DNA of 64,000 nt, taken from the NCBI GenBank assembly GCA_030038275.1, contig JASHPG010000100.1:32057-96056 (forward strand). Direction: 5' to 3'. Shown one piece after another: positions 1-64,000 of this stretch. The first letter of the stretch is position 1, and each line of letters opens with the position of its first letter. The notes under the pieces are model-generated. The model was not told where the DNA came from. It was given only the letters and a program-made list of their open reading frames with translations, and made no database searches. The stretch is from Candidatus Acidiferrales bacterium (GTDB lineage Bacteria > Acidobacteriota > Terriglobia > Acidiferrales > UBA7541). The translations under genes were made by a program, and so were the position numbers.

Positions 1-550
1 CCACGTCGCCTTCCATGCTGAACACGCTTTCCGTCACGATCACCGGCGCTCCCGCGCTTGTCGCGTGCTCGCGCAACGCTGCTTCCAAAAACGCGAGATC
101 GCGGTGAGGAAAGACAACTTTGCTCGCGCTTGAAAGCCGCATGCCATCGATCAAGCTAGCGTGGTTGCGCGCGTCGGAAAACACCACGTCGCCTGGCCGC
201 GGCAGGGAACTGAGCAGCCCAATATTTGCCGCGTAACCGGAGCCGAAGTAGAGCGCCGCTTCGGTTCCCGCGAACTCGGCGAACTCCGCCTCCAACTCCT
301 CGAATTCGCGCGCGTTCCCGGATAGCAGCCGAGATCCCGTCCCGCCTACACGTTCCGCGCGCGCAACCGATTCCGCCACCGCCGCTTTGAGTCGTGGATC
401 GCGTGCCAGCCCAAGATAATCGTTTGACGAAAGGTCGATGCCTAGTGGAATATCGAGCGTGCGAAACTGCGAAATTTCCGTTAGCGAATCCAGATCGCGT
501 GCGATTCGCTGCTGCATTGCCCCGCCGCGATTCGCGCCGTCGCCGCGCAT
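1..550 (-). CDS. bioF: 8-amino-7-oxononanoate synthase (partial, continues beyond window start)
   Basis: Reverse-strand translation reads ...GIDLSSNDYLGLARDPRLKAAV...GTGSRLLSGN...ALYFGSGYAANIGLLSSLPRPGDVVFSDARNHASLIDGMRLS..., typical of the AONS/KBL alpha-oxoamine synthase family; starts 2 nt after the bioB stop. Confidence 0.9.
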   Translation of the reverse strand, partial: MRGDGANRGGAMQQRIARDLDSLTEISQFRTLDIPLGIDLSSNDYLGLARDPRLKAAVAESVARAERVGGTGSRLLSGNAREFEELEAEFAEFAGTEAALYFGSGYAANIGLLSSLPRPGDVVFSDARNHASLIDGMRLSSASKVVFPHRDLAFLEAALREHATSAGAPVIVTESVFSMEGDV

Positions 551-551
551 T

Positions 552-1508
552 TCAGGCACGCTGTAGAGCCCTCATGCCCAGCGTTTCGAATAGCCGCGCG
601 TCATCGTCCTTGTCCGGGTTGGGAGTGGTCAGCAACTTTTCTCCGGTGAATATCGAATTTGCTCCGGCAAGAAAACACAGCGCCACCGCCTCCGCCGACA
701 TCTGCCTTCGCCCCGCCGCCAACCGCACCATCGACGCAGGCATCAGGACTCGCGCTGTCGCGATCGTCCGCACCATGATTAGCGGATCGAGTTCCTCGGC
801 GTTCGCGAGCGGCGTGCCTTCGCTGCGCACCAGCATGTTGATCGGAACGCTTTCCGGGTGCGGATCGAGCCGCGCGAGTTGTTCGAGCAGTCCGGCGCGA
901 TCTTCGTCGCTCTCCCCCATTCCCAGAATTCCGCCGCTGCAAACCGTGATTCCTGCCTTGCGCACGTACCCGATCGTCCGCAGCCGGTCCTCATAGACGC
1001 GCGTCGTGACGATCTCGCCGTAAAATTCCGGCGACGTATCCAAATTGTGGTTGTACGCCGTCAGCCCCGCGTCTTTCAGCCGCTGCGCCTGCGTTTCCGT
1101 CAGCATTCCCAGCGTGCAGCAAACTTCCATGTCGAGCGCCGCCACGCCGCGCACCATTTCCAGCACGCTGTCGAATTCTTTTCCGTCGTTCACCTGCCGC
1201 CACGCCGCGCCCATGCAGAATCGCGTCGCTCCTTCGGATTTCGCCTGCCGCGCCGCCGCCAGCACCTCGCTTGGATTCATCAGCGGCTCGCGTTCCACAT
1301 GCGTCTTATAGTGCGCGCTCTGCGAACAATAGGCGCAATCCTCCGGGCATCCGCCCGTTTTGATCGAAAGCAGCCGGCACATCTGCACTTCATCCGCGCG
1401 ATGAAATTCGCGGTGAGCCAGTTGCGCGCGAAAGATCAGCTCCGGCAGCGGCAGCCGGTAAATCGCGCGAATCTCCTCGCGCGTCCAATCGTGGCGTGGA
1501 TTCATCAA
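552..1508 (-). CDS. bioB: Biotin synthase (radical SAM)
   Basis: CxxxCxxC motif [28 protein letters not shown]; full-length 318 aa. Confidence 0.97.
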
Positions 1509-1743
1509 TAGCGTCCCTCTTTGGCAGCCTCAAAGATATCAAAATCCGAATCGATCCACGCGCAAATCTGGTGCTCGGTGCCGCACGCTTCAGAGCTGCG
1601 CGCGATGGGTCACTTTGGATTTTGATCGTGGCACAGGCAGTCGAAATTCAAGCCGACCCACAATCGTTTTTTGCGCAATCGCTCCTGCTTTGGTCTAGCA
1701 TGTCCGCCGGGCCCACGAATATCAGCCTTTCGGAAGGTAAAAA

Positions 1744-2778
1744 ATGGACGATCTCACTCGCTTGCCCGCCACCGATCCAACCGATCTCTTTCGCGTCCGC
1801 GACGCCCTCTACGGTCCGGAACTGGTTGGCGCCGCCGTGATCGGCCTCGATTTCTTCACTCACGTGGCTCGTTCTCCGGCGGGCGCACAAACGATCTGCC
1901 GGGAGCTTGGCATCGCCGATCGTCCCACCGACGTTATGCTCACCTATTTCTCGGCTCTCGGCCTGCTCGAAAATCGCGGCGGGGTTTTCCACGTCACTGA
2001 AAAGTCGCGCGAGTTCCTCGTTCGCGGCTCGCCTTGGTTTCTCGGCCCGTTTTACGCGTCGTTCGCTGAACGCCCCGTCGCTCGCAGCCTCCTCGAGGTC
2101 TTGCGCACCGGCAAGCCATCCGTCTGGGCCAGCAACAAAGCGCGCAAGCCCTGGGCTGAGGCTATGCAAGACGATGCCTTCGCCCAGGAATTTACCGCCA
2201 TTATGGACGCGCGCGGCCTCTATCTCGGTCCTGCCATGGCCCGCCAACTAGACCTAACCTCCCATCATCGTGTCCTCGATATCGGCGGCGGCTCGGGCAT
2301 TTACGCCTGTTGCCTAGTGGCCGCGCATCCGCGCTTGCGCGCCTCGGTGCTCGAAAAAACGCCCGTTGATCGCGTTGTTCGCCAATGCATCGCCCGCCGC
2401 GGCTATTCGGATCGCGTGGATGTCATCGTCGGAGACATGTTCGTGGCGCCGCTCCCCGTCGGTTACGACGCGCACCTGTGGTCCAACGCCCTCCACGACT
2501 GGGACGCGCCAACCGTGAAATCGCTGCTTGCCAAATCGTTCGCGGCATTGCCGCCCGGCGGCATGGTCGTAATCCACGACGCGCACGTCAACGGCGAGAA
2601 AAGTGGTCCGCTGGCCGTAGCTACTTATTCTGTTTTCCTGATGGCTTCCACGGAAGGGAAGTGCTACTCAATCGGCGAAATGGATTCGATGCTCGGCGAG
2701 ATCGGCTTCGAGGATTTTCAATATCGCGCCACAGCCGTCGATCACAGCGTCATCACCGCCCGCAAACCACACGCGTAA
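1744..2778 (+). CDS. SAM-dependent O-methyltransferase with N-terminal dimerisation domain
   Basis: VLDIGGGSGIYACCLV motif I; WSNALHDWD; MVVIHDAHVN; resembles the acetylserotonin/hydroxyneurosporene O-methyltransferase family. Confidence 0.8.
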   Translation: MDDLTRLPATDPTDLFRVRDALYGPELVGAAVIGLDFFTHVARSPAGAQTICRELGIADRPTDVMLTYFSALGLLENRGGVFHVTEKSREFLVRGSPWFLGPFYASFAERPVARSLLEVLRTGKPSVWASNKARKPWAEAMQDDAFAQEFTAIMDARGLYLGPAMARQLDLTSHHRVLDIGGGSGIYACCLVAAHPRLRASVLEKTPVDRVVRQCIARRGYSDRVDVIVGDMFVAPLPVGYDAHLWSNALHDWDAPTVKSLLAKSFAALPPGGMVVIHDAHVNGEKSGPLAVATYSVFLMASTEGKCYSIGEMDSMLGEIGFEDFQYRATAVDHSVITARKPHA

Positions 2779-2847
2779 CTCGCTCGTATGACGCTAGTGG
2801 GCCGCCCGTGCGCCCCTGCGGTAGTAATGCGTCCGCCAGCAGCGTAG

Positions 2848-2867
2848 GGGCACAGCATGCTGTGCCC
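2848..2867. repeat. 20-bp perfect palindrome GGGCACAGCATGCTGTGCCC (REP-like intergenic element)
   Basis: Direct reading; flanked by CGTCCGC (2830-2836) and GCGGACG (2874-2880), which can extend the stem. Confidence 0.75.
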
Positions 2868-3010
2868 GCAGTCGCGGACGAAGCCCGCCTGCTGCTGGCA
2901 GGCCAGTCTGCCGCAGGCACATCTCTCTTGTGGCTGTTGCTCACCTTCTTAATTTGGTGTCGCGAAGCGCAGCTTCAGCCGTTCCGTCACAACGCGCGTC
3001 TCCATGTAGC

Positions 3011-3028
3011 GCCGCGCTTCAGCGCGGC
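3011..3028. repeat. Inverted repeat GCCGCGCTTCAGCGCGGC
   Basis: 8-bp arms with 2-nt loop in the intergenic region. Confidence 0.7.
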
Positions 3029-3085
3029 AACCGCGCACGCCGCAGTTACTGTCGTTTCGTTCATCGCCATTGATATTTGCCCCGA

Positions 3086-3100
3086 GGCGGTTGCACCGCC
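3086..3100. repeat. Inverted repeat GGCGGTTGCACCGCC (reverse complement carries GCGGTGCAA tail)
   Basis: 6-bp arms, 3-nt loop; shares GCGGTGCAA with the elements at about 3194-3220 and 4873-4896. Confidence 0.6.
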
Positions 3101-3193
3101 AAATCAGAGCAGGGCGGCTTTGCCTTGGCCGGAGCGTTGTCATCCCGAATCCAGTCCCGACGCATTCTGCCGGGAATGGAGGTGAGGGATCTG

Positions 3194-3220
3194 CTTTTCC
3201 CCGCGTTAGCGCGGTGCAAA
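3194..3220. repeat. REP-like element CTTTTCCCCGCGTTAGCGCGGTGCAAA
   Basis: Hairpin CCGCG-TTAG-CGCGG followed by TGCAA; near-copy at 4873-4896. Confidence 0.6.
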
Positions 3221-3262
3221 TGCTTACGCGCCTGTGCTCGCTGTGGATGATCGCCTCTGCTT

Positions 3263-4450
3263 TTACCGCAACGCCGCCACCTTTTTTTTCGCCGTTCGCC
3301 CGCGCTCAACTTCCGCCAATCCTTCCAGCAAATCCTCGACGAGATCCTCGTGGTTTTCGCATCCCGGCGAAAGCCGCAGCAGCATGTCCGAAAGCCCCAG
3401 TTCCGCGCGTGTCTCCGCCGGAATGGACGCATGCGTCATGCTCGCCGGGTGGCAGATCAGCGACTTCACTCCGCCCAGGCTTTCCGCCAGCGCGAAATAG
3501 CGCCTCGACGACGCGAACGCCACCACCTCTTCCTGCGTTCCTTCCAGTTCGAACGACACCATGCCGCCAAACCCGCTCATCTGTTTCCGCGCGATGTCGT
3601 GCCCGGGATGCGTCGCAAGGCCCGGGTAATACACGCGCCGCACCAGCGGATGCCCGTTCAGCGCGTTCGCGATTGCCTCGGCGTTTTCCTCGTGCCGCTG
3701 CATTCTCAGTTCCAGCGTTTTCATCCCGCGCAGCGTCAGCCAACAATCAAACGGCGAAGGAATTGCCCCCGTCGCATTCTGCAGATATTTTACCGGCTCG
3801 AAGATGTTCTGGTCGTTCGCCAGCACCGCGCCTTGCACCACGTCCGAGTGCCCCGCCAGGTATTTCGTCACGCTGTGGACGATCAAATCCGCGCCCAGCT
3901 CGAACGGCCGCTGAAACACCGGTGTCGCAAACGTGTTATCGACCACCATCAGCGCTCCACGCGCATGAGCGATTTTCCCGACCGCCTCGATATCCGTAAT
4001 CAGCAGCCGCGGGTTCGTTGGCGATTCGATCCACACGATGCGCGTCTTCGAATTCGTCGCTGCTTCTACGCCCTCCAGGTCGCTTGTGTCGATTTGCCGA
4101 ATCACCACGCCGATCGGCTGAAACACGCGGTTCAGAATGCGGTACGTTCCGCCATAGACGTCCAGTGGAATGATGATTTCATCGCCCGGCCGCAAATACG
4201 CCTGCAAAATTGCGTTTTCCGCCGCCAGTCCTGAAGAGTATGTCGCGGCATACTTCGCGCTCTCCAGTTCCGCCAACACCGTCTCCAGCCGCTCGCGCGT
4301 CGGATTATTCGTCCGAGAGTACGAATATCCTTTATCCTGTCCCGGCGCATCCTGCTCGTATGTGGACGTTTGAAAGATCGGCGCGATCAGCGCGCCGGTT
4401 TCCGGCTCTGATGGCTGCCCTGCATGAATAGTCTTCGTAGCGAGTTTCAT
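3263..4450 (-). CDS. PLP-dependent trans-sulfuration enzyme (cystathionine gamma-synthase/lyase family)
   Basis: TIHAGQPSEPETGALIAPIFQTSTYEQ; SVTKYLAGHSDVVQGAV (PLP lysine region); SLGGVKSLICHPASMTHASIP; preceded by a SAM-I riboswitch. Confidence 0.93.
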   Translation of the reverse strand: MKLATKTIHAGQPSEPETGALIAPIFQTSTYEQDAPGQDKGYSYSRTNNPTRERLETVLAELESAKYAATYSSGLAAENAILQAYLRPGDEIIIPLDVYGGTYRILNRVFQPIGVVIRQIDTSDLEGVEAATNSKTRIVWIESPTNPRLLITDIEAVGKIAHARGALMVVDNTFATPVFQRPFELGADLIVHSVTKYLAGHSDVVQGAVLANDQNIFEPVKYLQNATGAIPSPFDCWLTLRGMKTLELRMQRHEENAEAIANALNGHPLVRRVYYPGLATHPGHDIARKQMSGFGGMVSFELEGTQEEVVAFASSRRYFALAESLGGVKSLICHPASMTHASIPAETRAELGLSDMLLRLSPGCENHEDLVEDLLEGLAEVERGRTAKKKVAALR

Positions 4451-4536
4451 CTTCGTGCTCCCTAGTGTGCGATCTGAGCTTCTGCGTCTGCGCCAAAGCG
4501 AGCCGCCCGCGCGGCGTTATTCCGCCGTCGTGAATG

Positions 4537-4562
4537 AAAAATCCTTCCGGGCTTCCGCCCGG
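4537..4562 (-). terminator. Rho-independent terminator, probable expression platform of the SAM-I riboswitch
   Basis: Minus strand CCGGGC-GGAA-GCCCGG-AAGGA-TTTTT, between the riboswitch aptamer and the start codon at 4450. Confidence 0.75.
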
Positions 4563-4639
4563 CACCTGCACTTACGCCCCGCATCGGCTACATTTGGGAG
4601 TGGAATCGTCAAGCGGCCGGGACGCGGCCAGTTGAGGAT

Positions 4640-4778
4640 CTTATCTCTCCCCCTGATCTCCCGGGTCGGCCTCTTCGGCGATCCGGGAGCCCTGTTACGG
4701 GCAGGAGTTAGCACCTTGGCGATTGCACCAGGTTGCTGTGGCTTCTTCGGGCCTGTACCCTCAGCCACTCTGGATAAG
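4640..4778 (-). promoter_or_regulatory. SAM-I (S-box) riboswitch aptamer
   Basis: Minus strand CUUAUCCAGAGUGGCUGAGGGUACAGGCCCGAAGAAGCCACAGCAACC...CAAGGUGCUAACUCCUGCC...GAUAAG: matches the S-box conserved core, and P1 closes CUUAUC/GAUAAG. Confidence 0.95.
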
Positions 4779-4872
4779 CGCTGCTGTTTCAGCAGCACCA
4801 AAATGCTAGCAAACACGCCGATTCGGGTCAATAAACATCCATTCGGGATGCGTTTTCGGTCGCCGTACTGCC

Positions 4873-4896
4873 GCTTTTCCCGCTTGAGCGGTGCAA
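4873..4896. repeat. REP-like element CGCTTTTCCCGCTTGAGCGGTGCAA, second copy of the 3194-3220 family
   Basis: CCGCT-TG-AGCGG hairpin (4880-4891) with the same CTTTTCCC 5' flank and TGCAA 3' flank. Confidence 0.6.
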
Positions 4897-4994
4897 TTCA
4901 AGGGCGGAACTGAAAAAGGCAAAGTAAAGATCGCGAGCCGTATGTCTAAGTACTGGTTCTTGACGAATCAGATAATCCGATGTAGCGTTAGTTG

Positions 4995-5125
4995 GGCGGT
5001 TTTTGTTGGTCCATGGGGGAAGAGATATGCGACCTGCACCTCCGGTCAATCTGGACCGGAAGCCCCGTCGTGCTGGTTCGGTGCGGCGTGCCGCATGAGA
5101 ACTGCGCAGCATCTCCCCGCCGCGA
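4995..5125 (+). ncRNA. Candidate structured small RNA of unknown class
   Basis: TTGACG (4960-4965), 17-bp spacer, TAGCGT (4983-4988); then GGCGG...GGGG-GAA-GAGAU closes with AUCUCCCCGCC; internal hairpin UCCGGUC-AAUCUG-GACCGGA; GCACC/GGUGC pairing. No credible ORF. Confidence 0.35.
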
Positions 5126-5337
5126 CGACTCCTAGTAGTGAGCTTTCACCCCTCCTCAAACCGAATTTCTACCCGAGACACGTGACGAGTAGAATCGCCT
5201 GTAAGTTGCTGAAAACAAACGACGGCATGCACCTCTACCCGAGACACTTCTCGTCACCGATTCACGTCACTTTTTATTCGCCGTCGATTCTCCTATCCTC
5301 GCTTCTTTCGCGCGCAGAGGAGGATCGGACCTGACCC

Positions 5338-5742
5338 ATGACGTCCGCAATAACTCACGAGCTCGGCGGCATTCGCATCCTCTTGTTGGCTGCCGAAGGC
5401 CCCAAACTCCGCACCGTCCGCGATGCCACCGACGTCATGGCCGAAGCCTTCGCCCAGGAAGCTTCTTGTCTCGCGATTCCCATTTCGCGCCTCGACAACG
5501 ACTTTTTCCGCTTGCGTACCGGCGTAGCGGGAGAAATCGTCCCGAAATTGTCCGGGTACGGAATGAAAGCCGCCTTCTTAGGCGATATCTCGCAACACGT
5601 GGCCAATAGCGACTCGTTCCGCGACTTCGTGCGCGAAGCCAATCGCGGGCGCGACTTTTGGTTCGTTGCCGATCTCGAAGAACTCGGCCAGCGCCTCGCG
5701 AAGGCGCAATCGCGCGCCGCTGCCCCGGAGGGCCAAAAGTGA
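5338..5742 (+). CDS. DUF4180 domain-containing protein
   Basis: FFRLRTGVAGEIVPKLSGYGMKAAFLGDISQHVANSDSFRDFVREANRGRDFWFVADLEEL is typical of DUF4180. Confidence 0.85.
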   Translation: MTSAITHELGGIRILLLAAEGPKLRTVRDATDVMAEAFAQEASCLAIPISRLDNDFFRLRTGVAGEIVPKLSGYGMKAAFLGDISQHVANSDSFRDFVREANRGRDFWFVADLEELGQRLAKAQSRAAAPEGQK

Positions 5743-5839
5743 CCCGCGCCCACTATTCCACAGAATCGCCGTCCGTAGGGGTCAAAACTACACACGAGCC
5801 ACGCAAACTCGCTAGCGGCAAAATGTTCCTTCAGGTAAT

Positions 5840-6850
5840 ATGGAGTGGTTTGCGGAGAAAACCTTGACGCTCACGAACATACAGGAAACGAATAACGGCG
5901 CGAAAACGCTCGTCCGCGTCCGCCCGCGTGGCTTCTGTGCCGGGGTGGTGCGCGCTGTCGATATCGTCGAGCTTGCCCTGGAAACGTTTGGCCGTCCGGT
6001 GTACGTCCATCACGAAATCGTCCACAATCGCTACGTGGTCGATCAGCTCCGCCGCCGCGGTGCCATTTTCGTCGAAACCATCTCTGAGGTACCGGTGGGC
6101 GCAGTGCTCGTTTTCAGCGCCCACGGCGTTCCGCCCCGCGTTCGCGCCGAGGCCAAGGAACGCAACCTCAAAGTGATCGACGCCACCTGCCCGCTCGTCA
6201 CCAAGGTTCACCTGGAGGCGCTCAAATTCGCGCGCGAAGGCCGCACGCTGATTCTCATCGGCCATCGCGATCACCAGGAGATTGTCGGCACATCCGGTGA
6301 AGCGCCGGCGCAGACCGTCGTCGTGGGCAGCGTCGAGGAGGTTGATCGGTTGCAAGTGCCCGATCCCAAGCGCCTCGCGTTCCTCACTCAAACCACTCTC
6401 TCTCTTTACGATACGCAGGAAATCGTCGCCCGTTTGCGCCAGCGTTTCCCGGAAATCATCGGCCCCGCTTCGGACGACATCTGTTACGCCACGCAAAATC
6501 GCCAGGAAGCCGTCGAAGCGCTCACGCGGGAAGTGGAATTGATTCTAGTCGTTGGCTCCGCGAATAGCTCCAATTCCAACCGCCTCGTCGAAGTCGCGCA
6601 GCGCGCGGGAGTGGCCGCGCGCCTTATCGAGGACGCGAACGATATCGACGCGGCTCTGCTCGACAACGTAAAAACGCTCGGCCTAACCGCCGGCGCATCG
6701 GCGCCCGAAATTCTGGTCGAGCAGGTCAGCCAGCGTCTCTCGAATTTTGGTTTCACCAATCATCGCGATCTCGACCTGATTCGCGAGGATGTGCGGTTCA
6801 CCCTCCCGCCCGAGCTTGCCGCGGCGCGCCAGGGGAGGGCCGCAAATTGA
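5840..6850 (+). CDS. ispH: 4-hydroxy-3-methylbut-2-enyl diphosphate reductase
   Basis: RPRGFCAGVVRAVDIVE, VYVHHEIVHN, VFSAHGVPP, DATCPLVTKVH, SANSSNSNRLVEVA, TAGASAPE. Confidence 0.97.
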   Translation: MEWFAEKTLTLTNIQETNNGAKTLVRVRPRGFCAGVVRAVDIVELALETFGRPVYVHHEIVHNRYVVDQLRRRGAIFVETISEVPVGAVLVFSAHGVPPRVRAEAKERNLKVIDATCPLVTKVHLEALKFAREGRTLILIGHRDHQEIVGTSGEAPAQTVVVGSVEEVDRLQVPDPKRLAFLTQTTLSLYDTQEIVARLRQRFPEIIGPASDDICYATQNRQEAVEALTREVELILVVGSANSSNSNRLVEVAQRAGVAARLIEDANDIDAALLDNVKTLGLTAGASAPEILVEQVSQRLSNFGFTNHRDLDLIREDVRFTLPPELAAARQGRAAN

Positions 6851-6897
6851 CACGGCCGTGTTTCTCCGCAATTACGATGAACGACAGGAGCGTGTGA

Positions 6898-8073
6898 GTG
6901 GCGGTCAAAATCGTCCGCCAGCCAAATAAATTGATTTTGTTGGGTTCGCCCACGAGTGCCGCGGCGATGTCGGCCGGACACGAAGGTGCTCCCGCCGCGC
7001 TTCGCTCCGCCGGACTCACTGACCGGCTTCGTTCCGTCGGCTACGACGTAGAGGATTTGGGCGATGATTCGGTCCAGCTCTCCAAACCTGACGAACAAAG
7101 TCCCCGCGCCCGCAATATCTCCGGTGTGCTCGCCGCGTTAAACGCACTGAAGCCGCGCGTTGAACTCGCCGTGAAATCCGCGGCTCTGCCTCTAATCTTG
7201 AGTGGTGATTGCTCCGTTGCGCTGGCGACCATCGCGGGCGTGCGGCGCTACTTCCGCAACGTCGGATTAATTTACATCGACCGCGACGCTGACCTCAACA
7301 CGCCTGCCACCACCCAATCCGGATGTCTCGATGGCATGGTGGTCTCGCACATCACTGGTCGCGGTGCCGTAGAACTGGTCCGCTTCTGGAGCGAGCCGCC
7401 TCTTGTTCGCGACCCCGATGCTGCCTTGTTCGGGGTGGCGCACCTCGACCCGGCCGAGCAACAATTGCTCGAACGGAGCACGCTGCGGCGCTATCTGGCT
7501 TCAGATGTGCAGCGATTGGGTGCGGCCGCCGCGGCCCGGTCTGCCGTCGAGCGCATTCACGGCGATAAAAACGAATTCGTGTTGCACCTGGACGTGGACG
7601 CGGTCGGCGGTTTCACGGCTACGGATTATCCCGGCGACGGTGGCCTCGCGATCGAGGACACTCGCGCCGCGCTCGAAGTTTTCGCGACGCAGCCACATCT
7701 TGCGGCGATCGAAGTGACGGCCTACAACCCAACGAAGGATCCGGATGGCAGCGGCGCGAAAGTAATAATCGACTTGCTCGCGGATGCTCTTGCGAAGCGG
7801 CTGGAAGCGCTGAAATCAGCGGCTGCTCCAGTTGAAAAGAAGCCGGAGCCACAACAGGAACCTGCAACGAGCGCCACGCCAGTACCCGCGCTAACACCGA
7901 ATCCCGTGGCTCCGGGAGCCGGAATCGCGATAGCTCCACCGTCTGATCCTGGCGAAACGTGGTCGTCCGATGCAGGCGAAGATGAATCCGAAGAGCCCAA
8001 TGACGAATCCGCCCCAAAAACGGCGAACCACGATGCGGACGAATCGCAAGGAACCGGCGAATCGGACTCCTGA
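6898..8073 (+). CDS. Arginase/agmatinase-fold (ureohydrolase) family protein with altered metal ligands and acidic C-terminal tail
   Basis: LSGDCSVALA in place of GGDHS; YIDRDADLNTP in place of DAHxD; LHLDVDAVGG retains DxD; low-complexity acidic C-terminus. Confidence 0.8.
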   Translation: MAVKIVRQPNKLILLGSPTSAAAMSAGHEGAPAALRSAGLTDRLRSVGYDVEDLGDDSVQLSKPDEQSPRARNISGVLAALNALKPRVELAVKSAALPLILSGDCSVALATIAGVRRYFRNVGLIYIDRDADLNTPATTQSGCLDGMVVSHITGRGAVELVRFWSEPPLVRDPDAALFGVAHLDPAEQQLLERSTLRRYLASDVQRLGAAAAARSAVERIHGDKNEFVLHLDVDAVGGFTATDYPGDGGLAIEDTRAALEVFATQPHLAAIEVTAYNPTKDPDGSGAKVIIDLLADALAKRLEALKSAAAPVEKKPEPQQEPATSATPVPALTPNPVAPGAGIAIAPPSDPGETWSSDAGEDESEEPNDESAPKTANHDADESQGTGESDS

Positions 8074-8095
8074 GATTCCTCTCGCACACAGCACA

Positions 8096-8860
8096 GTGCC
8101 TACGCAAAATAAGAAACTCACATTTCAGCCCGACGTGATCATTTTTGACGTAGATGGCGTGCTCGTTGACGTCCGTGGCTCGTTTCATCGCACCACGCTG
8201 GAAACAGTGCGCCACTTCACGAAAAAGCGTGTCACCCCGCGCGAGCTGCAGAAGTGGAAGAATCAGTCCGGGTATAACGACGATTGGAAGCTTTCGACCG
8301 CTTGGGTGCGATCGCTCGGCGGCAAGCAGGAATACGACGAGGTGAAGCGCAAATTCATCGAGCTCTATTGGGGCGCGAATGGCGACGGGGGCAACGTGGA
8401 ACGCGAAAAGTGGCTGCTGCCGCGTCCGCAACTGCGCCGCTTAGCTGCGCGCGCGGAGCTCGCGATCTTCACCGGGCGCGTGCGAAAAGAGCTGGATTTC
8501 ACGCTCGAACGGTGCTGCGTGCGCGAGTTCTTTGGCCGCATCGTAACCGCAGAGGACGTCGGTAAGCCGAAGCCGGATCCGGAGGGGTTACTCGCCATTC
8601 TGAACGGCCGCGATCCATCAACAGCGGTGTATGTGGGCGACAACATCGACGATGCGCAGGCGGCGCAAGCGGCCCGTATGCCATTTGTGGGCATCGTTGC
8701 TCCGGAAATCGAGCACAGCCGCACCCGCGCAGCCCTCCTGCGGAAAATGGGCGCTAAAGCGATCATGAAATCAGTGAAGGAATTGGAGGCGCGCATTGCG
8801 CTGCGAACCCCGACCGTAGCCGCTCTTTTATCCGCCCCGCGCCGTAGTACCTCCCGGTAG
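8096..8860 (+). CDS. HAD superfamily (subfamily IA) hydrolase
   Basis: VIIFDVDGVLVDV (motif I), IFTGR, KPKPDP, VYVGDNIDDAQAA; GTG start in frame inside the supplied ORF 7970..8860. Confidence 0.85.
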   Translation: MPTQNKKLTFQPDVIIFDVDGVLVDVRGSFHRTTLETVRHFTKKRVTPRELQKWKNQSGYNDDWKLSTAWVRSLGGKQEYDEVKRKFIELYWGANGDGGNVEREKWLLPRPQLRRLAARAELAIFTGRVRKELDFTLERCCVREFFGRIVTAEDVGKPKPDPEGLLAILNGRDPSTAVYVGDNIDDAQAAQAARMPFVGIVAPEIEHSRTRAALLRKMGAKAIMKSVKELEARIALRTPTVAALLSAPRRSTSR

Positions 8861-8944
8861 TACCGGAAAGGACATGGGTACCATTGTTCCGTTTTGAACC
8901 AACAGCCATAGTGTGGATACAGGCAGTTTCGCCGTCAGGCTACT

Positions 8945-11900
8945 ATGGCAGACAACATCCAGGCACGGACCGCAGCCGCCCGCGGGTTTGTTCGCAGCCT
9001 CAACATTCTATTGAGGTTCGCCCGAATGTACGACTTTGGGCATCCGCGCACAGCCAAGCAGTACGAGACGGCGTGGACGGAGTTGCGCACGGCACTTGGC
9101 TCCGAGGATGAAGCCGGATTGCTTTTAGCTGTGTCCGGCGACCAACTTTTGATCGATGGGATGCCCCTCGAATCAGGCCCTTCGGAGAAGAGCTTCGCTC
9201 AAATGCTCTCCGCTGCGGGAATTGCCAGCATTCACTTTTCGCCCAGAGTGACGCAAGCGAGCCTGGCGCGCTTTGTCCGCGGGTTTCCCGTGGGTTCATC
9301 GTCTAAGCCAGCGCAATTAGCGGAGCAGATGAAGGCTGCGCTCGAAGGCGATCCGAACATTCACGTGAACGAGGTTTGTTTCGTTCCGGCCGATTCAGCA
9401 GTAGCAAAAACCACCGTTGCAGCTCAGATTGCGGCGCGCACTCTGGGGATGAACGCCGAGCAAACGGATGCTTTGCTTAATGACCCAGAAAGGCTGCTGC
9501 AATTGATTGTGGCCGCCGAAGGTACGAAACGGCGCGGCGGAGCAGGGGATGGCAGTGGTTCGAGCAGCAATGGGCCGGCAGATACTCGCGGTCGCCGGCG
9601 CGGTTTTGAGCGCGGTGCTGGCGGACAAGGAAGAGGCGGACACGACGCGAGGGTGGAAGACGGCATAGGTGCGGCGGCGGGAAACGGAGTGCGCGACGCG
9701 AGTGTGACGCCGCGAACCAGACCTGCGGATGGCAACGCCGAAAATTCGGGTGGCGGGTATTCGGGAAACAGCTTGCTGAATTTGCTAGGAACTCCGGAAG
9801 CGGCGTGGCCGGGTGTTCCGGCCGGCGAATCAACAGTTCAAGATCCGACCACTCCGGTCCGAGGAACGAAATGGAATAACGCGAACGGCGGCAACTCCAA
9901 CGGGTCGTCTATTTTCACTGGAAATTCAGGGATCGTGCCACCAAGTGGAACAAGCTCAGGAAACGAAAAAGCGTTTGCCGGAGGCACCGGAGTATTACCG
10001 GCGGAGCCTCACGCAGACAGCCATTCGGATTTTCCGGGAGCCAGACACTCGCCGTTGGACTCGGCCGCGCCGCAGATGGACGCAGACGGAACTCCGCGCA
10101 GCCGATGGGTTCATTCGTCGGCGGGGATCCGATCGAGGCGAAACGTGCACGAATCGCGCGGCAGTTCGCTGGCCGTTGAAACCGGCTTGATGAGGTTGCA
10201 GGAAGACGAATTGCAGGGGATTTTGCAAGTGCTGGCGCAAATCGCGCGCACCAACGATTCTGCCAGCGATAAAATTGACCCGACCGCATTCCAGTCACGC
10301 CTTTCAACGTTACCGCGGCGCGCGCGGTTCACGGTTAGCCAGGCGCTGTCGGCCCTGGCCGCACAGGCTCCGTCACAACAGCCGGACCGGCCAATGTTGC
10401 TCAAATTGGCCGAACACGTCGCGGTGCGCTTCGCGCTGGAAAGCTTCGAGCGCGGCGACGTAAAAGTGAACGCCGTAGGTCAACTGCTAGACGAGATGAG
10501 CCTGGAACTTGAAGGGCTACGAAAGATAGCGGGAGCTTACGAAGAGAGGCTTTTGAAGGCAGGAATACCGGTGCAGCCGGCCGGAGAAGCGTTGGCGCGC
10601 GAGTTCTGGTCGAAGGTGCCGGAGAAGAAGCGCAAAGCAGTGATGGAATCACGGGACGCGTGGTGCGTGCCCGCTGTGAAGGTGCGGGAACACGTTGAAA
10701 CGCTTATCAAAGAAGGAAAAACGGACGAAGCCGAGCATATCTTGCGCAACTACGCCGGATGCATCCGTCACCAGAGCCCAGAGGCGCGGAAACAAACAGC
10801 GCTCGGGCTGGCGGAACTTGGGTCTGTTTACGCGGAACGCGACGATAAGCTTTTCACCGATACAATCCGCGACGTGGGTCTGCAACTGGCCGAAGAAAAG
10901 AATTCCGAATTGCAAAGCGTGCTGGGAGCGGCGTTTGTGCGGCTGAGCCAGGAAGCGGCGAACAAACGGTGTTACGGCGCGATGCAGCGGTCCGTGGAAA
11001 TGGTCGAGCATATCGAAAGAGAGCGGCCGGGCGGCGGCAAGAGCCTGCGGCCGCGGATCGCAGTGGAAGACAGGCTGCCGGAGTTCATCGACGAATCGCT
11101 TCGAGCGGGAGATGTTCCCAATGGACTGAAAGAACTTCTACGACGAATGCCGAAAGCGTCAGCCGAACACATCGCGGTGCGATTCGGGCGGACGGGGTTC
11201 CGGCAGGATTGCGACCTCCTAGCGTCGATGATGGAGTTGCTCGGAACGGACGGCCTGCATCACTTGCGCGCACAGCTTCGCGACGGCGAGCCCAGCAAAG
11301 CGATCGACACGATTGGAATCCTGGCGCGCATGGATCTGGAGGAATTGGAGCGGCTTTTGCCGGAGCGGATGAGGGAATGGAGAAGGGCGGCTCACGACCG
11401 CGTGGTCCGGCAGATCGCTTCGAGCGGCGCCCGCGAACGGGGACGACTGCTGCTGATGTTGTTCGATTCACTCGACTGCTTGATCCGGCCGCTGGCGATC
11501 GATGAAATCGGGATGGCGGGAGAGAAGCTGGCGGAAATGCGGCTCCTGCGAATCGCCGAAGGCGACATTCCGCGAGATTCGACGGAGTATTTGAGGCTCA
11601 AGGCCATTGAAGCGCTCGGCCGGCTACGAACATCAGGCAGCGAGACCTTACTGCGCCGAATCGCCGAGACGCGCAAAGCGTGGCGCTGGGCGCACGCATC
11701 GGAACTGCGCGTGGTTTCCGCACAGGCCATGGAGAAGATCGACCCGGAGTGGGTCCGCGACTTTTTACCTCACAGTGGGCTGAACGTGGCAGAGCTTTCG
11801 ATCGACATTCTGGATAGCGATCCGGAATCACCGGCGATTCGGCAGCGGCGATATCCAAGACTCCGCCTGGAAAAGCCTGTCTCCGCTGTAACGACAAACC

Positions 11901-12208
11901 TGAAAGAGAATTGCCAACTGGAAATTCCAGAGATGGCGCTCGGCGGTGGAGTGGCGGTGTGCCAGCAGAACCTTCATCCGGGCAGCGTTGTGGAGTTGAA
12001 GATGAACGGGACGCTCAACGCGGTGAAGGCTCAGTCAATCGTCCGGGACGCGAACGCGCAGGCGCGCGCTTTCGAGCTGGTGGAAATCGAGCTGGAAGAG
12101 CGAGCAAAACTGCGCAAGCTGCTGGTGCAATCCGGGAACATTCAAAAACAGTCGCGTTCGGAGGAGCGCAGCCGGAGAAGCACGCGGGCGTTCATCATCG
12201 GCGGTTAA
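8945..12208 (+). CDS. Large HEAT-like repeat protein with Gly/Asn-rich linker and C-terminal PilZ-like domain
   Basis: Alpha-helical repetitive middle; linker about residues 195-400; C-terminus RRYPRLRLEKPVSAV...ALGGGVAVC resembles a degenerate PilZ domain. Confidence 0.6.
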   Translation: MADNIQARTAAARGFVRSLNILLRFARMYDFGHPRTAKQYETAWTELRTALGSEDEAGLLLAVSGDQLLIDGMPLESGPSEKSFAQMLSAAGIASIHFSPRVTQASLARFVRGFPVGSSSKPAQLAEQMKAALEGDPNIHVNEVCFVPADSAVAKTTVAAQIAARTLGMNAEQTDALLNDPERLLQLIVAAEGTKRRGGAGDGSGSSSNGPADTRGRRRGFERGAGGQGRGGHDARVEDGIGAAAGNGVRDASVTPRTRPADGNAENSGGGYSGNSLLNLLGTPEAAWPGVPAGESTVQDPTTPVRGTKWNNANGGNSNGSSIFTGNSGIVPPSGTSSGNEKAFAGGTGVLPAEPHADSHSDFPGARHSPLDSAAPQMDADGTPRSRWVHSSAGIRSRRNVHESRGSSLAVETGLMRLQEDELQGILQVLAQIARTNDSASDKIDPTAFQSRLSTLPRRARFTVSQALSALAAQAPSQQPDRPMLLKLAEHVAVRFALESFERGDVKVNAVGQLLDEMSLELEGLRKIAGAYEERLLKAGIPVQPAGEALAREFWSKVPEKKRKAVMESRDAWCVPAVKVREHVETLIKEGKTDEAEHILRNYAGCIRHQSPEARKQTALGLAELGSVYAERDDKLFTDTIRDVGLQLAEEKNSELQSVLGAAFVRLSQEAANKRCYGAMQRSVEMVEHIERERPGGGKSLRPRIAVEDRLPEFIDESLRAGDVPNGLKELLRRMPKASAEHIAVRFGRTGFRQDCDLLASMMELLGTDGLHHLRAQLRDGEPSKAIDTIGILARMDLEELERLLPERMREWRRAAHDRVVRQIASSGARERGRLLLMLFDSLDCLIRPLAIDEIGMAGEKLAEMRLLRIAEGDIPRDSTEYLRLKAIEALGRLRTSGSETLLRRIAETRKAWRWAHASELRVVSAQAMEKIDPEWVRDFLPHSGLNVAELSIDILDSDPESPAIRQRRYPRLRLEKPVSAVTTNLKENCQLEIPEMALGGGVAVCQQNLHPGSVVELKMNGTLNAVKAQSIVRDANAQARAFELVEIELEERAKLRKLLVQSGNIQKQSRSEERSRRSTRAFIIGG

Positions 12209-12221
12209 AGCGGCTGCTCCG

Positions 12222-13277
12222 TTATTCTGGGGGCGCGAACTTGCCTCGCCGATCCAGCCGAATTTCACGATTGTTCCCGCGTAGCGCGCCGAGCGAAATC
12301 ACAAGAGCAATAATCCCCGCCATACTTGCGGTCAAAATCCACAGACTTCCAAGCAATCCAAACCACAGGCTGAGCCACGCCGCGGCGGATAGAGCGACAG
12401 TAATCGCGTAAAAGAAGAGTGCGATCGCGCGTGGAGTCCAACCGCGCGCGAGCATGACGTCATAGATATGCGATCTATCGCCCTGTAGTGGAGACCTGCG
12501 GGAGCGCAGGCGTCGAAAGACCGCGAGAGCGAAATCCGCAACCGGCAAAGCCGCAATCGTAAGGAGTACGATTGCGACGGGCGAAGACGCGCGGGCGGCC
12601 TGCGAGGGACTGAGCGCAAGGAGCGCGACGCAGAGCCCGATGAAGGTGCTACCGCAGTCTCCGAGGTAAATGGAAGCTGGCGCCCAGTTATAGAACAGAA
12701 AAGCGGAACATGAACCTGCAAGGCAGGCAGCGACGAGCGGCGATCGGCCTGGTGCAGCGCCGCGGGTGATTAGGAGGAAAGCGGCGCCCGCGATCGCGGC
12801 GACACCGGTTGCGAGGCCGTCCGATCCATCCAAAAAGTTAAATGTGTTCGTGAAGACCACCACGAGAGTACAAACCAAAATCAAGCCAATTGCGCCAGTG
12901 GCTGGCAAAATATTCCCGCACAAAAATCTGTAGCCACCGGCCCACAGAATAATGCCGGAGGCGATTTGGGCCACGAGCCGGGCGTAGGGGGAAAGTGTGC
13001 GCAGGTCGTCGAAGAGTCCGGCAAGCCATACGACTCCGAGCGCGGCGAAGGCGAGCGCGACGCCACCGCGGTTGTTTCGAGAGGCGATGAGCATACCAAC
13101 GGCGAACGACATGGCGATGGCAACACCGCCGAGACGCGGCATGGGCCGCGAATGAATCTTCAGAGGACCGGGGAAGTCAACGAAGCTATAGCGCAGGCAG
13201 AGCGCGCGAACCGCCGGCACGAGCGCCACACATACGACGAACGAGACAAGCGCGGCGATTGCGGCAGATGAGATCAG
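12222..13277 (-). CDS. Glycosyltransferase family 4 (WecA/MraY-type) UDP-sugar:undecaprenyl-phosphate sugar-1-phosphate transferase
   Basis: VDFPGPLKIHSRPMPRLGGVAI, LAGLFDDL, NTFNFLDGSDGLA, YLGDCGSTFIG, GDRSHIYDVML. The start is proposed at CTG 13277 (CTGA overlap with the upstream stop) because the 481-aa ORF overlaps the CapA gene. Confidence 0.85.
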   Translation of the reverse strand: MISSAAIAALVSFVVCVALVPAVRALCLRYSFVDFPGPLKIHSRPMPRLGGVAIAMSFAVGMLIASRNNRGGVALAFAALGVVWLAGLFDDLRTLSPYARLVAQIASGIILWAGGYRFLCGNILPATGAIGLILVCTLVVVFTNTFNFLDGSDGLATGVAAIAGAAFLLITRGAAPGRSPLVAACLAGSCSAFLFYNWAPASIYLGDCGSTFIGLCVALLALSPSQAARASSPVAIVLLTIAALPVADFALAVFRRLRSRRSPLQGDRSHIYDVMLARGWTPRAIALFFYAITVALSAAAWLSLWFGLLGSLWILTASMAGIIALVISLGALRGNNREIRLDRRGKFAPPE

Positions 13278-14422
13278 GGCAAAACTCCGTGAAGCAGGCG
13301 GCGGACGTGGCGAGGGCGAACGCGTGTTGCTTTGCGAGCGAGTCCGAGCGCACCGGCTTGGCGGAAGGCGGCGCGGAGATCGCGTGCGTATAACGGGACC
13401 ATTCCGGGAGAGGTTTCTTGATAGAAACGGGCGGCGGAAGCGCCATCGGCGATCTCCGAGCTTAGATCGAGAAACCGGCCGATGATGGCACGAGCCAAAT
13501 TTGGCGAGGGCACCTCGGCGAATCCTGAGTCCGCGAGCCACACGGGGCGGATTTCGATGGATGCGAGCGAGGCATCGGGGTGAAGCGCCGCGACGACGGC
13601 CAAACCTTCGCGTTCGAGCGGCGACGCAATATATCCGGAGACAATGCTGCCGAGGCCGTAAAAGCAAAAGGAGGGCGCGCTATCGTTCGCCGCGATAGCT
13701 CTTGAGCCGCTAATGCGATGCGAGTGGCAGGCGGCGACAAGATTAAATCCTGAGCGGGCGATGCGGTCCATAAGCGCGGCGTCGCTGGGATCGGGACGGC
13801 TGGCGCGCAAGCATCCGCAGTGGAGCAGCGCGACCGAAAATTTCGCGCCGCGGGATTTGAGCGACGCAGCCGCGAGGCGAGCACGAGAGAGCGTAGCAGG
13901 TTCAACTCCAGCGACGCGATTCGTCGCGAGATCGCGCGAGGCACGAGCGGCGGCCCAAAAACCTACACGCACGCCACCAGGACCTTGCCAGAGGAAGATC
14001 TCGGGTGGCTGGCGAAGGGTGCGACCGGCACCGAGAGAAGTGAGGTTACGGGCGTTGAGGGCTTCGCGGGTGCGCTCGGCTCCCGCACGTCCGAAGTCAT
14101 ACGCGTGATTATTGGCGAGGCTCATGACGGGGCCGCGAAAGCCATTGAGGTATTCGAGGCAATTGGAATCGGCGGAAACGATTTCACCGAGGCCGACGAG
14201 GGGGCGGGCGGGGACGCCATCTGTGTCGAGCGGGCATTCGAGGTTCAGGAAGCAAGCGTCAGCGTCCCGAAAAACCGGCGCGACAGTGAGCGCAGCTTCG
14301 GTCCAACCGCCCGGGGGAAGAGATAGCAAGCCTGCAGGAAGGAAATCGCCTGCTATCGCGATGCGCGCAACGACGGGGGCGGCGTGGCCCGATTGCCAAA
14401 GGACGTGAGAAGGCGGACTCAT
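13274..14422 (-). CDS. CapA family protein (PGA_cap metallophosphatase-like)
   Basis: IAIAGDFLPAG, FLNLECPL, SLANNHAYDFGRAG, HCGC, CHSHRISGS; ATG at 14422 overlaps the upstream stop. Confidence 0.8.
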   Translation of the reverse strand: MSPPSHVLWQSGHAAPVVARIAIAGDFLPAGLLSLPPGGWTEAALTVAPVFRDADACFLNLECPLDTDGVPARPLVGLGEIVSADSNCLEYLNGFRGPVMSLANNHAYDFGRAGAERTREALNARNLTSLGAGRTLRQPPEIFLWQGPGGVRVGFWAAARASRDLATNRVAGVEPATLSRARLAAASLKSRGAKFSVALLHCGCLRASRPDPSDAALMDRIARSGFNLVAACHSHRISGSRAIAANDSAPSFCFYGLGSIVSGYIASPLEREGLAVVAALHPDASLASIEIRPVWLADSGFAEVPSPNLARAIIGRFLDLSSEIADGASAARFYQETSPGMVPLYARDLRAAFRQAGALGLARKATRVRPRHVRRLLHGVLP

Positions 14423-15927
14423 AAGGCCTCGGCGCGTGCCGTAGTGCGCGAGAACGCCCACCGGATTAGCCGTCTGCGAAGTGGATGCCGCCACATCGAT
14501 ACGAGCAGCAGGCAAACGGCAAGGATGATGGCCGCGGACAGCACGGGCGACGCAGAAAACCGATCCGCTCGTGAAAACAGCATGGCGCAGAGAATGATGG
14601 CGCACGGGGCGGAGAACATCAGTAGCGAGCGGCTTTCGGCGGGAAGCAGCACAGCGAACGGAATGCGGTTATTGCGGAGATAAGCGAGATGAATGAAGAC
14701 GTATCCGCCGGCCAGCGACAACGCGGAAACGGCTACAACGGCGATACCGCCGAAAGAATGTCCGGCAATGAGGCCGAGGCCGGCGTTGAGAATGGCGGTG
14801 GAGGCGCAGCTGATCGTGACCGGGCGGAGAGCGCCCGTCCCAAGATCGAAGACGTAGGCTGGATTCGCCAGAACGTTCAGGAGCCACGCGAGAACGAGCA
14901 TGGCGACGAATTCGACGAAGATTGGCTCGTAATAACCGATCCAAACGCGCGAGACAAAGGGCGCCAGGACGGCAATAGCCGCAAAGGAAGGGACGGCGAG
15001 GAAAAATACGAGGCGATAGGAGTCTCGATAGAGGCCTGGGAGCGATTCGCGGTCGGTTTCCTGAAGATGCGAAACGGCGGGGATCAAAACTTGATTGGCC
15101 TGCACGATCAATTCGCGGCACGTGACGACGCAGCGAGAAGCGAGATCGTAGAAGCCGGTCATGGCCAAACCGCCAAATTTAGCAATGAGAGCCTTGGTGA
15201 CCGGCTCGCGAAGAGATTGGCAGGCGGTGATGAATTGAAAATGCAGTCCGTAAGCAGCAATTTCACGAAAGAGACCGCGATCCCAGCGGCGCGGCAAGAG
15301 CGGCAGGCGCGAGAGCTTACGACGAAGAATGAACCAAGTGAGCGCGACGAAGGCCGCGGCCTGCAGCGCTTGCGCGAGTGCAATTCCCATGAGCCCATGC
15401 GCGGGCACGAGAGCAAACGCGAGCAAGAGGTACGCGAGCGAGCCGCCGAGTTCGAGGTAATTGCAAAGGGTGATCCATTGATGTCCGGCTAGCCCTGCTT
15501 GAAGAATGGCTTGCATTACGTTGCACCAGAGGGAGACGAGAGCGCAGGGGAGAATCGCGATCGCTTCGGGGAGCGCAGAGCGGGGGACCACAAGCCCGAG
15601 AACCCAGCAGGCGGCCGGATAAAGGGCAAGCGCAACCGCAGCGATGCAGACAGCAGCGGAAAGAATGGCCGTCTGAATAAGCAGCGAAACCTCTGAATCG
15701 CTATTGCGAGCGGCATACTTAGCAACGTATTTGACGATGCCGGTGGCAAAACCTTGATGGGCAAGCGCGACGACCGACGTGGTGGCGAGAACGAGGGACC
15801 AAATTCCCAGGCGCTCCATGCCGAGAGCGCGAATCAGGAAGCGATACAGGAAAAACAGGATCGCGGCACTGGCGAGCACCTGAATCGAGGTCGTGACAGC
15901 GTTGAGAAAAACTTGACGCCGATTCAT
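14419..15927 (-). CDS. Polysaccharide flippase / oligosaccharide translocase (Wzx-like)
   Basis: 502-aa polytopic protein of the MATE/MVF type within an EPS operon. Confidence 0.8.
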   Translation of the reverse strand: MNRRQVFLNAVTTSIQVLASAAILFFLYRFLIRALGMERLGIWSLVLATTSVVALAHQGFATGIVKYVAKYAARNSDSEVSLLIQTAILSAAVCIAAVALALYPAACWVLGLVVPRSALPEAIAILPCALVSLWCNVMQAILQAGLAGHQWITLCNYLELGGSLAYLLLAFALVPAHGLMGIALAQALQAAAFVALTWFILRRKLSRLPLLPRRWDRGLFREIAAYGLHFQFITACQSLREPVTKALIAKFGGLAMTGFYDLASRCVVTCRELIVQANQVLIPAVSHLQETDRESLPGLYRDSYRLVFFLAVPSFAAIAVLAPFVSRVWIGYYEPIFVEFVAMLVLAWLLNVLANPAYVFDLGTGALRPVTISCASTAILNAGLGLIAGHSFGGIAVVAVSALSLAGGYVFIHLAYLRNNRIPFAVLLPAESRSLLMFSAPCAIILCAMLFSRADRFSASPVLSAAIILAVCLLLVSMWRHPLRRRLIRWAFSRTTARAEAL

Positions 15928-17111
15928 TTGGCGACTCGCGTTGGCTTCGGAACGCGGAGGTCCGGCGGCCGCGATACGTCCCTATCTGGTTTCCAGGCGC
16001 TTGATGAACGGCCAGCGAGTCCTTTTAACGTGCCGATTAGGGCAGCGAAGTTCACGAGGCAAAAAGACACGGGGATTGACCACGGAGCGCGGAGGCTATG
16101 ATTGCGTCCAAAGAGGCCGATGAACGCAGCGCAGTAAAAGGCGATTTGCAGGGCGAAAATGGCGCGCAGCGTGGGCCGGGAAAGGGCGAGCGCGTTCGCA
16201 GCGAAGATCGCGATCAGGAAATACGGCACCAGCCAACGAAGCAGTTTATGAGACCAAAGGGCAAAGGCCACGGAACCGCGACGAAACGGGTTGAGCAGAT
16301 CACGATGAGCGAGCAAGGCGCGGAAATCCTTGGCGATGATGCGCGTTTTCATGCGGCGCATTGCTGGGGGGCTGATCTGCGAAAGGTTGGTTGTGACGAC
16401 GACGCGACGATCGAGCCGATTGATGAAGCCTGCGCGCAAGACGCACAAGGGCAGGACAAAATCGTCGCCAAAGCGCGGATCGAGAGACTGCCAAAGCGAG
16501 CGACGCATGGCGAAGAGCGAGCCGGAGGCCACGGCGAGCAGTCCGAGGTCGCTTTCGCGCTGCCGGAGCCAGGTTTCATAGCGGAGGTAAATACTTTCGT
16601 TGGCGGTAAGGGAAGACTGCGAGGCGTTTCGAAAGCGGGGCCAGGCAGTGACCAGTCCAACGCGCGGATCGGCGAAGTGCTCGATGAGATGCGAAAGCGC
16701 CTCGCGCGGGAGCAGGCAGTCGGCGTCCGTAAAGGCGAGGATTTCTCCGCCGGCATACGCAACCAGGCTGTTCTGCATCGAGCTTTTTCCATGCTGTTTG
16801 GGAAACGAGACGAGGCCCACGCCATGGCACGCGAACCGGCGTACGATTTCTTCGGTGCGGTCGGATGAGCCGTCGCTGCCAATGAGGATTTCGACTTTGT
16901 CGCGAGGATAATCGAGCGCGAGCAGATTGCGGAGCTTCTCTTCGATGCAGGATTCTTCGTCGTGCGCCGCAACGATGATGCTTACCAGCGGGCGCGAGGC
17001 CATGCGTCGGAAAGTTCGCGTGCGCCGCGTCGTGCCCAGCCAAAGCAGCAGAGGATAGCCGAAGTACACGTACGTGACGAGAGCGAGGCACGCGCCACAA
17101 AGGATCAACAT
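15924..17111 (-). CDS. Glycosyltransferase family 2
   Basis: PLVSIIVAAHDEESCIEEKLRNLLALDYPRDKVEILIGSDGSSDRT; FTDADCLLPREAL; C-terminal TM helices. Confidence 0.93.
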   Translation of the reverse strand: MLILCGACLALVTYVYFGYPLLLWLGTTRRTRTFRRMASRPLVSIIVAAHDEESCIEEKLRNLLALDYPRDKVEILIGSDGSSDRTEEIVRRFACHGVGLVSFPKQHGKSSMQNSLVAYAGGEILAFTDADCLLPREALSHLIEHFADPRVGLVTAWPRFRNASQSSLTANESIYLRYETWLRQRESDLGLLAVASGSLFAMRRSLWQSLDPRFGDDFVLPLCVLRAGFINRLDRRVVVTTNLSQISPPAMRRMKTRIIAKDFRALLAHRDLLNPFRRGSVAFALWSHKLLRWLVPYFLIAIFAANALALSRPTLRAIFALQIAFYCAAFIGLFGRNHSLRAPWSIPVSFCLVNFAALIGTLKGLAGRSSSAWKPDRDVSRPPDLRVPKPTRVAK

Positions 17112-17124
17112 GCGGCCTCGTGCG

Positions 17125-18054
17125 TCACGGCAGCACCGGGGCGTGATTGGGCGCGGGTTGCGCGGCGGGATGCTCGGCCAAATGGCGGTAGGTGATCAAC
17201 TGAATTTGGTTGCGCGTGAGGATCTCGCGCATTTCGCGGTCGGCGAGCCAATGAAGTTCATTTTCGCGCAGATCGCGGATGGAGTCTCTTTCTGAAAAAC
17301 CGCGCTCTGGAAGGCCAGGATGGCAAGTTAGTTCGAAAATTCCTGGCGCTGGAGCAAGGAGCGCGAGCTTCCACTGCTCCTCTAATGCTTCGAGATTGTG
17401 GCGGTCACGCGAATGGAAGGACAGCCGAGCGGACGGCATGCGAAAGCTTCGAAACGCGCCGAACTGCAACGCGCTTCTGTAACCGCGGACGAATGCACGG
17501 CGGGCGAATGGTCCCTCGTGCGGCCCACCGAGGCGATCCGCGAGTGTCGAACTGCCGCGCGTCCAGACGGTGCATCGGGGCGAGCGCGCGCAACGGATAC
17601 CTTCGGATTTTAGGGCTCGAACGAATGGCAAAACGGCGGCGGGATACAGATGCATGTGGTGATGCGAGTCGGCGTGCGTGGGGGCGATGCCGTGCTGTTT
17701 CATCCAACGAATTTGGGCGGTGAACTCGGCGAAAATCTCGCGGCTGCGAACTCGGCCGGTGAAGAGACGGCGGATCATGACACGAGGCGAATGAAACGTG
17801 CCGTCCGGTCCGACCAGAGAGCGAACGTCCGCTGGAGGAAGGAGAGGGCGGCCGAAGCAGATGTTCAAGTGCACGCCGACGCCGAGGCTGGGAAACTTCG
17901 AGACGCGATCGATAGCGTAATCCGCGGCGGGCATGTTCGGCATCAGTGAGGCGCTGGTGAGGAATCCGTAGCGGTGAGCGATGATGATGGCGTCGGTGAT
18001 ACCGCGACTCATTCCGAGGTCGTCAGCGTTGACGATCAGATGCGTGGCGCTCAC
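17125..18054 (-). CDS. ChbG/HpnK (YdjC) family carbohydrate deacetylase
   Basis: LIVNADDLGMSRGITDAIIIAH; GVGVHLN; PTHADSHHHMHLYPAVL-like metal-binding motif. Confidence 0.9.
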   Translation of the reverse strand: MSATHLIVNADDLGMSRGITDAIIIAHRYGFLTSASLMPNMPAADYAIDRVSKFPSLGVGVHLNICFGRPLLPPADVRSLVGPDGTFHSPRVMIRRLFTGRVRSREIFAEFTAQIRWMKQHGIAPTHADSHHHMHLYPAAVLPFVRALKSEGIRCARSPRCTVWTRGSSTLADRLGGPHEGPFARRAFVRGYRSALQFGAFRSFRMPSARLSFHSRDRHNLEALEEQWKLALLAPAPGIFELTCHPGLPERGFSERDSIRDLRENELHWLADREMREILTRNQIQLITYRHLAEHPAAQPAPNHAPVLP

Positions 18055-19475
18055 TGACGGATCTCGCTGACGATGAGAGGAATCTTTCCGCCTGGGCGGG
18101 TAATCGGCTGGGCGGCGAGTTCGGCCGATACATGCATGCGTTCGCCGAGCAGACGCTGAACGCGCGCTCGTATGTGCATTAACTCGCCTGTTGCGCGCGC
18201 CTGAAAATGCGCATCATTCGACGGACTCGTGGCGAAGGCGGCGCGAATCACGAGCCGGTCGGACCGGCTGTGAACGAACTGGCAGAAACGCAAAGACGTG
18301 GCTTGCTTTAGGAGTTGATTAAGCGCGCGTGGCGAAAAAATGCGCCCATCGGGACAGCGGAGTACGTCACTTTCCCGCGTAATAGTGGGAACGACTTGGG
18401 GAAAAGCTCGGCCACAAGGACACGGACCGGAGTCGTCCCAGCGGCCGCGGTCACCGATACGATAACGGATTAGAGGCATGGCGCGGTTCAGGAAGCCCGT
18501 CCAGACAAAGTGGCCTTCCGCGCTGGGAGGAACGGGCTCGCCGGAATCGTCGAGAATTTCGAGGAATCCGTACTCCGGAGCGAGGTGCATGCGGCCGGCT
18601 TCACATTGCTGAATTAAGCCGCAATATTCAGTCATGCCATAGGAATCAAACACGCGGGCGCCAAAGGCGGATTCGATTTTGGCGCGCGTCGAGGGATAAA
18701 GCGGCTCGCCGCTGGTGAAAATGGCTCGCATGGGGATACTCAAGCCGCGAGCGAGCGCGAAGTCGGCGAGGATTCCAAGGACGGACGGAAAGCCCTCGAG
18801 AACTTTTCCAGAATGTTTCCGGAGAAGTTCGAGGTAATCGCCGGCAGTGGCGTCCGACAGATGGAAAATGCTCGCCAAAATTTGGCGTTCGGGAAGGTTG
18901 TAGGCCCAGTACGGAGATTCGCGCCGGTCCGCCGGCACTATACGCGCACCTTGAAAAGTGATACGCGGAGAGCGAGGGTTGATTCCCGCCCAGCTCCACT
19001 GGCGCAGCCAACATGCCCAATTTTCGCGGACAAGCTGTTCCGTATATGCGACTTTTAGGCTTGCACCTGTTGTGCCGGTAGTTCCAGCGCGGATACGCTC
19101 GCGCGCAGGCACGTCGATCGCCAGAAGGTTTTCTTGGTTCGCAAGCGCAGTCTCGCGCGAAAGGATGGGCAGATCGCGGATGTCGTCGGGAGAGAAAAAT
19201 TCCTTTTGAGGGTAGTTGGCATAGTAGGGTACCAAGCGCAGCGCGTGCTGGAACGTCCGCCGTAGAGCGCCCAATTGGTACTCGCGGATTTGCTCGGCCG
19301 TCCAGGATTCGTTGCGACGGAGTTGGCGGAGAAACGCGAATGTTTCCGCGGAGTAGCGAATCCGAGTCAGCAGCCAACCGCGGGCGCTGGTGAGAACGTG
19401 GCGCGCGGAGGCAGGCGCACGGTCATAATAGGCCTGCACGCGCGGAAGATTGTTTCTTACGAGAGGCTCGAACAT
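18051..19475 (-). CDS. Phenylacetate-CoA ligase-like / CapK family adenylate-forming enzyme
   Basis: RAGTTGTTGASLKVAYT; FDSYGMTEYCGLIQQCE; RYRIGDRG; CPCGR. Confidence 0.85.
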   Translation of the reverse strand: MFEPLVRNNLPRVQAYYDRAPASARHVLTSARGWLLTRIRYSAETFAFLRQLRRNESWTAEQIREYQLGALRRTFQHALRLVPYYANYPQKEFFSPDDIRDLPILSRETALANQENLLAIDVPARERIRAGTTGTTGASLKVAYTEQLVRENWACWLRQWSWAGINPRSPRITFQGARIVPADRRESPYWAYNLPERQILASIFHLSDATAGDYLELLRKHSGKVLEGFPSVLGILADFALARGLSIPMRAIFTSGEPLYPSTRAKIESAFGARVFDSYGMTEYCGLIQQCEAGRMHLAPEYGFLEILDDSGEPVPPSAEGHFVWTGFLNRAMPLIRYRIGDRGRWDDSGPCPCGRAFPQVVPTITRESDVLRCPDGRIFSPRALNQLLKQATSLRFCQFVHSRSDRLVIRAAFATSPSNDAHFQARATGELMHIRARVQRLLGERMHVSAELAAQPITRPGGKIPLIVSEIRQ

Positions 19476-20674
19476 GGCTGAAAATGCCCTCCCTCTGAAG
19501 GACTCACGATGCGTTCAATTAGCCTGCGCAGTTTCCGGACCTCTCCGGTGTTGTTGAAACGCTGGATTACGAGCTGGCGGCCGCGGTTTCCCATGCGCTT
19601 GGCAGACTCGGGATCATCGAGAAGCCACGCGATCGCTTGCGCCAGCTTTTCGGGATCGCCGGGCGGAATTGATATGCCTCCTTCGCCATCGCGGAAAAAT
19701 GGCCGAATAGGGTCCAGGTCCGTTGCGACAACAGGCAGTCCGCAGGCCCAGTACTCGAAAATTTTGACCGGAATATTCTTCTGAAATTTTGGGACCGCGA
19801 GCAGCGGACTGATGCCGATTCGCGCTCCGCTGAGCGCCGCCGCCATCGATTCATGGTCGATACGGCTGCGAATCTCAACAACGGAGTCGAGGCCGAGGGT
19901 GTGCACGCGGCGATGGAACACATTTTCCGCTGGGCCATCATCAAAATAGCCGATCAGGAGCAGGCGCGGCGGGAGCGGCCTTGTGACGAGAAGTCGAAGC
20001 GCTTCGAGAAGAACGAACATGCCTGTGCGCTCGGAGATTCCGCCCCGATAGACGAGGTCAAAATTCGCAGAGCGCGCTCGGGATACGGGGAAGAAACGCA
20101 GGTTCGGAAAATTGTAAAAGACCAGCTTCTTGCTTTTGCCGACGCGAGCGAATCGGCGCATGGTGGTCGGATCGGCAGTGATGATGGCGTCGAAAACACG
20201 GGCGGCGGCGCATTCGATTACAGCAATCGCCGATGCGGCCAGTGGGCGCAGCGCGGGGGGAATCGAGTACTTGGCCGCTGCAATGGATGGGAAATCTTCG
20301 TATGCATCATAAACGACGCGCTTTTGGAAGATGAGTTTCAGCACGAAGGCTAGCGGCAGAAGCTGGGGATCCTGCACGTGGTAAAGGGCGGCGTTTTGGC
20401 GCAGGAGGTTCTTGAGCAGAGCGGGCCAGGCCGCCAAACGAAGGCGGGAATTCCGCGATTCCGAGACGCCGATCATTTTTATGGTGGTTGTCAGTTCTGG
20501 CTGCGCCGCGGGAGCGATGTAGCGAATGTCGAATCCGACGCGTGCAAGGGGCAACATCTGGCGGTGGAAGCTGCGGCTTTTGAGTCCCTTGTGAACCACC
20601 GTGCAGTGGCAGATAACGATCGGGCGTTGTGCCGTTTGGGGAATGGATTGAACTGGTTCCGCGATGGCGGCCAT
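19457..20674 (-). CDS. Glycosyltransferase family 4 (GT-B)
   Basis: VYDAYEDFPS; FDLVYRGGISERTGMFVLLEAL; KIFEYWACGLPVVATDLDPIR. Confidence 0.88.
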   Translation of the reverse strand: MAAIAEPVQSIPQTAQRPIVICHCTVVHKGLKSRSFHRQMLPLARVGFDIRYIAPAAQPELTTTIKMIGVSESRNSRLRLAAWPALLKNLLRQNAALYHVQDPQLLPLAFVLKLIFQKRVVYDAYEDFPSIAAAKYSIPPALRPLAASAIAVIECAAARVFDAIITADPTTMRRFARVGKSKKLVFYNFPNLRFFPVSRARSANFDLVYRGGISERTGMFVLLEALRLLVTRPLPPRLLLIGYFDDGPAENVFHRRVHTLGLDSVVEIRSRIDHESMAAALSGARIGISPLLAVPKFQKNIPVKIFEYWACGLPVVATDLDPIRPFFRDGEGGISIPPGDPEKLAQAIAWLLDDPESAKRMGNRGRQLVIQRFNNTGEVRKLRRLIERIVSPSEGGHFQPCSSLS

Positions 20675-20678
20675 TTGC

Positions 20679-22040
20679 TTATCCCTCAGCCGGAACCCGA
20701 ATGAGAATTGGCGATGCGCGGTGCGGGTGCGGACGGAGAGCGCCGATGGCGAAGACGAGGCTCACGAACAGCCACGTGGAGCGGTCGGAGTTGATATTGC
20801 CAGTGTTGATCGCGTTGACGACGCCGACGAGCAGTAGAGCTGCTGCTACGCTCGATAAGGCGACGTGTGGCGACAAAGGGTTGCGCAGTTGCTTGAGCGC
20901 TTCTCCGACGGCGCCTGCAAATATCGCGAGCACTAAGAGCGCTGCCGGCAATCCTAGTTCGCAAGCAACTCCGATAAAAATGTTATGCGGCCATTTATAA
21001 AGCGTCGGGTTGGGCGAAAAATACCTGAACCCCGAAAGCCCAGCGCCGAATAGCGGGTGTGCTTCGATTAGGCGCCAGCCATATGCGAGAAGGTCACTCC
21101 GAAAATTAAGGAGTTCCCCAATGCTGTGGCTACGGACAAGCGAGGCCAAGTAGGAGATCGACGACCCAGGGATGCCGAGGAAAGGGATCGCAGCCGCGCC
21201 GATTACACCCAGACACGCGGCATCAAGCAAACGCCAGCGGTTCGCCACAATCGTGACGGAGACAACGAGCGCGCATGCGATCACTGATCCGCGTGAAGCC
21301 GACCCGATCAACGCTAAGATAGCGATTCCCAACAAAGGATAGGCGATCACCCGGCGAGGAAAAGAATACTGGCAGATAACGCCGACCCACACGAGCACGA
21401 AGAGGGCGCAGGCAATGTGACCCAGTCCGATCGTATTGTCGCTCGGAGAGACGAGGCGCTGATTACCGCCGAGTTCCGAAAGCGACCACGCGCAAATCGC
21501 GAAAGTCGCGATGCCGAACCCGGTGAGGAAACGTTTCAAAGCGGCTGGAGTATTTAGAACGAAAAATGGAGCAACGATGACAATGCCCGTGACGGTAGCA
21601 AAGCGCGCGAACTTGTCGAGACCGTCGTCAAACGCCGGCGTGTAGGTCAGACTAGCCGCCATCAGCGTTATTAGCGCGGCAAACAGCAAGTAGATCGGTG
21701 GCGGGTGGAGCGGCAGACGTCCGCGGAGCAAGTTGAGGATGATGCCAGCGATCAGCACCGCTCCGACAACGAGTGTCAGGTCGCCGTGGACGAGCGAAGA
21801 GACCGATTCGTTGCCCTTTACGTCGCCCACCACGACGTAAGCGGCGAGCGCCAATTCCGGATAAACAAGGAATGCCGCTGCGGCCGCTAAGCCGAAGACG
21901 GGCACCAAAAAAGTACCCGGCGACCCAATCAGGAATGCCGCAGCAGCCCCGGCCAGCAAAGAAACAGAGACAATGCACACCTTGCGCCACCGGCTGTGGG
22001 TCGAACATGAGAACGTTCCGAATGTGAGCCGCTGTTTCAT
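20679..22040 (-). CDS. O-antigen ligase/polymerase family protein (Wzy-like)
   Basis: Polytopic; HPLFGAGLSGFRYFSPNPTLYKWPHNIFIGVACELGLPAALLVLAI is typical of Wzy_C. Confidence 0.88.
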   Translation of the reverse strand: MKQRLTFGTFSCSTHSRWRKVCIVSVSLLAGAAAAFLIGSPGTFLVPVFGLAAAAAFLVYPELALAAYVVVGDVKGNESVSSLVHGDLTLVVGAVLIAGIILNLLRGRLPLHPPPIYLLFAALITLMAASLTYTPAFDDGLDKFARFATVTGIVIVAPFFVLNTPAALKRFLTGFGIATFAICAWSLSELGGNQRLVSPSDNTIGLGHIACALFVLVWVGVICQYSFPRRVIAYPLLGIAILALIGSASRGSVIACALVVSVTIVANRWRLLDAACLGVIGAAAIPFLGIPGSSISYLASLVRSHSIGELLNFRSDLLAYGWRLIEAHPLFGAGLSGFRYFSPNPTLYKWPHNIFIGVACELGLPAALLVLAIFAGAVGEALKQLRNPLSPHVALSSVAAALLLVGVVNAINTGNINSDRSTWLFVSLVFAIGALRPHPHRASPILIRVPAEG

Positions 22041-22886
22041 TCAAGAGTTCGCCAGGAAAAGCACATCCGTAACGTGCCTGAGCGCTTGCAATTTGACGGG
22101 AGTCTCACCGTCGATAATGTCGCGTGCCGAGTATCCGTATTGCGACATGAACTCCGTTAAGTCGCCGACCGTGCGGCTCATCAGCGGGTATGCGCGCGGA
22201 GCGATCTCGCAGATGATCGCGGGACGCTGACCGCCGGAGAAAAAGTTCGCCAATCCTTCAAGGATCGGGAGTTCGAACCCTTCGGCGTCTATTTTGATTA
22301 AGGAGACTGGCGCGATGCGTTGCGAGTCGATATATGAATCCAGCCGGATTACGGAAACTTTTAGCGTGGATTCCACTTCTGCGTCGCGCTTATATCCTGC
22401 TACCAAAGTGTTTTGGCCGGGCTCGCGGGTGATAAGGATCGTTGCTGTTCCGGCAGAGACGCCAACCGCACAGGGATTCGCAAAAATCGAGTAAGAAGGG
22501 TTCAACTCAGAGAGCCTGCGAAGATTTTGGAAATAAAAAGGTACCGGCTCGAAACTATGCACTTGCCCGCGAGGACCTACCAGTGAGGCAGCTACCGCCG
22601 ATAGATAACCGATGTTCGCACCAACATCGATGAAGACTCCGCCCCGAGGCAAATAACGCTTCACAGCATCCACCACCAGCGACGAGTAAGCGCCACGATA
22701 CATAGCCGCTGCGATGGACCTGTTTGGAGAATCGAGATCGAACAAGACGTCTTGGAAACGGCAGCGGAACACCGTATCTGGGAGCGGGCGCGCAGCACGC
22801 GCTTTAGCCACCAGCACTCGGCCAAAGAGCGGAGGGTTTTTCGTAGCTAGGGCAAATGCGCGTGACGCCGATTCCCGAATATGCAT
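22041..22886 (-). CDS. FkbM family methyltransferase
   Basis: GGVFIDVGANIGYLSAVAASLVGPRGQVHSFEP; LIKIDAEGFELPILEGL. Confidence 0.92.
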   Translation of the reverse strand: MHIRESASRAFALATKNPPLFGRVLVAKARAARPLPDTVFRCRFQDVLFDLDSPNRSIAAAMYRGAYSSLVVDAVKRYLPRGGVFIDVGANIGYLSAVAASLVGPRGQVHSFEPVPFYFQNLRRLSELNPSYSIFANPCAVGVSAGTATILITREPGQNTLVAGYKRDAEVESTLKVSVIRLDSYIDSQRIAPVSLIKIDAEGFELPILEGLANFFSGGQRPAIICEIAPRAYPLMSRTVGDLTEFMSQYGYSARDIIDGETPVKLQALRHVTDVLFLANS

Positions 22887-22889
22887 TCG

Positions 22890-23993
22890 TCAGGCTCCTG
22901 CTCGGCGCGCGCGCGCCGGAAATAGCTGGGTTGTTTCTTCGACAATCGAAGCGTGAGCAAACAGCCGCTGCAGCGGGCTCATGCGATCGAAGTCGGAACG
23001 CCAGATGCGATTCTCTTTCCTGTTCCGGACGATACCGAATTTGTGGCCGTGTAGGTCGAGCCGGATCGCTGTGCGCGGCCGATTGTTTGGATCGCCCGGT
23101 TGCGTCCACGCGGGCCCTTTGTGAATGCCGTTTCCATGGATCGCGGCGAGACCTCCGCGCGCCGTGTGGAGGGCGGCCCAGGTGTTACGCGGATAGACCC
23201 GCTCGACTTCCTCGTCGCTCAAACCTCCGTCGTTTGCATCGATGCCGAGGTCACGCGAAAGACGAGGACGGCAGGAGCGCACGTCGTGGCGGTTTGACCA
23301 GGGAATATAAATAAGCGGACCGCAGAAATCGTCGATATCCACGAGATAGACGAAAATCTGGAGGGAATCCGATTCGTCATTATCTTTATGGAAGTTGCTG
23401 GAGTGCAGGGGACGATTATGCGGAAAATCACGGACCACCGTGACGCGGTAAAGCGGAGGAACACAGCCCAAAAAGTTGGCGGCGATTCTTAAAATGCTTT
23501 CGTGAAACGCAACGTCGAGCAATTCAGGAATGTGGAGAAGGGGATCGCGTAAAGCGACCATCTTTTCGGTGGCCGCCAACTGCTCGTAGGAAAGGCCTTC
23601 GAGACTATCTCGCTGGCCATGCTGCACCGAATAGGCCCATCGCATATCGATTTGCAGATTCCGGAACATGGCGTCGGCCTGCGAGTAAATGCAGTCCACG
23701 ACGCCAGGCGCGAAATAGCGCGGGGCGAGTGTGTAGCCGAGGGTGCGCAGCGACTGGACTTGTGCGGATTCAAAGTCGGTCATTCCAAAGAGAGAGCTAT
23801 TGTTCCGGTATTCACGTTTTGCACGCGCACCTGCAATGTGGCGGGAGTAAAACAGGCGCGATTTGCAGATGGCGCTGTACAAGGCGGGCCGCTTACGGAT
23901 TGTGCGTGGGAGGATACGAAACATGGCCGTTCGCTGCGGAATAGCCGCCGTGGCGGAGGGTTGCTTGCCTGTCATCGTGGCTGGAGTTGACAT
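22890..23993 (-). CDS. Phytanoyl-CoA dioxygenase (PhyH)-like Fe(II)/2OG oxygenase
   Basis: SSNFHKDNDESDSLQIFVYLVDID (HxD) with downstream HGNGIHKGPA...RTAIRLDL. Confidence 0.75.
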   Translation of the reverse strand: MSTPATMTGKQPSATAAIPQRTAMFRILPRTIRKRPALYSAICKSRLFYSRHIAGARAKREYRNNSSLFGMTDFESAQVQSLRTLGYTLAPRYFAPGVVDCIYSQADAMFRNLQIDMRWAYSVQHGQRDSLEGLSYEQLAATEKMVALRDPLLHIPELLDVAFHESILRIAANFLGCVPPLYRVTVVRDFPHNRPLHSSNFHKDNDESDSLQIFVYLVDIDDFCGPLIYIPWSNRHDVRSCRPRLSRDLGIDANDGGLSDEEVERVYPRNTWAALHTARGGLAAIHGNGIHKGPAWTQPGDPNNRPRTAIRLDLHGHKFGIVRNRKENRIWRSDFDRMSPLQRLFAHASIVEETTQLFPARARRAGA

Positions 23994-25027
23994 TCCGCGT
24001 TGCCTCCTCGCTTAAGGACTGAAGCGATGCCAGATGGCGACTTTGGAGCATCTTCCGAACGCGCCACCAAAACGATGAAAGAAACAAAAAGGCGCTCACC
24101 AAGCGCCGCTGCGTAGATGTTGCGGGCAAGCCTGAGAGCCCCGGGAACGCGGAGTGCAGTTCGCTTGATCGCGTTGTGCCAGCCGCTGCGACCCATTTGC
24201 CGGCATCGCGAGCGCCGGAAGAGTTCGTCCTCGAACGGGACGCGCAGGCGAGACGCAACGGTGAAGCCGTATTTGGCACAAAGAAAGTCGAGTGTATTCA
24301 GTCCGAGGAAATGCAGATCGTCAGGCACGCCCCAGTGGAACTGATTCCAGCGGCTCACGCGCCGCGACATTTCCGAGGTTCGCAGAATCACGCGACCTCC
24401 CGGAGCGAGCGCCAGGCGCAAGGATTCGAACATCGCGTCGAACGACGAAATGTGGGAAAAAACGTTAATCATGGTGATGACGTCGAATTTGCGGGCGCTG
24501 CGGAAGGTTTCGAATGGCACTTCCAGAATGTCGCACTTGGCTACCTTGCGGGCCGTACGGGCGGCCGATGGGTTTAGCTCAATCCCGAGCCGATGGCACG
24601 GGACGCGATCGGCGAGACGCTCCAGCAGGTTTCCCGTACCGCAACCCACGTCGAGAATTGCGGCCGCGCCGTCGCATTGCTCGGCGATTACATCGAAATG
24701 GCGGTCATAGTAGAAGCGCTCGCCTTCATATCGGCGGGAGCAATCCAAGAGTTCGATTTCCGGATACTCGCCAGACTCAACTCTACGATGTTGTTCGGGA
24801 CCGCGCGGATACGGATGCACAAAAAACAGGCCACAATGCGAGCATGCGCGAACCTCGCAGCCGGCATCGCGAAACGCGTGGGATGTGGCAGAGCTGAGGC
24901 AAAGTGGGCAGAAAATGGAAGCGCAAACCGAATCTCGCTCGCGCGCTGGGGAGGCGGTCTGCAGCCGCTGCCCGGCGCGTGCGGCCGTAGCGTTCAGGAG
25001 CGAATGCGCCTGTTGTGCCTCGCTCAC
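23972..25027 (-). CDS. Class I SAM-dependent methyltransferase with N-terminal zinc-ribbon-like cysteines
   Basis: CPLCLSSATSH...CSHCGLFFVHPYP; AAILDVGCGTGNLLERLA. Confidence 0.88.
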   Translation of the reverse strand: MSEAQQAHSLLNATAARAGQRLQTASPARERDSVCASIFCPLCLSSATSHAFRDAGCEVRACSHCGLFFVHPYPRGPEQHRRVESGEYPEIELLDCSRRYEGERFYYDRHFDVIAEQCDGAAAILDVGCGTGNLLERLADRVPCHRLGIELNPSAARTARKVAKCDILEVPFETFRSARKFDVITMINVFSHISSFDAMFESLRLALAPGGRVILRTSEMSRRVSRWNQFHWGVPDDLHFLGLNTLDFLCAKYGFTVASRLRVPFEDELFRRSRCRQMGRSGWHNAIKRTALRVPGALRLARNIYAAALGERLFVSFIVLVARSEDAPKSPSGIASVLKRGGNAECQLQPR

Positions 25028-26256
25028 GAAATCACCTGTACTGGCGGCGTCTCGATGGCGTTTTCGCCAGCGCCCGTGCGGCGATTTGCTTCAGCGACAA
25101 TCTCACGAATGGCCGCATAGACCTCGTACACCTGGCGATTTGACATCGAGGGAAAGAACGGGAGGGCAAGACAGCGATCAGCGGCGGAGTCCGTGTTTGG
25201 CAAGGGACGGAAGCGGCTCGAATCAATGCGCTGGAAATACGGCTGACGGTGGATTGCCGGAAAATATGGACGACAGTCGATCCCGCGAGCGTGCAAGCCG
25301 GCCATAAGCTCGTGTCTTCGGACCGCGGGAGAAGATCCGAGCACTTGAATCACATAGACGAACCAACTTCGTTTGAAGCCCGGCGGCTGATGGGGAAGCG
25401 CGATTCCAGGTACTTGCGCGAGCGCCTCCGAATAAAGGCGAGCTACGCGTTCGCGGCTGACTAGGAGTTCATCGATCCGGTCCAACTGAGCCAGGCCGAG
25501 TGCGGCATGGACCTCGCTGAGGCGATAGTTGTAGCCGAGGTGCTCGTGAAGCAACCATGCGCCCTCTTCGGATCGCCCTTGATTGCGAAAGCTGCGGCAT
25601 GAACTCGCGATGCTTTTGTCGTTGGTAACGATCATTCCACCTTCAGCCGTGGTCATCTGCTTGTTGGGATAAAAAGCGAAAGTGGCCGCATCGCCGAATG
25701 TGCCTACGCGTCGTTGACTATATTCCGCGCCCAATGCCTCGCATGCGTCCTCGATTACGGCGAGCCCGAACTCGTGAGCAATTTCGAGGATTGGTTCCAT
25801 GTCGCAGGGAAGGCCAAAGATGTGGACCGGCAAGATCGCTCGGAGCGTTCGCCGGGAACGCCGATTGATCCAGCAGTTCGTCAACGAGTCGTGGGCATAG
25901 TCCCTGATGATTGTCTTGCGGACATCATCTGGATCGAGGTTCAGCGAGCAGGCATCGATATCGGCGAATGCTGGACGCGCGTTTTCATACAAAAGGCAGT
26001 TCGATGACGCGACAAAGCTGAAAGAGGTGGTAATCGCGTCGTGGCCAGTACCGATTCCTAGAGCCTTCACGCACAAATGCAGCGCTGCAGTGCCACTGCT
26101 CGTTGCGACCGCGTATCGCGTTCCGACGAAGGCCGCGAATCTTTCTTCGAACTCAGGCAGCAGCGGGCCAAGGCTGAGACGTCCTGATCGAAGAGATCTC
26201 GCGACAAGGCTTATTTCCCGTTCCCTGATGTCTGGCTTCGAGAGGGGGATTCTCAT
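25024..26256 (-). CDS. DegT/DnrJ/EryC1/StrS family aminotransferase
   Basis: IPLSKPDI; GTRYAVATSSGTAALHL; AFYPNKQMTTAEGGMIVTND; LGYNYRLSEVHAALGLAQL. Confidence 0.95.
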   Translation of the reverse strand: MRIPLSKPDIREREISLVARSLRSGRLSLGPLLPEFEERFAAFVGTRYAVATSSGTAALHLCVKALGIGTGHDAITTSFSFVASSNCLLYENARPAFADIDACSLNLDPDDVRKTIIRDYAHDSLTNCWINRRSRRTLRAILPVHIFGLPCDMEPILEIAHEFGLAVIEDACEALGAEYSQRRVGTFGDAATFAFYPNKQMTTAEGGMIVTNDKSIASSCRSFRNQGRSEEGAWLLHEHLGYNYRLSEVHAALGLAQLDRIDELLVSRERVARLYSEALAQVPGIALPHQPPGFKRSWFVYVIQVLGSSPAVRRHELMAGLHARGIDCRPYFPAIHRQPYFQRIDSSRFRPLPNTDSAADRCLALPFFPSMSNRQVYEVYAAIREIVAEANRRTGAGENAIETPPVQVIS

Positions 26257-28271
26257 GCAGCCTCCACCGGATCGATAGCCGCCAGCCTGGATGTCGAGCA
26301 GCTAATGTTGGACGGGCGTTTGCACGAGTCCGATCCTGAGTAGAATTTCGGAAAGAGTTGGCCGATGTAGGGCATGAGCGCGGAAGTATCTTCCGCAGCT
26401 AGAGCGCGTTCCATCTCGTGAACGGCGTTCAGGATCCCGCCCGAGCGCGCATCCTTTTCGCGAACGACCAGGATTCGTTTCGACGAGGTCGCGACTGGCC
26501 GCTCCCAATCATCCCAGAGCTGTTCGTTGAGCTTTTCGCCCTTTCGCAGGCCCATGAACTCGATCGCGATGTCGCGGTGCGGACGCAAACCGGAGAAGAG
26601 GGCCATCGTTTTCGCTAGCTGATAAATGTTAAAAGGTTCGCCCATGTCGAAGACGAATGTCTCACCGCTCTTCCCCAGTTCAGCTGCGCCGAGGATCAGG
26701 TGAACCGCTTCCGCTACCGACATGAAATAACGCGATGCTTGAGGATCTGTGACCCGAATTGGGCCTCCTCGTTGAATTTGTTCATAAAAAAGCGGAATGA
26801 CGCTCCCGGTACTGCCTGCGACATTGCCAAAGCGGACGTTTGAAAAACGAGTAGCTAGGTTCTTGGCGGAGGCTTGCCTCGCAAATTCCTGAATGCAGAG
26901 TTCCGTGATTTTCTTCGACAAGCCCATGAAGCTGACGGGATCGACGGCTTTATCAGTCGAGATATTCACGAGCGACGTTACGCCGAATTGCAGCGCCGCC
27001 TGGGCGAGATTTCGCGTCCCTAAGACGTTGTTGCGTATGGCCTCTCCTGGATGAAGCTCGATCATCGAGACATGTTTGTATGCCGCAGCGTGGAAAATCA
27101 GATCGGGCCGTTCGGCTTTTAGAATGGCTTGCGTCCGGTTCGCGGAGGAAAGATCGGCCAGAATGGGCTTTACTGATTTGAAGCCGATGCTTTCCGCGAT
27201 CGCAAGGTTCACATAGAAAAGGTTGTTCTCGGATTTGTCCAGTAACAGCAGCTTCCTGGGGCGAGCGGAGGCGATTTGCTTGGCCAGTTCGGACCCAATG
27301 CTGCCGCCAGCACCGGTAACGAGCACTGTTTTGCCCTCGATTAGGCTACGAGTCATCTGGATATCGGGGCGGAACTCATCGCGTTGAAGCAAATGCTCGA
27401 CTCGCGGCGCGCCGAGTTGGCGCGTCGAAATGTTGCTAATTGCGGCGCATTGTATGAGGTCGGAAAGTGATGGCAAAGAGCGAACCGGCAAGTTCATTTG
27501 GCGGCAAGCATCCAGAATATCGTGCATCTGCGCGTGCGTAGCGCTTGGGATACACACGAGAATGGCCTCAGCACGCGCCTGCGAAGCGATTTTCGCCACG
27601 TCTCGAGTGGCGCCTAGGACTGGGACGCCAAACAACCTGCGGCCCCACTTTCTGGAGTCGTCATCCGCAAGAGCAACCGGTCGGAACCCGGAGGCGGGAT
27701 CGAGCGCTGTTTGCCTCACAAGGGTCAAGCCAGCATCACCAGCGCCGACAATGACCGCGCGTGCACCAGTGCGGCGTCGTGAAGCACGATTTGCGCGCCA
27801 CGTTTGCGCCCCGAAGTGGAGAACGCCCCACCCAAAAGTGAGTATGAAAGCGTCAAGCAGAATTAAACGTACAGAGGCGTATAAATTCGCGCCGTCTAAC
27901 CCCAGAAAGCTGGCGAGCAATCCGAGATTTAGGATCACGGCTTGCATCAACGGCCGAACATCGAGAATGTTCGCGTGCCGGAGTGATCGCCCATGCAGCG
28001 CGGTAGAAGCGCTCGCCAAAAGTGCTGCTGCAGCGCTGATGCCGACCTTCGACCAAGTGTCAATGCCCCCTGAAACTATTCCGTCCGTTTGCGGCAGCAC
28101 GATGACGGACGATACGTATGCCAAGACCGCGATCATGACTTCTGCGGCCAGCACCAACGCAGGGTGGAGGTCTCGTTCGACAACCGAACGAAAGTCCGAC
28201 GACCATCGCGAAGCATTTTGCGTGCTTTCCCGGCTGTTCCGAGTGGCCCCTTCGAGAGAGAGGGTATGCAT
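26253..28271 (-). CDS. Membrane-anchored nucleoside-diphosphate-sugar epimerase/dehydratase (CapD/FlaA1-like)
   Basis: GKTVLVTGAGGSIGSELAKQIAS; FHAAAYKHVSMIE; NISTDKAVDPVSFMGLSKKI; N-terminal TM region. Confidence 0.94.
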   Translation of the reverse strand: MHTLSLEGATRNSRESTQNASRWSSDFRSVVERDLHPALVLAAEVMIAVLAYVSSVIVLPQTDGIVSGGIDTWSKVGISAAAALLASASTALHGRSLRHANILDVRPLMQAVILNLGLLASFLGLDGANLYASVRLILLDAFILTFGWGVLHFGAQTWRANRASRRRTGARAVIVGAGDAGLTLVRQTALDPASGFRPVALADDDSRKWGRRLFGVPVLGATRDVAKIASQARAEAILVCIPSATHAQMHDILDACRQMNLPVRSLPSLSDLIQCAAISNISTRQLGAPRVEHLLQRDEFRPDIQMTRSLIEGKTVLVTGAGGSIGSELAKQIASARPRKLLLLDKSENNLFYVNLAIAESIGFKSVKPILADLSSANRTQAILKAERPDLIFHAAAYKHVSMIELHPGEAIRNNVLGTRNLAQAALQFGVTSLVNISTDKAVDPVSFMGLSKKITELCIQEFARQASAKNLATRFSNVRFGNVAGSTGSVIPLFYEQIQRGGPIRVTDPQASRYFMSVAEAVHLILGAAELGKSGETFVFDMGEPFNIYQLAKTMALFSGLRPHRDIAIEFMGLRKGEKLNEQLWDDWERPVATSSKRILVVREKDARSGGILNAVHEMERALAAEDTSALMPYIGQLFPKFYSGSDSCKRPSNISCSTSRLAAIDPVEAA

Positions 28272-28493
28272 TTGTATTTTCCGGTTACCACGTTTAGTAA
28301 TTGGCGCACGAGCAGTTGCGTTGATCGAATCCAGAGCCGAGAAATCGGCTACAGGATTTTCGATCTCTGCTTTCGCTCGACTCGTGGCCTAAACCGCCTC
28401 TGCGCACCTCAACTAAGGCGCCGAATTGGCCACTCGGTACCGCGCGGGGCGACTCACCCGCTGGCGCACTTCTGCTGTAGGACCAGCCGGATC

Positions 28494-29282
28494 CTAAAGC
28501 CGCCGATAAATCGCGGCAGGAATCGGATAGGTCCGTTTGTTCAAAACGGCGCCTAATATCGAAACTTTCGCGTCTTCTAAGATCCGTTTTGCGGTTCGCG
28601 CCGAATCGCGGCGAGTGTCGTTCGACGCAATTACCAGCACAATTCCATCGGATAACCCACCCAGAATTACTGCGTCGCTGGAGACGCTCAGCGCCGGCGC
28701 ATCCATCAAAACGAAGTCAAACTCGGCTCGCAGTTCAGAGAGCCGCACCCCTATACGGGAAGGGTTTACGAGACCGCTGGGCCATGAGTGCGCAGACCCG
28801 GAGGGCATGATCCAGAGACGGCTCGTTCGGGTTCCGGTCACGAAATGCTGGATTTGCTCCGTTTGCCTCATTGCGTCGGAAAGACCGGGCGCCGCATCCG
28901 TGCGAAAATGTTCGTGCAGCGAGGGGCACCAGAAGTTTCCGTCCACAATGCAAACTCGATTCTGCGTGTGCGTAGCCAGCAACTCGGCAGCCTTGGCGCA
29001 GACCCACGTACAGCCAGATCTCCGGTTCACGCTTGAAAACGCGACAATTCTTGGCAACTCTTCCGTTGGCGCCGAAATAAAAAGGCGATGGACGAGCCTC
29101 GCAACTTCCACTTCCGCTGCCGCGTAGCCGAGCGGAGGGGCAGGTCCAACCGGTGGAGATTGGGAAAACGGGTGATGTTGCGTCGGCGCATTCGATACCG
29201 TGTCCTCGATTACTCCAAGCTGTTGTCTCATCTGCTTTGCCACATTCAAGTCCGTTTCCGGGCGACGCTCGCACAGGTCCAA
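28494..29282 (-). CDS. BY-kinase/ParA-like EPS protein with degenerate Walker A
   Basis: IVAFSSVNRRSGCTWVCAKAAELLA (Walker A position, no GKT/S); VCIVDGNFWCPSLHEHF (Walker A' region); FDFVLMDAPALSVSSDAVIL (Walker B region). Confidence 0.75.
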   Translation of the reverse strand: MDLCERRPETDLNVAKQMRQQLGVIEDTVSNAPTQHHPFSQSPPVGPAPPLGYAAAEVEVARLVHRLFISAPTEELPRIVAFSSVNRRSGCTWVCAKAAELLATHTQNRVCIVDGNFWCPSLHEHFRTDAAPGLSDAMRQTEQIQHFVTGTRTSRLWIMPSGSAHSWPSGLVNPSRIGVRLSELRAEFDFVLMDAPALSVSSDAVILGGLSDGIVLVIASNDTRRDSARTAKRILEDAKVSILGAVLNKRTYPIPAAIYRRL

Positions 29283-30836
29283 TTACTGCATGCCGGATGT
29301 GCTGCGAGGAATCGCCGCAAGAACCTTCAGATCGAGATAACGGGTCAACTCGTCCGGCGTGTGAAACGATGAATCGAGACGGTCGGCCGCATACGCTGCT
29401 CCAATACCGGAAACACCGGCCGCAAACAATCCAGCAAAAAACATCCATCCAAAATGCTCGTCAGGGAGAGCCGGCGCGGCGGGCGCCTCTGCGATTGAGA
29501 CGTTTACGATTCGTCGGTCGTCCAGTGCGTCTGAAATGCGAGCTTCTTCACGCTTGCCGAGATACAAGAGATAATTGTCCTCCGCCGTTTTGACCGCGCG
29601 AGTAAGATCGGCTTCCGTTCGGTCGTCCGACTCAAGTCTTATGGCGGCGGTTTGATAGCGTCGAATCGTGCGCCGCATTGACTCCGCTTCGGCAGCAAAT
29701 TGCGCGCGATCGGCCTCAGCTTTGGCCATTTCCGTCGCGATCCAGTCCTGGGCGGGAACCCTGTCTGTGGTGACTTCAGAAACTGGCGATTGCTCAGCCG
29801 TCCAGATCGCCTTCTGCGTTTCCGCAATTTGCGTTTCAATATCCTTGACGGGCGGATAAGAAGGCGCGTATTTCACCAGCATGTCGGAATGCTTTAATTC
29901 GAGTGATAAAAGCGTGCTCTTGAGCTGCGCGAGCAATTGGGCGTTTCCGGTTTCCCGCATTTCGGTGGTTTGTCGTTTCGGCGAAGCTTGCTCTTCTTCA
30001 CGAAGGGCCTGTAAGCGCGCTGATGCGGCATCAGCATCGGATTCGTCCTGCTGCTGCTCGGCCTCGAACTTGCTCATCTGCTCGAGCGCTAATTGTTGTT
30101 CAACCGCTGGATCGACAGTTCCTTCACGACGATTGAATGAAATCTGCTGCGCTTCTGCGTCCGCGAGCTGCCGCTGGTACAGAGTGGTTTCTTGGTCGAA
30201 AAACGTGAAGCTTCCTGCGGGCCTGTGGACGGCCGCGTGCTTCTCCTGATAGAGGGTCGCAATTGTTCGCAGGACTTTGGCCGCCAGCCGCGGATCGCGC
30301 GAGGAGTAAGCGACCCGGATCACCGTCGTCTTCTGCAATGGCTCGACGGTAAGAGAATTGCGCAGATATCTTTCGGAACGGGCGAGCCGCACGGCTGGAG
30401 AGTCTTCGCCGAAAAAGAAGAAATGGTCACTTACACGTGTCCACCACGAGTACCGTGTCCGTTCGAGTCCACAGCTCAGAACAACCTCATTTAATAAATC
30501 GCGGCTGGTCAGCAGCTCGACCTCCGAATTCAGATCTTCCTGGGAAACGGAAGGGACAGGAGCCGCCTCGGTGGTAGGAGCCGGGCTAACGACGGAGTCG
30601 GCGCGATCGCGGTTCACAAAAATCTTCATCTCCGCTTGATATGTACGGGGCATCAGCAGTGCCGTCAGCATGATTCCGCCGAATACGCCTAGGAAAACCA
30701 GCAGAGCCATGTTTCGCTGCCGGAAAAGCGGCGCAACCGCGTCGCGCAGCGTTTTCCCCGGCGCCAGACCGCGCTCTTGGCGCAGCAAATTGACATCGCG
30801 GAAGACAAGATGTCGGTCGTGTGTTTCGTCGGTCAT
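29283..30836 (-). CDS. Wzz/GumC-type polysaccharide chain-length/transport protein
   Basis: TM near N-terminus (MALLVFLGVFGGIMLTALLMP), RTYQAEMKIFV, coiled coil, C-terminal TM (GWMFFAGLFAAGVSGIGAAY); adjacent to Wza and BY-kinase genes. Confidence 0.88.
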   Translation of the reverse strand: MTDETHDRHLVFRDVNLLRQERGLAPGKTLRDAVAPLFRQRNMALLVFLGVFGGIMLTALLMPRTYQAEMKIFVNRDRADSVVSPAPTTEAAPVPSVSQEDLNSEVELLTSRDLLNEVVLSCGLERTRYSWWTRVSDHFFFFGEDSPAVRLARSERYLRNSLTVEPLQKTTVIRVAYSSRDPRLAAKVLRTIATLYQEKHAAVHRPAGSFTFFDQETTLYQRQLADAEAQQISFNRREGTVDPAVEQQLALEQMSKFEAEQQQDESDADAASARLQALREEEQASPKRQTTEMRETGNAQLLAQLKSTLLSLELKHSDMLVKYAPSYPPVKDIETQIAETQKAIWTAEQSPVSEVTTDRVPAQDWIATEMAKAEADRAQFAAEAESMRRTIRRYQTAAIRLESDDRTEADLTRAVKTAEDNYLLYLGKREEARISDALDDRRIVNVSIAEAPAAPALPDEHFGWMFFAGLFAAGVSGIGAAYAADRLDSSFHTPDELTRYLDLKVLAAIPRSTSGMQ

Positions 30837-31561
30837 GGCTGTAGTTGGTAGTAAGCTCCGAACCCGGACGAGGGAATAAAGCGCTCAATTTTCGAAACGA
30901 CGTTTTTGGGCACGTACAGCATGTCTCCGGGCTGAAGTTCCGCGTCCTCCCGTTCACGGCCGCTAAAAATTCGCTTCAGATTGATGCGTGTGATTTCGTA
31001 TTGCGCATCGTCCACCCTGTGAAACAAGAGCGCTTGAGAGGTTTTTGCGGCGGCTGTCATGCCGCCGGCGATTGCAATCGCTTCGGTTGCTGACGTTGCG
31101 CCTCGCAGGTCATATTTCCCGGGATGGTTCACTTGTCCGGTAACGACAAAAAACGGCTTGTTGAAGTTCTTCAGTTCGACGGTAACAATTGGTTCGTGAA
31201 GGACTCCCGCGTAAGCGGCCTTGACCGCCGCAACAGCTTGTTCAGTGGTCAGACCCGCCAATCGGACATCACCAGCTCCTGTTAGGCTTGCGTAGCCATC
31301 CGGCTCGATGGTCACGTCCTGGTCAAACTCAGGAGTCAGCGGAAAAGCAATCGCAATTTCGTCGCTCGGGAATAGGCGGTATCTGCGATCGCGCGGCTGC
31401 AAAACGGGAGAGACACCGCTGCGGACGCTAAGGAAAGCCAAATTGCTCGTATGATCGGATGAACTCGAGGAGCCAGTGCGCGCCGCGGGGCAACTCGTCG
31501 CGAGCCCAGTTAATGTGGAGATAGCGATCAGCGCCACGATGCTGAGCCTCATATAGTGCAC
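30833..31561 (-). CDS. Polysaccharide biosynthesis/export protein (Wza-like, SLBB)
   Basis: YRLFPSDEIAIAFPLTPEFDQDVTIEPDGYASLTGAGDVRLAGLT; GQVNHPGKYDLRGATSATEAIAIAGGM; signal peptide. Confidence 0.9.
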   Translation of the reverse strand: MHYMRLSIVALIAISTLTGLATSCPAARTGSSSSSDHTSNLAFLSVRSGVSPVLQPRDRRYRLFPSDEIAIAFPLTPEFDQDVTIEPDGYASLTGAGDVRLAGLTTEQAVAAVKAAYAGVLHEPIVTVELKNFNKPFFVVTGQVNHPGKYDLRGATSATEAIAIAGGMTAAAKTSQALLFHRVDDAQYEITRINLKRIFSGREREDAELQPGDMLYVPKNVVSKIERFIPSSGFGAYYQLQP

Positions 31562-31929
31562 ACCATCACCGCCTCGCTGCGCACGGAAAATCCGCTATCG
31601 GCAGCGAGCGGCGGCTTCTCGGCTCGCAGCACACGCCCTTTCACGATGACGCACGAGACGCGGGCGTCGGCCGCGAACATCGGAAGTTGGATGCTGACTT
31701 GTACCCTATGCCCTGCCGAGGGAAAGGTCGAAGCAAATATGTATGCGCCGCCCGGGCTGATATCGCGAGTGTACCCACGCGACTGGTGCGCGACTCCGTC
31801 TTCCTCCACCCAGCTCACCACGACATCGGCTTGGAGCGCGTAGCGTATGGCGGACCGAAGATTTCTGCGAGAGTTAAAACCGCATAGACGGTCTCGGGAC
31901 TGCCGCAATGGACTTGGCGCCGGGCTCAT
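31549..31929 (-). CDS. PilZ domain protein
   Basis: RSAIRY (RxxxR) and TRDISPGGAYIFAS (DxSxxG), the canonical PilZ signature; first gene of the minus-strand EPS operon. Confidence 0.82.
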   Translation of the reverse strand: MSPAPSPLRQSRDRLCGFNSRRNLRSAIRYALQADVVVSWVEEDGVAHQSRGYTRDISPGGAYIFASTFPSAGHRVQVSIQLPMFAADARVSCVIVKGRVLRAEKPPLAADSGFSVRSEAVMVCTI

Positions 31930-32132
31930 GACGTGGACGGGAAGCTACGCTCGGAGAGCGTTCTTCGCAAGTGGCTGAATGTACCGCTGTGGCACAGCCA
32001 TGGTTCGAAGGCAGTCCACTTGTTTTTAAAAGGCCACTTGTTCTGGAGCCGTGTCCCTATCTGTCCCGGCTGAATGCAAAACCTGGCGACATTTCGTATC
32101 AGAAAGACGCGGGGACGCTAGGACAGAAGTAC

Positions 32133-32152
32133 TTAGGTACGAATGTACCTAA
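32133..32152. promoter_or_regulatory. Perfect dyad TTAGGTAC-GAAT-GTACCTAA, candidate operator
   Basis: 8-bp perfect arms, 4-bp spacer, in the 594-bp region between divergent EPS operons. Confidence 0.65.
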
Positions 32153-32523
32153 TTTTGGTGAATTACGAGGCCTTCTGCAGGCGTGAAGCGCATGGACTTC
32201 TCTCAAGTAGCCTTTAACCAAAAGCTGGCAAAGCAGTTACGCGCGTGCGAGTGTGTTCCAAATCGTGAAACGCTAATTTAACGTAATCCCGGAAGGTTGG
32301 CCCGAGCCGAATGTGGAAAGAACAAATCGCTGTCTAGCGGGGCCCCGGAAAGGCAATCACTCTCATCTGGTTGGCGGCTTGCCGATGAGCGAAAGTGGAC
32401 TTTGCCGTTTGCACCGACGCCTGCGCCCACACATCAAAAATCAGCATTTTTGTCTTGTATTAGCTCGATCGGTTCTCTAGAATGCGCCCACCTTCCAGAA
32501 CTCCAAAGCTGCAGAGGTGTGTT

Positions 32524-33222
32524 ATGGAGATGATGCAGCAATCGCGGAGCTCTGCCATCACGGTTTTCATCGCGGAATCCAACTACCTGAATTGTCAGTT
32601 GCTCGAATCGACGCTCCGCCGCAAGAACCGAGCCATCGCGATTGTGGGTTCGGAGATCGGACGCGAACGATCCCTGACCTTCATCGAGAAGCGCCAGCCT
32701 GACGTAGCTCTGATTAGCGCGCAACTCGAAGGAGGGGATCTCGACGGATATCACTTGATAAGCGAACTGCGCTCGATGCAGTGTCCGACGCGGGCAGTCC
32801 TTTTACTTGGCTCTCGCGAACGCGATCTCGTCATTGATGCGTTTCGTTGCGGTGCGCACGGGGTAATCTTTCGTGATGAACGGATCGAGACCCTTCGGCG
32901 CTGCATTCGCGCGGTGCATGATGGGCAAGTATGGGCGAACAGCGAACAGTTGCGATACCTGCTAGATGCCTTATATCACTCGATGCCGCCGAGTTTCCGG
33001 CAGAGTGCCAGGCTTGAGCTGCTTTCAAAGCGGCAGGCGGACGTTGTGAGGCTAGTTGCACAGGGCATGACCAACCGCGATGTGGCGGCCGAACTCGGAT
33101 TGAGCGAGCACACCATTAGAAACTACCTTTTTGAAATCTTTAACCGCGTGGGCGTCTCGACACGTGTGGAACTCGTCCGATTTTACATGCACAACGCTCA
33201 TCATGAGCAGCTAGCGGGGTAA
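32524..33222 (+). CDS. LuxR/NarL-type response regulator with degenerate receiver
   Basis: C-terminal LSKRQADVVRLVAQGMTNRDVAAELGLSEHTIRNYLFEIFNRVGVSTRVELVRF; receiver reads VFIAESN and PDVALISAQ (acidic pocket and phospho-Asp not conserved). Confidence 0.87.
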   Translation: MEMMQQSRSSAITVFIAESNYLNCQLLESTLRRKNRAIAIVGSEIGRERSLTFIEKRQPDVALISAQLEGGDLDGYHLISELRSMQCPTRAVLLLGSRERDLVIDAFRCGAHGVIFRDERIETLRRCIRAVHDGQVWANSEQLRYLLDALYHSMPPSFRQSARLELLSKRQADVVRLVAQGMTNRDVAAELGLSEHTIRNYLFEIFNRVGVSTRVELVRFYMHNAHHEQLAG

Positions 33223-33502
33223 ACTGCCGCAGCCACAGGTGAGTTGCCCTGAGGCTGCTCCCGTGATGCCAATAACATTATAGAGGGTTTGCCTGATAGT
33301 GCTGGTCTCGCGGCTCCTGCTACATAAAACAAGTATTCTATGGGCGGATGTTAGTGCGAATGTGTTCCCAGGCACCGCCCATCGCTCCGCTCCGCAGAGA
33401 CAGCAACCGACTCCCGGCCCGCTTGTAGAGCTGTTCCAAGCACGGCGTCAAACATTTTCGAATTCTCATCCCAATGGAAATTGAGAGGCGGCTCAGAAAG
33501 TC

Positions 33503-34207
33503 GTGAGTACCATACGGGTTGTGATCGTATTCCATAACCGGCTATTAAGAGACTCAATCGCCAGAATTTTGGGCAAGAGAACTGAATTCGAGGTCGTCGC
33601 GGCGCCGAACAGCGAGACACTTTCCTTGCACGAAGGGATTGAGGATCTCTCCGATGTGCTGCTTCTCGATTCATTAGAGTACTTGTTCGATTCTGCTCGC
33701 CAGAAGCTCGAGGGATGGTCAAGCCGTGCATTCAGGCCACTTCTGCTCGCGATGGAAGATGATCCGTCGCTTTTTTTGCGTGCAGTCCGAAGAGGTGCAT
33801 GGGGATACGTGCTGCAGGACGCATCGGCCGCCGATGTGGTTGCAGCAGTGCGCAGCGTCGCACAAGGCCAGGCGGTATGCCCTCCTCAATTCACTCGCTT
33901 TCTTTTCGAGTATATAGCCACGCAAACCGAGGAAATGCCCAGCAGCAGCCGGCGCAAGCGCTGGGGATTAACAAGACGCGAGCAACAATTGGTTCCTCTT
34001 ATTGAGCGTGGTTTAAGCAATAAAGAAATCGCAGGCTACTTCCATCTTTCTGAGCAAACGGTCAAGAATCACATTCACAGAATTCTTCGAAAGACTGGCG
34101 TCTCGGATCGGCTAGGCATTGGGGAAGTCTGCCGCGATTCGGTTTCTCCAATAGGTACCGAAAGCAGTACTCAGCCTAAGTTTGAAGTCAGTCGGGTACT
34201 ATCCTAG
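33503..34207 (+). CDS. LuxR/NarL-type response regulator, atypical receiver
   Basis: C-terminal LTRREQQLVPLIERGLSNKEIAGYFHLSEQTVKNHIHRILRKTGVSDR; N-terminal VVIVFHNRLLRDS, DVLLLDS. Confidence 0.87.
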   Translation: MSTIRVVIVFHNRLLRDSIARILGKRTEFEVVAAPNSETLSLHEGIEDLSDVLLLDSLEYLFDSARQKLEGWSSRAFRPLLLAMEDDPSLFLRAVRRGAWGYVLQDASAADVVAAVRSVAQGQAVCPPQFTRFLFEYIATQTEEMPSSSRRKRWGLTRREQQLVPLIERGLSNKEIAGYFHLSEQTVKNHIHRILRKTGVSDRLGIGEVCRDSVSPIGTESSTQPKFEVSRVLS

Positions 34208-34319
34208 ACCTACGTCCCACTTCTCGCTGATCCCATTCGATCTCCCGCAGTCGATAACGCTTAATTGAGCCTGTCGCGTTCCGCGATGTTCTCTCATACT
34301 CCCGCTGCGGAGGTGGACG

Positions 34320-34697
34320 ATGAGTGTGATTCGCGTGCTCGTGGCAAATCGTCACCGGCTGGTGCGCGAACTTATTGTCGCCTCTATCTCTGATCAACCA
34401 GACATTCAAGTAGTTCAGGAGATCGAACATGAGTCCGAAGTCGAGGACGCTATCGACCGAACACAGCCGGATTTTCTGATTGTTACTCTCGATCGGAACA
34501 GCGGATTGCCCGAGTTTTGTAATTTGATTCTACAGAAGCGCCCACAAATGAAGATCATCGCCATAGCGCCGGACCGGAATGTGACCGTCTTTTACTGGGC
34601 ATCCCTCCAAGTGAAGTCCCATCCCATAGAAGCTTCCGAGGCGGGCGTGCTGGATGCACTGCGAGGGATCGTGCGTCCGGCCGCGAGGATTCAATGA
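34320..34697 (+). CDS. Stand-alone pseudo-receiver domain protein
   Basis: IRVLVANRHRLVRELIVASISDQPDIQVVQE...PDFLIVTLDRNS; receiver-like without DD pair or Asp; no HTH; stop overlaps the next ATG. Confidence 0.7.
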   Translation: MSVIRVLVANRHRLVRELIVASISDQPDIQVVQEIEHESEVEDAIDRTQPDFLIVTLDRNSGLPEFCNLILQKRPQMKIIAIAPDRNVTVFYWASLQVKSHPIEASEAGVLDALRGIVRPAARIQ

Positions 34698-37600
34698 ACC
34701 GCCCGTTTAGTCTCGCTGAGCTGAGGTGCCATCACGGACTCCGCCCGTGCATGTCCGCAGCGTGTGTGGTGGTTCTGTTTCTTCTGTGCGCTTCAGCATC
34801 CGCACAGACGCAGGAGGCCGAGCCTGCATTCTCGTCGGAACTCGGACAGCAGAATCTGAGCCTTGTAGCGGCGCCCAGCGCTGATATCAAAGCTGTATTG
34901 ATCAAGGATCCTGGACTCATGGTTGAACTAAAGCGCTGGATCGCTGAAGACGCGACCAACCATGGCCAACTAGTGAGCGAGGAAGATTTAACCGACGACG
35001 CCGTATATAGCCGGCTTGACAGCGACGTTCACTTCCGAGGCATCGCGACTTTGCTGTTGCAGCAATACGGCTACCTTACGCCAACTGTGAACCCCGACTC
35101 GCCTATGGGCAAAGAGCAACAGCTGCTGATTCAAGAAAGAGTGAAGTGGATTTCTCAGGAAGAAGAAGAAGCTCGCGAGCAACAAGAGCAAGACCAGCAG
35201 CAGAAGGTCAAGCAGATAGAAAAAGCTCGCGCTTGCGCGGACGGAACTCGGACGGATTGCCCGCAGCAATCGCCTCAACCCCAATCCACACCGCCACTTC
35301 TGACGAATACTCCTACGCCTTCGCTCGAGCCGCCCACATCTCCGGAAGGAGAGCCTTTCGCACCGATTCCTACGCCACCCACCAGCCCGACTCCACCGGG
35401 AGGCGATAGTGGTTCGGTTGAGCTTGCGCAGCTTTTAAAAAACGGCGAAGGTAACAGTCCTGAACTCTCTGGATTGGGCCAACCATCTGGCGCGTCCCTC
35501 GGCGGGAGTTCCCTCGAAGGGATGGACGCTGGCCTCGCTACTCCGGGAGTCATGAACTCGCCCGCTTTCATGCAACGAACGACGGGCAGCGATTTTGGTT
35601 CTTCTGGCTCATCGCAAGGGCCTTTTTCGAGCGGCGGAGCAATGGGCCAATTCGGCGAGAGTTTTCTCGGCATGGGCGCAATTTCCCCTTTGCAGGCAGA
35701 TTTGTACTCCGCGCCCCAGCCCAAGGGACTGGAAATGATGTCTCCGGCCTATCCATCCGGCACGCCCGTGATTCCGCCACTGTCTTACAGTCCGTCCGTT
35801 CCGCCTTCATCGTCTGCGGAGGAGATGGTGATGGAGCGGGTCCCAAATCCTTACGGTGACATTCCATCGCTCTACGATCGCTATCTTCAAGCGCTGCCGC
35901 GTCCCGCATCACCGCAACGATTCGGCGCGAGTGTGTTCGAAAATGGAACGCGCGATCCGCAACTAATTCCCATGGACCTACCTGCGGGCCCGAACTACGT
36001 CGTTGGTCCTGGCGACAGCCTTTTGATCGATCTTTGGGGTGGTATCTCCAGTCGCATCTTCCGTACGGTTGACCGCGAAGGTCGCGTGACTTTGCCCGAA
36101 GTGGGGCCCGTGATGGTGAGCGGCAAAACTTTGTCCGACGCCCAACAGATCATTCAAAAAGACCTTCGAACTCAGTTCCGGGATATTTCGGCAGCCGTAT
36201 CGCTTTCTCGCCTTCGAACCATTCGCGTTTACGTCGTTGGCGATGTGGTGAAACCTGGTGCGTACGACATCAGCTCCTTATCCACGCCGCTGAATGCGTT
36301 ATTCGCGGCTGGCGGTCCGACTTCGACTGGCTCGTACCGCATCGTCGAGCACTATCGAGGCAACCAGCTCATTCAGACGGTTGATCTCTACGATCTGCTT
36401 TTGCACGGTGTCAGGTCAGATATTCAGCCTCTGACGAGCGGAGACACGATCATCGTGCCGACGATTGGACCGCAGGTTACGGTGGAAGGAATGGTTCGCC
36501 GCCCCGCAATTTACGAGCTCAAAGATGAGACAAACTTGCAGCAGGTGCTTGAATTGGCTGGCGGTTTACTGCCAATTGCCGCTTTGCGCCACATCGAAGT
36601 GCAGCGTCTGGTGGCTCATCAAAAGGAAACGATGCTCAGCCTCGACATTCCGGAAAGTGATGATAGTCAGCAAATCACAAAGGAACTCTCGACTTTCAAG
36701 GTGCAAGATGGTGATCAAATTCGTATTTTTCCGATTGCCCAAGGTAACGAGAACGCCGTTTACCTAGAGGGCCATGTGGTGCGCCCTGGACGATACGCGT
36801 ATCACTCCGGTATGACCGTTGCGGACCTAATCTCTTCCTTCAAGGAACTACTGCCAGAACCCGCTCTGCAGTACGCGGAAATCATCCGGCTCAACGAACC
36901 CGACTTGCACCCAACGGTGCAGAGTTTTGACTTGGCGAATGCGCTGGCGCATCCGTCACAAGCGCCGGTTCTCCATGCTATGGATACAGTTCGCATCTTC
37001 AGTCGCTTTGATTTTCAAAATCCACCAACAGTTGCCGTTCTGGGAGACGTACGTAAACCTGGAATCTACCGAACGTCGGGCGAAGTTCATCTGAGCGACG
37101 CAATTCATGTGGCCGGCGGACTCGCTCCGGATGCGGAAAGTGACGATGTGCAGATATTCCGAGATTTTCCGGACGGCAAAGCCCAGATATTCAGCGTGAA
37201 TCTGGCGGCGGCGCTTTCCGGTGATCCGTTGCAGAACATCATGCTCGACTCGCGCGACCGGGTTTTGGTCCACCAGAGTCCAAATGCCGCGCAGCCGGCG
37301 GTGGTTTACATCGAAGGCGCCGTCGAGCGCCCAGGACGATATCCGCTCACCTCTAATATGACCGTGGCCGATTTAATCCGCGTTGGTGGCGGATTACTGC
37401 CGAGCGCTGATACGCAAATCGGCGATCTCACCCGCTATCAGTGGGCTGGCCAGCGGAAACTCACAGGCGTGGCCGAGCCGATAGATCTGCGGGAAGCGCT
37501 CAATGGAAAGATTGGATCCAGTTCACCCCTTCGCAACGGAGATGTTGTCACCATTCGGCAGGTGCCGGGTTGGAATGATCTCGGCGCGTCCATAAAGATC

Positions 37601-38338
37601 ACAGGAGAAGTCGAGCACCCAGGAGCCTACGGGATCCGGCCGGGCGAGCGCTTGAGTTCTGTAATCGAGAGAGCCGGAGGGTTCCGCTCGGGCGCTTATC
37701 CTTATGGCGCAATTTTGCAACGAGTTGAGGTTCGCAGTTTGGAGCAGAAGCAACAAGATGAACTGGTTATGCGAGTAAAAGACGCCGAAGGAGAGTTGAC
37801 CAGTCTTCCCGAGGGTACTCCGCAGCAGCGGCAATCCCGGGATGCGGCGTTGGCGCAGTATCAAACCACCCTCACAGAACTTAGCACTTCATCGCCTGCC
37901 GGGCGAGTGACCATCCGTATATCGCCAAAAATAAAGCAGTGGAAAGGGACACCATCTGACGTCGAGGTTCGTGCCGGCGATACGCTATTTATCCCGAAGC
38001 GCCCAGACTTCGTCATGGTCACCGGGGAGGTGTTTGACCCAACCGCCGTTTCGTTCAGCCCCGGGCGGAGCGCGAAGTGGTACCTGGAGCAGTCGGGCGG
38101 CCCCACAACCCTGGCAAATAGAAAAGACATTTTCGTGATTCGCGCGGACGGCTCGGTGATAGGCGAGAAGAAGACGCTTTGGATCGGAGACTCATTGAAC
38201 GCAGTGCTTGAACCTGGTGACACAGTAGTTGTGCCGGAGAAGGCGATTGGCGGAGGCCCGAATTGGCAGAACATCTTCACGTCCGCGGAGCTTGCGAGCT
38301 CGATCACCAGCACTCTGTACATCGCGTTGCATTACTGA
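34694..38338 (+). CDS. Large multi-SLBB polysaccharide export protein (Wza-like)
   Basis: VGPGDSLLIDLWGGISSRIFRTVDREGRVTLPEVGPV; about seven SLBB-like repeats (GDVVKPGAYDI, GMVRRPAIYEL, GHVVRPGRYAY, GDVRKPGIYRT, GAVERPGRYPL, GEVEHPGAYGI, GEVFDPTAVSF); signal peptide; Pro/Gly-rich linker. Confidence 0.92.
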   Translation: MNRPFSLAELRCHHGLRPCMSAACVVVLFLLCASASAQTQEAEPAFSSELGQQNLSLVAAPSADIKAVLIKDPGLMVELKRWIAEDATNHGQLVSEEDLTDDAVYSRLDSDVHFRGIATLLLQQYGYLTPTVNPDSPMGKEQQLLIQERVKWISQEEEEAREQQEQDQQQKVKQIEKARACADGTRTDCPQQSPQPQSTPPLLTNTPTPSLEPPTSPEGEPFAPIPTPPTSPTPPGGDSGSVELAQLLKNGEGNSPELSGLGQPSGASLGGSSLEGMDAGLATPGVMNSPAFMQRTTGSDFGSSGSSQGPFSSGGAMGQFGESFLGMGAISPLQADLYSAPQPKGLEMMSPAYPSGTPVIPPLSYSPSVPPSSSAEEMVMERVPNPYGDIPSLYDRYLQALPRPASPQRFGASVFENGTRDPQLIPMDLPAGPNYVVGPGDSLLIDLWGGISSRIFRTVDREGRVTLPEVGPVMVSGKTLSDAQQIIQKDLRTQFRDISAAVSLSRLRTIRVYVVGDVVKPGAYDISSLSTPLNALFAAGGPTSTGSYRIVEHYRGNQLIQTVDLYDLLLHGVRSDIQPLTSGDTIIVPTIGPQVTVEGMVRRPAIYELKDETNLQQVLELAGGLLPIAALRHIEVQRLVAHQKETMLSLDIPESDDSQQITKELSTFKVQDGDQIRIFPIAQGNENAVYLEGHVVRPGRYAYHSGMTVADLISSFKELLPEPALQYAEIIRLNEPDLHPTVQSFDLANALAHPSQAPVLHAMDTVRIFSRFDFQNPPTVAVLGDVRKPGIYRTSGEVHLSDAIHVAGGLAPDAESDDVQIFRDFPDGKAQIFSVNLAAALSGDPLQNIMLDSRDRVLVHQSPNAAQPAVVYIEGAVERPGRYPLTSNMTVADLIRVGGGLLPSADTQIGDLTRYQWAGQRKLTGVAEPIDLREALNGKIGSSSPLRNGDVVTIRQVPGWNDLGASIKITGEVEHPGAYGIRPGERLSSVIERAGGFRSGAYPYGAILQRVEVRSLEQKQQDELVMRVKDAEGELTSLPEGTPQQRQSRDAALAQYQTTLTELSTSSPAGRVTIRISPKIKQWKGTPSDVEVRAGDTLFIPKRPDFVMVTGEVFDPTAVSFSPGRSAKWYLEQSGGPTTLANRKDIFVIRADGSVIGEKKTLWIGDSLNAVLEPGDTVVVPEKAIGGGPNWQNIFTSAELASSITSTLYIALHY

Positions 38339-40863
38339 CGACCAAAATCAACACCTGGAGGCGCTGGCTCGTGCTTAGTTGTTGTCTTCTCGCGGGAATC
38401 GATGGAGCAGGCCTGACCTGCCGGGCCCAAGTGTTGACTCAACAGCCGGGCGCAGCTTCTTCTTCATCCATCTCTAGTTCCTCCATAAAACGCGAGGGCA
38501 AAAACGCTCCTATTCGAAAGAAGAAAAATCGACCTTCTAAGCCAGACGACTCGTTCAATGTCGCCGATCCAACATTCAGCGCGCCGGACCCAACGAATGT
38601 CATTGGTCCGCGTTTACTGAAGAACATCGCTGATGACCAGGAGGCGATCTGGACTAGCCCAGCGCATTTGCGGGTGTCTGATGCCGATTGGCTGGTGCCG
38701 CTAGGGGCCATTACCGGGATTCTCTTGGCCACGGACTCCGAATTCAGCAAGCATTTGTCGAACTCGCCGAGTCGGCTAAACGAAAGCGACAATTTTTCGA
38801 ACGCCGGGATTGGCGCTCTAGTGGGCGCCGGAGCTGGCCTCTATCTATGGGGACGAATAACCCATGAGGACCACAAACGTGAGACTGGTCTGCTGGCAGG
38901 TGAAGCGGTGATTGATAGCTTGGCGGTCACATACGCCGCGAAATACGCGTTTCAGCGTGATCGCCCTTTGCAGGATAACTATCGCGGACAATTCTGGCAG
39001 GGGGGCACCTCATTTCCTTCGGAGCACTCGGCCGTAGCCTGGTCGATCGCCAGTGTGTTCGCCCACGAATACCCCGGACCACTGACTTCGACGCTCGCCT
39101 ACGGCCTCGCATCCGCCATCAGCTCATCGCGTGTAACCGCCAAGCAGCACTTCCCAAGTGATGTCTTAATCGGCAGCGCAATCGGTTGGCTCGTCGCCCA
39201 AGAAGTCTATCGGCACCATCACGATCCGGAGCTTGGCGGAGGAGCTTGGCCGACTTATGACGAAGTTCACGAGATGGTCGCCGGGCACTCGCCCGGAAGC
39301 ATGGGCTCGCCATACGTCGAACTCGACAGCTGGATTTATCCCGCCATCGAGCGCCTCGCTGCTTTGGGTTTCATCCACTCCGATTACCTAGGTACCAGGC
39401 CATGGACCCGCCTTGAATGTCTCCGGTTGGTGCAACAGGCCGGGGAGCAAATTCGCGCTGAGGAAGGCATTCCAAGCGAAGCCCAGCAACTGTACGACGC
39501 ATTATTAACAGAGTTCTATGGCGATCTCGAGCAACTGAACGGTAGCGGCGAAACGTCGGCGCATATCGAGTCAATTTACACGCGCACGGTCGGAATCAGC
39601 GGATCGCCGCTCAACGACAGCTACCATTTCGGTCAAACCATCATCAACGATTACGGTCGTCCGTACCAAGAGGGTTTCAACACGTACGACGGCTTTTCCG
39701 GCTACGCAACCGCCGGCCGATTCACGCTATACGTTCGCGGAGAATATCAACACTCGCCGTTTGCGCCACCATATTCGCTGCAAGTGCGCGAAGCGATTGC
39801 CAAAGCGGATGCCAACCCGCTTCAGGCGGCGACTCCGTTCGCACAGGTTGACCAATTTAATCTACTGGACACCTACGTCGCAGCAAATTACTCCGGCTGG
39901 GATTTTGCGTTCGGAAAGCAAAGCCTCTGGTGGGGACCTGGCGACGGCACGTCTCTGATATACAGCGACAACGCAGCGCCCATATATATGTTTCGCGGTA
40001 GCCGGATTTCTCCGTTCCGCATTCCGCTGCTTTCCGACGTTCTCGGTCCTTTCAAACTCGATTTCTTTGTCGGCAAGCTTTCGGGCAATCAGTTTCCGCC
40101 ACGGCCACTGATTCACGGCGAAAACGTCACCTTCATGCCAACTCGCAACTTACAGATCGGTTTCGACCGCCTGGTGGAATTCGGCGGAGTTGGCCGGCCG
40201 CTAACTGCGGGCGCGCTCTGGAACAGCTATCTTAGCGTGACATCGTCGGTGAACTACCGCGCGTCGAGAAATCCAGGAAAGCGGACTAGCGGCTTCTATT
40301 TGTCGTATCGCCCGCCACTTTTGCGGAACTGGCTCTCGGTTTACGGAGAGGCGTTGAGTGCTGACGATGTTACCCCGCTTGCAAACCCGCCACGAGCCGC
40401 ATGGAACTCCGGCATCTACCTGCCTCGCATTCCCGGCCTTCCGAGGCTCGATTTCCACGCGGAAGGAGGCTATACAGATGCTGATACGAGTAGGAGCAAC
40501 AACGGCGATTTCGTTTATTGGGACCTCTTTTATCACGACCTCTCAACCAACAAACGCAACCTGATCGGCAGCTGGATCGGCAGGGAAGGTAAGGGATACC
40601 AAGCATGGACGACCTACCACTTCAACGCTCGAAGTGATTTTCAGATTGGATTCCGCCACGCCAATGTCGCCAAGGATTTCATACCTGCCGGCGAGACGAT
40701 AACAGACGGCTACACCAACATAGGTTGGCAGTTTCCGGGCGGCGTGAGTATCTCAGGAGGTTTGCAGTACGAGAAGTGGCTCGCTCCCATACTAGCCCCA
40801 GACCCGCAGACAGACTGGACGGCGACCTTTCAGCTCGCCCTCTATCCCCATTGGAGCTGGTGA
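38263..40863 (+). CDS. PAP2-family phosphatase domain fused to Wzi-like capsule assembly outer-membrane domain (start uncertain, probably nearer 38330)
   Basis: KYAFQRDRP, FPSEHS, SRVTAKQHFPSDV (KxxxxxxRP/PSxH/SRxxxxxHxxxD) followed by a Wzi-like region (FAFGKQSLWWGPGDGTSLIYSDNAAPIYMFRGSRISPFRIPLLSDVLGPFKLDFFVGKL). Confidence 0.85.
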   Translation: MAEHLHVRGACELDHQHSVHRVALLTTKINTWRRWLVLSCCLLAGIDGAGLTCRAQVLTQQPGAASSSSISSSSIKREGKNAPIRKKKNRPSKPDDSFNVADPTFSAPDPTNVIGPRLLKNIADDQEAIWTSPAHLRVSDADWLVPLGAITGILLATDSEFSKHLSNSPSRLNESDNFSNAGIGALVGAGAGLYLWGRITHEDHKRETGLLAGEAVIDSLAVTYAAKYAFQRDRPLQDNYRGQFWQGGTSFPSEHSAVAWSIASVFAHEYPGPLTSTLAYGLASAISSSRVTAKQHFPSDVLIGSAIGWLVAQEVYRHHHDPELGGGAWPTYDEVHEMVAGHSPGSMGSPYVELDSWIYPAIERLAALGFIHSDYLGTRPWTRLECLRLVQQAGEQIRAEEGIPSEAQQLYDALLTEFYGDLEQLNGSGETSAHIESIYTRTVGISGSPLNDSYHFGQTIINDYGRPYQEGFNTYDGFSGYATAGRFTLYVRGEYQHSPFAPPYSLQVREAIAKADANPLQAATPFAQVDQFNLLDTYVAANYSGWDFAFGKQSLWWGPGDGTSLIYSDNAAPIYMFRGSRISPFRIPLLSDVLGPFKLDFFVGKLSGNQFPPRPLIHGENVTFMPTRNLQIGFDRLVEFGGVGRPLTAGALWNSYLSVTSSVNYRASRNPGKRTSGFYLSYRPPLLRNWLSVYGEALSADDVTPLANPPRAAWNSGIYLPRIPGLPRLDFHAEGGYTDADTSRSNNGDFVYWDLFYHDLSTNKRNLIGSWIGREGKGYQAWTTYHFNARSDFQIGFRHANVAKDFIPAGETITDGYTNIGWQFPGGVSISGGLQYEKWLAPILAPDPQTDWTATFQLALYPHWSW

Positions 40864-41042
40864 CGCCGGTCGCAACCCGAGATTCTTATGAACCGACTCC
40901 GCGATCTTCACGAATCAGTAGAGGAATCGTCACAAACTAAATTGCAGTCGTGGCGCGCGTGCCGCATCCGCGCGTTATCCATGCGACTTGCTTCGCCTTC
41001 CGGAACAGTTATGGGGGGCATCGCCGGCAAGAGAGTTTTCTG

Positions 41043-42485
41043 ATGCGTAGCCGCAAAGCGCCGCGACATTCGGACCTGCTCGTGGACGATTGGGAGCGGT
41101 CCGCCACGATCGCCGACCCCGAGATGGCTGCGGCCGCGCGCGAAAAGCGGCTGGCTCGAATGCGCCTTCTATGGGAGCGTCGCGCTCTGCTGGGCCGGGT
41201 CACGGCAATTGGCATCTTGTGCTGCACGGCGATCGCTTTCCTGATCTCGAACAAGTACACCTCGACCACTCGCCTGATGCCTCCCGATCAGGACAGCTCA
41301 TCAGGGCTCGGTATGATCGCTGAACTGTTCAGTGGCGGTAAGGGAGCCACAAGTGACACGCTGGGCAACCTTGCAGGCAACGCGCTTGGACTTAAAACCA
41401 CCGGCGCGCTTTTTATCGGAATTTTACAGAGCCGCACGGTGGAAGACGCTCTCATCGGCGATTTCAATCTAAGAAAAGTTTACGGCGATAGGCGTTGGGA
41501 AAAAGCGCGCAAACGTCTGGAGTCGAATACGAACATACAGGACGACCATAAGAGCGGAATCATCACCATCGCGGTGAGTGACAAAAACCCTCAGCGTGCC
41601 GCAGCTATGGCCGCTGCCTACGTGACGGAACTGGATCGAGTTGTGACACACCTCAATACATCGTCGGCTCACCGGGAACGGGTGTTTCTTCAGGGGCGAT
41701 TGCAGCAGGTGCAACAGAACTTGGAAGCAGATGAAAAGACATTCAGCCAATTTGCCAGCAAGAACAGTGCGATCGATGTCCCTCAACAAGGGAAAGCGAT
41801 GATCGAAGCTGCTGCGTCACTTGAAGGACAGTTGATCGCGGAAGAAACGGAGTTGCAGAGCTTGCGGCAAATCTACACCGACTCAAACGTACGGGTAAAA
41901 AGTATGGCCGCACAGGTCGCCTCGCTGCGGCAGCAATTGCAACAGCTGGGGGGAAAGGGAGCGGTCGATGACGCCGACTCCGATCAAAACGATCTCTACC
42001 CCTCAATCCGCCAGCTCCCGATTCTCGGCGTCACCTACGCCGATTTGTACCGCCGAACCAAGGTTCAAGAGGCCGTCTTCGAGACCCTTACGCGTGAATA
42101 CGAGATGGCAAAGGTTGAGGAAGCCAAGGAAACTCCCAGCGTGAAAGTCCTCGATCCCGCGAACGTTGCCGAAAAACCTTCTTCCCCTAATCGTTGGCTC
42201 ATCGTTTTTGGGGGAGGAGCTTTGTGCTTACTAGCGGCTGGGTGTTGGGTTCTCGGCGAAACGAAGTGGAACGAAATTGACCCCAACGACCCCGGGAAAG
42301 CGCTCGCTCAAGAGATTTTCGGTGCTACGAAAAACCAGTTCGCAACGTTCTCGCATGCTGTCGCCAAACTGAGGTTGCCGAAAGGCACCACCGAACATGA
42401 TGGCGACCAGTCAGCGGCAGATTCGGCACCAAGAGGGCACCGGTCAGCAGGAAGCGTGACCGGCCCAGGCCCGCAAGCTCATTAA
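41043..42485 (+). CDS. Wzz-type chain-length determinant family protein
   Basis: LISNKYTSTTRLMPPDQ; long coiled coil; VLDPANVAEKPSSPNRWLIVFGGGALCLLA. ATG at 41043 is the more plausible start within ORF 40950..42485. Confidence 0.85.
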   Translation: MRSRKAPRHSDLLVDDWERSATIADPEMAAAAREKRLARMRLLWERRALLGRVTAIGILCCTAIAFLISNKYTSTTRLMPPDQDSSSGLGMIAELFSGGKGATSDTLGNLAGNALGLKTTGALFIGILQSRTVEDALIGDFNLRKVYGDRRWEKARKRLESNTNIQDDHKSGIITIAVSDKNPQRAAAMAAAYVTELDRVVTHLNTSSAHRERVFLQGRLQQVQQNLEADEKTFSQFASKNSAIDVPQQGKAMIEAAASLEGQLIAEETELQSLRQIYTDSNVRVKSMAAQVASLRQQLQQLGGKGAVDDADSDQNDLYPSIRQLPILGVTYADLYRRTKVQEAVFETLTREYEMAKVEEAKETPSVKVLDPANVAEKPSSPNRWLIVFGGGALCLLAAGCWVLGETKWNEIDPNDPGKALAQEIFGATKNQFATFSHAVAKLRLPKGTTEHDGDQSAADSAPRGHRSAGSVTGPGPQAH

Positions 42486-42503
42486 CTGGAGGAGACCCAA
42501 CAT

Positions 42504-43565
42504 ATGAACTGGAATGGCGTGCACGTCCTGGTTACAGGAGGAGCCTCGTTTATCGGATCAACTTTGGTCGATGCTCTTGTTGAGCGTGGCGCCAAAGTGC
42601 GCATCGTGGACAACCTCAGTAGCGGAAAACTCGAGAACATTGAAGGGCACGTGCGAGACAGGGGGGTGGAATTTCTCGAAGAGGATCTTCTGGACGATAA
42701 CGTTGCCGAGAAGTCGGTGCGCAACATCGAAATTGCTTTTCATTTGGCGGCCGATCACGGCGGTCGAGGCTACGTCGATCTGCATCAGGCCGCGTGTGCC
42801 GGCAACTTGGCCCTCGATGGCATATTCTTCCGTGCGTGCCGTCATGCTGGCGTCGATAAAGTCGTTTACGCGTCGTCCGGTTGCGTTTACCCCAATTTCC
42901 TGCAAACCCAACCTGACGAGATCCTCTACCTGAGCGAAGACAAGGTCGGTCCTCCGTACGATGCCGACAACATGTACGGCTGGGCCAAGCTTATGGCAGA
43001 GATGACTCTGCGGTCCTACTACAGCGACTTCGGAATGAAATCCGTCTCCTGCCGTTACTTTACTGTGTATGGGGAGCGCGGCCACGAAAATCATGCGGTG
43101 ATCGCGATGATCGCCCGCGCGTTTATCAAACAAGATCCTTACATTGTGTGGGGCAACGGTCAGCAAATTCGCAACTGGACTTACGTCCAGGACATTGTCA
43201 GCGGCACGATCCGCGCAGCCGAGGTCATCGACGACGCGACTGCCGTAAACCTCGGCACGATGGAGCGAACCCGCGTGCTCGACGCTGTAAGAGACGTCAT
43301 GGACTATACCGGTCATCACGCAACCGTCGAGCTCCATCCCGAAATGCCCACCGGCCCGATGAATCGTGTTGCCGACAATACACTTGCCTGCAAGCGGCTC
43401 GGATGGGAGCCAAAGATGAACTTCCGCGACGGACTTCATCGGACAATCGACTGGTACTTCCGCACCAAGAAACGCGAAGAAGTCGCCGCCGTCCTCAATC
43501 GTATGCTTACCGAGCGCGATTCTGTCGCAAGCGGCTCCCTCGAGGGCGTTGCTTCAGCTGACTGA
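42504..43565 (+). CDS. NAD-dependent epimerase/dehydratase (nucleotide-sugar SDR)
   Basis: VHVLVTGGASFIGSTLVDALVERGAKVRIVDNLSSG; MYGWAKLMAE; PYIVWGNGQQIRNWTYVQDIV. Confidence 0.93.
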   Translation: MNWNGVHVLVTGGASFIGSTLVDALVERGAKVRIVDNLSSGKLENIEGHVRDRGVEFLEEDLLDDNVAEKSVRNIEIAFHLAADHGGRGYVDLHQAACAGNLALDGIFFRACRHAGVDKVVYASSGCVYPNFLQTQPDEILYLSEDKVGPPYDADNMYGWAKLMAEMTLRSYYSDFGMKSVSCRYFTVYGERGHENHAVIAMIARAFIKQDPYIVWGNGQQIRNWTYVQDIVSGTIRAAEVIDDATAVNLGTMERTRVLDAVRDVMDYTGHHATVELHPEMPTGPMNRVADNTLACKRLGWEPKMNFRDGLHRTIDWYFRTKKREEVAAVLNRMLTERDSVASGSLEGVASAD

Positions 43566-45148
43566 TGCCCGAACGCGCCCAATTCGCCGAACCAGGCCGG
43601 TCATCTGCTGCAAACGCCGGAGTCGGGCGGATGCCGGACGCCACCCTGAGGAATCCGGATGTTTTCGCGTTTCCTCGGCCCGGAGTTGCCGAACCTCCGA
43701 TTTGGACCACGCGTCGCAAATCCAGGCGGCATGCGGGAGAGAGCGTCTGGCTACAGGTAGCGTTCGCACTGATCGACGTCGCTTTCGTGCTTCTTGATTG
43801 CGCGATTGCCTTCCTCATGCGTTTTGCGCGGGGAGGTTTATACGGTGTCTTGCTTTCCGGTCGATTGCAGCTGAATACCCATCAGCCGATCTCGCGATAC
43901 GTGGGTTTTCTGCTGCTCTATGTGGCCTTGGTTGTCATCTTCTGTAAATCCTATGATCTCTACCGAACTTCCAGGACCCGGCGTTTTCGAGAGGAGTCCT
44001 CCGCGGTTTTCGAAGCGGTTTTTCTGGCCACCTTACTTTTGGCCGCGTTCGTCTTTCTCTCGGGCATCAAAATCGTCTCGCGTTTCGTTGTCGCGGCCGC
44101 ATTCTGCCTCAATGTTCTTGCGCTTTCGTTTTGGCGCTATGCGCGCCGCCGCATCGTGATTCGCCGCGTGGAGAAGGGGATTGCCGTGCGAAACGCGGTA
44201 ATCATCGGAGCTGGCGAGGTCGGTCGTGCGCTGGCGCGCGTGCTGGATGGAAACAAGCTCCTGGGCTACAAAGTAAAGGGCTTTCTGGACGGCAAGCACT
44301 TGGATGAAGCGCGTGTCCTTGGACGTATCAGCGACCTCGTCCGTGTAGCGCGTGCCGAATTCGTGGACGATGTTTTCGTTACGATCCCCTCCGAGCGTGA
44401 ACTCGTCAAGCGCATTGCTCTTGAAGCGCGGACAAATCACCTGTCGCTTAAAATCGTTCCCGATTTCTACGACGGACTCACCTGGAACTCTCCCATTCAG
44501 CACCTAGACGATTTCCCAGTCATCGATCTTTGCTGGCAGCCGATTCCCACATTCTGTCTCTTTCTGAAGCGCGTCATGGACGTGATCCTTTCCGCCGTCG
44601 CGCTTGCGTGTTTTTCTCCTGTATTCCTAGTCCTCACGATCTGGGTCAAGCTCGATTCATCCGGCCCAGTAATTTATCGCGCCCCGCGCGTGGGCAGAAA
44701 AGGACGGATCTTCACCTGCCATAAGCTCCGGACGATGGTTCAGGATGCTGACCTCCTGAAGGATTCGCTGCGGTATCGCAACGAGCGCAAGGGCCCCTTT
44801 TTCAAAATTGCCCAGGATCCACGCATCACCCGCGCCGGAAGATTCCTGCGCAAGTATAGCCTCGACGAGCTTCCGCAACTCTGGGACGTTCTCAAGGGCA
44901 ACATGAGCTTGGTTGGGCCGCGCCCTCATCCGATCGACGACTACGCCAAATATAATCTCGAACATCTTCGTCGGCTCGACGTTAAGCCCGGCATCACTGG
45001 GCTATGGCAGGTGACCGCGCGCCAGGATCCCTCGTTTGAAACTAATTTGCGCCTAGACCTGGAATACATCGACGGCTGGAACCTGCTGCTCGATTTCAAA
45101 GTCTTGCTGAAAACGGCAGCTGTGGCGTTGAGCGGCACGGGACAGTAG
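43565..45148 (+). CDS. Exopolysaccharide biosynthesis polyprenyl glycosylphosphotransferase (WcaJ/WbaP-type initiating transferase)
   Basis: [97 protein letters not shown]. Confidence 0.96.
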
Positions 45149-45153
45149 CCGCC

Positions 45154-46494
45154 GTGGCAATGCTTTTTCCCGATGCTAGCGTGCGCGGACGCTTTGGCAC
45201 CAGTTTTTGGGCGCTTGCCGATCAAGGCGCCGTAAGCCTTGGAAATTTTATGACGCAGATTGTTCTGGCTCGCTCGCTGTCGCATTCCGAGTACGGCATT
45301 TTCGCGCTTATTTTTGGCGTACTGCTGTTCTTGTTCACATGCCAGAGCGGCTTGATCGCCTACCCTCTATCGCTCGAGGGCGCTGCCGCCGACAATGCCA
45401 CGCTGCCAAAAGTAGCTTTCGCGGCCGCGTTCCTCACGATACTTCTGGCGATCCCATTTTCTAGCCTGGTAATTGGAGCCACGGTATTTCTTCACGTTAT
45501 GGCAATTACCTGGGCGGTGCTGCTGGCCATGCTCCTCTGGCAATTGCAAGAGACGTTTCGCCGCGCTCTGATGTCTCATCTACGCCACGACGCCGCAATT
45601 TGGGGCGACGCGCTGAGTTATGGTGGGCAGGCCGTTCTAGTGTGGTTGCTCGCTCGCGATGCGGCCTTGACGCTCCAGCGCGTTTTCCTGGTTGTCGCTG
45701 TTACTTCCGCCGCAGCGGCCATCGTGCAATCGATTCAAGTCGGCTGGTCCGCCATGCCCCTGCGCGTGGCCTTCGCCACCGCTCGGAAATATTGGTCGTC
45801 TGGCAAATGGGCGCTCCTCACGGGAATGAACGAGTCTGGTATTCGGCAAGCTTTCCCGTGGATGCTGGCGCTGCTTTATAGCCCCGCCGAAGCGGCTTCC
45901 TTCCAGGCCGTGATGAATCTCGTTGGCGTCAGTCATCCAGTCATGTTCGGCACCAGCAACATTGTGATTCCGGCCGCTGCGGACGCGAAACTCCGGCGCG
46001 GGGCGGCGGCGGCGTTTCGCACGTCCTCCTGGTATGGCGCTTTCGCTGTGCTTTTAGTCTTGCCTTTCTTCGGAGCGCTCTTCTTCTGGCCTCATCCGGC
46101 TCTGGCCTTGTTCTACGGAAAATTGTCGCCATACGTTGCCCTCAGCATGGGAGTTCGCATCGCCGCTTTTGCTTATCTCGTGTATATCTCAGGCAGCTTT
46201 CTGAGTGCTTATCTCTTCGGAATCGGACGTCCCAAGCATGTGTTTGCTGCTAGCGCGGGTAGCACCGTTGTGGCGCTGATTCCGGCCGCCATTCTAGTGC
46301 TCCGTTATGGAGTCGTCGGTGCGATCGTCGGTTTTCTAACTTTCGCATTGGTCCGCGTGCTCCTGTGGGCGTTTTTTGCGGCTCGCACGCTGCGTGTATC
46401 GGAGAACTCCCAAGGATTGGCAAAAAAATCCCTGTTCGCGCGCTTTACTACCTCCATCGAAAGCGCTGCGGTTGATCCCGCGGGACGCAAATGA
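45154..46494 (+). CDS. Polysaccharide flippase (Wzx-like)
   Basis: Polytopic; FGTSFWALADQGAVSLGNFMTQIVLARSLSHSEYGIFALIFGVLLFL. Confidence 0.85.
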   Translation: MAMLFPDASVRGRFGTSFWALADQGAVSLGNFMTQIVLARSLSHSEYGIFALIFGVLLFLFTCQSGLIAYPLSLEGAAADNATLPKVAFAAAFLTILLAIPFSSLVIGATVFLHVMAITWAVLLAMLLWQLQETFRRALMSHLRHDAAIWGDALSYGGQAVLVWLLARDAALTLQRVFLVVAVTSAAAAIVQSIQVGWSAMPLRVAFATARKYWSSGKWALLTGMNESGIRQAFPWMLALLYSPAEAASFQAVMNLVGVSHPVMFGTSNIVIPAAADAKLRRGAAAAFRTSSWYGAFAVLLVLPFFGALFFWPHPALALFYGKLSPYVALSMGVRIAAFAYLVYISGSFLSAYLFGIGRPKHVFAASAGSTVVALIPAAILVLRYGVVGAIVGFLTFALVRVLLWAFFAARTLRVSENSQGLAKKSLFARFTTSIESAAVDPAGRK

Positions 46495-47834
46495 GTGGCG
46501 GAATCTGGCCGCGTGTTGTGGTCTTCCTTGTCGTTGGATATTTCTGCATGGGCCGCTCTTTCGCCTATCTCGGCTTTCCATCGTGGCACATCTTTTTAGG
46601 CGAAGTGTTTTTGGCCGCGTTCCTGCTCTTCGGTCCCTGGACACGCCTCGGTCGCTGGCCTTGGGTTGCGCGTCGGCTTTCCAAACTGAAGATTCTCCTT
46701 GCATGTTTCATGCTGTTTCTTTGCTACGGTGCTTTCGAAGTTATCCACGGCGTTCATGACGGCAATCCGCTTCTCGTCGCCGTTCGTGACGCAGCATTCG
46801 ACTATTATCCGCTTTATCTCTTTCTCGGCATCTTTGCCGGTTTGAGCTGGCCGGCCTTGATGCGTCGCCTCGTTCGCATTTTCGCGTGGTGCAACGGCAT
46901 TTACGGCGTTCTCTACATTCTGGTCTTCAACCGTCTCGATTGGACGCTTTCCGGCGTCTCGCAGCAGATATCGCCTGTTCCCGTTTTCGGCTTGCCTGAA
47001 TTTTCCTTTGTCGCCCTGTTGGCTCTCCTCGCCTTTGAGCCGGACCTAAAAACGGTCTGGCATCTCTTGGCGCTGAATTCTTTTGTCCTCCTAGGAATGC
47101 AAATCCGCGCGGAATGGTTCGCCTTTGCCATTGGTCTGCTCGTTTGGGGTTGGATGACCAAGCGGCTTTGGCGCATGGCTGCAGGCGGCACTGTGATCCT
47201 GCTGCTGCTGGTTCTCATGGCTCTGGTGAACCTAAAAATTCCCGGTCCCGCCACCCGCGGCGGCGGCGAAATTTCCGCGAGAGATCTGATCGGCCGCGCT
47301 GTCGCGCCCATCGATCCTGATCTGGCCGAGAATTACACTTCGTACTACAAGATGGACGTCGATACCGCGGTTTGGCGCACCGTCTGGTGGGCGGCCATCT
47401 GGCAAGCGGTTCAATCGACTCACATCAGCGCACTTTTGGGATTTGGATACGGTTACCCCATAGGGGACCTCGTCCCCTACCTCCAAGGGGATTTCATCGA
47501 AACGCCCCACAACGTCTTCTTTTACGCGCTCGCCTACAGCGGGTGGATTGGTGTGCTTTTATTCGCCGCTTTCCAGGGAGCGATTGGGTGGCTGCTGTGG
47601 TGCGCCGACCATCGAGTGTCGCGTCCTGCCGGACTTGTCCTCTGGGCCGCCATGCTGGCCTACTCCATGTTCACCCCGTTCTTTGAAACACCTTACGGAG
47701 CGATTCCTTTTTATTTGCTCTGTGGGCTCTTGATCGCCCCAGCGATTCGCAAAGGATCGGCGCCCATTGCGCGTTTCCTTCCACAGGGTCCTCAATCTGT
47801 TGTCCCAGAGGGAGGCGCTCTGGCTGCTACGTAG
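46491..47834 (+). CDS. Wzy-like O-antigen polymerase/ligase
   Basis: Polytopic; LLGFGYGYPIGDLVPYLQGDFIETPHNVFFYALAYSGWIGVLLFAAF. Confidence 0.8.
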   Translation: MSGGIWPRVVVFLVVGYFCMGRSFAYLGFPSWHIFLGEVFLAAFLLFGPWTRLGRWPWVARRLSKLKILLACFMLFLCYGAFEVIHGVHDGNPLLVAVRDAAFDYYPLYLFLGIFAGLSWPALMRRLVRIFAWCNGIYGVLYILVFNRLDWTLSGVSQQISPVPVFGLPEFSFVALLALLAFEPDLKTVWHLLALNSFVLLGMQIRAEWFAFAIGLLVWGWMTKRLWRMAAGGTVILLLLVLMALVNLKIPGPATRGGGEISARDLIGRAVAPIDPDLAENYTSYYKMDVDTAVWRTVWWAAIWQAVQSTHISALLGFGYGYPIGDLVPYLQGDFIETPHNVFFYALAYSGWIGVLLFAAFQGAIGWLLWCADHRVSRPAGLVLWAAMLAYSMFTPFFETPYGAIPFYLLCGLLIAPAIRKGSAPIARFLPQGPQSVVPEGGALAAT

Positions 47835-47857
47835 GCCGACGCTTTGTTTAGGAGGGA

Positions 47858-48730
47858 ATGATGTCCGCTGCGCACCACGGAATGCCGACCGTCAAATGCG
47901 TCCTCTGCTCATCTCCCGCGCGCTTTCAGCTGCCTTTGCCACATACGGGCGTTTGGCGCTGTGATAATCCGCTTTGTCACCTGGAATTCGCATATCCGCA
48001 GCTCGACGAGTTTCAACTCCGTGCGGCTTACACCGGCCTCTACTACCCCGTGGACAACGGAGAGCACATCGTTCGCTACGAAAACACCCCCGATTTCATA
48101 CTGCGCCAGGTATTTCAGAAAATCGACTCAAGCTTCGGCCCCCTGGAGGGCAAGCAAATTTTGGACTACGGCTGCGGAACCGGCGCGCTTTGCCGCCTAG
48201 CCCTTGATTACTCTGCTCGTCCCTCTGGCATCGAAGCTGACGCAGTCGCGCGCCAAACCATCAGCAAAGAGCGCCTCTTCGAGGCTTACGAAAGCATCGA
48301 TAGCCTTCAACGCGCTCGCGGCGACGTCCGCTTCGACTACATTTTTCTCTGGGAAGTGATCGAGCATCTGAGAAAGCCCTGGCGCGAACTTTCGCGGCTT
48401 CGGAAGATGCTTTCCCCACACGGCCGCATTGTCATATCCACTCCCAATTCCGCCAGCCTGAAGGCTCGGTTCCTGAAAGGCCGATGGGAAAATTATGCCA
48501 ACCCGACACACCTCTATTATTTCGCGCCGCGCTCGCTTCGGCGTGTCTTGGAGGCCGGCGGGCTTTCCGACATCATCCAGCTTCGATTCACCATTCGATA
48601 TCCGCATCACAGTCCGCCCCGCTCGGCTGCTCATCGCACATTGGTCGCTTTCGGTCTTGATGGCGAGCTCCTGTATTCCGCAGGACTTCCTTCAGTCGCG
48701 GACGTGGCGCGAACTGTAGGTTGCGAATGA
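47858..48730 (+). CDS. Class I SAM-dependent methyltransferase with N-terminal zinc-ribbon-like cysteines
   Basis: VKCVLCSSPARFQ...WRCDNPLCHLEFAYP; KQILDYGCGTGALCRLAL; WEVIEHLRKPWREL. Confidence 0.88.
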   Translation: MMSAAHHGMPTVKCVLCSSPARFQLPLPHTGVWRCDNPLCHLEFAYPQLDEFQLRAAYTGLYYPVDNGEHIVRYENTPDFILRQVFQKIDSSFGPLEGKQILDYGCGTGALCRLALDYSARPSGIEADAVARQTISKERLFEAYESIDSLQRARGDVRFDYIFLWEVIEHLRKPWRELSRLRKMLSPHGRIVISTPNSASLKARFLKGRWENYANPTHLYYFAPRSLRRVLEAGGLSDIIQLRFTIRYPHHSPPRSAAHRTLVAFGLDGELLYSAGLPSVADVARTVGCE

Positions 48731-49983
48731 AAATAGTCTCGGTCCACAACTTTTATCAGCAGCCCGGCGGCGAAGATGCCGTGTGGCGCAATGAAGCCGC
48801 CCTTTTGCACTCCAAAGGTCATCAGGTCGTCAAGTTTGTCCGCCGCAACAGCGAAATCGCAGACCAGAGCCTGCTGGCTTCCGCGCGCCTCGCCGTCCGC
48901 GCCGTGTGGTCTCGCGAAAGTATGCATGCACTGATGGACACGCTCGTTCGTGAAACTCCGGACGTCGTCCATTTTCACAACACTTTTCCGCTCATTTCTC
49001 CCTCGGCCTATTACGCCTGCCTCGAATTAGGCATTCCTGTTGTGCAAACGCTCCATAATTACCGGCTCGTTTGCCCCGCCGCCACTTTCTTTCGCGACGG
49101 CGGAATTTGCGAGCAGTGCGCCAAACGCAGTCTTTCGCGCAGCATCCTGCATGCGTGCTACCGCGGATCTCGCGCGGCTACGGCGACCACTGCGGCAATG
49201 CTTACGGTTCACCGGATGCTAAATACGTGGCGCGACGCAGTCGATTGTTTCATCGTTCCCACGCAATTCTGCCGCGCAAAGTTTTCTGCGGCGGGCGTAC
49301 CCTTGCGCAAGATCGTGGTGAAGCCAAATTTCCTTTCCGCTGACCCAGGCTGTCGAACTGGCGTCGGCGATTACGCGATTTTTGTTGGCCGTCTTGCACG
49401 CGAAAAAGGGATTGCTGCGCTCATCGCCGCCTGGCGTGGCCTAGGTCCAAAATGTTCGCTACGCATTTTGGGCGACGGTCCTCTTCGCCCCGAAATGGAG
49501 CGCGCGGCGGCTTCGCTCGATTCCGGAATCGTTAAGTTCGAAGGATGGGCCGACCATGACTCCGTGATCGCGGCCATTCAAGGCGCTCGCGTCCTTATTT
49601 TCCCAAGCGAATGGTACGAGACTTTCGGTCTCGTTGCCGTCGAAGCATTTGCCTGCGGCGTTCCCGTCATTGCCTCGCGCCTTGGCGTAATGCGGGAAAT
49701 CGTCGACGATGGCCGGACGGGCTTGCACTTTACTCCAGGCGATCCCGCCGATTTGGCGGCGAAAGTTCTATGGGCGTGTGACCATCCTCGCGAACTCGAA
49801 CTCATGGGCCGGAACGCTCGCGCGGAATACGAAGCGAAATACACCGCGGAGCGCAACTACCGCCAGTTGGTCGCGATATACGAGCGCGTCATTTCCGCCG
49901 CAGGTGTGGAATCCCGCTCCGTGCCATTCAATCAGGGAGGTCAGGATGCCGTTCAACACTACCCTGAAGCTCGATTCTCCTGA
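48727..49983 (+). CDS. Glycosyltransferase family 4
   Basis: VVHFHNTFPLISPSAYYA; AIFVGRLAREKGIAALI; EWYETFGLVAVEAFACGVPVIASRLG. Confidence 0.94.
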   Translation: MKIVSVHNFYQQPGGEDAVWRNEAALLHSKGHQVVKFVRRNSEIADQSLLASARLAVRAVWSRESMHALMDTLVRETPDVVHFHNTFPLISPSAYYACLELGIPVVQTLHNYRLVCPAATFFRDGGICEQCAKRSLSRSILHACYRGSRAATATTAAMLTVHRMLNTWRDAVDCFIVPTQFCRAKFSAAGVPLRKIVVKPNFLSADPGCRTGVGDYAIFVGRLAREKGIAALIAAWRGLGPKCSLRILGDGPLRPEMERAAASLDSGIVKFEGWADHDSVIAAIQGARVLIFPSEWYETFGLVAVEAFACGVPVIASRLGVMREIVDDGRTGLHFTPGDPADLAAKVLWACDHPRELELMGRNARAEYEAKYTAERNYRQLVAIYERVISAAGVESRSVPFNQGGQDAVQHYPEARFS

Positions 49984-50806
49984 ATCGTCGGTGATCGAAG
50001 CCAACGTCGAGTTTTATCGGCAGATCGCCCCGAAATACGATCGTTACGAAGCGTGCGCGTCGAGCCCCGATCTTCAGGAGATGATCGATCGCGACGTGGA
50101 GCACATTGCGATGGTTATCGGGACGCGTGATCGCCCGGTCGAATGCCTCGATTGCGGCGGTGGCACCGGCAATTTGACGCTCAAGCTGCTTCGCAAAGGA
50201 TGGTCCGTAACCGTCGTTGACGTCTCATCTGACATGCTGGCCATCTTGCAAAACAAAGCGCGGCGCGCTGGTTTTTCGCCGTCTCTGGTCCACGATTCCT
50301 TCGCGGACTATCTCGCGCGCACGAGAAAATCGTTCGACCTTATCTCCTTCAGCTCCGTGCTGCACCATCTCTATGCCTATTTGCCCGGAGTGGCGATTGC
50401 CGCGGATTGCATCGAAAAGCGCGGTGTCTTCTACTCCTGTTTTGATCCGGTAATTTCAGCCAATCCGCGAGTCGCTGAATTCTTCGATGCATTCGATACT
50501 CTTCTCGCAAAACTTGCTCTCGATCGCCGGGATCTCGTGCCGGGTGTGGTCAGGCGGCTTAAAAAGTCGTTCGGGAGCAAAGATGCTCGACATCACCGGC
50601 CGGTCATTGGCTCCGGCGATGTGGCCGAGTATCACGCCAAGACTGGGGTCGATGACCGCGCCATCACCAAGCTCTTGAAGGACAAAGGATTTACCCTTAT
50701 CGACCATTCGCGCTGGGCTTCGGGTCGAACGGCGCCCGCACGATTCGTCAACAGCCGCCTGCGGCTGATGGAGAGCTTCAAAATCATCGCTCAGCGCGGC
50801 ACTTGA
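49946..50806 (+). CDS. Class I SAM-dependent methyltransferase
   Basis: VECLDCGGGTGNLTLKLLRKGWSVTVVDVSSDML; SFSSVLHHLYAY. ATG 49946 chosen within ORF 49709..50806. Confidence 0.88.
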   Translation: MPFNTTLKLDSPESSVIEANVEFYRQIAPKYDRYEACASSPDLQEMIDRDVEHIAMVIGTRDRPVECLDCGGGTGNLTLKLLRKGWSVTVVDVSSDMLAILQNKARRAGFSPSLVHDSFADYLARTRKSFDLISFSSVLHHLYAYLPGVAIAADCIEKRGVFYSCFDPVISANPRVAEFFDAFDTLLAKLALDRRDLVPGVVRRLKKSFGSKDARHHRPVIGSGDVAEYHAKTGVDDRAITKLLKDKGFTLIDHSRWASGRTAPARFVNSRLRLMESFKIIAQRGT

Positions 50807-50852
50807 AACGGGCAGCACAGCGCTTTCATAGGTCGCGAAAGGCGCAATTTCG

Positions 50853-52007
50853 ATGACGTCCCGCAAAGGTCCTGACAACGGGCTTCAGCCCCTTCCGCTG
50901 GCGCCTCTGCCAACAGATCCGCTGGTTTCCGTTCTGACCGCAAACCACAACTACGCCCCATATGTCACCGAATGCGTTGATAGCGTTTTGCGCCAGACCT
51001 ATTCGAATTTCGAGCTCATCGTCTGCGATGACGGTTCGACTGACGGCTCCCGAGCGATACTCGATCGCTATAAGGCCAAGGATGTCCGGGTCCGGGTTTT
51101 GCTCCAGGAAAATGCCGGACAAGCAGCTGCTTTGAATACTGCATTTCAAGCCAGCCGAGGCGAAATCATTTGCTTCCTCGACTCGGACGACTTGTACGCG
51201 CCGCAAAAGCTTGAGAGAGCTGCGGAAGCATTCGCGGCCCATCCTGATTCCGGATTCGTAATTCACCAGCTACGTCGGATCGACGCATCTCGCTCGAAGA
51301 CGCTCGGCAAGGTTCCGCTCGCTTATGAGCTGCCTTCCGGATGGTTGGGTGCCTTTGCGCCTCTCGATGCTCCCTGGGTGCCACCAGGAATTCCGCCTTG
51401 TACTGCACTCTCGCTTCGGCGAGCCGTCGCCGCGCGGATTTTCCCAATCCCAGTGGGCTTACATGCCTTCGCGGACACGCCGATTCAAGTGCTAGCGCCG
51501 TTGATGACGCCCGTCGTCGCGATCCCCACCATGCTTGGTGAATACCGGATTCACGGTCGCAACGCTGCGGCTGCGGCTGCTTTCTCTGAGGTCCACCTTC
51601 GCCGTTTGGCCGATTTCGACCAGGAGCTATGGTGCGTTTGGAGGGATTTTCTCCTAGCTTCCTCATGCAAACACCCGATCCCATCTGTGCCTCCGGTGAC
51701 TCAATATTCGTATGTATATGCTCGCTTCCGTGGCGATCCTGAGGCAAAGCGGCTATACAGGGCTTTCGTCGCGGGACCTCGTTTCCGTGGCCTGCCTGCG
51801 CTGTATCGCGCGTTTTGGAGAGGTACTTCGTGGCTGCCGGATCGGGCTTTTCACAAGGTCTTTGACTTACTGCAAACACGGCAGTCAGCCAAAGTGGCGC
51901 TCGCGAGCCTGTTGCACGAAATTCGCAGAATAAGAGATGTGACGCATGTCTTCGATCGAACAGACAAAAGGGTTCGTCCGAAAGTTGGCAAACCAATTGG
52001 GAATTGA
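50853..52007 (+). CDS. Glycosyltransferase family 2
   Basis: PLVSVLTANHNYAPYVTECVDSVLRQTYSNFELIVCDDGSTDGSRAIL; ICFLDSDDLYAPQKL. Confidence 0.94.
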   Translation: MTSRKGPDNGLQPLPLAPLPTDPLVSVLTANHNYAPYVTECVDSVLRQTYSNFELIVCDDGSTDGSRAILDRYKAKDVRVRVLLQENAGQAAALNTAFQASRGEIICFLDSDDLYAPQKLERAAEAFAAHPDSGFVIHQLRRIDASRSKTLGKVPLAYELPSGWLGAFAPLDAPWVPPGIPPCTALSLRRAVAARIFPIPVGLHAFADTPIQVLAPLMTPVVAIPTMLGEYRIHGRNAAAAAAFSEVHLRRLADFDQELWCVWRDFLLASSCKHPIPSVPPVTQYSYVYARFRGDPEAKRLYRAFVAGPRFRGLPALYRAFWRGTSWLPDRAFHKVFDLLQTRQSAKVALASLLHEIRRIRDVTHVFDRTDKRVRPKVGKPIGN

Positions 52008-52704
52008 AATCACTCGTTTCAATTCTAAAGGCTCGGACCGGGCCAGGCTGGCGCGTTTCCTTTTTTCGCGCGAGGTAAATCTCGTCTTCGACGTCGGCGC
52101 CAATGTCGGTCAGTACGGCAAGGAACTGCGCGCGCTGGGCTATCGAGGCCGCATCGTCTCATTTGAGCCGGTTTCTCATACCTATTCTCGGCTGCAAAAG
52201 CTCGCGGCAGGCGATCCCAACTGGATCGTCGCACCCCGCACCGCGATCGGCAGCGAAGAAGGCGTCATTTCGATCAACATCTCCGTCAATTCCGTGTTCA
52301 GCTCCGCACTGAAAGGTGCGAACCTGGTCAGCTGGATAGACGCAAACTCCGCCGTAGTTCGCGAAGAGCAGGTATCTCTCGTGACTCTCAATTCGGTCGC
52401 TCATCAATATATGAAACGGGGTGACGTCGCATTCCTGAAGATCGACGTGCAGGGATTCGAATACGAGGTTCTGCACGGCGCGGACAAAATTCTCAACACT
52501 CTCTGCGGGGCTCAGCTCGAACTCTCGCTGATTCCGCTGTATCAAGGCGAGAAGCCGTTTCGCTTCATGCTCGACTTCATGGAGTCGAAAGGCTTCGAGC
52601 TGCACTCGCTTGCTTCCGTTCTTGCCGATGAAGCTACCGGCAGGGAGATTCAGCTCGACGCGATTTTCATCCGCGGAGGAATGGATGATCGTTTGACTCA
52701 TTGA
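51946..52704 (+). CDS. FkbM family methyltransferase
   Basis: VNLVFDVGANVGQYGKELRALGYRGRIVSFEPVSHTY; FLKIDVQGFEYEVLHGA. Confidence 0.93.
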   Translation: MSSIEQTKGFVRKLANQLGIEITRFNSKGSDRARLARFLFSREVNLVFDVGANVGQYGKELRALGYRGRIVSFEPVSHTYSRLQKLAAGDPNWIVAPRTAIGSEEGVISINISVNSVFSSALKGANLVSWIDANSAVVREEQVSLVTLNSVAHQYMKRGDVAFLKIDVQGFEYEVLHGADKILNTLCGAQLELSLIPLYQGEKPFRFMLDFMESKGFELHSLASVLADEATGREIQLDAIFIRGGMDDRLTH

Positions 52705-52801
52705 TTGAAAGCGGCGAACTAACGGACACCCACAGCCTAAATTCCGCGGCCCAGCGCGGTCGAAATCATCGGTTCCTTCAACAGTATGCAGGTGGTTAGC
52801 A

Positions 52802-53599
52802 GTGCATGCCACGACAGCAATCGCGTTTTCCGATCCTGGATCCTTCAGCGTCCTGAATGTTCGCGTGGACGCCGTCCAGATTCCGGATGCCATTGAACGG
52901 ATCGAAAGTTGGATTCGCACTCGCCGCCGCTGTCATTACGTTGCCGTAACCGGAATGCACGGAGTTACCGAAGCGCAGCACGATGCGAGTCTCCGAAAGA
53001 TCCTCAACGCTGCCGACCTTGTTGTGCCCGATGGCATGCCGCTCGTCTGGATCGCGCGCTTGCGCGGATTTCCTCTGCGCCGGCGCGTGTACGGTCCGGA
53101 GTTGATGATGGCCTTCTGCGAAGCGACGGTCTCGAAAGGCTACCGGCATTTCCTCTACGGAGGGTCGCCTGAAGTTTGCGGCCGTCTGGCCCAGCAATTG
53201 CGCCGGCGTTTTCCCGCCATTTCCATTGTGGGCACGTATTCGCCGCCGTTCCGGCCGCTCTCCTCGCAAGAAAGCGCGGACGTCTCTGAAACCATAAATC
53301 GTGCCGAACCCGATATCGTCTGGGTTGGGCTGAGCACCCCCAAGCAGGAGTGCTGGATGCATCAGCATCGCGGCCAACTGCGCGCGCCCGTGCTGGTTGG
53401 CGTAGGCGCGGCGTTCGACATAAACTCCGGTGCCAAGAAACAGGCTCCCGCCTGGATGCGCGAGAACGGCTTCGAGTGGCTGTTCCGCCTGCTGCAGGAG
53501 CCGCGCCGTTTGTGGCGCCGTTACCTGGTATGCGGGTCTGAGTTCGCTTTTATGGTCGCGCTGGAGTTCCTCGATATCCGCCGCCCGGACGTGCGCTGA
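52802..53599 (+). CDS. WecG/TagA/CpsF family glycosyltransferase
   Basis: VVPDGMPLVWIARLRGFPLRRRVYGPELM; FLYGGSPEV; PDIVWVGLSTPKQECWMHQHRGQLRAPVLVGVGAAFDINSG. Confidence 0.95.
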   Translation: MHATTAIAFSDPGSFSVLNVRVDAVQIPDAIERIESWIRTRRRCHYVAVTGMHGVTEAQHDASLRKILNAADLVVPDGMPLVWIARLRGFPLRRRVYGPELMMAFCEATVSKGYRHFLYGGSPEVCGRLAQQLRRRFPAISIVGTYSPPFRPLSSQESADVSETINRAEPDIVWVGLSTPKQECWMHQHRGQLRAPVLVGVGAAFDINSGAKKQAPAWMRENGFEWLFRLLQEPRRLWRRYLVCGSEFAFMVALEFLDIRRPDVR

Positions 53600-53746
53600 A
53601 TCAGCGCCGCCGCCCGCCCGATGCCCTCAAATTCCCATCAGCGCCAACTCGGTGCGAATCGTCCATCCATGATCCCGCAAGACCGAAACAAGCCCCGCGC
53701 GCCCTGGCTAGTCTAAGTCCAACTCCATGCTATTGTTTAGTCTTGG

Positions 53747-53831
53747 GCCCGGGTGGCGGAATGGCATACGCGGGGGACTTAAAATCCCCTGTCCTTCACA
53801 GGACGTGTGGGTTCGACCCCCACCCCGGGCA
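53747..53831 (+). tRNA. tRNA-Leu (anticodon TAA)
   Basis: GCCCGGG...CCCGGGC acceptor stem, GACTTAAAATCC anticodon loop, long variable arm, GGTTCGACCCC T-arm. Confidence 0.95.
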
Positions 53832-53892
53832 CTTTTGTGCAGGGTCCCGCAAGGCCATCGGCAAGCCGATTTCCGGTGTATGATTTGCGGCA

Positions 53893-54540
53893 ATGGATTC
53901 GACTGTTAAAAGGCTCAAACATCCAATCACACACTGGATCGGGGCGGGCGGCGGATGGCTGCTACGCCATGTAGTCAGTGGCTTGGCGGCCACGGGCCTT
54001 ACGCCAAACACGTTTACCTTCCTCGGTTTGTTCGTCAACTCCGTCGGCGCGGCACTGTTCGCCATGGGCCGCTTCCGCGACGCGGCAACCGTCCTTTTCA
54101 TCGCCGGATTTTTAGATATGGCGGATGGACAGGTGGCGCGGCGCGTGGGTCGCGTAACTGCATTCGGCGCGTTTCTCGACTCTACGCTCGACCGCTATTC
54201 CGATCTGGCGCTATATATGGGGCTGGTTGTCTATTACACGCTCATCGGACGGCCTTTCTACATGGTCCTCGCTGCCGTAGCAATGGCCAGCTCGTTTATG
54301 GTCAGCTATTCGCGGGCGCGCGCCGAGTCGCTCATCCCGTCCTGCAAAGTCGGCTTCATGGAGCGGCCGGAGCGGCTGGTCTTGCTGATCCTCGGCGGCG
54401 CGTTTAACCGTATGGCGCAAGTCTTGTGGGTGATCGCCACGATTTCAACGATTACCGTAATTCATCGCGTCGCCTACACGCACAGGGAACTGCGCGCTGG
54501 CCACGCCCTGCCGGCTGCTGATGTCTCCCAGCCTCTTTGA
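53893..54540 (+). CDS. CDP-alcohol phosphatidyltransferase family protein
   Basis: DMADGQVARRVGRVTAFGAFLDSTLDRYSD (DGxxARxxxxxxxxGxxxDxxxD). Confidence 0.92.
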   Translation: MDSTVKRLKHPITHWIGAGGGWLLRHVVSGLAATGLTPNTFTFLGLFVNSVGAALFAMGRFRDAATVLFIAGFLDMADGQVARRVGRVTAFGAFLDSTLDRYSDLALYMGLVVYYTLIGRPFYMVLAAVAMASSFMVSYSRARAESLIPSCKVGFMERPERLVLLILGGAFNRMAQVLWVIATISTITVIHRVAYTHRELRAGHALPAADVSQPL

Positions 54541-54745
54541 TGGCCTCCGATTTAACTCTTTCCGGCTTTCGTCGCAATCCTCTCTAACGGACCGCCATGC
54601 CTGACGCTGGCGCGAATCCCCCTGGTATCTCCGTATATAAATGTCCCGACGCCCTCCGTACTAGCGATCTTTGCCCGCGCCTGCGCCCCTCAATGAAAGC
54701 CCGCCATCTAATTCTCAGAACAGAAAACAGACGCAGGAGGTGACG

Positions 54746-55135
54746 ATGATCGAGCGACTGGCTGGTTTTCCGGACAGCGTTGTGGCTGTCGCCGCGAAAG
54801 GTCAGGTCACACGCGCCGACTACGAGCAAGTGCTCCTGCCGGAAGTTGACCGCGTTTTTAAGAATCATCGCAGGGCGAATTTTTATTACGAACTGGGGCC
54901 CCAATTCACAGGACTTGATCCCGGCGCGGCCTGGGAAGATGTGAAGGAAAGCATCCGCCACTTCGGGGCATGGGAAAAGATGGCCATCGTGACAGACGTT
55001 GATTGGATCAAGCGGCTGGTGAGCGGATTCGGCGCCATGATGCCCGGCGAAGTGCGCGTCTTTCCAAACGCAGAGGCAGCATCTGCGCGCGCTTGGATAG
55101 TCGCCGGCACGGCGCAGGTCAACGCCGCGCGCTAG
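54746..55135 (+). CDS. SpoIIAA-like (STAS/SpoIIAA_like) protein
   Basis: VAAKGQVTRADYEQVLLPEVDRVF...YYELGPQFTGLDPGAAWEDVKESIRHFGAWEKMAIVTDVDWIK; AGGAGG-type RBS before ATG 54746. Confidence 0.85.
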   Translation: MIERLAGFPDSVVAVAAKGQVTRADYEQVLLPEVDRVFKNHRRANFYYELGPQFTGLDPGAAWEDVKESIRHFGAWEKMAIVTDVDWIKRLVSGFGAMMPGEVRVFPNAEAASARAWIVAGTAQVNAAR

Positions 55136-55166
55136 CGTAGTTGGACGGAAATCGGTGTAATAGGCG

Positions 55167-55952
55167 CTACACCGGCGCTTCGATGCTGTCGTTCTGTTGC
55201 AAGCGAAGGAATTCTTCCACGGGGGCGGAGACGATCTCCTGCACGCGCCTGCGAAGCGCGTCAACCTCGGAGCGTGGCACCTGCGATGTATCGATTGTGT
55301 CGTGCAGATAGGCCGTGATTGTGCCCGGACGCAACATCCAATTCCCGGTGCGGAAAAATTCGTACGAGCCGACGATGCTCATCGGCACGATGGGCACGCC
55401 GAGCTTTTGCGCGATGCTAAAGATGCCTTTTTTGAACGGTTGCACGTGGCCGGTGCGCGTCCGCGAGCCTTCGGCGAAGGCAATCAGGCTGACGCCGGAT
55501 TCGAGCGCGGCGCGGGCGCGATCGGTCATGATCTGCAAGCCTTCGCGGCTGGGCACGTCAGGCACGGGGACGTTGCCGAAGCGGCCCATCATCCAGCCGT
55601 ACACCGGAATCTTGAAATGCGATTCGAGTTCGAACCCCCGGACGAATTGCGGAATCGCGGAATAGATTACGAACGGATCGAACACATTTACGTGGTTGCA
55701 GATGAAGATACTGGTGCGCGTTGGATCGAAACCCGGCGAGCGGCGCACTTCAAAACCGGCTCCGGCTACGCGCAGGATGTTGCGGGAGAACGCGCGCTGC
55801 GGCCAATCATTCTTTCGCGGATCGATCGCGGTGCCGAGCGCGATTAGAAACGTGCAAATCGGCAAAAAGTGGATCCAGCTGGCGCCCCAGAGAAGCGCGG
55901 AGCGAATCACCAACCATGCATGTCTCGCGCTGGATTCTTCGCGCCCGCTCAT
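55167..55952 (-). CDS. PlsC-like lysophospholipid acyltransferase
   Basis: IFICNHVNVFDPF (NHxxxxD-like), FAEGSRTRTGHVQPFKKG (EGxR), VPIVPMSIVGSYEF; ATG 55952 overlaps the upstream stop. Confidence 0.9.
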   Translation of the reverse strand: MSGREESSARHAWLVIRSALLWGASWIHFLPICTFLIALGTAIDPRKNDWPQRAFSRNILRVAGAGFEVRRSPGFDPTRTSIFICNHVNVFDPFVIYSAIPQFVRGFELESHFKIPVYGWMMGRFGNVPVPDVPSREGLQIMTDRARAALESGVSLIAFAEGSRTRTGHVQPFKKGIFSIAQKLGVPIVPMSIVGSYEFFRTGNWMLRPGTITAYLHDTIDTSQVPRSEVDALRRRVQEIVSAPVEEFLRLQQNDSIEAPV

Positions 55953-56890
55953 ACAACCACGTCCAGCGCCGCGGGAAGAATCTCGATCGAGCGGCACTGG
56001 AGCGCCAGGATTTCGCCGTCAATCATCGCGTTGACCGGACCTTGTAAATCGAGCTCCACGCGCTCCACCGCGGCGCGCGAAGCAAGCCGGTGCTCGATGT
56101 GCGTGCCGGAAAAAAGACGCGGAAAAAGCCACAGCAAACGCAGCCGGCCGATGGGACTCCACCGCACGTATTCGATTTTCGCGTCGGTCGCGTCAGCGCG
56201 TGGCGCGATCATCATTTTGCCGCCGGTGAATTTGCTGTTGCTGAATGTGAGAAAGAGGCACTTGCGGCGATCCCAGTCGATGGCCGCGTCCAGCCGGTGC
56301 GCGAAGGCGGAATGCCGCAGCCGGACGAGCTGAGCGAGCACGCCGAGGATGTAGCCGAATTCGCCCCAGCCCTTGAAACGCCGGTTCGTCAGCGCGCCCA
56401 CGTCCGCGGGGAAGCCAAGGCTCAGCAAGTTCAGAAAATATATTTCGCCACCATTGTGGCGCAGCCGAATCACGTCGCACGGCCTGCGAGCGCCGTCGCG
56501 CAGCGCCTCGATTGTGTGTTCCACGCCGCGCGTTGTGAAGTCGCGCAGAAACGAATTGCCCGTGCCGAGCGGCAAAAAGCCCAGGCTGGGCTTGCCTCCG
56601 CTCAGAGCTTCTGGAAAAAGGCCGTTGATGATCTCGAAGCCTGTGCCGTCGCCGCCGACAGCAAGGAAATTGCGGTAGCCGCGCGCGTAAGCATCTCGGG
56701 CCAGCGTTGTGGCTTCGCCGGGTCGCGAGGTGCGGACCGTTTCGACGCCTACGCCGTTCTGGCGTACGCGGTCAATAGCGTCTGGCGCGAGTTTGCCGCA
56801 ACGTCTGCCGCCCGCGGCCGGATTGATGATCGCGTAAAAGTGGCCGCTCGCGGGCGCGCATTCTGTTGGCGCGGCAGCCGATGGGTTCAC
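55949..56890 (-). CDS. Diacylglycerol kinase / sphingosine kinase family (YegS/DAGK-like)
   Basis: [58 protein letters not shown]; start proposed at GTG 56890 (GTGA overlap). Confidence 0.9.
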
Positions 56891-58773
56891 AGGTACACCA
56901 CATGATGGCGCCCTCGTGACTTGCGAATCTGTTCGGCCAGATCGAGGCGCTTGATTTTTAGCGACGCCGTGCGCGGAAAATCGCAGTCCCACACCAGATA
57001 ACCCGCTACGCGCTTGTAGTTGAGCAGGCGGCGGTTGCGCCCATCGATTTCGGCGGAGATCTCCGGCGAGAGTAGGTGTCGTTCATCCATTTGCGGTGTG
57101 GATTCATCGGAGCGCGGGGCCGGTGCCACATCGGAACTATTGGAAGATATGGGCTCGCTAACGGCGTCGCTCGCGGCGGCTGCAGCTTCGTTGTTTTCCA
57201 AGGCCACCGTCGGAGTCGGCAAAGGCGTCGTTACAGGCGTCGATTCGATCTGCGGCTTCGGCTCCGGGTGGATGACGAGAATCAGTTGTTCGCCAGTCAT
57301 CGTCCGTTCCGGCCACAGATAATTAGCCGCGAAAACGCAAAATTCCTTCACCGGCAAGCCTTCAAACGCCGCCTCGATGTCTTCGGGATAGACGTTCTTA
57401 CCTTCCTCCGTGACGATCATATTTTTCTTGCGCCCGAGGAGTTGCAGGTGCCCGTGCTTATCGACGCGCCCGAGATCGCCCGTGCGCAGCCAGCCATCGA
57501 CGATCGTCTCGGCGGTCATTTCAGGATCGTCAAGATAGTGCGACATTACGGTCCTGCCGCGTACCGCCACCTCGCCGATGCCTTCTTCATCCGGATCGAG
57601 AATGTTCACTTCGATTCCCGGAAGCTGCTTGCCAACGGTATCCGCCCGGAATGGATTGAAATCATTGAGCGTGATCACCGTCCCCGCTTCGGTACAGCCG
57701 TAGCCGTTGCCCACGGGAATGCCCAGGTCGTAGAAGAATTGCAGCGTGGCTGGTTCGGTGAACGCGCCGCCGACGAAAAGCGCCTGCAGCTCGCCGCCAA
57801 AGCCTTTGTGAACCTGGCCAAGCAGCCTGCCGCTGAGCTTGAGTCTCGGGCGGCGTCGCGTGAAGGCGCGGTTGATGCCGATCAACGCGCGGAGCGCGCG
57901 ACGTCTTCCGCCCGGGAGCTCGTCGAAGCGCTGGCGCAGCCCGCGTTCGAGAGTTTTCAGCAGCATCGGCACCACTGTCATGTACGTGATCTTGTAGCGC
58001 GTGAACGCGTCGCGAATGTATTCGGGGCGCAGCGTTCGCAGGTGAACCACCGTCGCGCCGCAAGTGAACGGGCCAATAAAGCCGACCATGAAGTCGATTG
58101 CATGATTTGTCGGAAGAATGCTCAAGTAGCGCGTTCCAGGCGAGAAAGGGAATATCGCCGTCAGTGCGCGGCACTGCTCGAGATAATTGTCGTGGGTTAG
58201 AACGCAGCCTTTCGGCCGGCCGCCAGTTCCCGACGAATAGACGATGCACGCGGGGTCGCGCCGAGTACGCGGAACGAAGATCGGCAGCCGCGAATCGTGA
58301 AAGTTCTCCCAGCGCTTCGCGCCGGCCAGGTCCGCTCCTGCAGGAGCTTCCGTCACAAGCACAAGGTGCGTGCCGAGCGACTTGAAGTTTTCTGCCTGCA
58401 CGATCGCCCGCCACAGGTGATACTCCGCGATCAGAACTTCGGCTTTGGAATGCGCCAGGAGCTGAAGCTGTTCCGCGGCGCTCAGCTTGTAGTCCAGCGG
58501 GACCAGCACGCCGCCCGTATAGAAAATCGCATACGCGGAAATCAGCCACTTGGACTGATTCGTCATGATGATCGCGGCGCGCGAGTCCCGGTTGAAGCCG
58601 GCATTTTGCAGGGAACGCGCGAGCGGCAGCGCCGCCTGCTTGAACTGCTGATAGGTGAGCCGCGCGTTTTCGCGGTCGCGATCGGCTTCGATCAGGCAGA
58701 TTTCGCTGGGCCAGCGGTCGAGCGCGGCGCGCAAAGCTTCGCCCAGGCAATTGTAGCGGCGCAGGTCGAGCAT
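56887..58773 (-). CDS. AMP-dependent acyl-CoA/acyl-ACP synthetase
   Basis: [79 protein letters not shown]. Confidence 0.92.
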
Positions 58774-58877
58774 CAGAAATCGGCCGCGCAAGCGCGGAGG
58801 CGCCAGGGCACGCCGCGTGTTATGCGCTCGGTTATCTGGTCCAAGTTAACCATCTCTGTGCCTCTGCGTCTCCGTGG

Positions 58878-59120
58878 CTATAACCGGGACTGAATCCGTT
58901 CGGCGAGCGTGCGGAAGTCCGTGACGCCCTGGAGTTCGTAATCGGGCAGCTCGATGCGGAAATGCTGCTCGATGCGCGTCAGCAGGTCGAGCGCCTGAAG
59001 GCTGTTGATCCCGAGCTTTTTGAAAAAATCGTCGCCCGGCGAGAGCTGCTCGCGCGGCACCTTAAAGTGAGTTGCGGCGAGATTCAGGATTTCGTCAGTG
59101 GTCTGTTCGAGTGTGTTCAT
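58878..59120 (-). CDS. Acyl carrier protein
   Basis: 80 aa; DDFFKKLGINSLQALDLLTRIEQHFRIELPDYEL, phosphopantetheine Ser in SLQAL. Confidence 0.9.
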   Translation of the reverse strand: MNTLEQTTDEILNLAATHFKVPREQLSPGDDFFKKLGINSLQALDLLTRIEQHFRIELPDYELQGVTDFRTLAERIQSRL

Positions 59121-59198
59121 TGGATTGTTATTTGACGCGAATGCGATTGTACTTCAGGAGTTGCTCGCGCGGATTTCGATCGAACCGAACGAGTGCGC

Positions 59199-60002
59199 TC
59201 ATGGCAAATAGGGCAGCGCGTCCGTGGACTCAACGAACTTGCGTAGCCCCGCTTCCACGGCCGGACGTGAGAAGAGTTCGCAGAAAATGTCGATTTCCTG
59301 GCGCAGTTCCTCGTGCGGAATGGGTTTCAGGAACCGCTTTGCGGCCACGGCAGTGTCACGATCGAATTTGTTGGCCTGCGCGGCTGTTGCGCGAGCCACG
59401 CGCAGCGCATCCCCTTCGGCGGCAATCTGGCTGACCAGCCCCACCGATTGCGCCTTGGCGGCGTTGATGCTGCGTCCGGTGAGCAGCAGATCTCGGACGA
59501 CCGCGTTTCCAAGATCGCGTTTCAGGCGCGGAATGCCGCCGAAGCCCGGAATAAGGCCGAGGCGCAGCTCGGGAAAACAGAACCGCGCCATCTTGTCCGC
59601 GACGATCAAGTCGCAAATCAGCGCCAGCTCGAATCCGCCTCCGAATACCACGCCGTGTACCGCGGCGATGGTGGTAAACGGCGCGGCGTCGAGCGTATTC
59701 ATCACACGGTGGATGCGTTCCAGGAATCCGCGGAGCTCCGGGACGCGTTTCTCAACCGGCAGTGGCTGCGACCGTTGGTACAGCTCGCGCAGATCGGCGC
59801 CGGCGCAAAAACCTTCGGAGCGCGTGCTACAGATGATCACCGACTGCGCATCTTTTTTCAGCGTCTCGAGAGCGGCAGCAAAAAATTCAAGCTCCGTGAG
59901 AGTGGCGGAGCCGATTTCGTTGCATGGCTCGCGGTGCAGAGCTAGCTCGACCGTGCCATCGGCCGTCGTCCACGAAAGCGTTTTGCCGCGAAAGGACTTC
60001 AT
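59199..60002 (-). CDS. Enoyl-CoA hydratase/isomerase family protein
   Basis: SEGFCAGADLRELY; AAVHGVVFGGGFELALICDLIVADKMARFCFPELRLGLIPGFGGIPRL. Confidence 0.93.
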   Translation of the reverse strand: MKSFRGKTLSWTTADGTVELALHREPCNEIGSATLTELEFFAAALETLKKDAQSVIICSTRSEGFCAGADLRELYQRSQPLPVEKRVPELRGFLERIHRVMNTLDAAPFTTIAAVHGVVFGGGFELALICDLIVADKMARFCFPELRLGLIPGFGGIPRLKRDLGNAVVRDLLLTGRSINAAKAQSVGLVSQIAAEGDALRVARATAAQANKFDRDTAVAAKRFLKPIPHEELRQEIDIFCELFSRPAVEAGLRKFVESTDALPYLP

Positions 60003-61702
60003 GCCGGCTTTTTCCGGTAAAGCGATTCGATTTCTGAAGCGAATCGCGCGGCGATCGCGTCGCGCTTGAGTTTGCCCATTGTCGTGAGCAGACCGTTTTC
60101 CACCGTGAATGGCTCGTGGACCACGCAAAACGCGCGTATCTGCTTGTAATGAGGCAGGCTCGCATTCATCGCATCGAGCGCCGGCTGGATTTGAGAGGAG
60201 CTGAACGGACCATTTCCATTCGCGCCGTTCGCGGGTGTGGCGGTGGCTGACGCTGGCGCGGCCACGAGCGCGCTCAGGAAACTGCGCTGGTTGCCGATCA
60301 GCACCACTTGCTGCGCCTCCGGAATCCGCGCGGCGAGCGCGTGCTCCAGCGGTTCCGGGGCCACGTTGTGCCCGGAATTGAGTACAAGCAGATTTTTCAA
60401 CCTTCCGGTGATCCGCCAGTTTCCGGCGGCATCCACTTCACCTTGGTCACCTGTGTGAAACCATCCTCCGGCAAGCGCCTTTGCAGTTTCGGCAGGGCGT
60501 TGCCAGTAGCCGGGGAAGACGTTCGGTCCGCGCGCAAGAATCTCGTCGTTATCGCCGGCCATCATCTCGACGCCCGGAATGGCTGGGCCTACGCGGCCGG
60601 GAACTGGATGCGCGGGATCGTCCATCGTGCAGATCGCGGTGGTTTCCGTCAGCCCATAAACTTGAAGCACCGGAATGCCCAGCATCATGAAAAATAGTTG
60701 CGTCTCGGGCGCGAGTGGCGCGGATCCGCAGATCAGCGCCTTCAGATTGGCGCCGATGCTCTTGCGAATGGCCGGAAACATCGCGGCCGTCGCAAGACGA
60801 AGAGCGAGTGAGTCGGCAACAGAGGCTTTCTGTCCGACGCCCTGCTTGGCCAGATATGCGCGCAGCGCGCGTGAATAGACGGCCGCGGCAAATCCTCCCC
60901 GCACCCGAATCGTTTCATCCACTTTGCGGCGCACGCGCTCCAGAAAAATTGGCACGTTAACGAAATAGTGCGGCGCGGCCAGCTTCAATTCATCGGAGAG
61001 CTTGGTGAGGTCGGTTGAAAGCGTCAGCAAGCTGTTGCGTGAAAGGGAAGTGAGCAGCAGCACGCGCGCCGCTGCAAAACAAAACGGCGCGTATTGAAAC
61101 ACGCGCTCGGGTTCCCGCCGCTGGCCCATCAGCTTGTCGAGTCGCGCATTGGTGCAGCCGAGCATGAACGTGATGTTGCGCGCGGTCAGCACCACGCCTT
61201 TGGGTTCGCCCGACGTTCCCGATGTATAGACGATGGTGACGGCATCATGATCGGCGTGGCGCGCCGGCGCGGCAGCAGCCTGTTTTGCCTCGCCTACGAA
61301 AATCGCGTCGAAAAGAACAATCGGCAATGCTGCGCTCCCGGCGCTCGCAACGTTGGCCGCGACCGTCGCATCCGCGCAGCAAAGCAGAGATGGACTCGAA
61401 TCGCGCAGCACGGCTGCAATCTCGCTGGAAACTTGGCGCGGGTCGAGCGGGACGACGATCGCGCTCTCGGACATCAGCGCCAGATCGAGCGCGACCCACC
61501 AGATGCTGTTCGGAGCGTAAATCGCGCAGCGTTCGCCCGGATGGAGGTCCCGTGCGCGAACGAATTGCCGTGCTTGCTGTATGAGCGCGAGCAGTTCGCC
61601 TCCTGTCACGGAGACGACCCTCGAACCATCGCGTACCTCGCTCAATACGGGCTGCGACGACGCCCGCTCCAAGCGCGCAAAGATTTGCTCCAGGAACGTC
61701 AC
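59999..61702 (-). CDS. AMP-dependent synthetase/ligase
   Basis: VTIVYTSGTSGEPKGVVLTARNI; VYGLTETTAICTMD; GWFHTGDQGEVDAAGNWRITGRLKNLLVLNSGHNVAPEPLE; GTG 61702 overlaps the upstream stop. Confidence 0.9.
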   Translation of the reverse strand: MTFLEQIFARLERASSQPVLSEVRDGSRVVSVTGGELLALIQQARQFVRARDLHPGERCAIYAPNSIWWVALDLALMSESAIVVPLDPRQVSSEIAAVLRDSSPSLLCCADATVAANVASAGSAALPIVLFDAIFVGEAKQAAAAPARHADHDAVTIVYTSGTSGEPKGVVLTARNITFMLGCTNARLDKLMGQRREPERVFQYAPFCFAAARVLLLTSLSRNSLLTLSTDLTKLSDELKLAAPHYFVNVPIFLERVRRKVDETIRVRGGFAAAVYSRALRAYLAKQGVGQKASVADSLALRLATAAMFPAIRKSIGANLKALICGSAPLAPETQLFFMMLGIPVLQVYGLTETTAICTMDDPAHPVPGRVGPAIPGVEMMAGDNDEILARGPNVFPGYWQRPAETAKALAGGWFHTGDQGEVDAAGNWRITGRLKNLLVLNSGHNVAPEPLEHALAARIPEAQQVVLIGNQRSFLSALVAAPASATATPANGANGNGPFSSSQIQPALDAMNASLPHYKQIRAFCVVHEPFTVENGLLTTMGKLKRDAIAARFASEIESLYRKKPA

Positions 61703-63129
61703 GCGACCATCGCTCCAGTATGCGTTTCGAGCAACCCGCAAAGCAGCGGGCTGAGCGGCGGCAGATATTCTTCCCACCCCAGCACTCCGGCGCGAATCGG
61801 GAAATCCGGATAGCGCCGCGCAACGTGCTCCTCGAAATAGACGCCCATGCGCGCCATCAGCCGCAAATTGCTGGCCACCACCTCGGCCATTGATTCACGA
61901 ATGGCTTCCGCGTCCGCGTCGAGCGCGCGAAGCGCCGCGACAATCTTATCCGCAAGGTCCGGCTCGTCCACGTTCATCACCAAATGTTCGTGTTTCCGCT
62001 GGTGCATCAAGTTGCGGATTCGCTCATCCATCGTGACTCCCGCGGAAGGCACCCCTGCGGGCATCGACGTCACGATAGCGTGAAAGCGCGACGAAAGTAT
62101 TCGGTCGCACGCCCGTAGGATACTCACGATCTCGTACATATTGAACTGATCCGAGGCCAGCACCGGAGCGCCGCCGATTTTCGCCGCCACGCGTTCGCAG
62201 GCGTCGCGGTCGAGCTTCTCCATCGCGATCATCACCGGAAACACCGAGCGCGTGCGTCGGTACTGCGCCACGCCCTCGGCCATCGCCGTCAGATATTTTT
62301 CGTAGGCCGTGTCCACTTCGCGCCCCGAGCGGTGAAAATAAATCGTGCGGTAGTAGCTCTTCGCGTACGCGCCGAACACGGAATGCGCCAGCCATTTCCC
62401 AATCGATGGTTTCACCGGCCACCAGAACGGATTGATGGCGCAGACGGCCAGCACCGGCGTTGACCCGTCCCAGCCCGCATCGAGCAGCGCCTTGCGGCCG
62501 TACTCTGGGCCGAGCGGCTCGAAAGTCCACGCGGTATCGGTGCCGAGGTCGGTGGAGATCCCCAATTTTCCGAGCACTTCCTGCGACTCCGGGTTTCGCG
62601 TGATCACCAGAGAGTCGTGGCAGTAGCGCCGGCACATTTTCTGCAGCCAGGGGTCCATCGCGCCCGCTTCGCCGCCATAAGCAACGCTCAATTTGTTTTG
62701 AGCGGAAGCGATTCCAAGCGCGCCGATCATCATCGCGGTCAGCGCGCTGGCGAATTTGCTCTTGAACATCGACCCTTCGCAGGCGATCACGCCATGATGC
62801 TTCCGCACTTCGGAATGGAGGAACGGCGGAAAGACGTCCGGCAGATGCACCTGCTGAGCGCCCCCGAAATAGCCGCGCGTCAGATTGAAATCCTGCGACA
62901 TCACCGCGAATTCGACGTTCTCCGCTCCCAGAATGCGCCGCACCTGCCGCGTGATTTCCTCCACGCGCACGTCGGAACCGGTGTTGCGCGTGCCGTTGTA
63001 TCCGGCGAACAGCAGTTTCAGCTTTTGTCCCGGCTTCCAGCTCTCGCCCGCGCCGAACATCCATTCGATTTTGTTCAGCTCGATCAGGCCGCTGACCCAG
63101 GCCTCGATCGCGGAATCCATGTCGATCAT
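61699..63129 (-). CDS. Polysaccharide pyruvyl transferase family protein
   Basis: [69 protein letters not shown]. Confidence 0.88.
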
Positions 63130-64000
63130 CGGCGTGATTCCCTAGGCGCGCTTGCGGCCACCGCCGAAGCCGCGCGATCTCCGCTGCTCGAAACGCCCCA
63201 TTCGCGGTACTTATAGTTGAAATTGTTCGCGCGCGCGTAGCGCAATAGAGGGTAGCAGTATTGCGAAAACGGCGCGGGCTTGCGCCCCATCTCAGCGGCC
63301 ACGCGCTGGTTGTCGAACACGGTGTTCCACACGAGATACGGCAGAAACACTTTCAGCAGCGTGGCAAGGCCGCCTATTTTTCCGGCGCGGCCCGCCAGCG
63401 CGCGAATCACTTTTTCTGACGTGCCTTCCAGGCTCGGCGCGAACACGGGCCCGCGTTTCCCCTGCGCCTTGGAAAGCGCATCCGTGAGTTGCACGAACGT
63501 CTCGGAATCGGCCCCCGACGCCAGATGATAAATCTCGTGTGCGGGATTTTCTTTCATGTGCAGCATGGAAATCGCGCCCGCCACGTAATCCACCGGCACG
63601 ATGTCGAGCCGTGCGCCCGGTTGAAACGGAAGCGCCGGAAGGCCCGCGAGAAATACGAACGCGCGAACCATCTCGAACTGGTTCGTTTCCGGACGGCGGC
63701 TATCTCCCAGCACGATGCTCGGCCGGAAAATCGTGCGTCGCACGTCCGGCAGGAGTTGCCGCACCATGTGCTCGCAGAATTTCTTCGTCCGCGCGTACGG
63801 ATCGTAGTCCGACCGGCTCCAGTCGATTGCCGAATCCTCTTCGACGACTTCATTGGCGCGCTGTCCCGCCACCGCCACGGTGCTGACGTGGCTGAAGCGT
63901 CGCAGTCCGTGATCGTCGCGCGCGCGCTGCGCCAGTTGGATCACTTCGAGCGTCCCGCGCAAATTCACGTTCAAGCAGCTTTTTTCCGACTTGCGGTTCA
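63126..64000 (-). CDS. Thioester-reductase/extended SDR-like NAD(P)-dependent protein (partial, continues beyond window end)
   Basis: [78 protein letters not shown]. The reading frame stays open to the window edge. Confidence 0.8.

Follow-up and report, generated by a model that had tools for sequence, protein, structure and literature searches.

Three receiver-like genes lie side by side on the plus strand of the window, by which we mean the whole 64,000-nucleotide stretch of DNA analysed here. We call them P1 (32524–33222), P2 (33503–34207) and P3 (34320–34697). The host is represented by a draft genome of 4.07 Mb in 240 contigs that is 88% complete. Two genomes of the same class, G131 and G141, contain an exact match to a 16S segment that serves as an Acidobacteria probe site; this favours, though it does not prove, the phylum assumed in the earlier note. 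To the left of the three genes runs a minus-strand EPS operon, headed by a single-domain PilZ protein (31549–31929; Pfam PilZ, 28.8 bits) that is divergent from P1. The PilZ gene is accompanied by an EpsE-like polysaccharide export gene with Poly_export and SLBB domains (30833–31561), which is also found beside P1 relatives, and by a Wzz-like gene. To the right, P3, a stand-alone protein of 125 residues, is the first gene of a plus-strand EPS operon. Its stop codon overlaps the start (ATGA) of a Wza-like export protein with seven SLBB domains (34694–38338), which is followed by a PAP2–Wzi fusion protein (38263–40863), a Wzz-type chain-length protein (40950–42485), an epimerase and a large monotopic phosphoglycosyl transferase with Bac_transf and CoA_binding_3 domains (43565–45148).

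We place the start of P1 at 32524, because the alternative start, an in-frame ATG at 32482, overlaps with an element resembling a promoter (CTTGTA-18-TAGAAT; 32454–32483, plus strand) that is conserved in six loci of the same genus. A consensus scan for sigma-70 promoters returned none, and a riboswitch search of the regulatory region at gathering scores found none.

Receiver domains without a phosphorylation pocket

The three open reading frames occupy the positions given in the earlier note and are receiver-like, as it had described. P1 matches the Pfam families GerE (53 bits) and Response_reg (33.7 bits). The receiver of P2 is missed by Pfam; it aligns over its full length to VraR, NarL and DevR, and is followed by a GerE match of 48.7 bits. 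P3 matches Response_reg at 22.2 bits, below the cut-off. P1 and P2 are thus NarL/LuxR-type regulators with an intact helix-turn-helix (HTH) domain, which P3 lacks, in agreement with the earlier reading.

We aligned the receivers at the positions of CheY D12/D13/D57/T87/K109, with three canonical regulators from the same genome as controls. The pocket reads E/S/S/L/R in P1, F/H/D/A/Q in P2, with a methionine at T+1, and A/N/T/A/E in P3. The canonical DD, D, T and K are present in the controls and absent as a set from all three proteins, and P2 retains the aspartate alone. The loss of the acidic pair in each protein, claimed previously, therefore stands, but the triplets quoted for it in P2 and P3 (FHN and NRH) were one residue out of register. 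The phospho-acceptor is Ser in P1 and Thr in P3 and remains Asp in P2, again as first described.

None of 21 P1-family proteins has Asp at position 57. All of 39 P3 proteins share A9 and N10, and their phospho-acceptor position, Thr in the window, is mostly Ala in relatives. In the P2 family N12-R13 is invariant and the methionine at T+1 nearly so. Values of dN/dS for P2 and P3, in the pairs where they could be computed, range from 0.02 to 0.17, indicating purifying selection. Given this conservation and the low dN/dS, we regard the pocket losses as features of the families and not as decay.

An AlphaFold2 model of P3 has a receiver-like fold (pLDDT 76, pTM 0.73) with a low-confidence hairpin in place of helix 4, and among solved structures it is nearest to NarL-type receivers, LiaR for example (TM ~0.69). 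A strongly conserved stretch, FYWASLxIHS, lies at the α4–β5 face. The P2 model comprises a receiver and an HTH domain. Across the 96-kb contig we found no HATPase (kinase) match, consistent with the earlier statement that no histidine kinase is encoded nearby; the whole genome has 45 such matches. P1, P2 and P3 are pseudo-receiver domains without a working phosphorylation pocket, and the expectation that their degenerate receivers are unlikely to be phosphorylated is supported.

Two adjoining EPS control modules

The three genes had been proposed to form one module. Among 49 P3 loci, however, P1 lies near P3 in one, the window itself, and the triplet is found in no other genome of the set. Relatives of P1 were retrieved separately from the P3 loci and are divergent from PilZ-EpsE-Wzz operons: in 12 of the 18 loci with enough upstream sequence they face a PilZ gene, and in two more they face EpsE with PilZ undetected. 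P3 is directly followed by the SLBB export gene in 40 of 45 loci with enough sequence, and is adjoined by P2 in 35 of 46 (co-directional in 19, divergent in 16). These neighbourhoods assign P1 to the left module and P2 with P3 to the right. We conclude that the locus holds two separate EPS control modules that happen to adjoin, each dedicated to its own operon, so that the association of the regulators with EPS operons holds for P1 with PilZ-EpsE-Wzz and for P2 and P3 with the SLBB operon. Both modules share a layout in which a LuxR-type pseudo-receiver regulator stands beside an operon with a small one-domain head (PilZ or P3), followed by an export gene. Several P1-like genes occur per genome in G031, G041 and G044; each of the G041 copies examined (L101, L104 and L106) faces its own PilZ-EpsE-Wzz operon.

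The PilZ protein of the window keeps the RxxxR and D/NxSxxG motifs, as do all 13 PilZ proteins aligned (the window and 12 relatives). Since these motifs are retained beside P1 and the genome has ten GGDEF matches, c-di-GMP probably enters the left module through PilZ. The region between P1 and PilZ contains a palindrome, TTAGGTACGAATGTACCTAA, at 32133–32152, which occurs once in the 64 kb (expected 0.01). It recurs at locus L097; among genomes of the same genus it is kept in one, G017, and partly kept in others. A terminator-like match at these positions had first been read as chance; we rejected that reading in favour of a GTAC palindrome. The palindrome shares its GTAC core with the boxes upstream of P3 described below, with a different spacing (8 versus 11 bp), and is a candidate operator that may serve P1 or link the modules. 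A dyad scan upstream of the P1 family gave no conserved dyad above the null, and the GTAC pair is not enriched there.

P2 and P3 occur together

P3 is present in 53 of 151 relatives. A sample of 399 genomes from the class has it in 63 (15 of 136 genera, in four families). In a phylum sample, 6 of 396 genomes match P3 at E <= 1e-12, four of them outside the class and weakly. A P3 search of genome contigs gave a short Kocuria match alone, which was discarded. Across the 151 genomes, 51 have both P2 and P3, two P3 only, eight P2 only and 90 neither, a co-occurrence for which a Fisher p-value overstates the strength because the genomes are related. It also needs careful reading because remote P2 matches are mixed: we had taken them as moved orthologs, and rejected this when a tree showed that they include a distinct clade of paralogs as well as recent copies and moved orthologs. 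The P2 paralogs are located away from EPS genes.

In a distance-matrix analysis of 24 loci, the partial correlation of P2 with P3 given SLBB and Wzi was 0.51, a value reached in 0 of 5000 permutations; the correlation could reflect joint transfer instead of contact. The corresponding values were 0.28 for P3 with SLBB and −0.02 for P2 with SLBB. Two genomes, G007 and G019, retain the SLBB gene without P2 and P3. On co-occurrence and correlation, the earlier suggestion that the third protein serves as a regulator's partner is likely to be right, with P2 as the best candidate for that regulator. Eleven loci have no intact P2 next to P3; in several of these P3 still accompanies SLBB, and some of the genomes concerned hold just a P2 paralog, so P3 may act elsewhere too.

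The P2 gene adjacent to P3 in G022 (L051) looks truncated or decayed, and intact P2-like genes lie elsewhere in that genome. Loci L169–L188 carry P2-like atypical regulators away from EPS genes, some of which (L170 and L181) are divergent from very large unannotated proteins. Tandem duplicated P3 genes are found in two genomes, G065 and G082 (L044, 8980–9797; L043, 40–1061).

A candidate operator upstream of P3

The pattern GTAC-N5..9-GTAC occurs in 26 of 49 P3 promoters, against an expectation of 0.6 (sd 0.8). A spacer of 7 dominates, so that RGTACY boxes recur every 11 bp and are helically phased, with as many as four successive boxes in G282. A second element, TTGANYCT, is found in 28 of the 49, where 1.5 would be expected, and lies some 55 nt upstream of the called start. 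An unbiased dyad scan placed GTAC-N7-GTAC (19 of 47 P3 promoters; null maxima 5–7) and TTGAACCT at the top. The strict form RGTACY-N5-RGTACY is almost confined to this promoter: a genome has between 0 and 5 copies, and of the 14 copies in five genomes, 9 lie at the P3 promoter.

In the window, a box pair, GGTACC-N6-AGTACT, falls inside the 3′ end of P2 (34154–34171), followed by a third box, GGTACT (34195–34200), also within P2, and by ATTGAGCCT (34264–34272, plus strand), a copy of the TTGA(A/G)(C/T)CT element. In G007 and G019, which keep SLBB but lack P2 and P3, the region upstream of SLBB has no GTAC pair. The pair is also rare in front of P2 genes, with one case at P2 itself and one at remote P2 copies. 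The exact pair is missing from about half of the P3 promoters; G023 retains the boxes with a P2 paralog alone, and G058 has the pair without a close P2. A variant array, GGTCA-N5-GGTA, is found in one branch of P2 relatives, and the correlation of box type with the P2 recognition helix is weak (p = 0.07), which makes a link between the two only suggestive. From the position of the boxes, the co-occurrence and the HTH domain of P2, we infer that P2 binds the RGTACY boxes. This conserved candidate control site at the P3 promoter is apparently unreported.

Proposed mechanism and alternatives

Our preferred interpretation, which we consider about evenly balanced between right and wrong, is that P2 would be a phosphorylation-independent activator of the P3-SLBB-Wzi operon with P3 as its partner, and P1 the equivalent for the PilZ-EpsE-Wzz operon. 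P2, a LuxR-type factor, would recognise the phased RGTACY boxes without Asp phosphorylation and switch on the P3-SLBB-PAP2/Wzi-Wzz operon. As the product of the operon's first gene, P3 would bind the P2 pseudo-receiver and tune P2, whose output would thus track the operon expression already reached. P3 might in this way exert feedback or serve as a co-activator, in the manner of the BldM/WhiI heterodimer. P1 would be an Asp-less regulator of the divergent operon, to which PilZ would supply c-di-GMP. The input to such a module would be protein contact, a ligand or expression level and not a local kinase. More tentatively, and with the balance somewhat against it, P2 and P3 might form a two-part kinase-free switch, in which a DNA-bound pseudo-receiver senses, through a helically phased and near-private RGTACY operator, the level of a stand-alone pseudo-receiver made from the head of the operon that it controls; PilZ would then hold the place of P3 in P1 modules.

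The main alternative for P3, which we rate as fairly unlikely, is that P2 is a plain transcription factor and that P3 acts post-translationally on proteins of EPS synthesis, the large phosphoglycosyl transferase encoded in the P3 operon being one potential target. In Myxococcus xanthus, the single-domain response regulator EpsW activates the initiating phosphoglycosyl transferase EpsZ (PMC12802240), an instance of a lone receiver driving EPS synthesis, and P3, too, is a free-standing protein of the receiver type that is associated with a Wzx/Wzy EPS pathway. P3 is linked to the SLBB operon and often retained when the adjacent P2 is lost; the window's right operon includes a large transferase of this kind, and several P3 genes elsewhere also have one close by. 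However, EpsW needs phosphorylation on Asp to work, whereas P3 has no Asp at that position, and P3 co-evolves more with P2 than with SLBB or Wzi.

That P3 or P2 switches the operon directly on binding a small ligand (c-di-GMP or a precursor of EPS, for instance) seems to us improbable. The strong conservation of FYWASLxIHS in P3 would suit it, and the pseudo-receivers ShkA, JadR1 and RedZ bind ligands according to a 2025 review (PMC12632262). VpsT and CsgD resemble P1 and P2 as LuxR-type proteins with degenerate receivers tied to matrix polysaccharide; they differ in that P1 and P2 are each dedicated to one adjacent operon. The c-di-GMP-binding motif of VpsT and CsgD is W[FLM][TS]R, after α5. 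At the matching place P1 has WANS and P2 has CPPQ, so the motif is absent from both, which argues against this route.

We also give little credence to the proposal in the earlier note that the three regulators form one island coordinating both EPS operons. They are adjacent in the window, and the palindrome in the P1–PilZ promoter region (in the window and G017) has a GTAC core akin to that of the P3-promoter boxes, but every other P3 locus is without P1 nearby, and the palindrome differs in spacing and is degenerate in the other genomes of the genus. Finally, it is very doubtful that P2 still works, weakly, as a classical response regulator, with a distant kinase phosphorylating D56 and P3 competing for that kinase. 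D56 is kept in P2 and most relatives, K109 in many relatives, and HATPase matches are plentiful in the genome, but P2 has lost both T and the acidic pair, its copy in the window also lacks K, Met is at T+1, several members of the family lack the Asp, and the contig is without a kinase.

Relation to known regulators

P1, P2 and P3 belong to a known class, the atypical response regulators. Like the bacterial pseudo-receivers termed PsR, ARR or ALR, as covered in a review (J Bacteriol 2025; PMC12632262), they lack the required active-site residues, and all are orphans; the passages of the review consulted describe no pairing of a pseudo-receiver transcription factor with a stand-alone pseudo-receiver encoded at the head of an operon. 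By analogy, the nearest precedent for P2 and P3 would be BldM and WhiI, orphan atypical response regulators of Streptomyces that form a heterodimer (PMC4125116, PMC12632262). In both cases there are two atypical, kinase-less response regulators, one working, or in our case proposed to work, with the other. WhiI carries its own DNA-binding domain, whereas P3 has none and heads the operon under control. The left operon head resembles PilZ c-di-GMP receptors that control EPS in keeping both PilZ motifs; here, in contrast, PilZ and the Asp-less NarL-type regulator that faces it form a conserved pair. The literature searched, in which subscription journals are thinly covered, contained no EPS regulator of this type in Acidobacteria.

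How bacterial pseudo-receivers are switched is an open question, as stated in the 2025 review (PMC12632262). The present set, conserved in dozens of genomes, comprises a pseudo-receiver transcription factor, a pseudo-receiver partner, a candidate operator and a single target operon, and because it is compact and conserved, activation without phosphorylation could be tested with a handful of parts. The set also offers a handle on exopolysaccharide control in bacteria that appear to be Acidobacteriota, a phylum common in soil and hard to grow.

Two further features of the window lie outside the regulatory region. In the right operon, the PAP2 phosphatase domain is fused to a Wzi capsule-assembly barrel, and this fusion adjoins the SLBB gene in many relatives. 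A SAM riboswitch (RF00162, 69 bits) lies at 4638–4780 on the minus strand, upstream of a minus-strand gene at 3263–4450.
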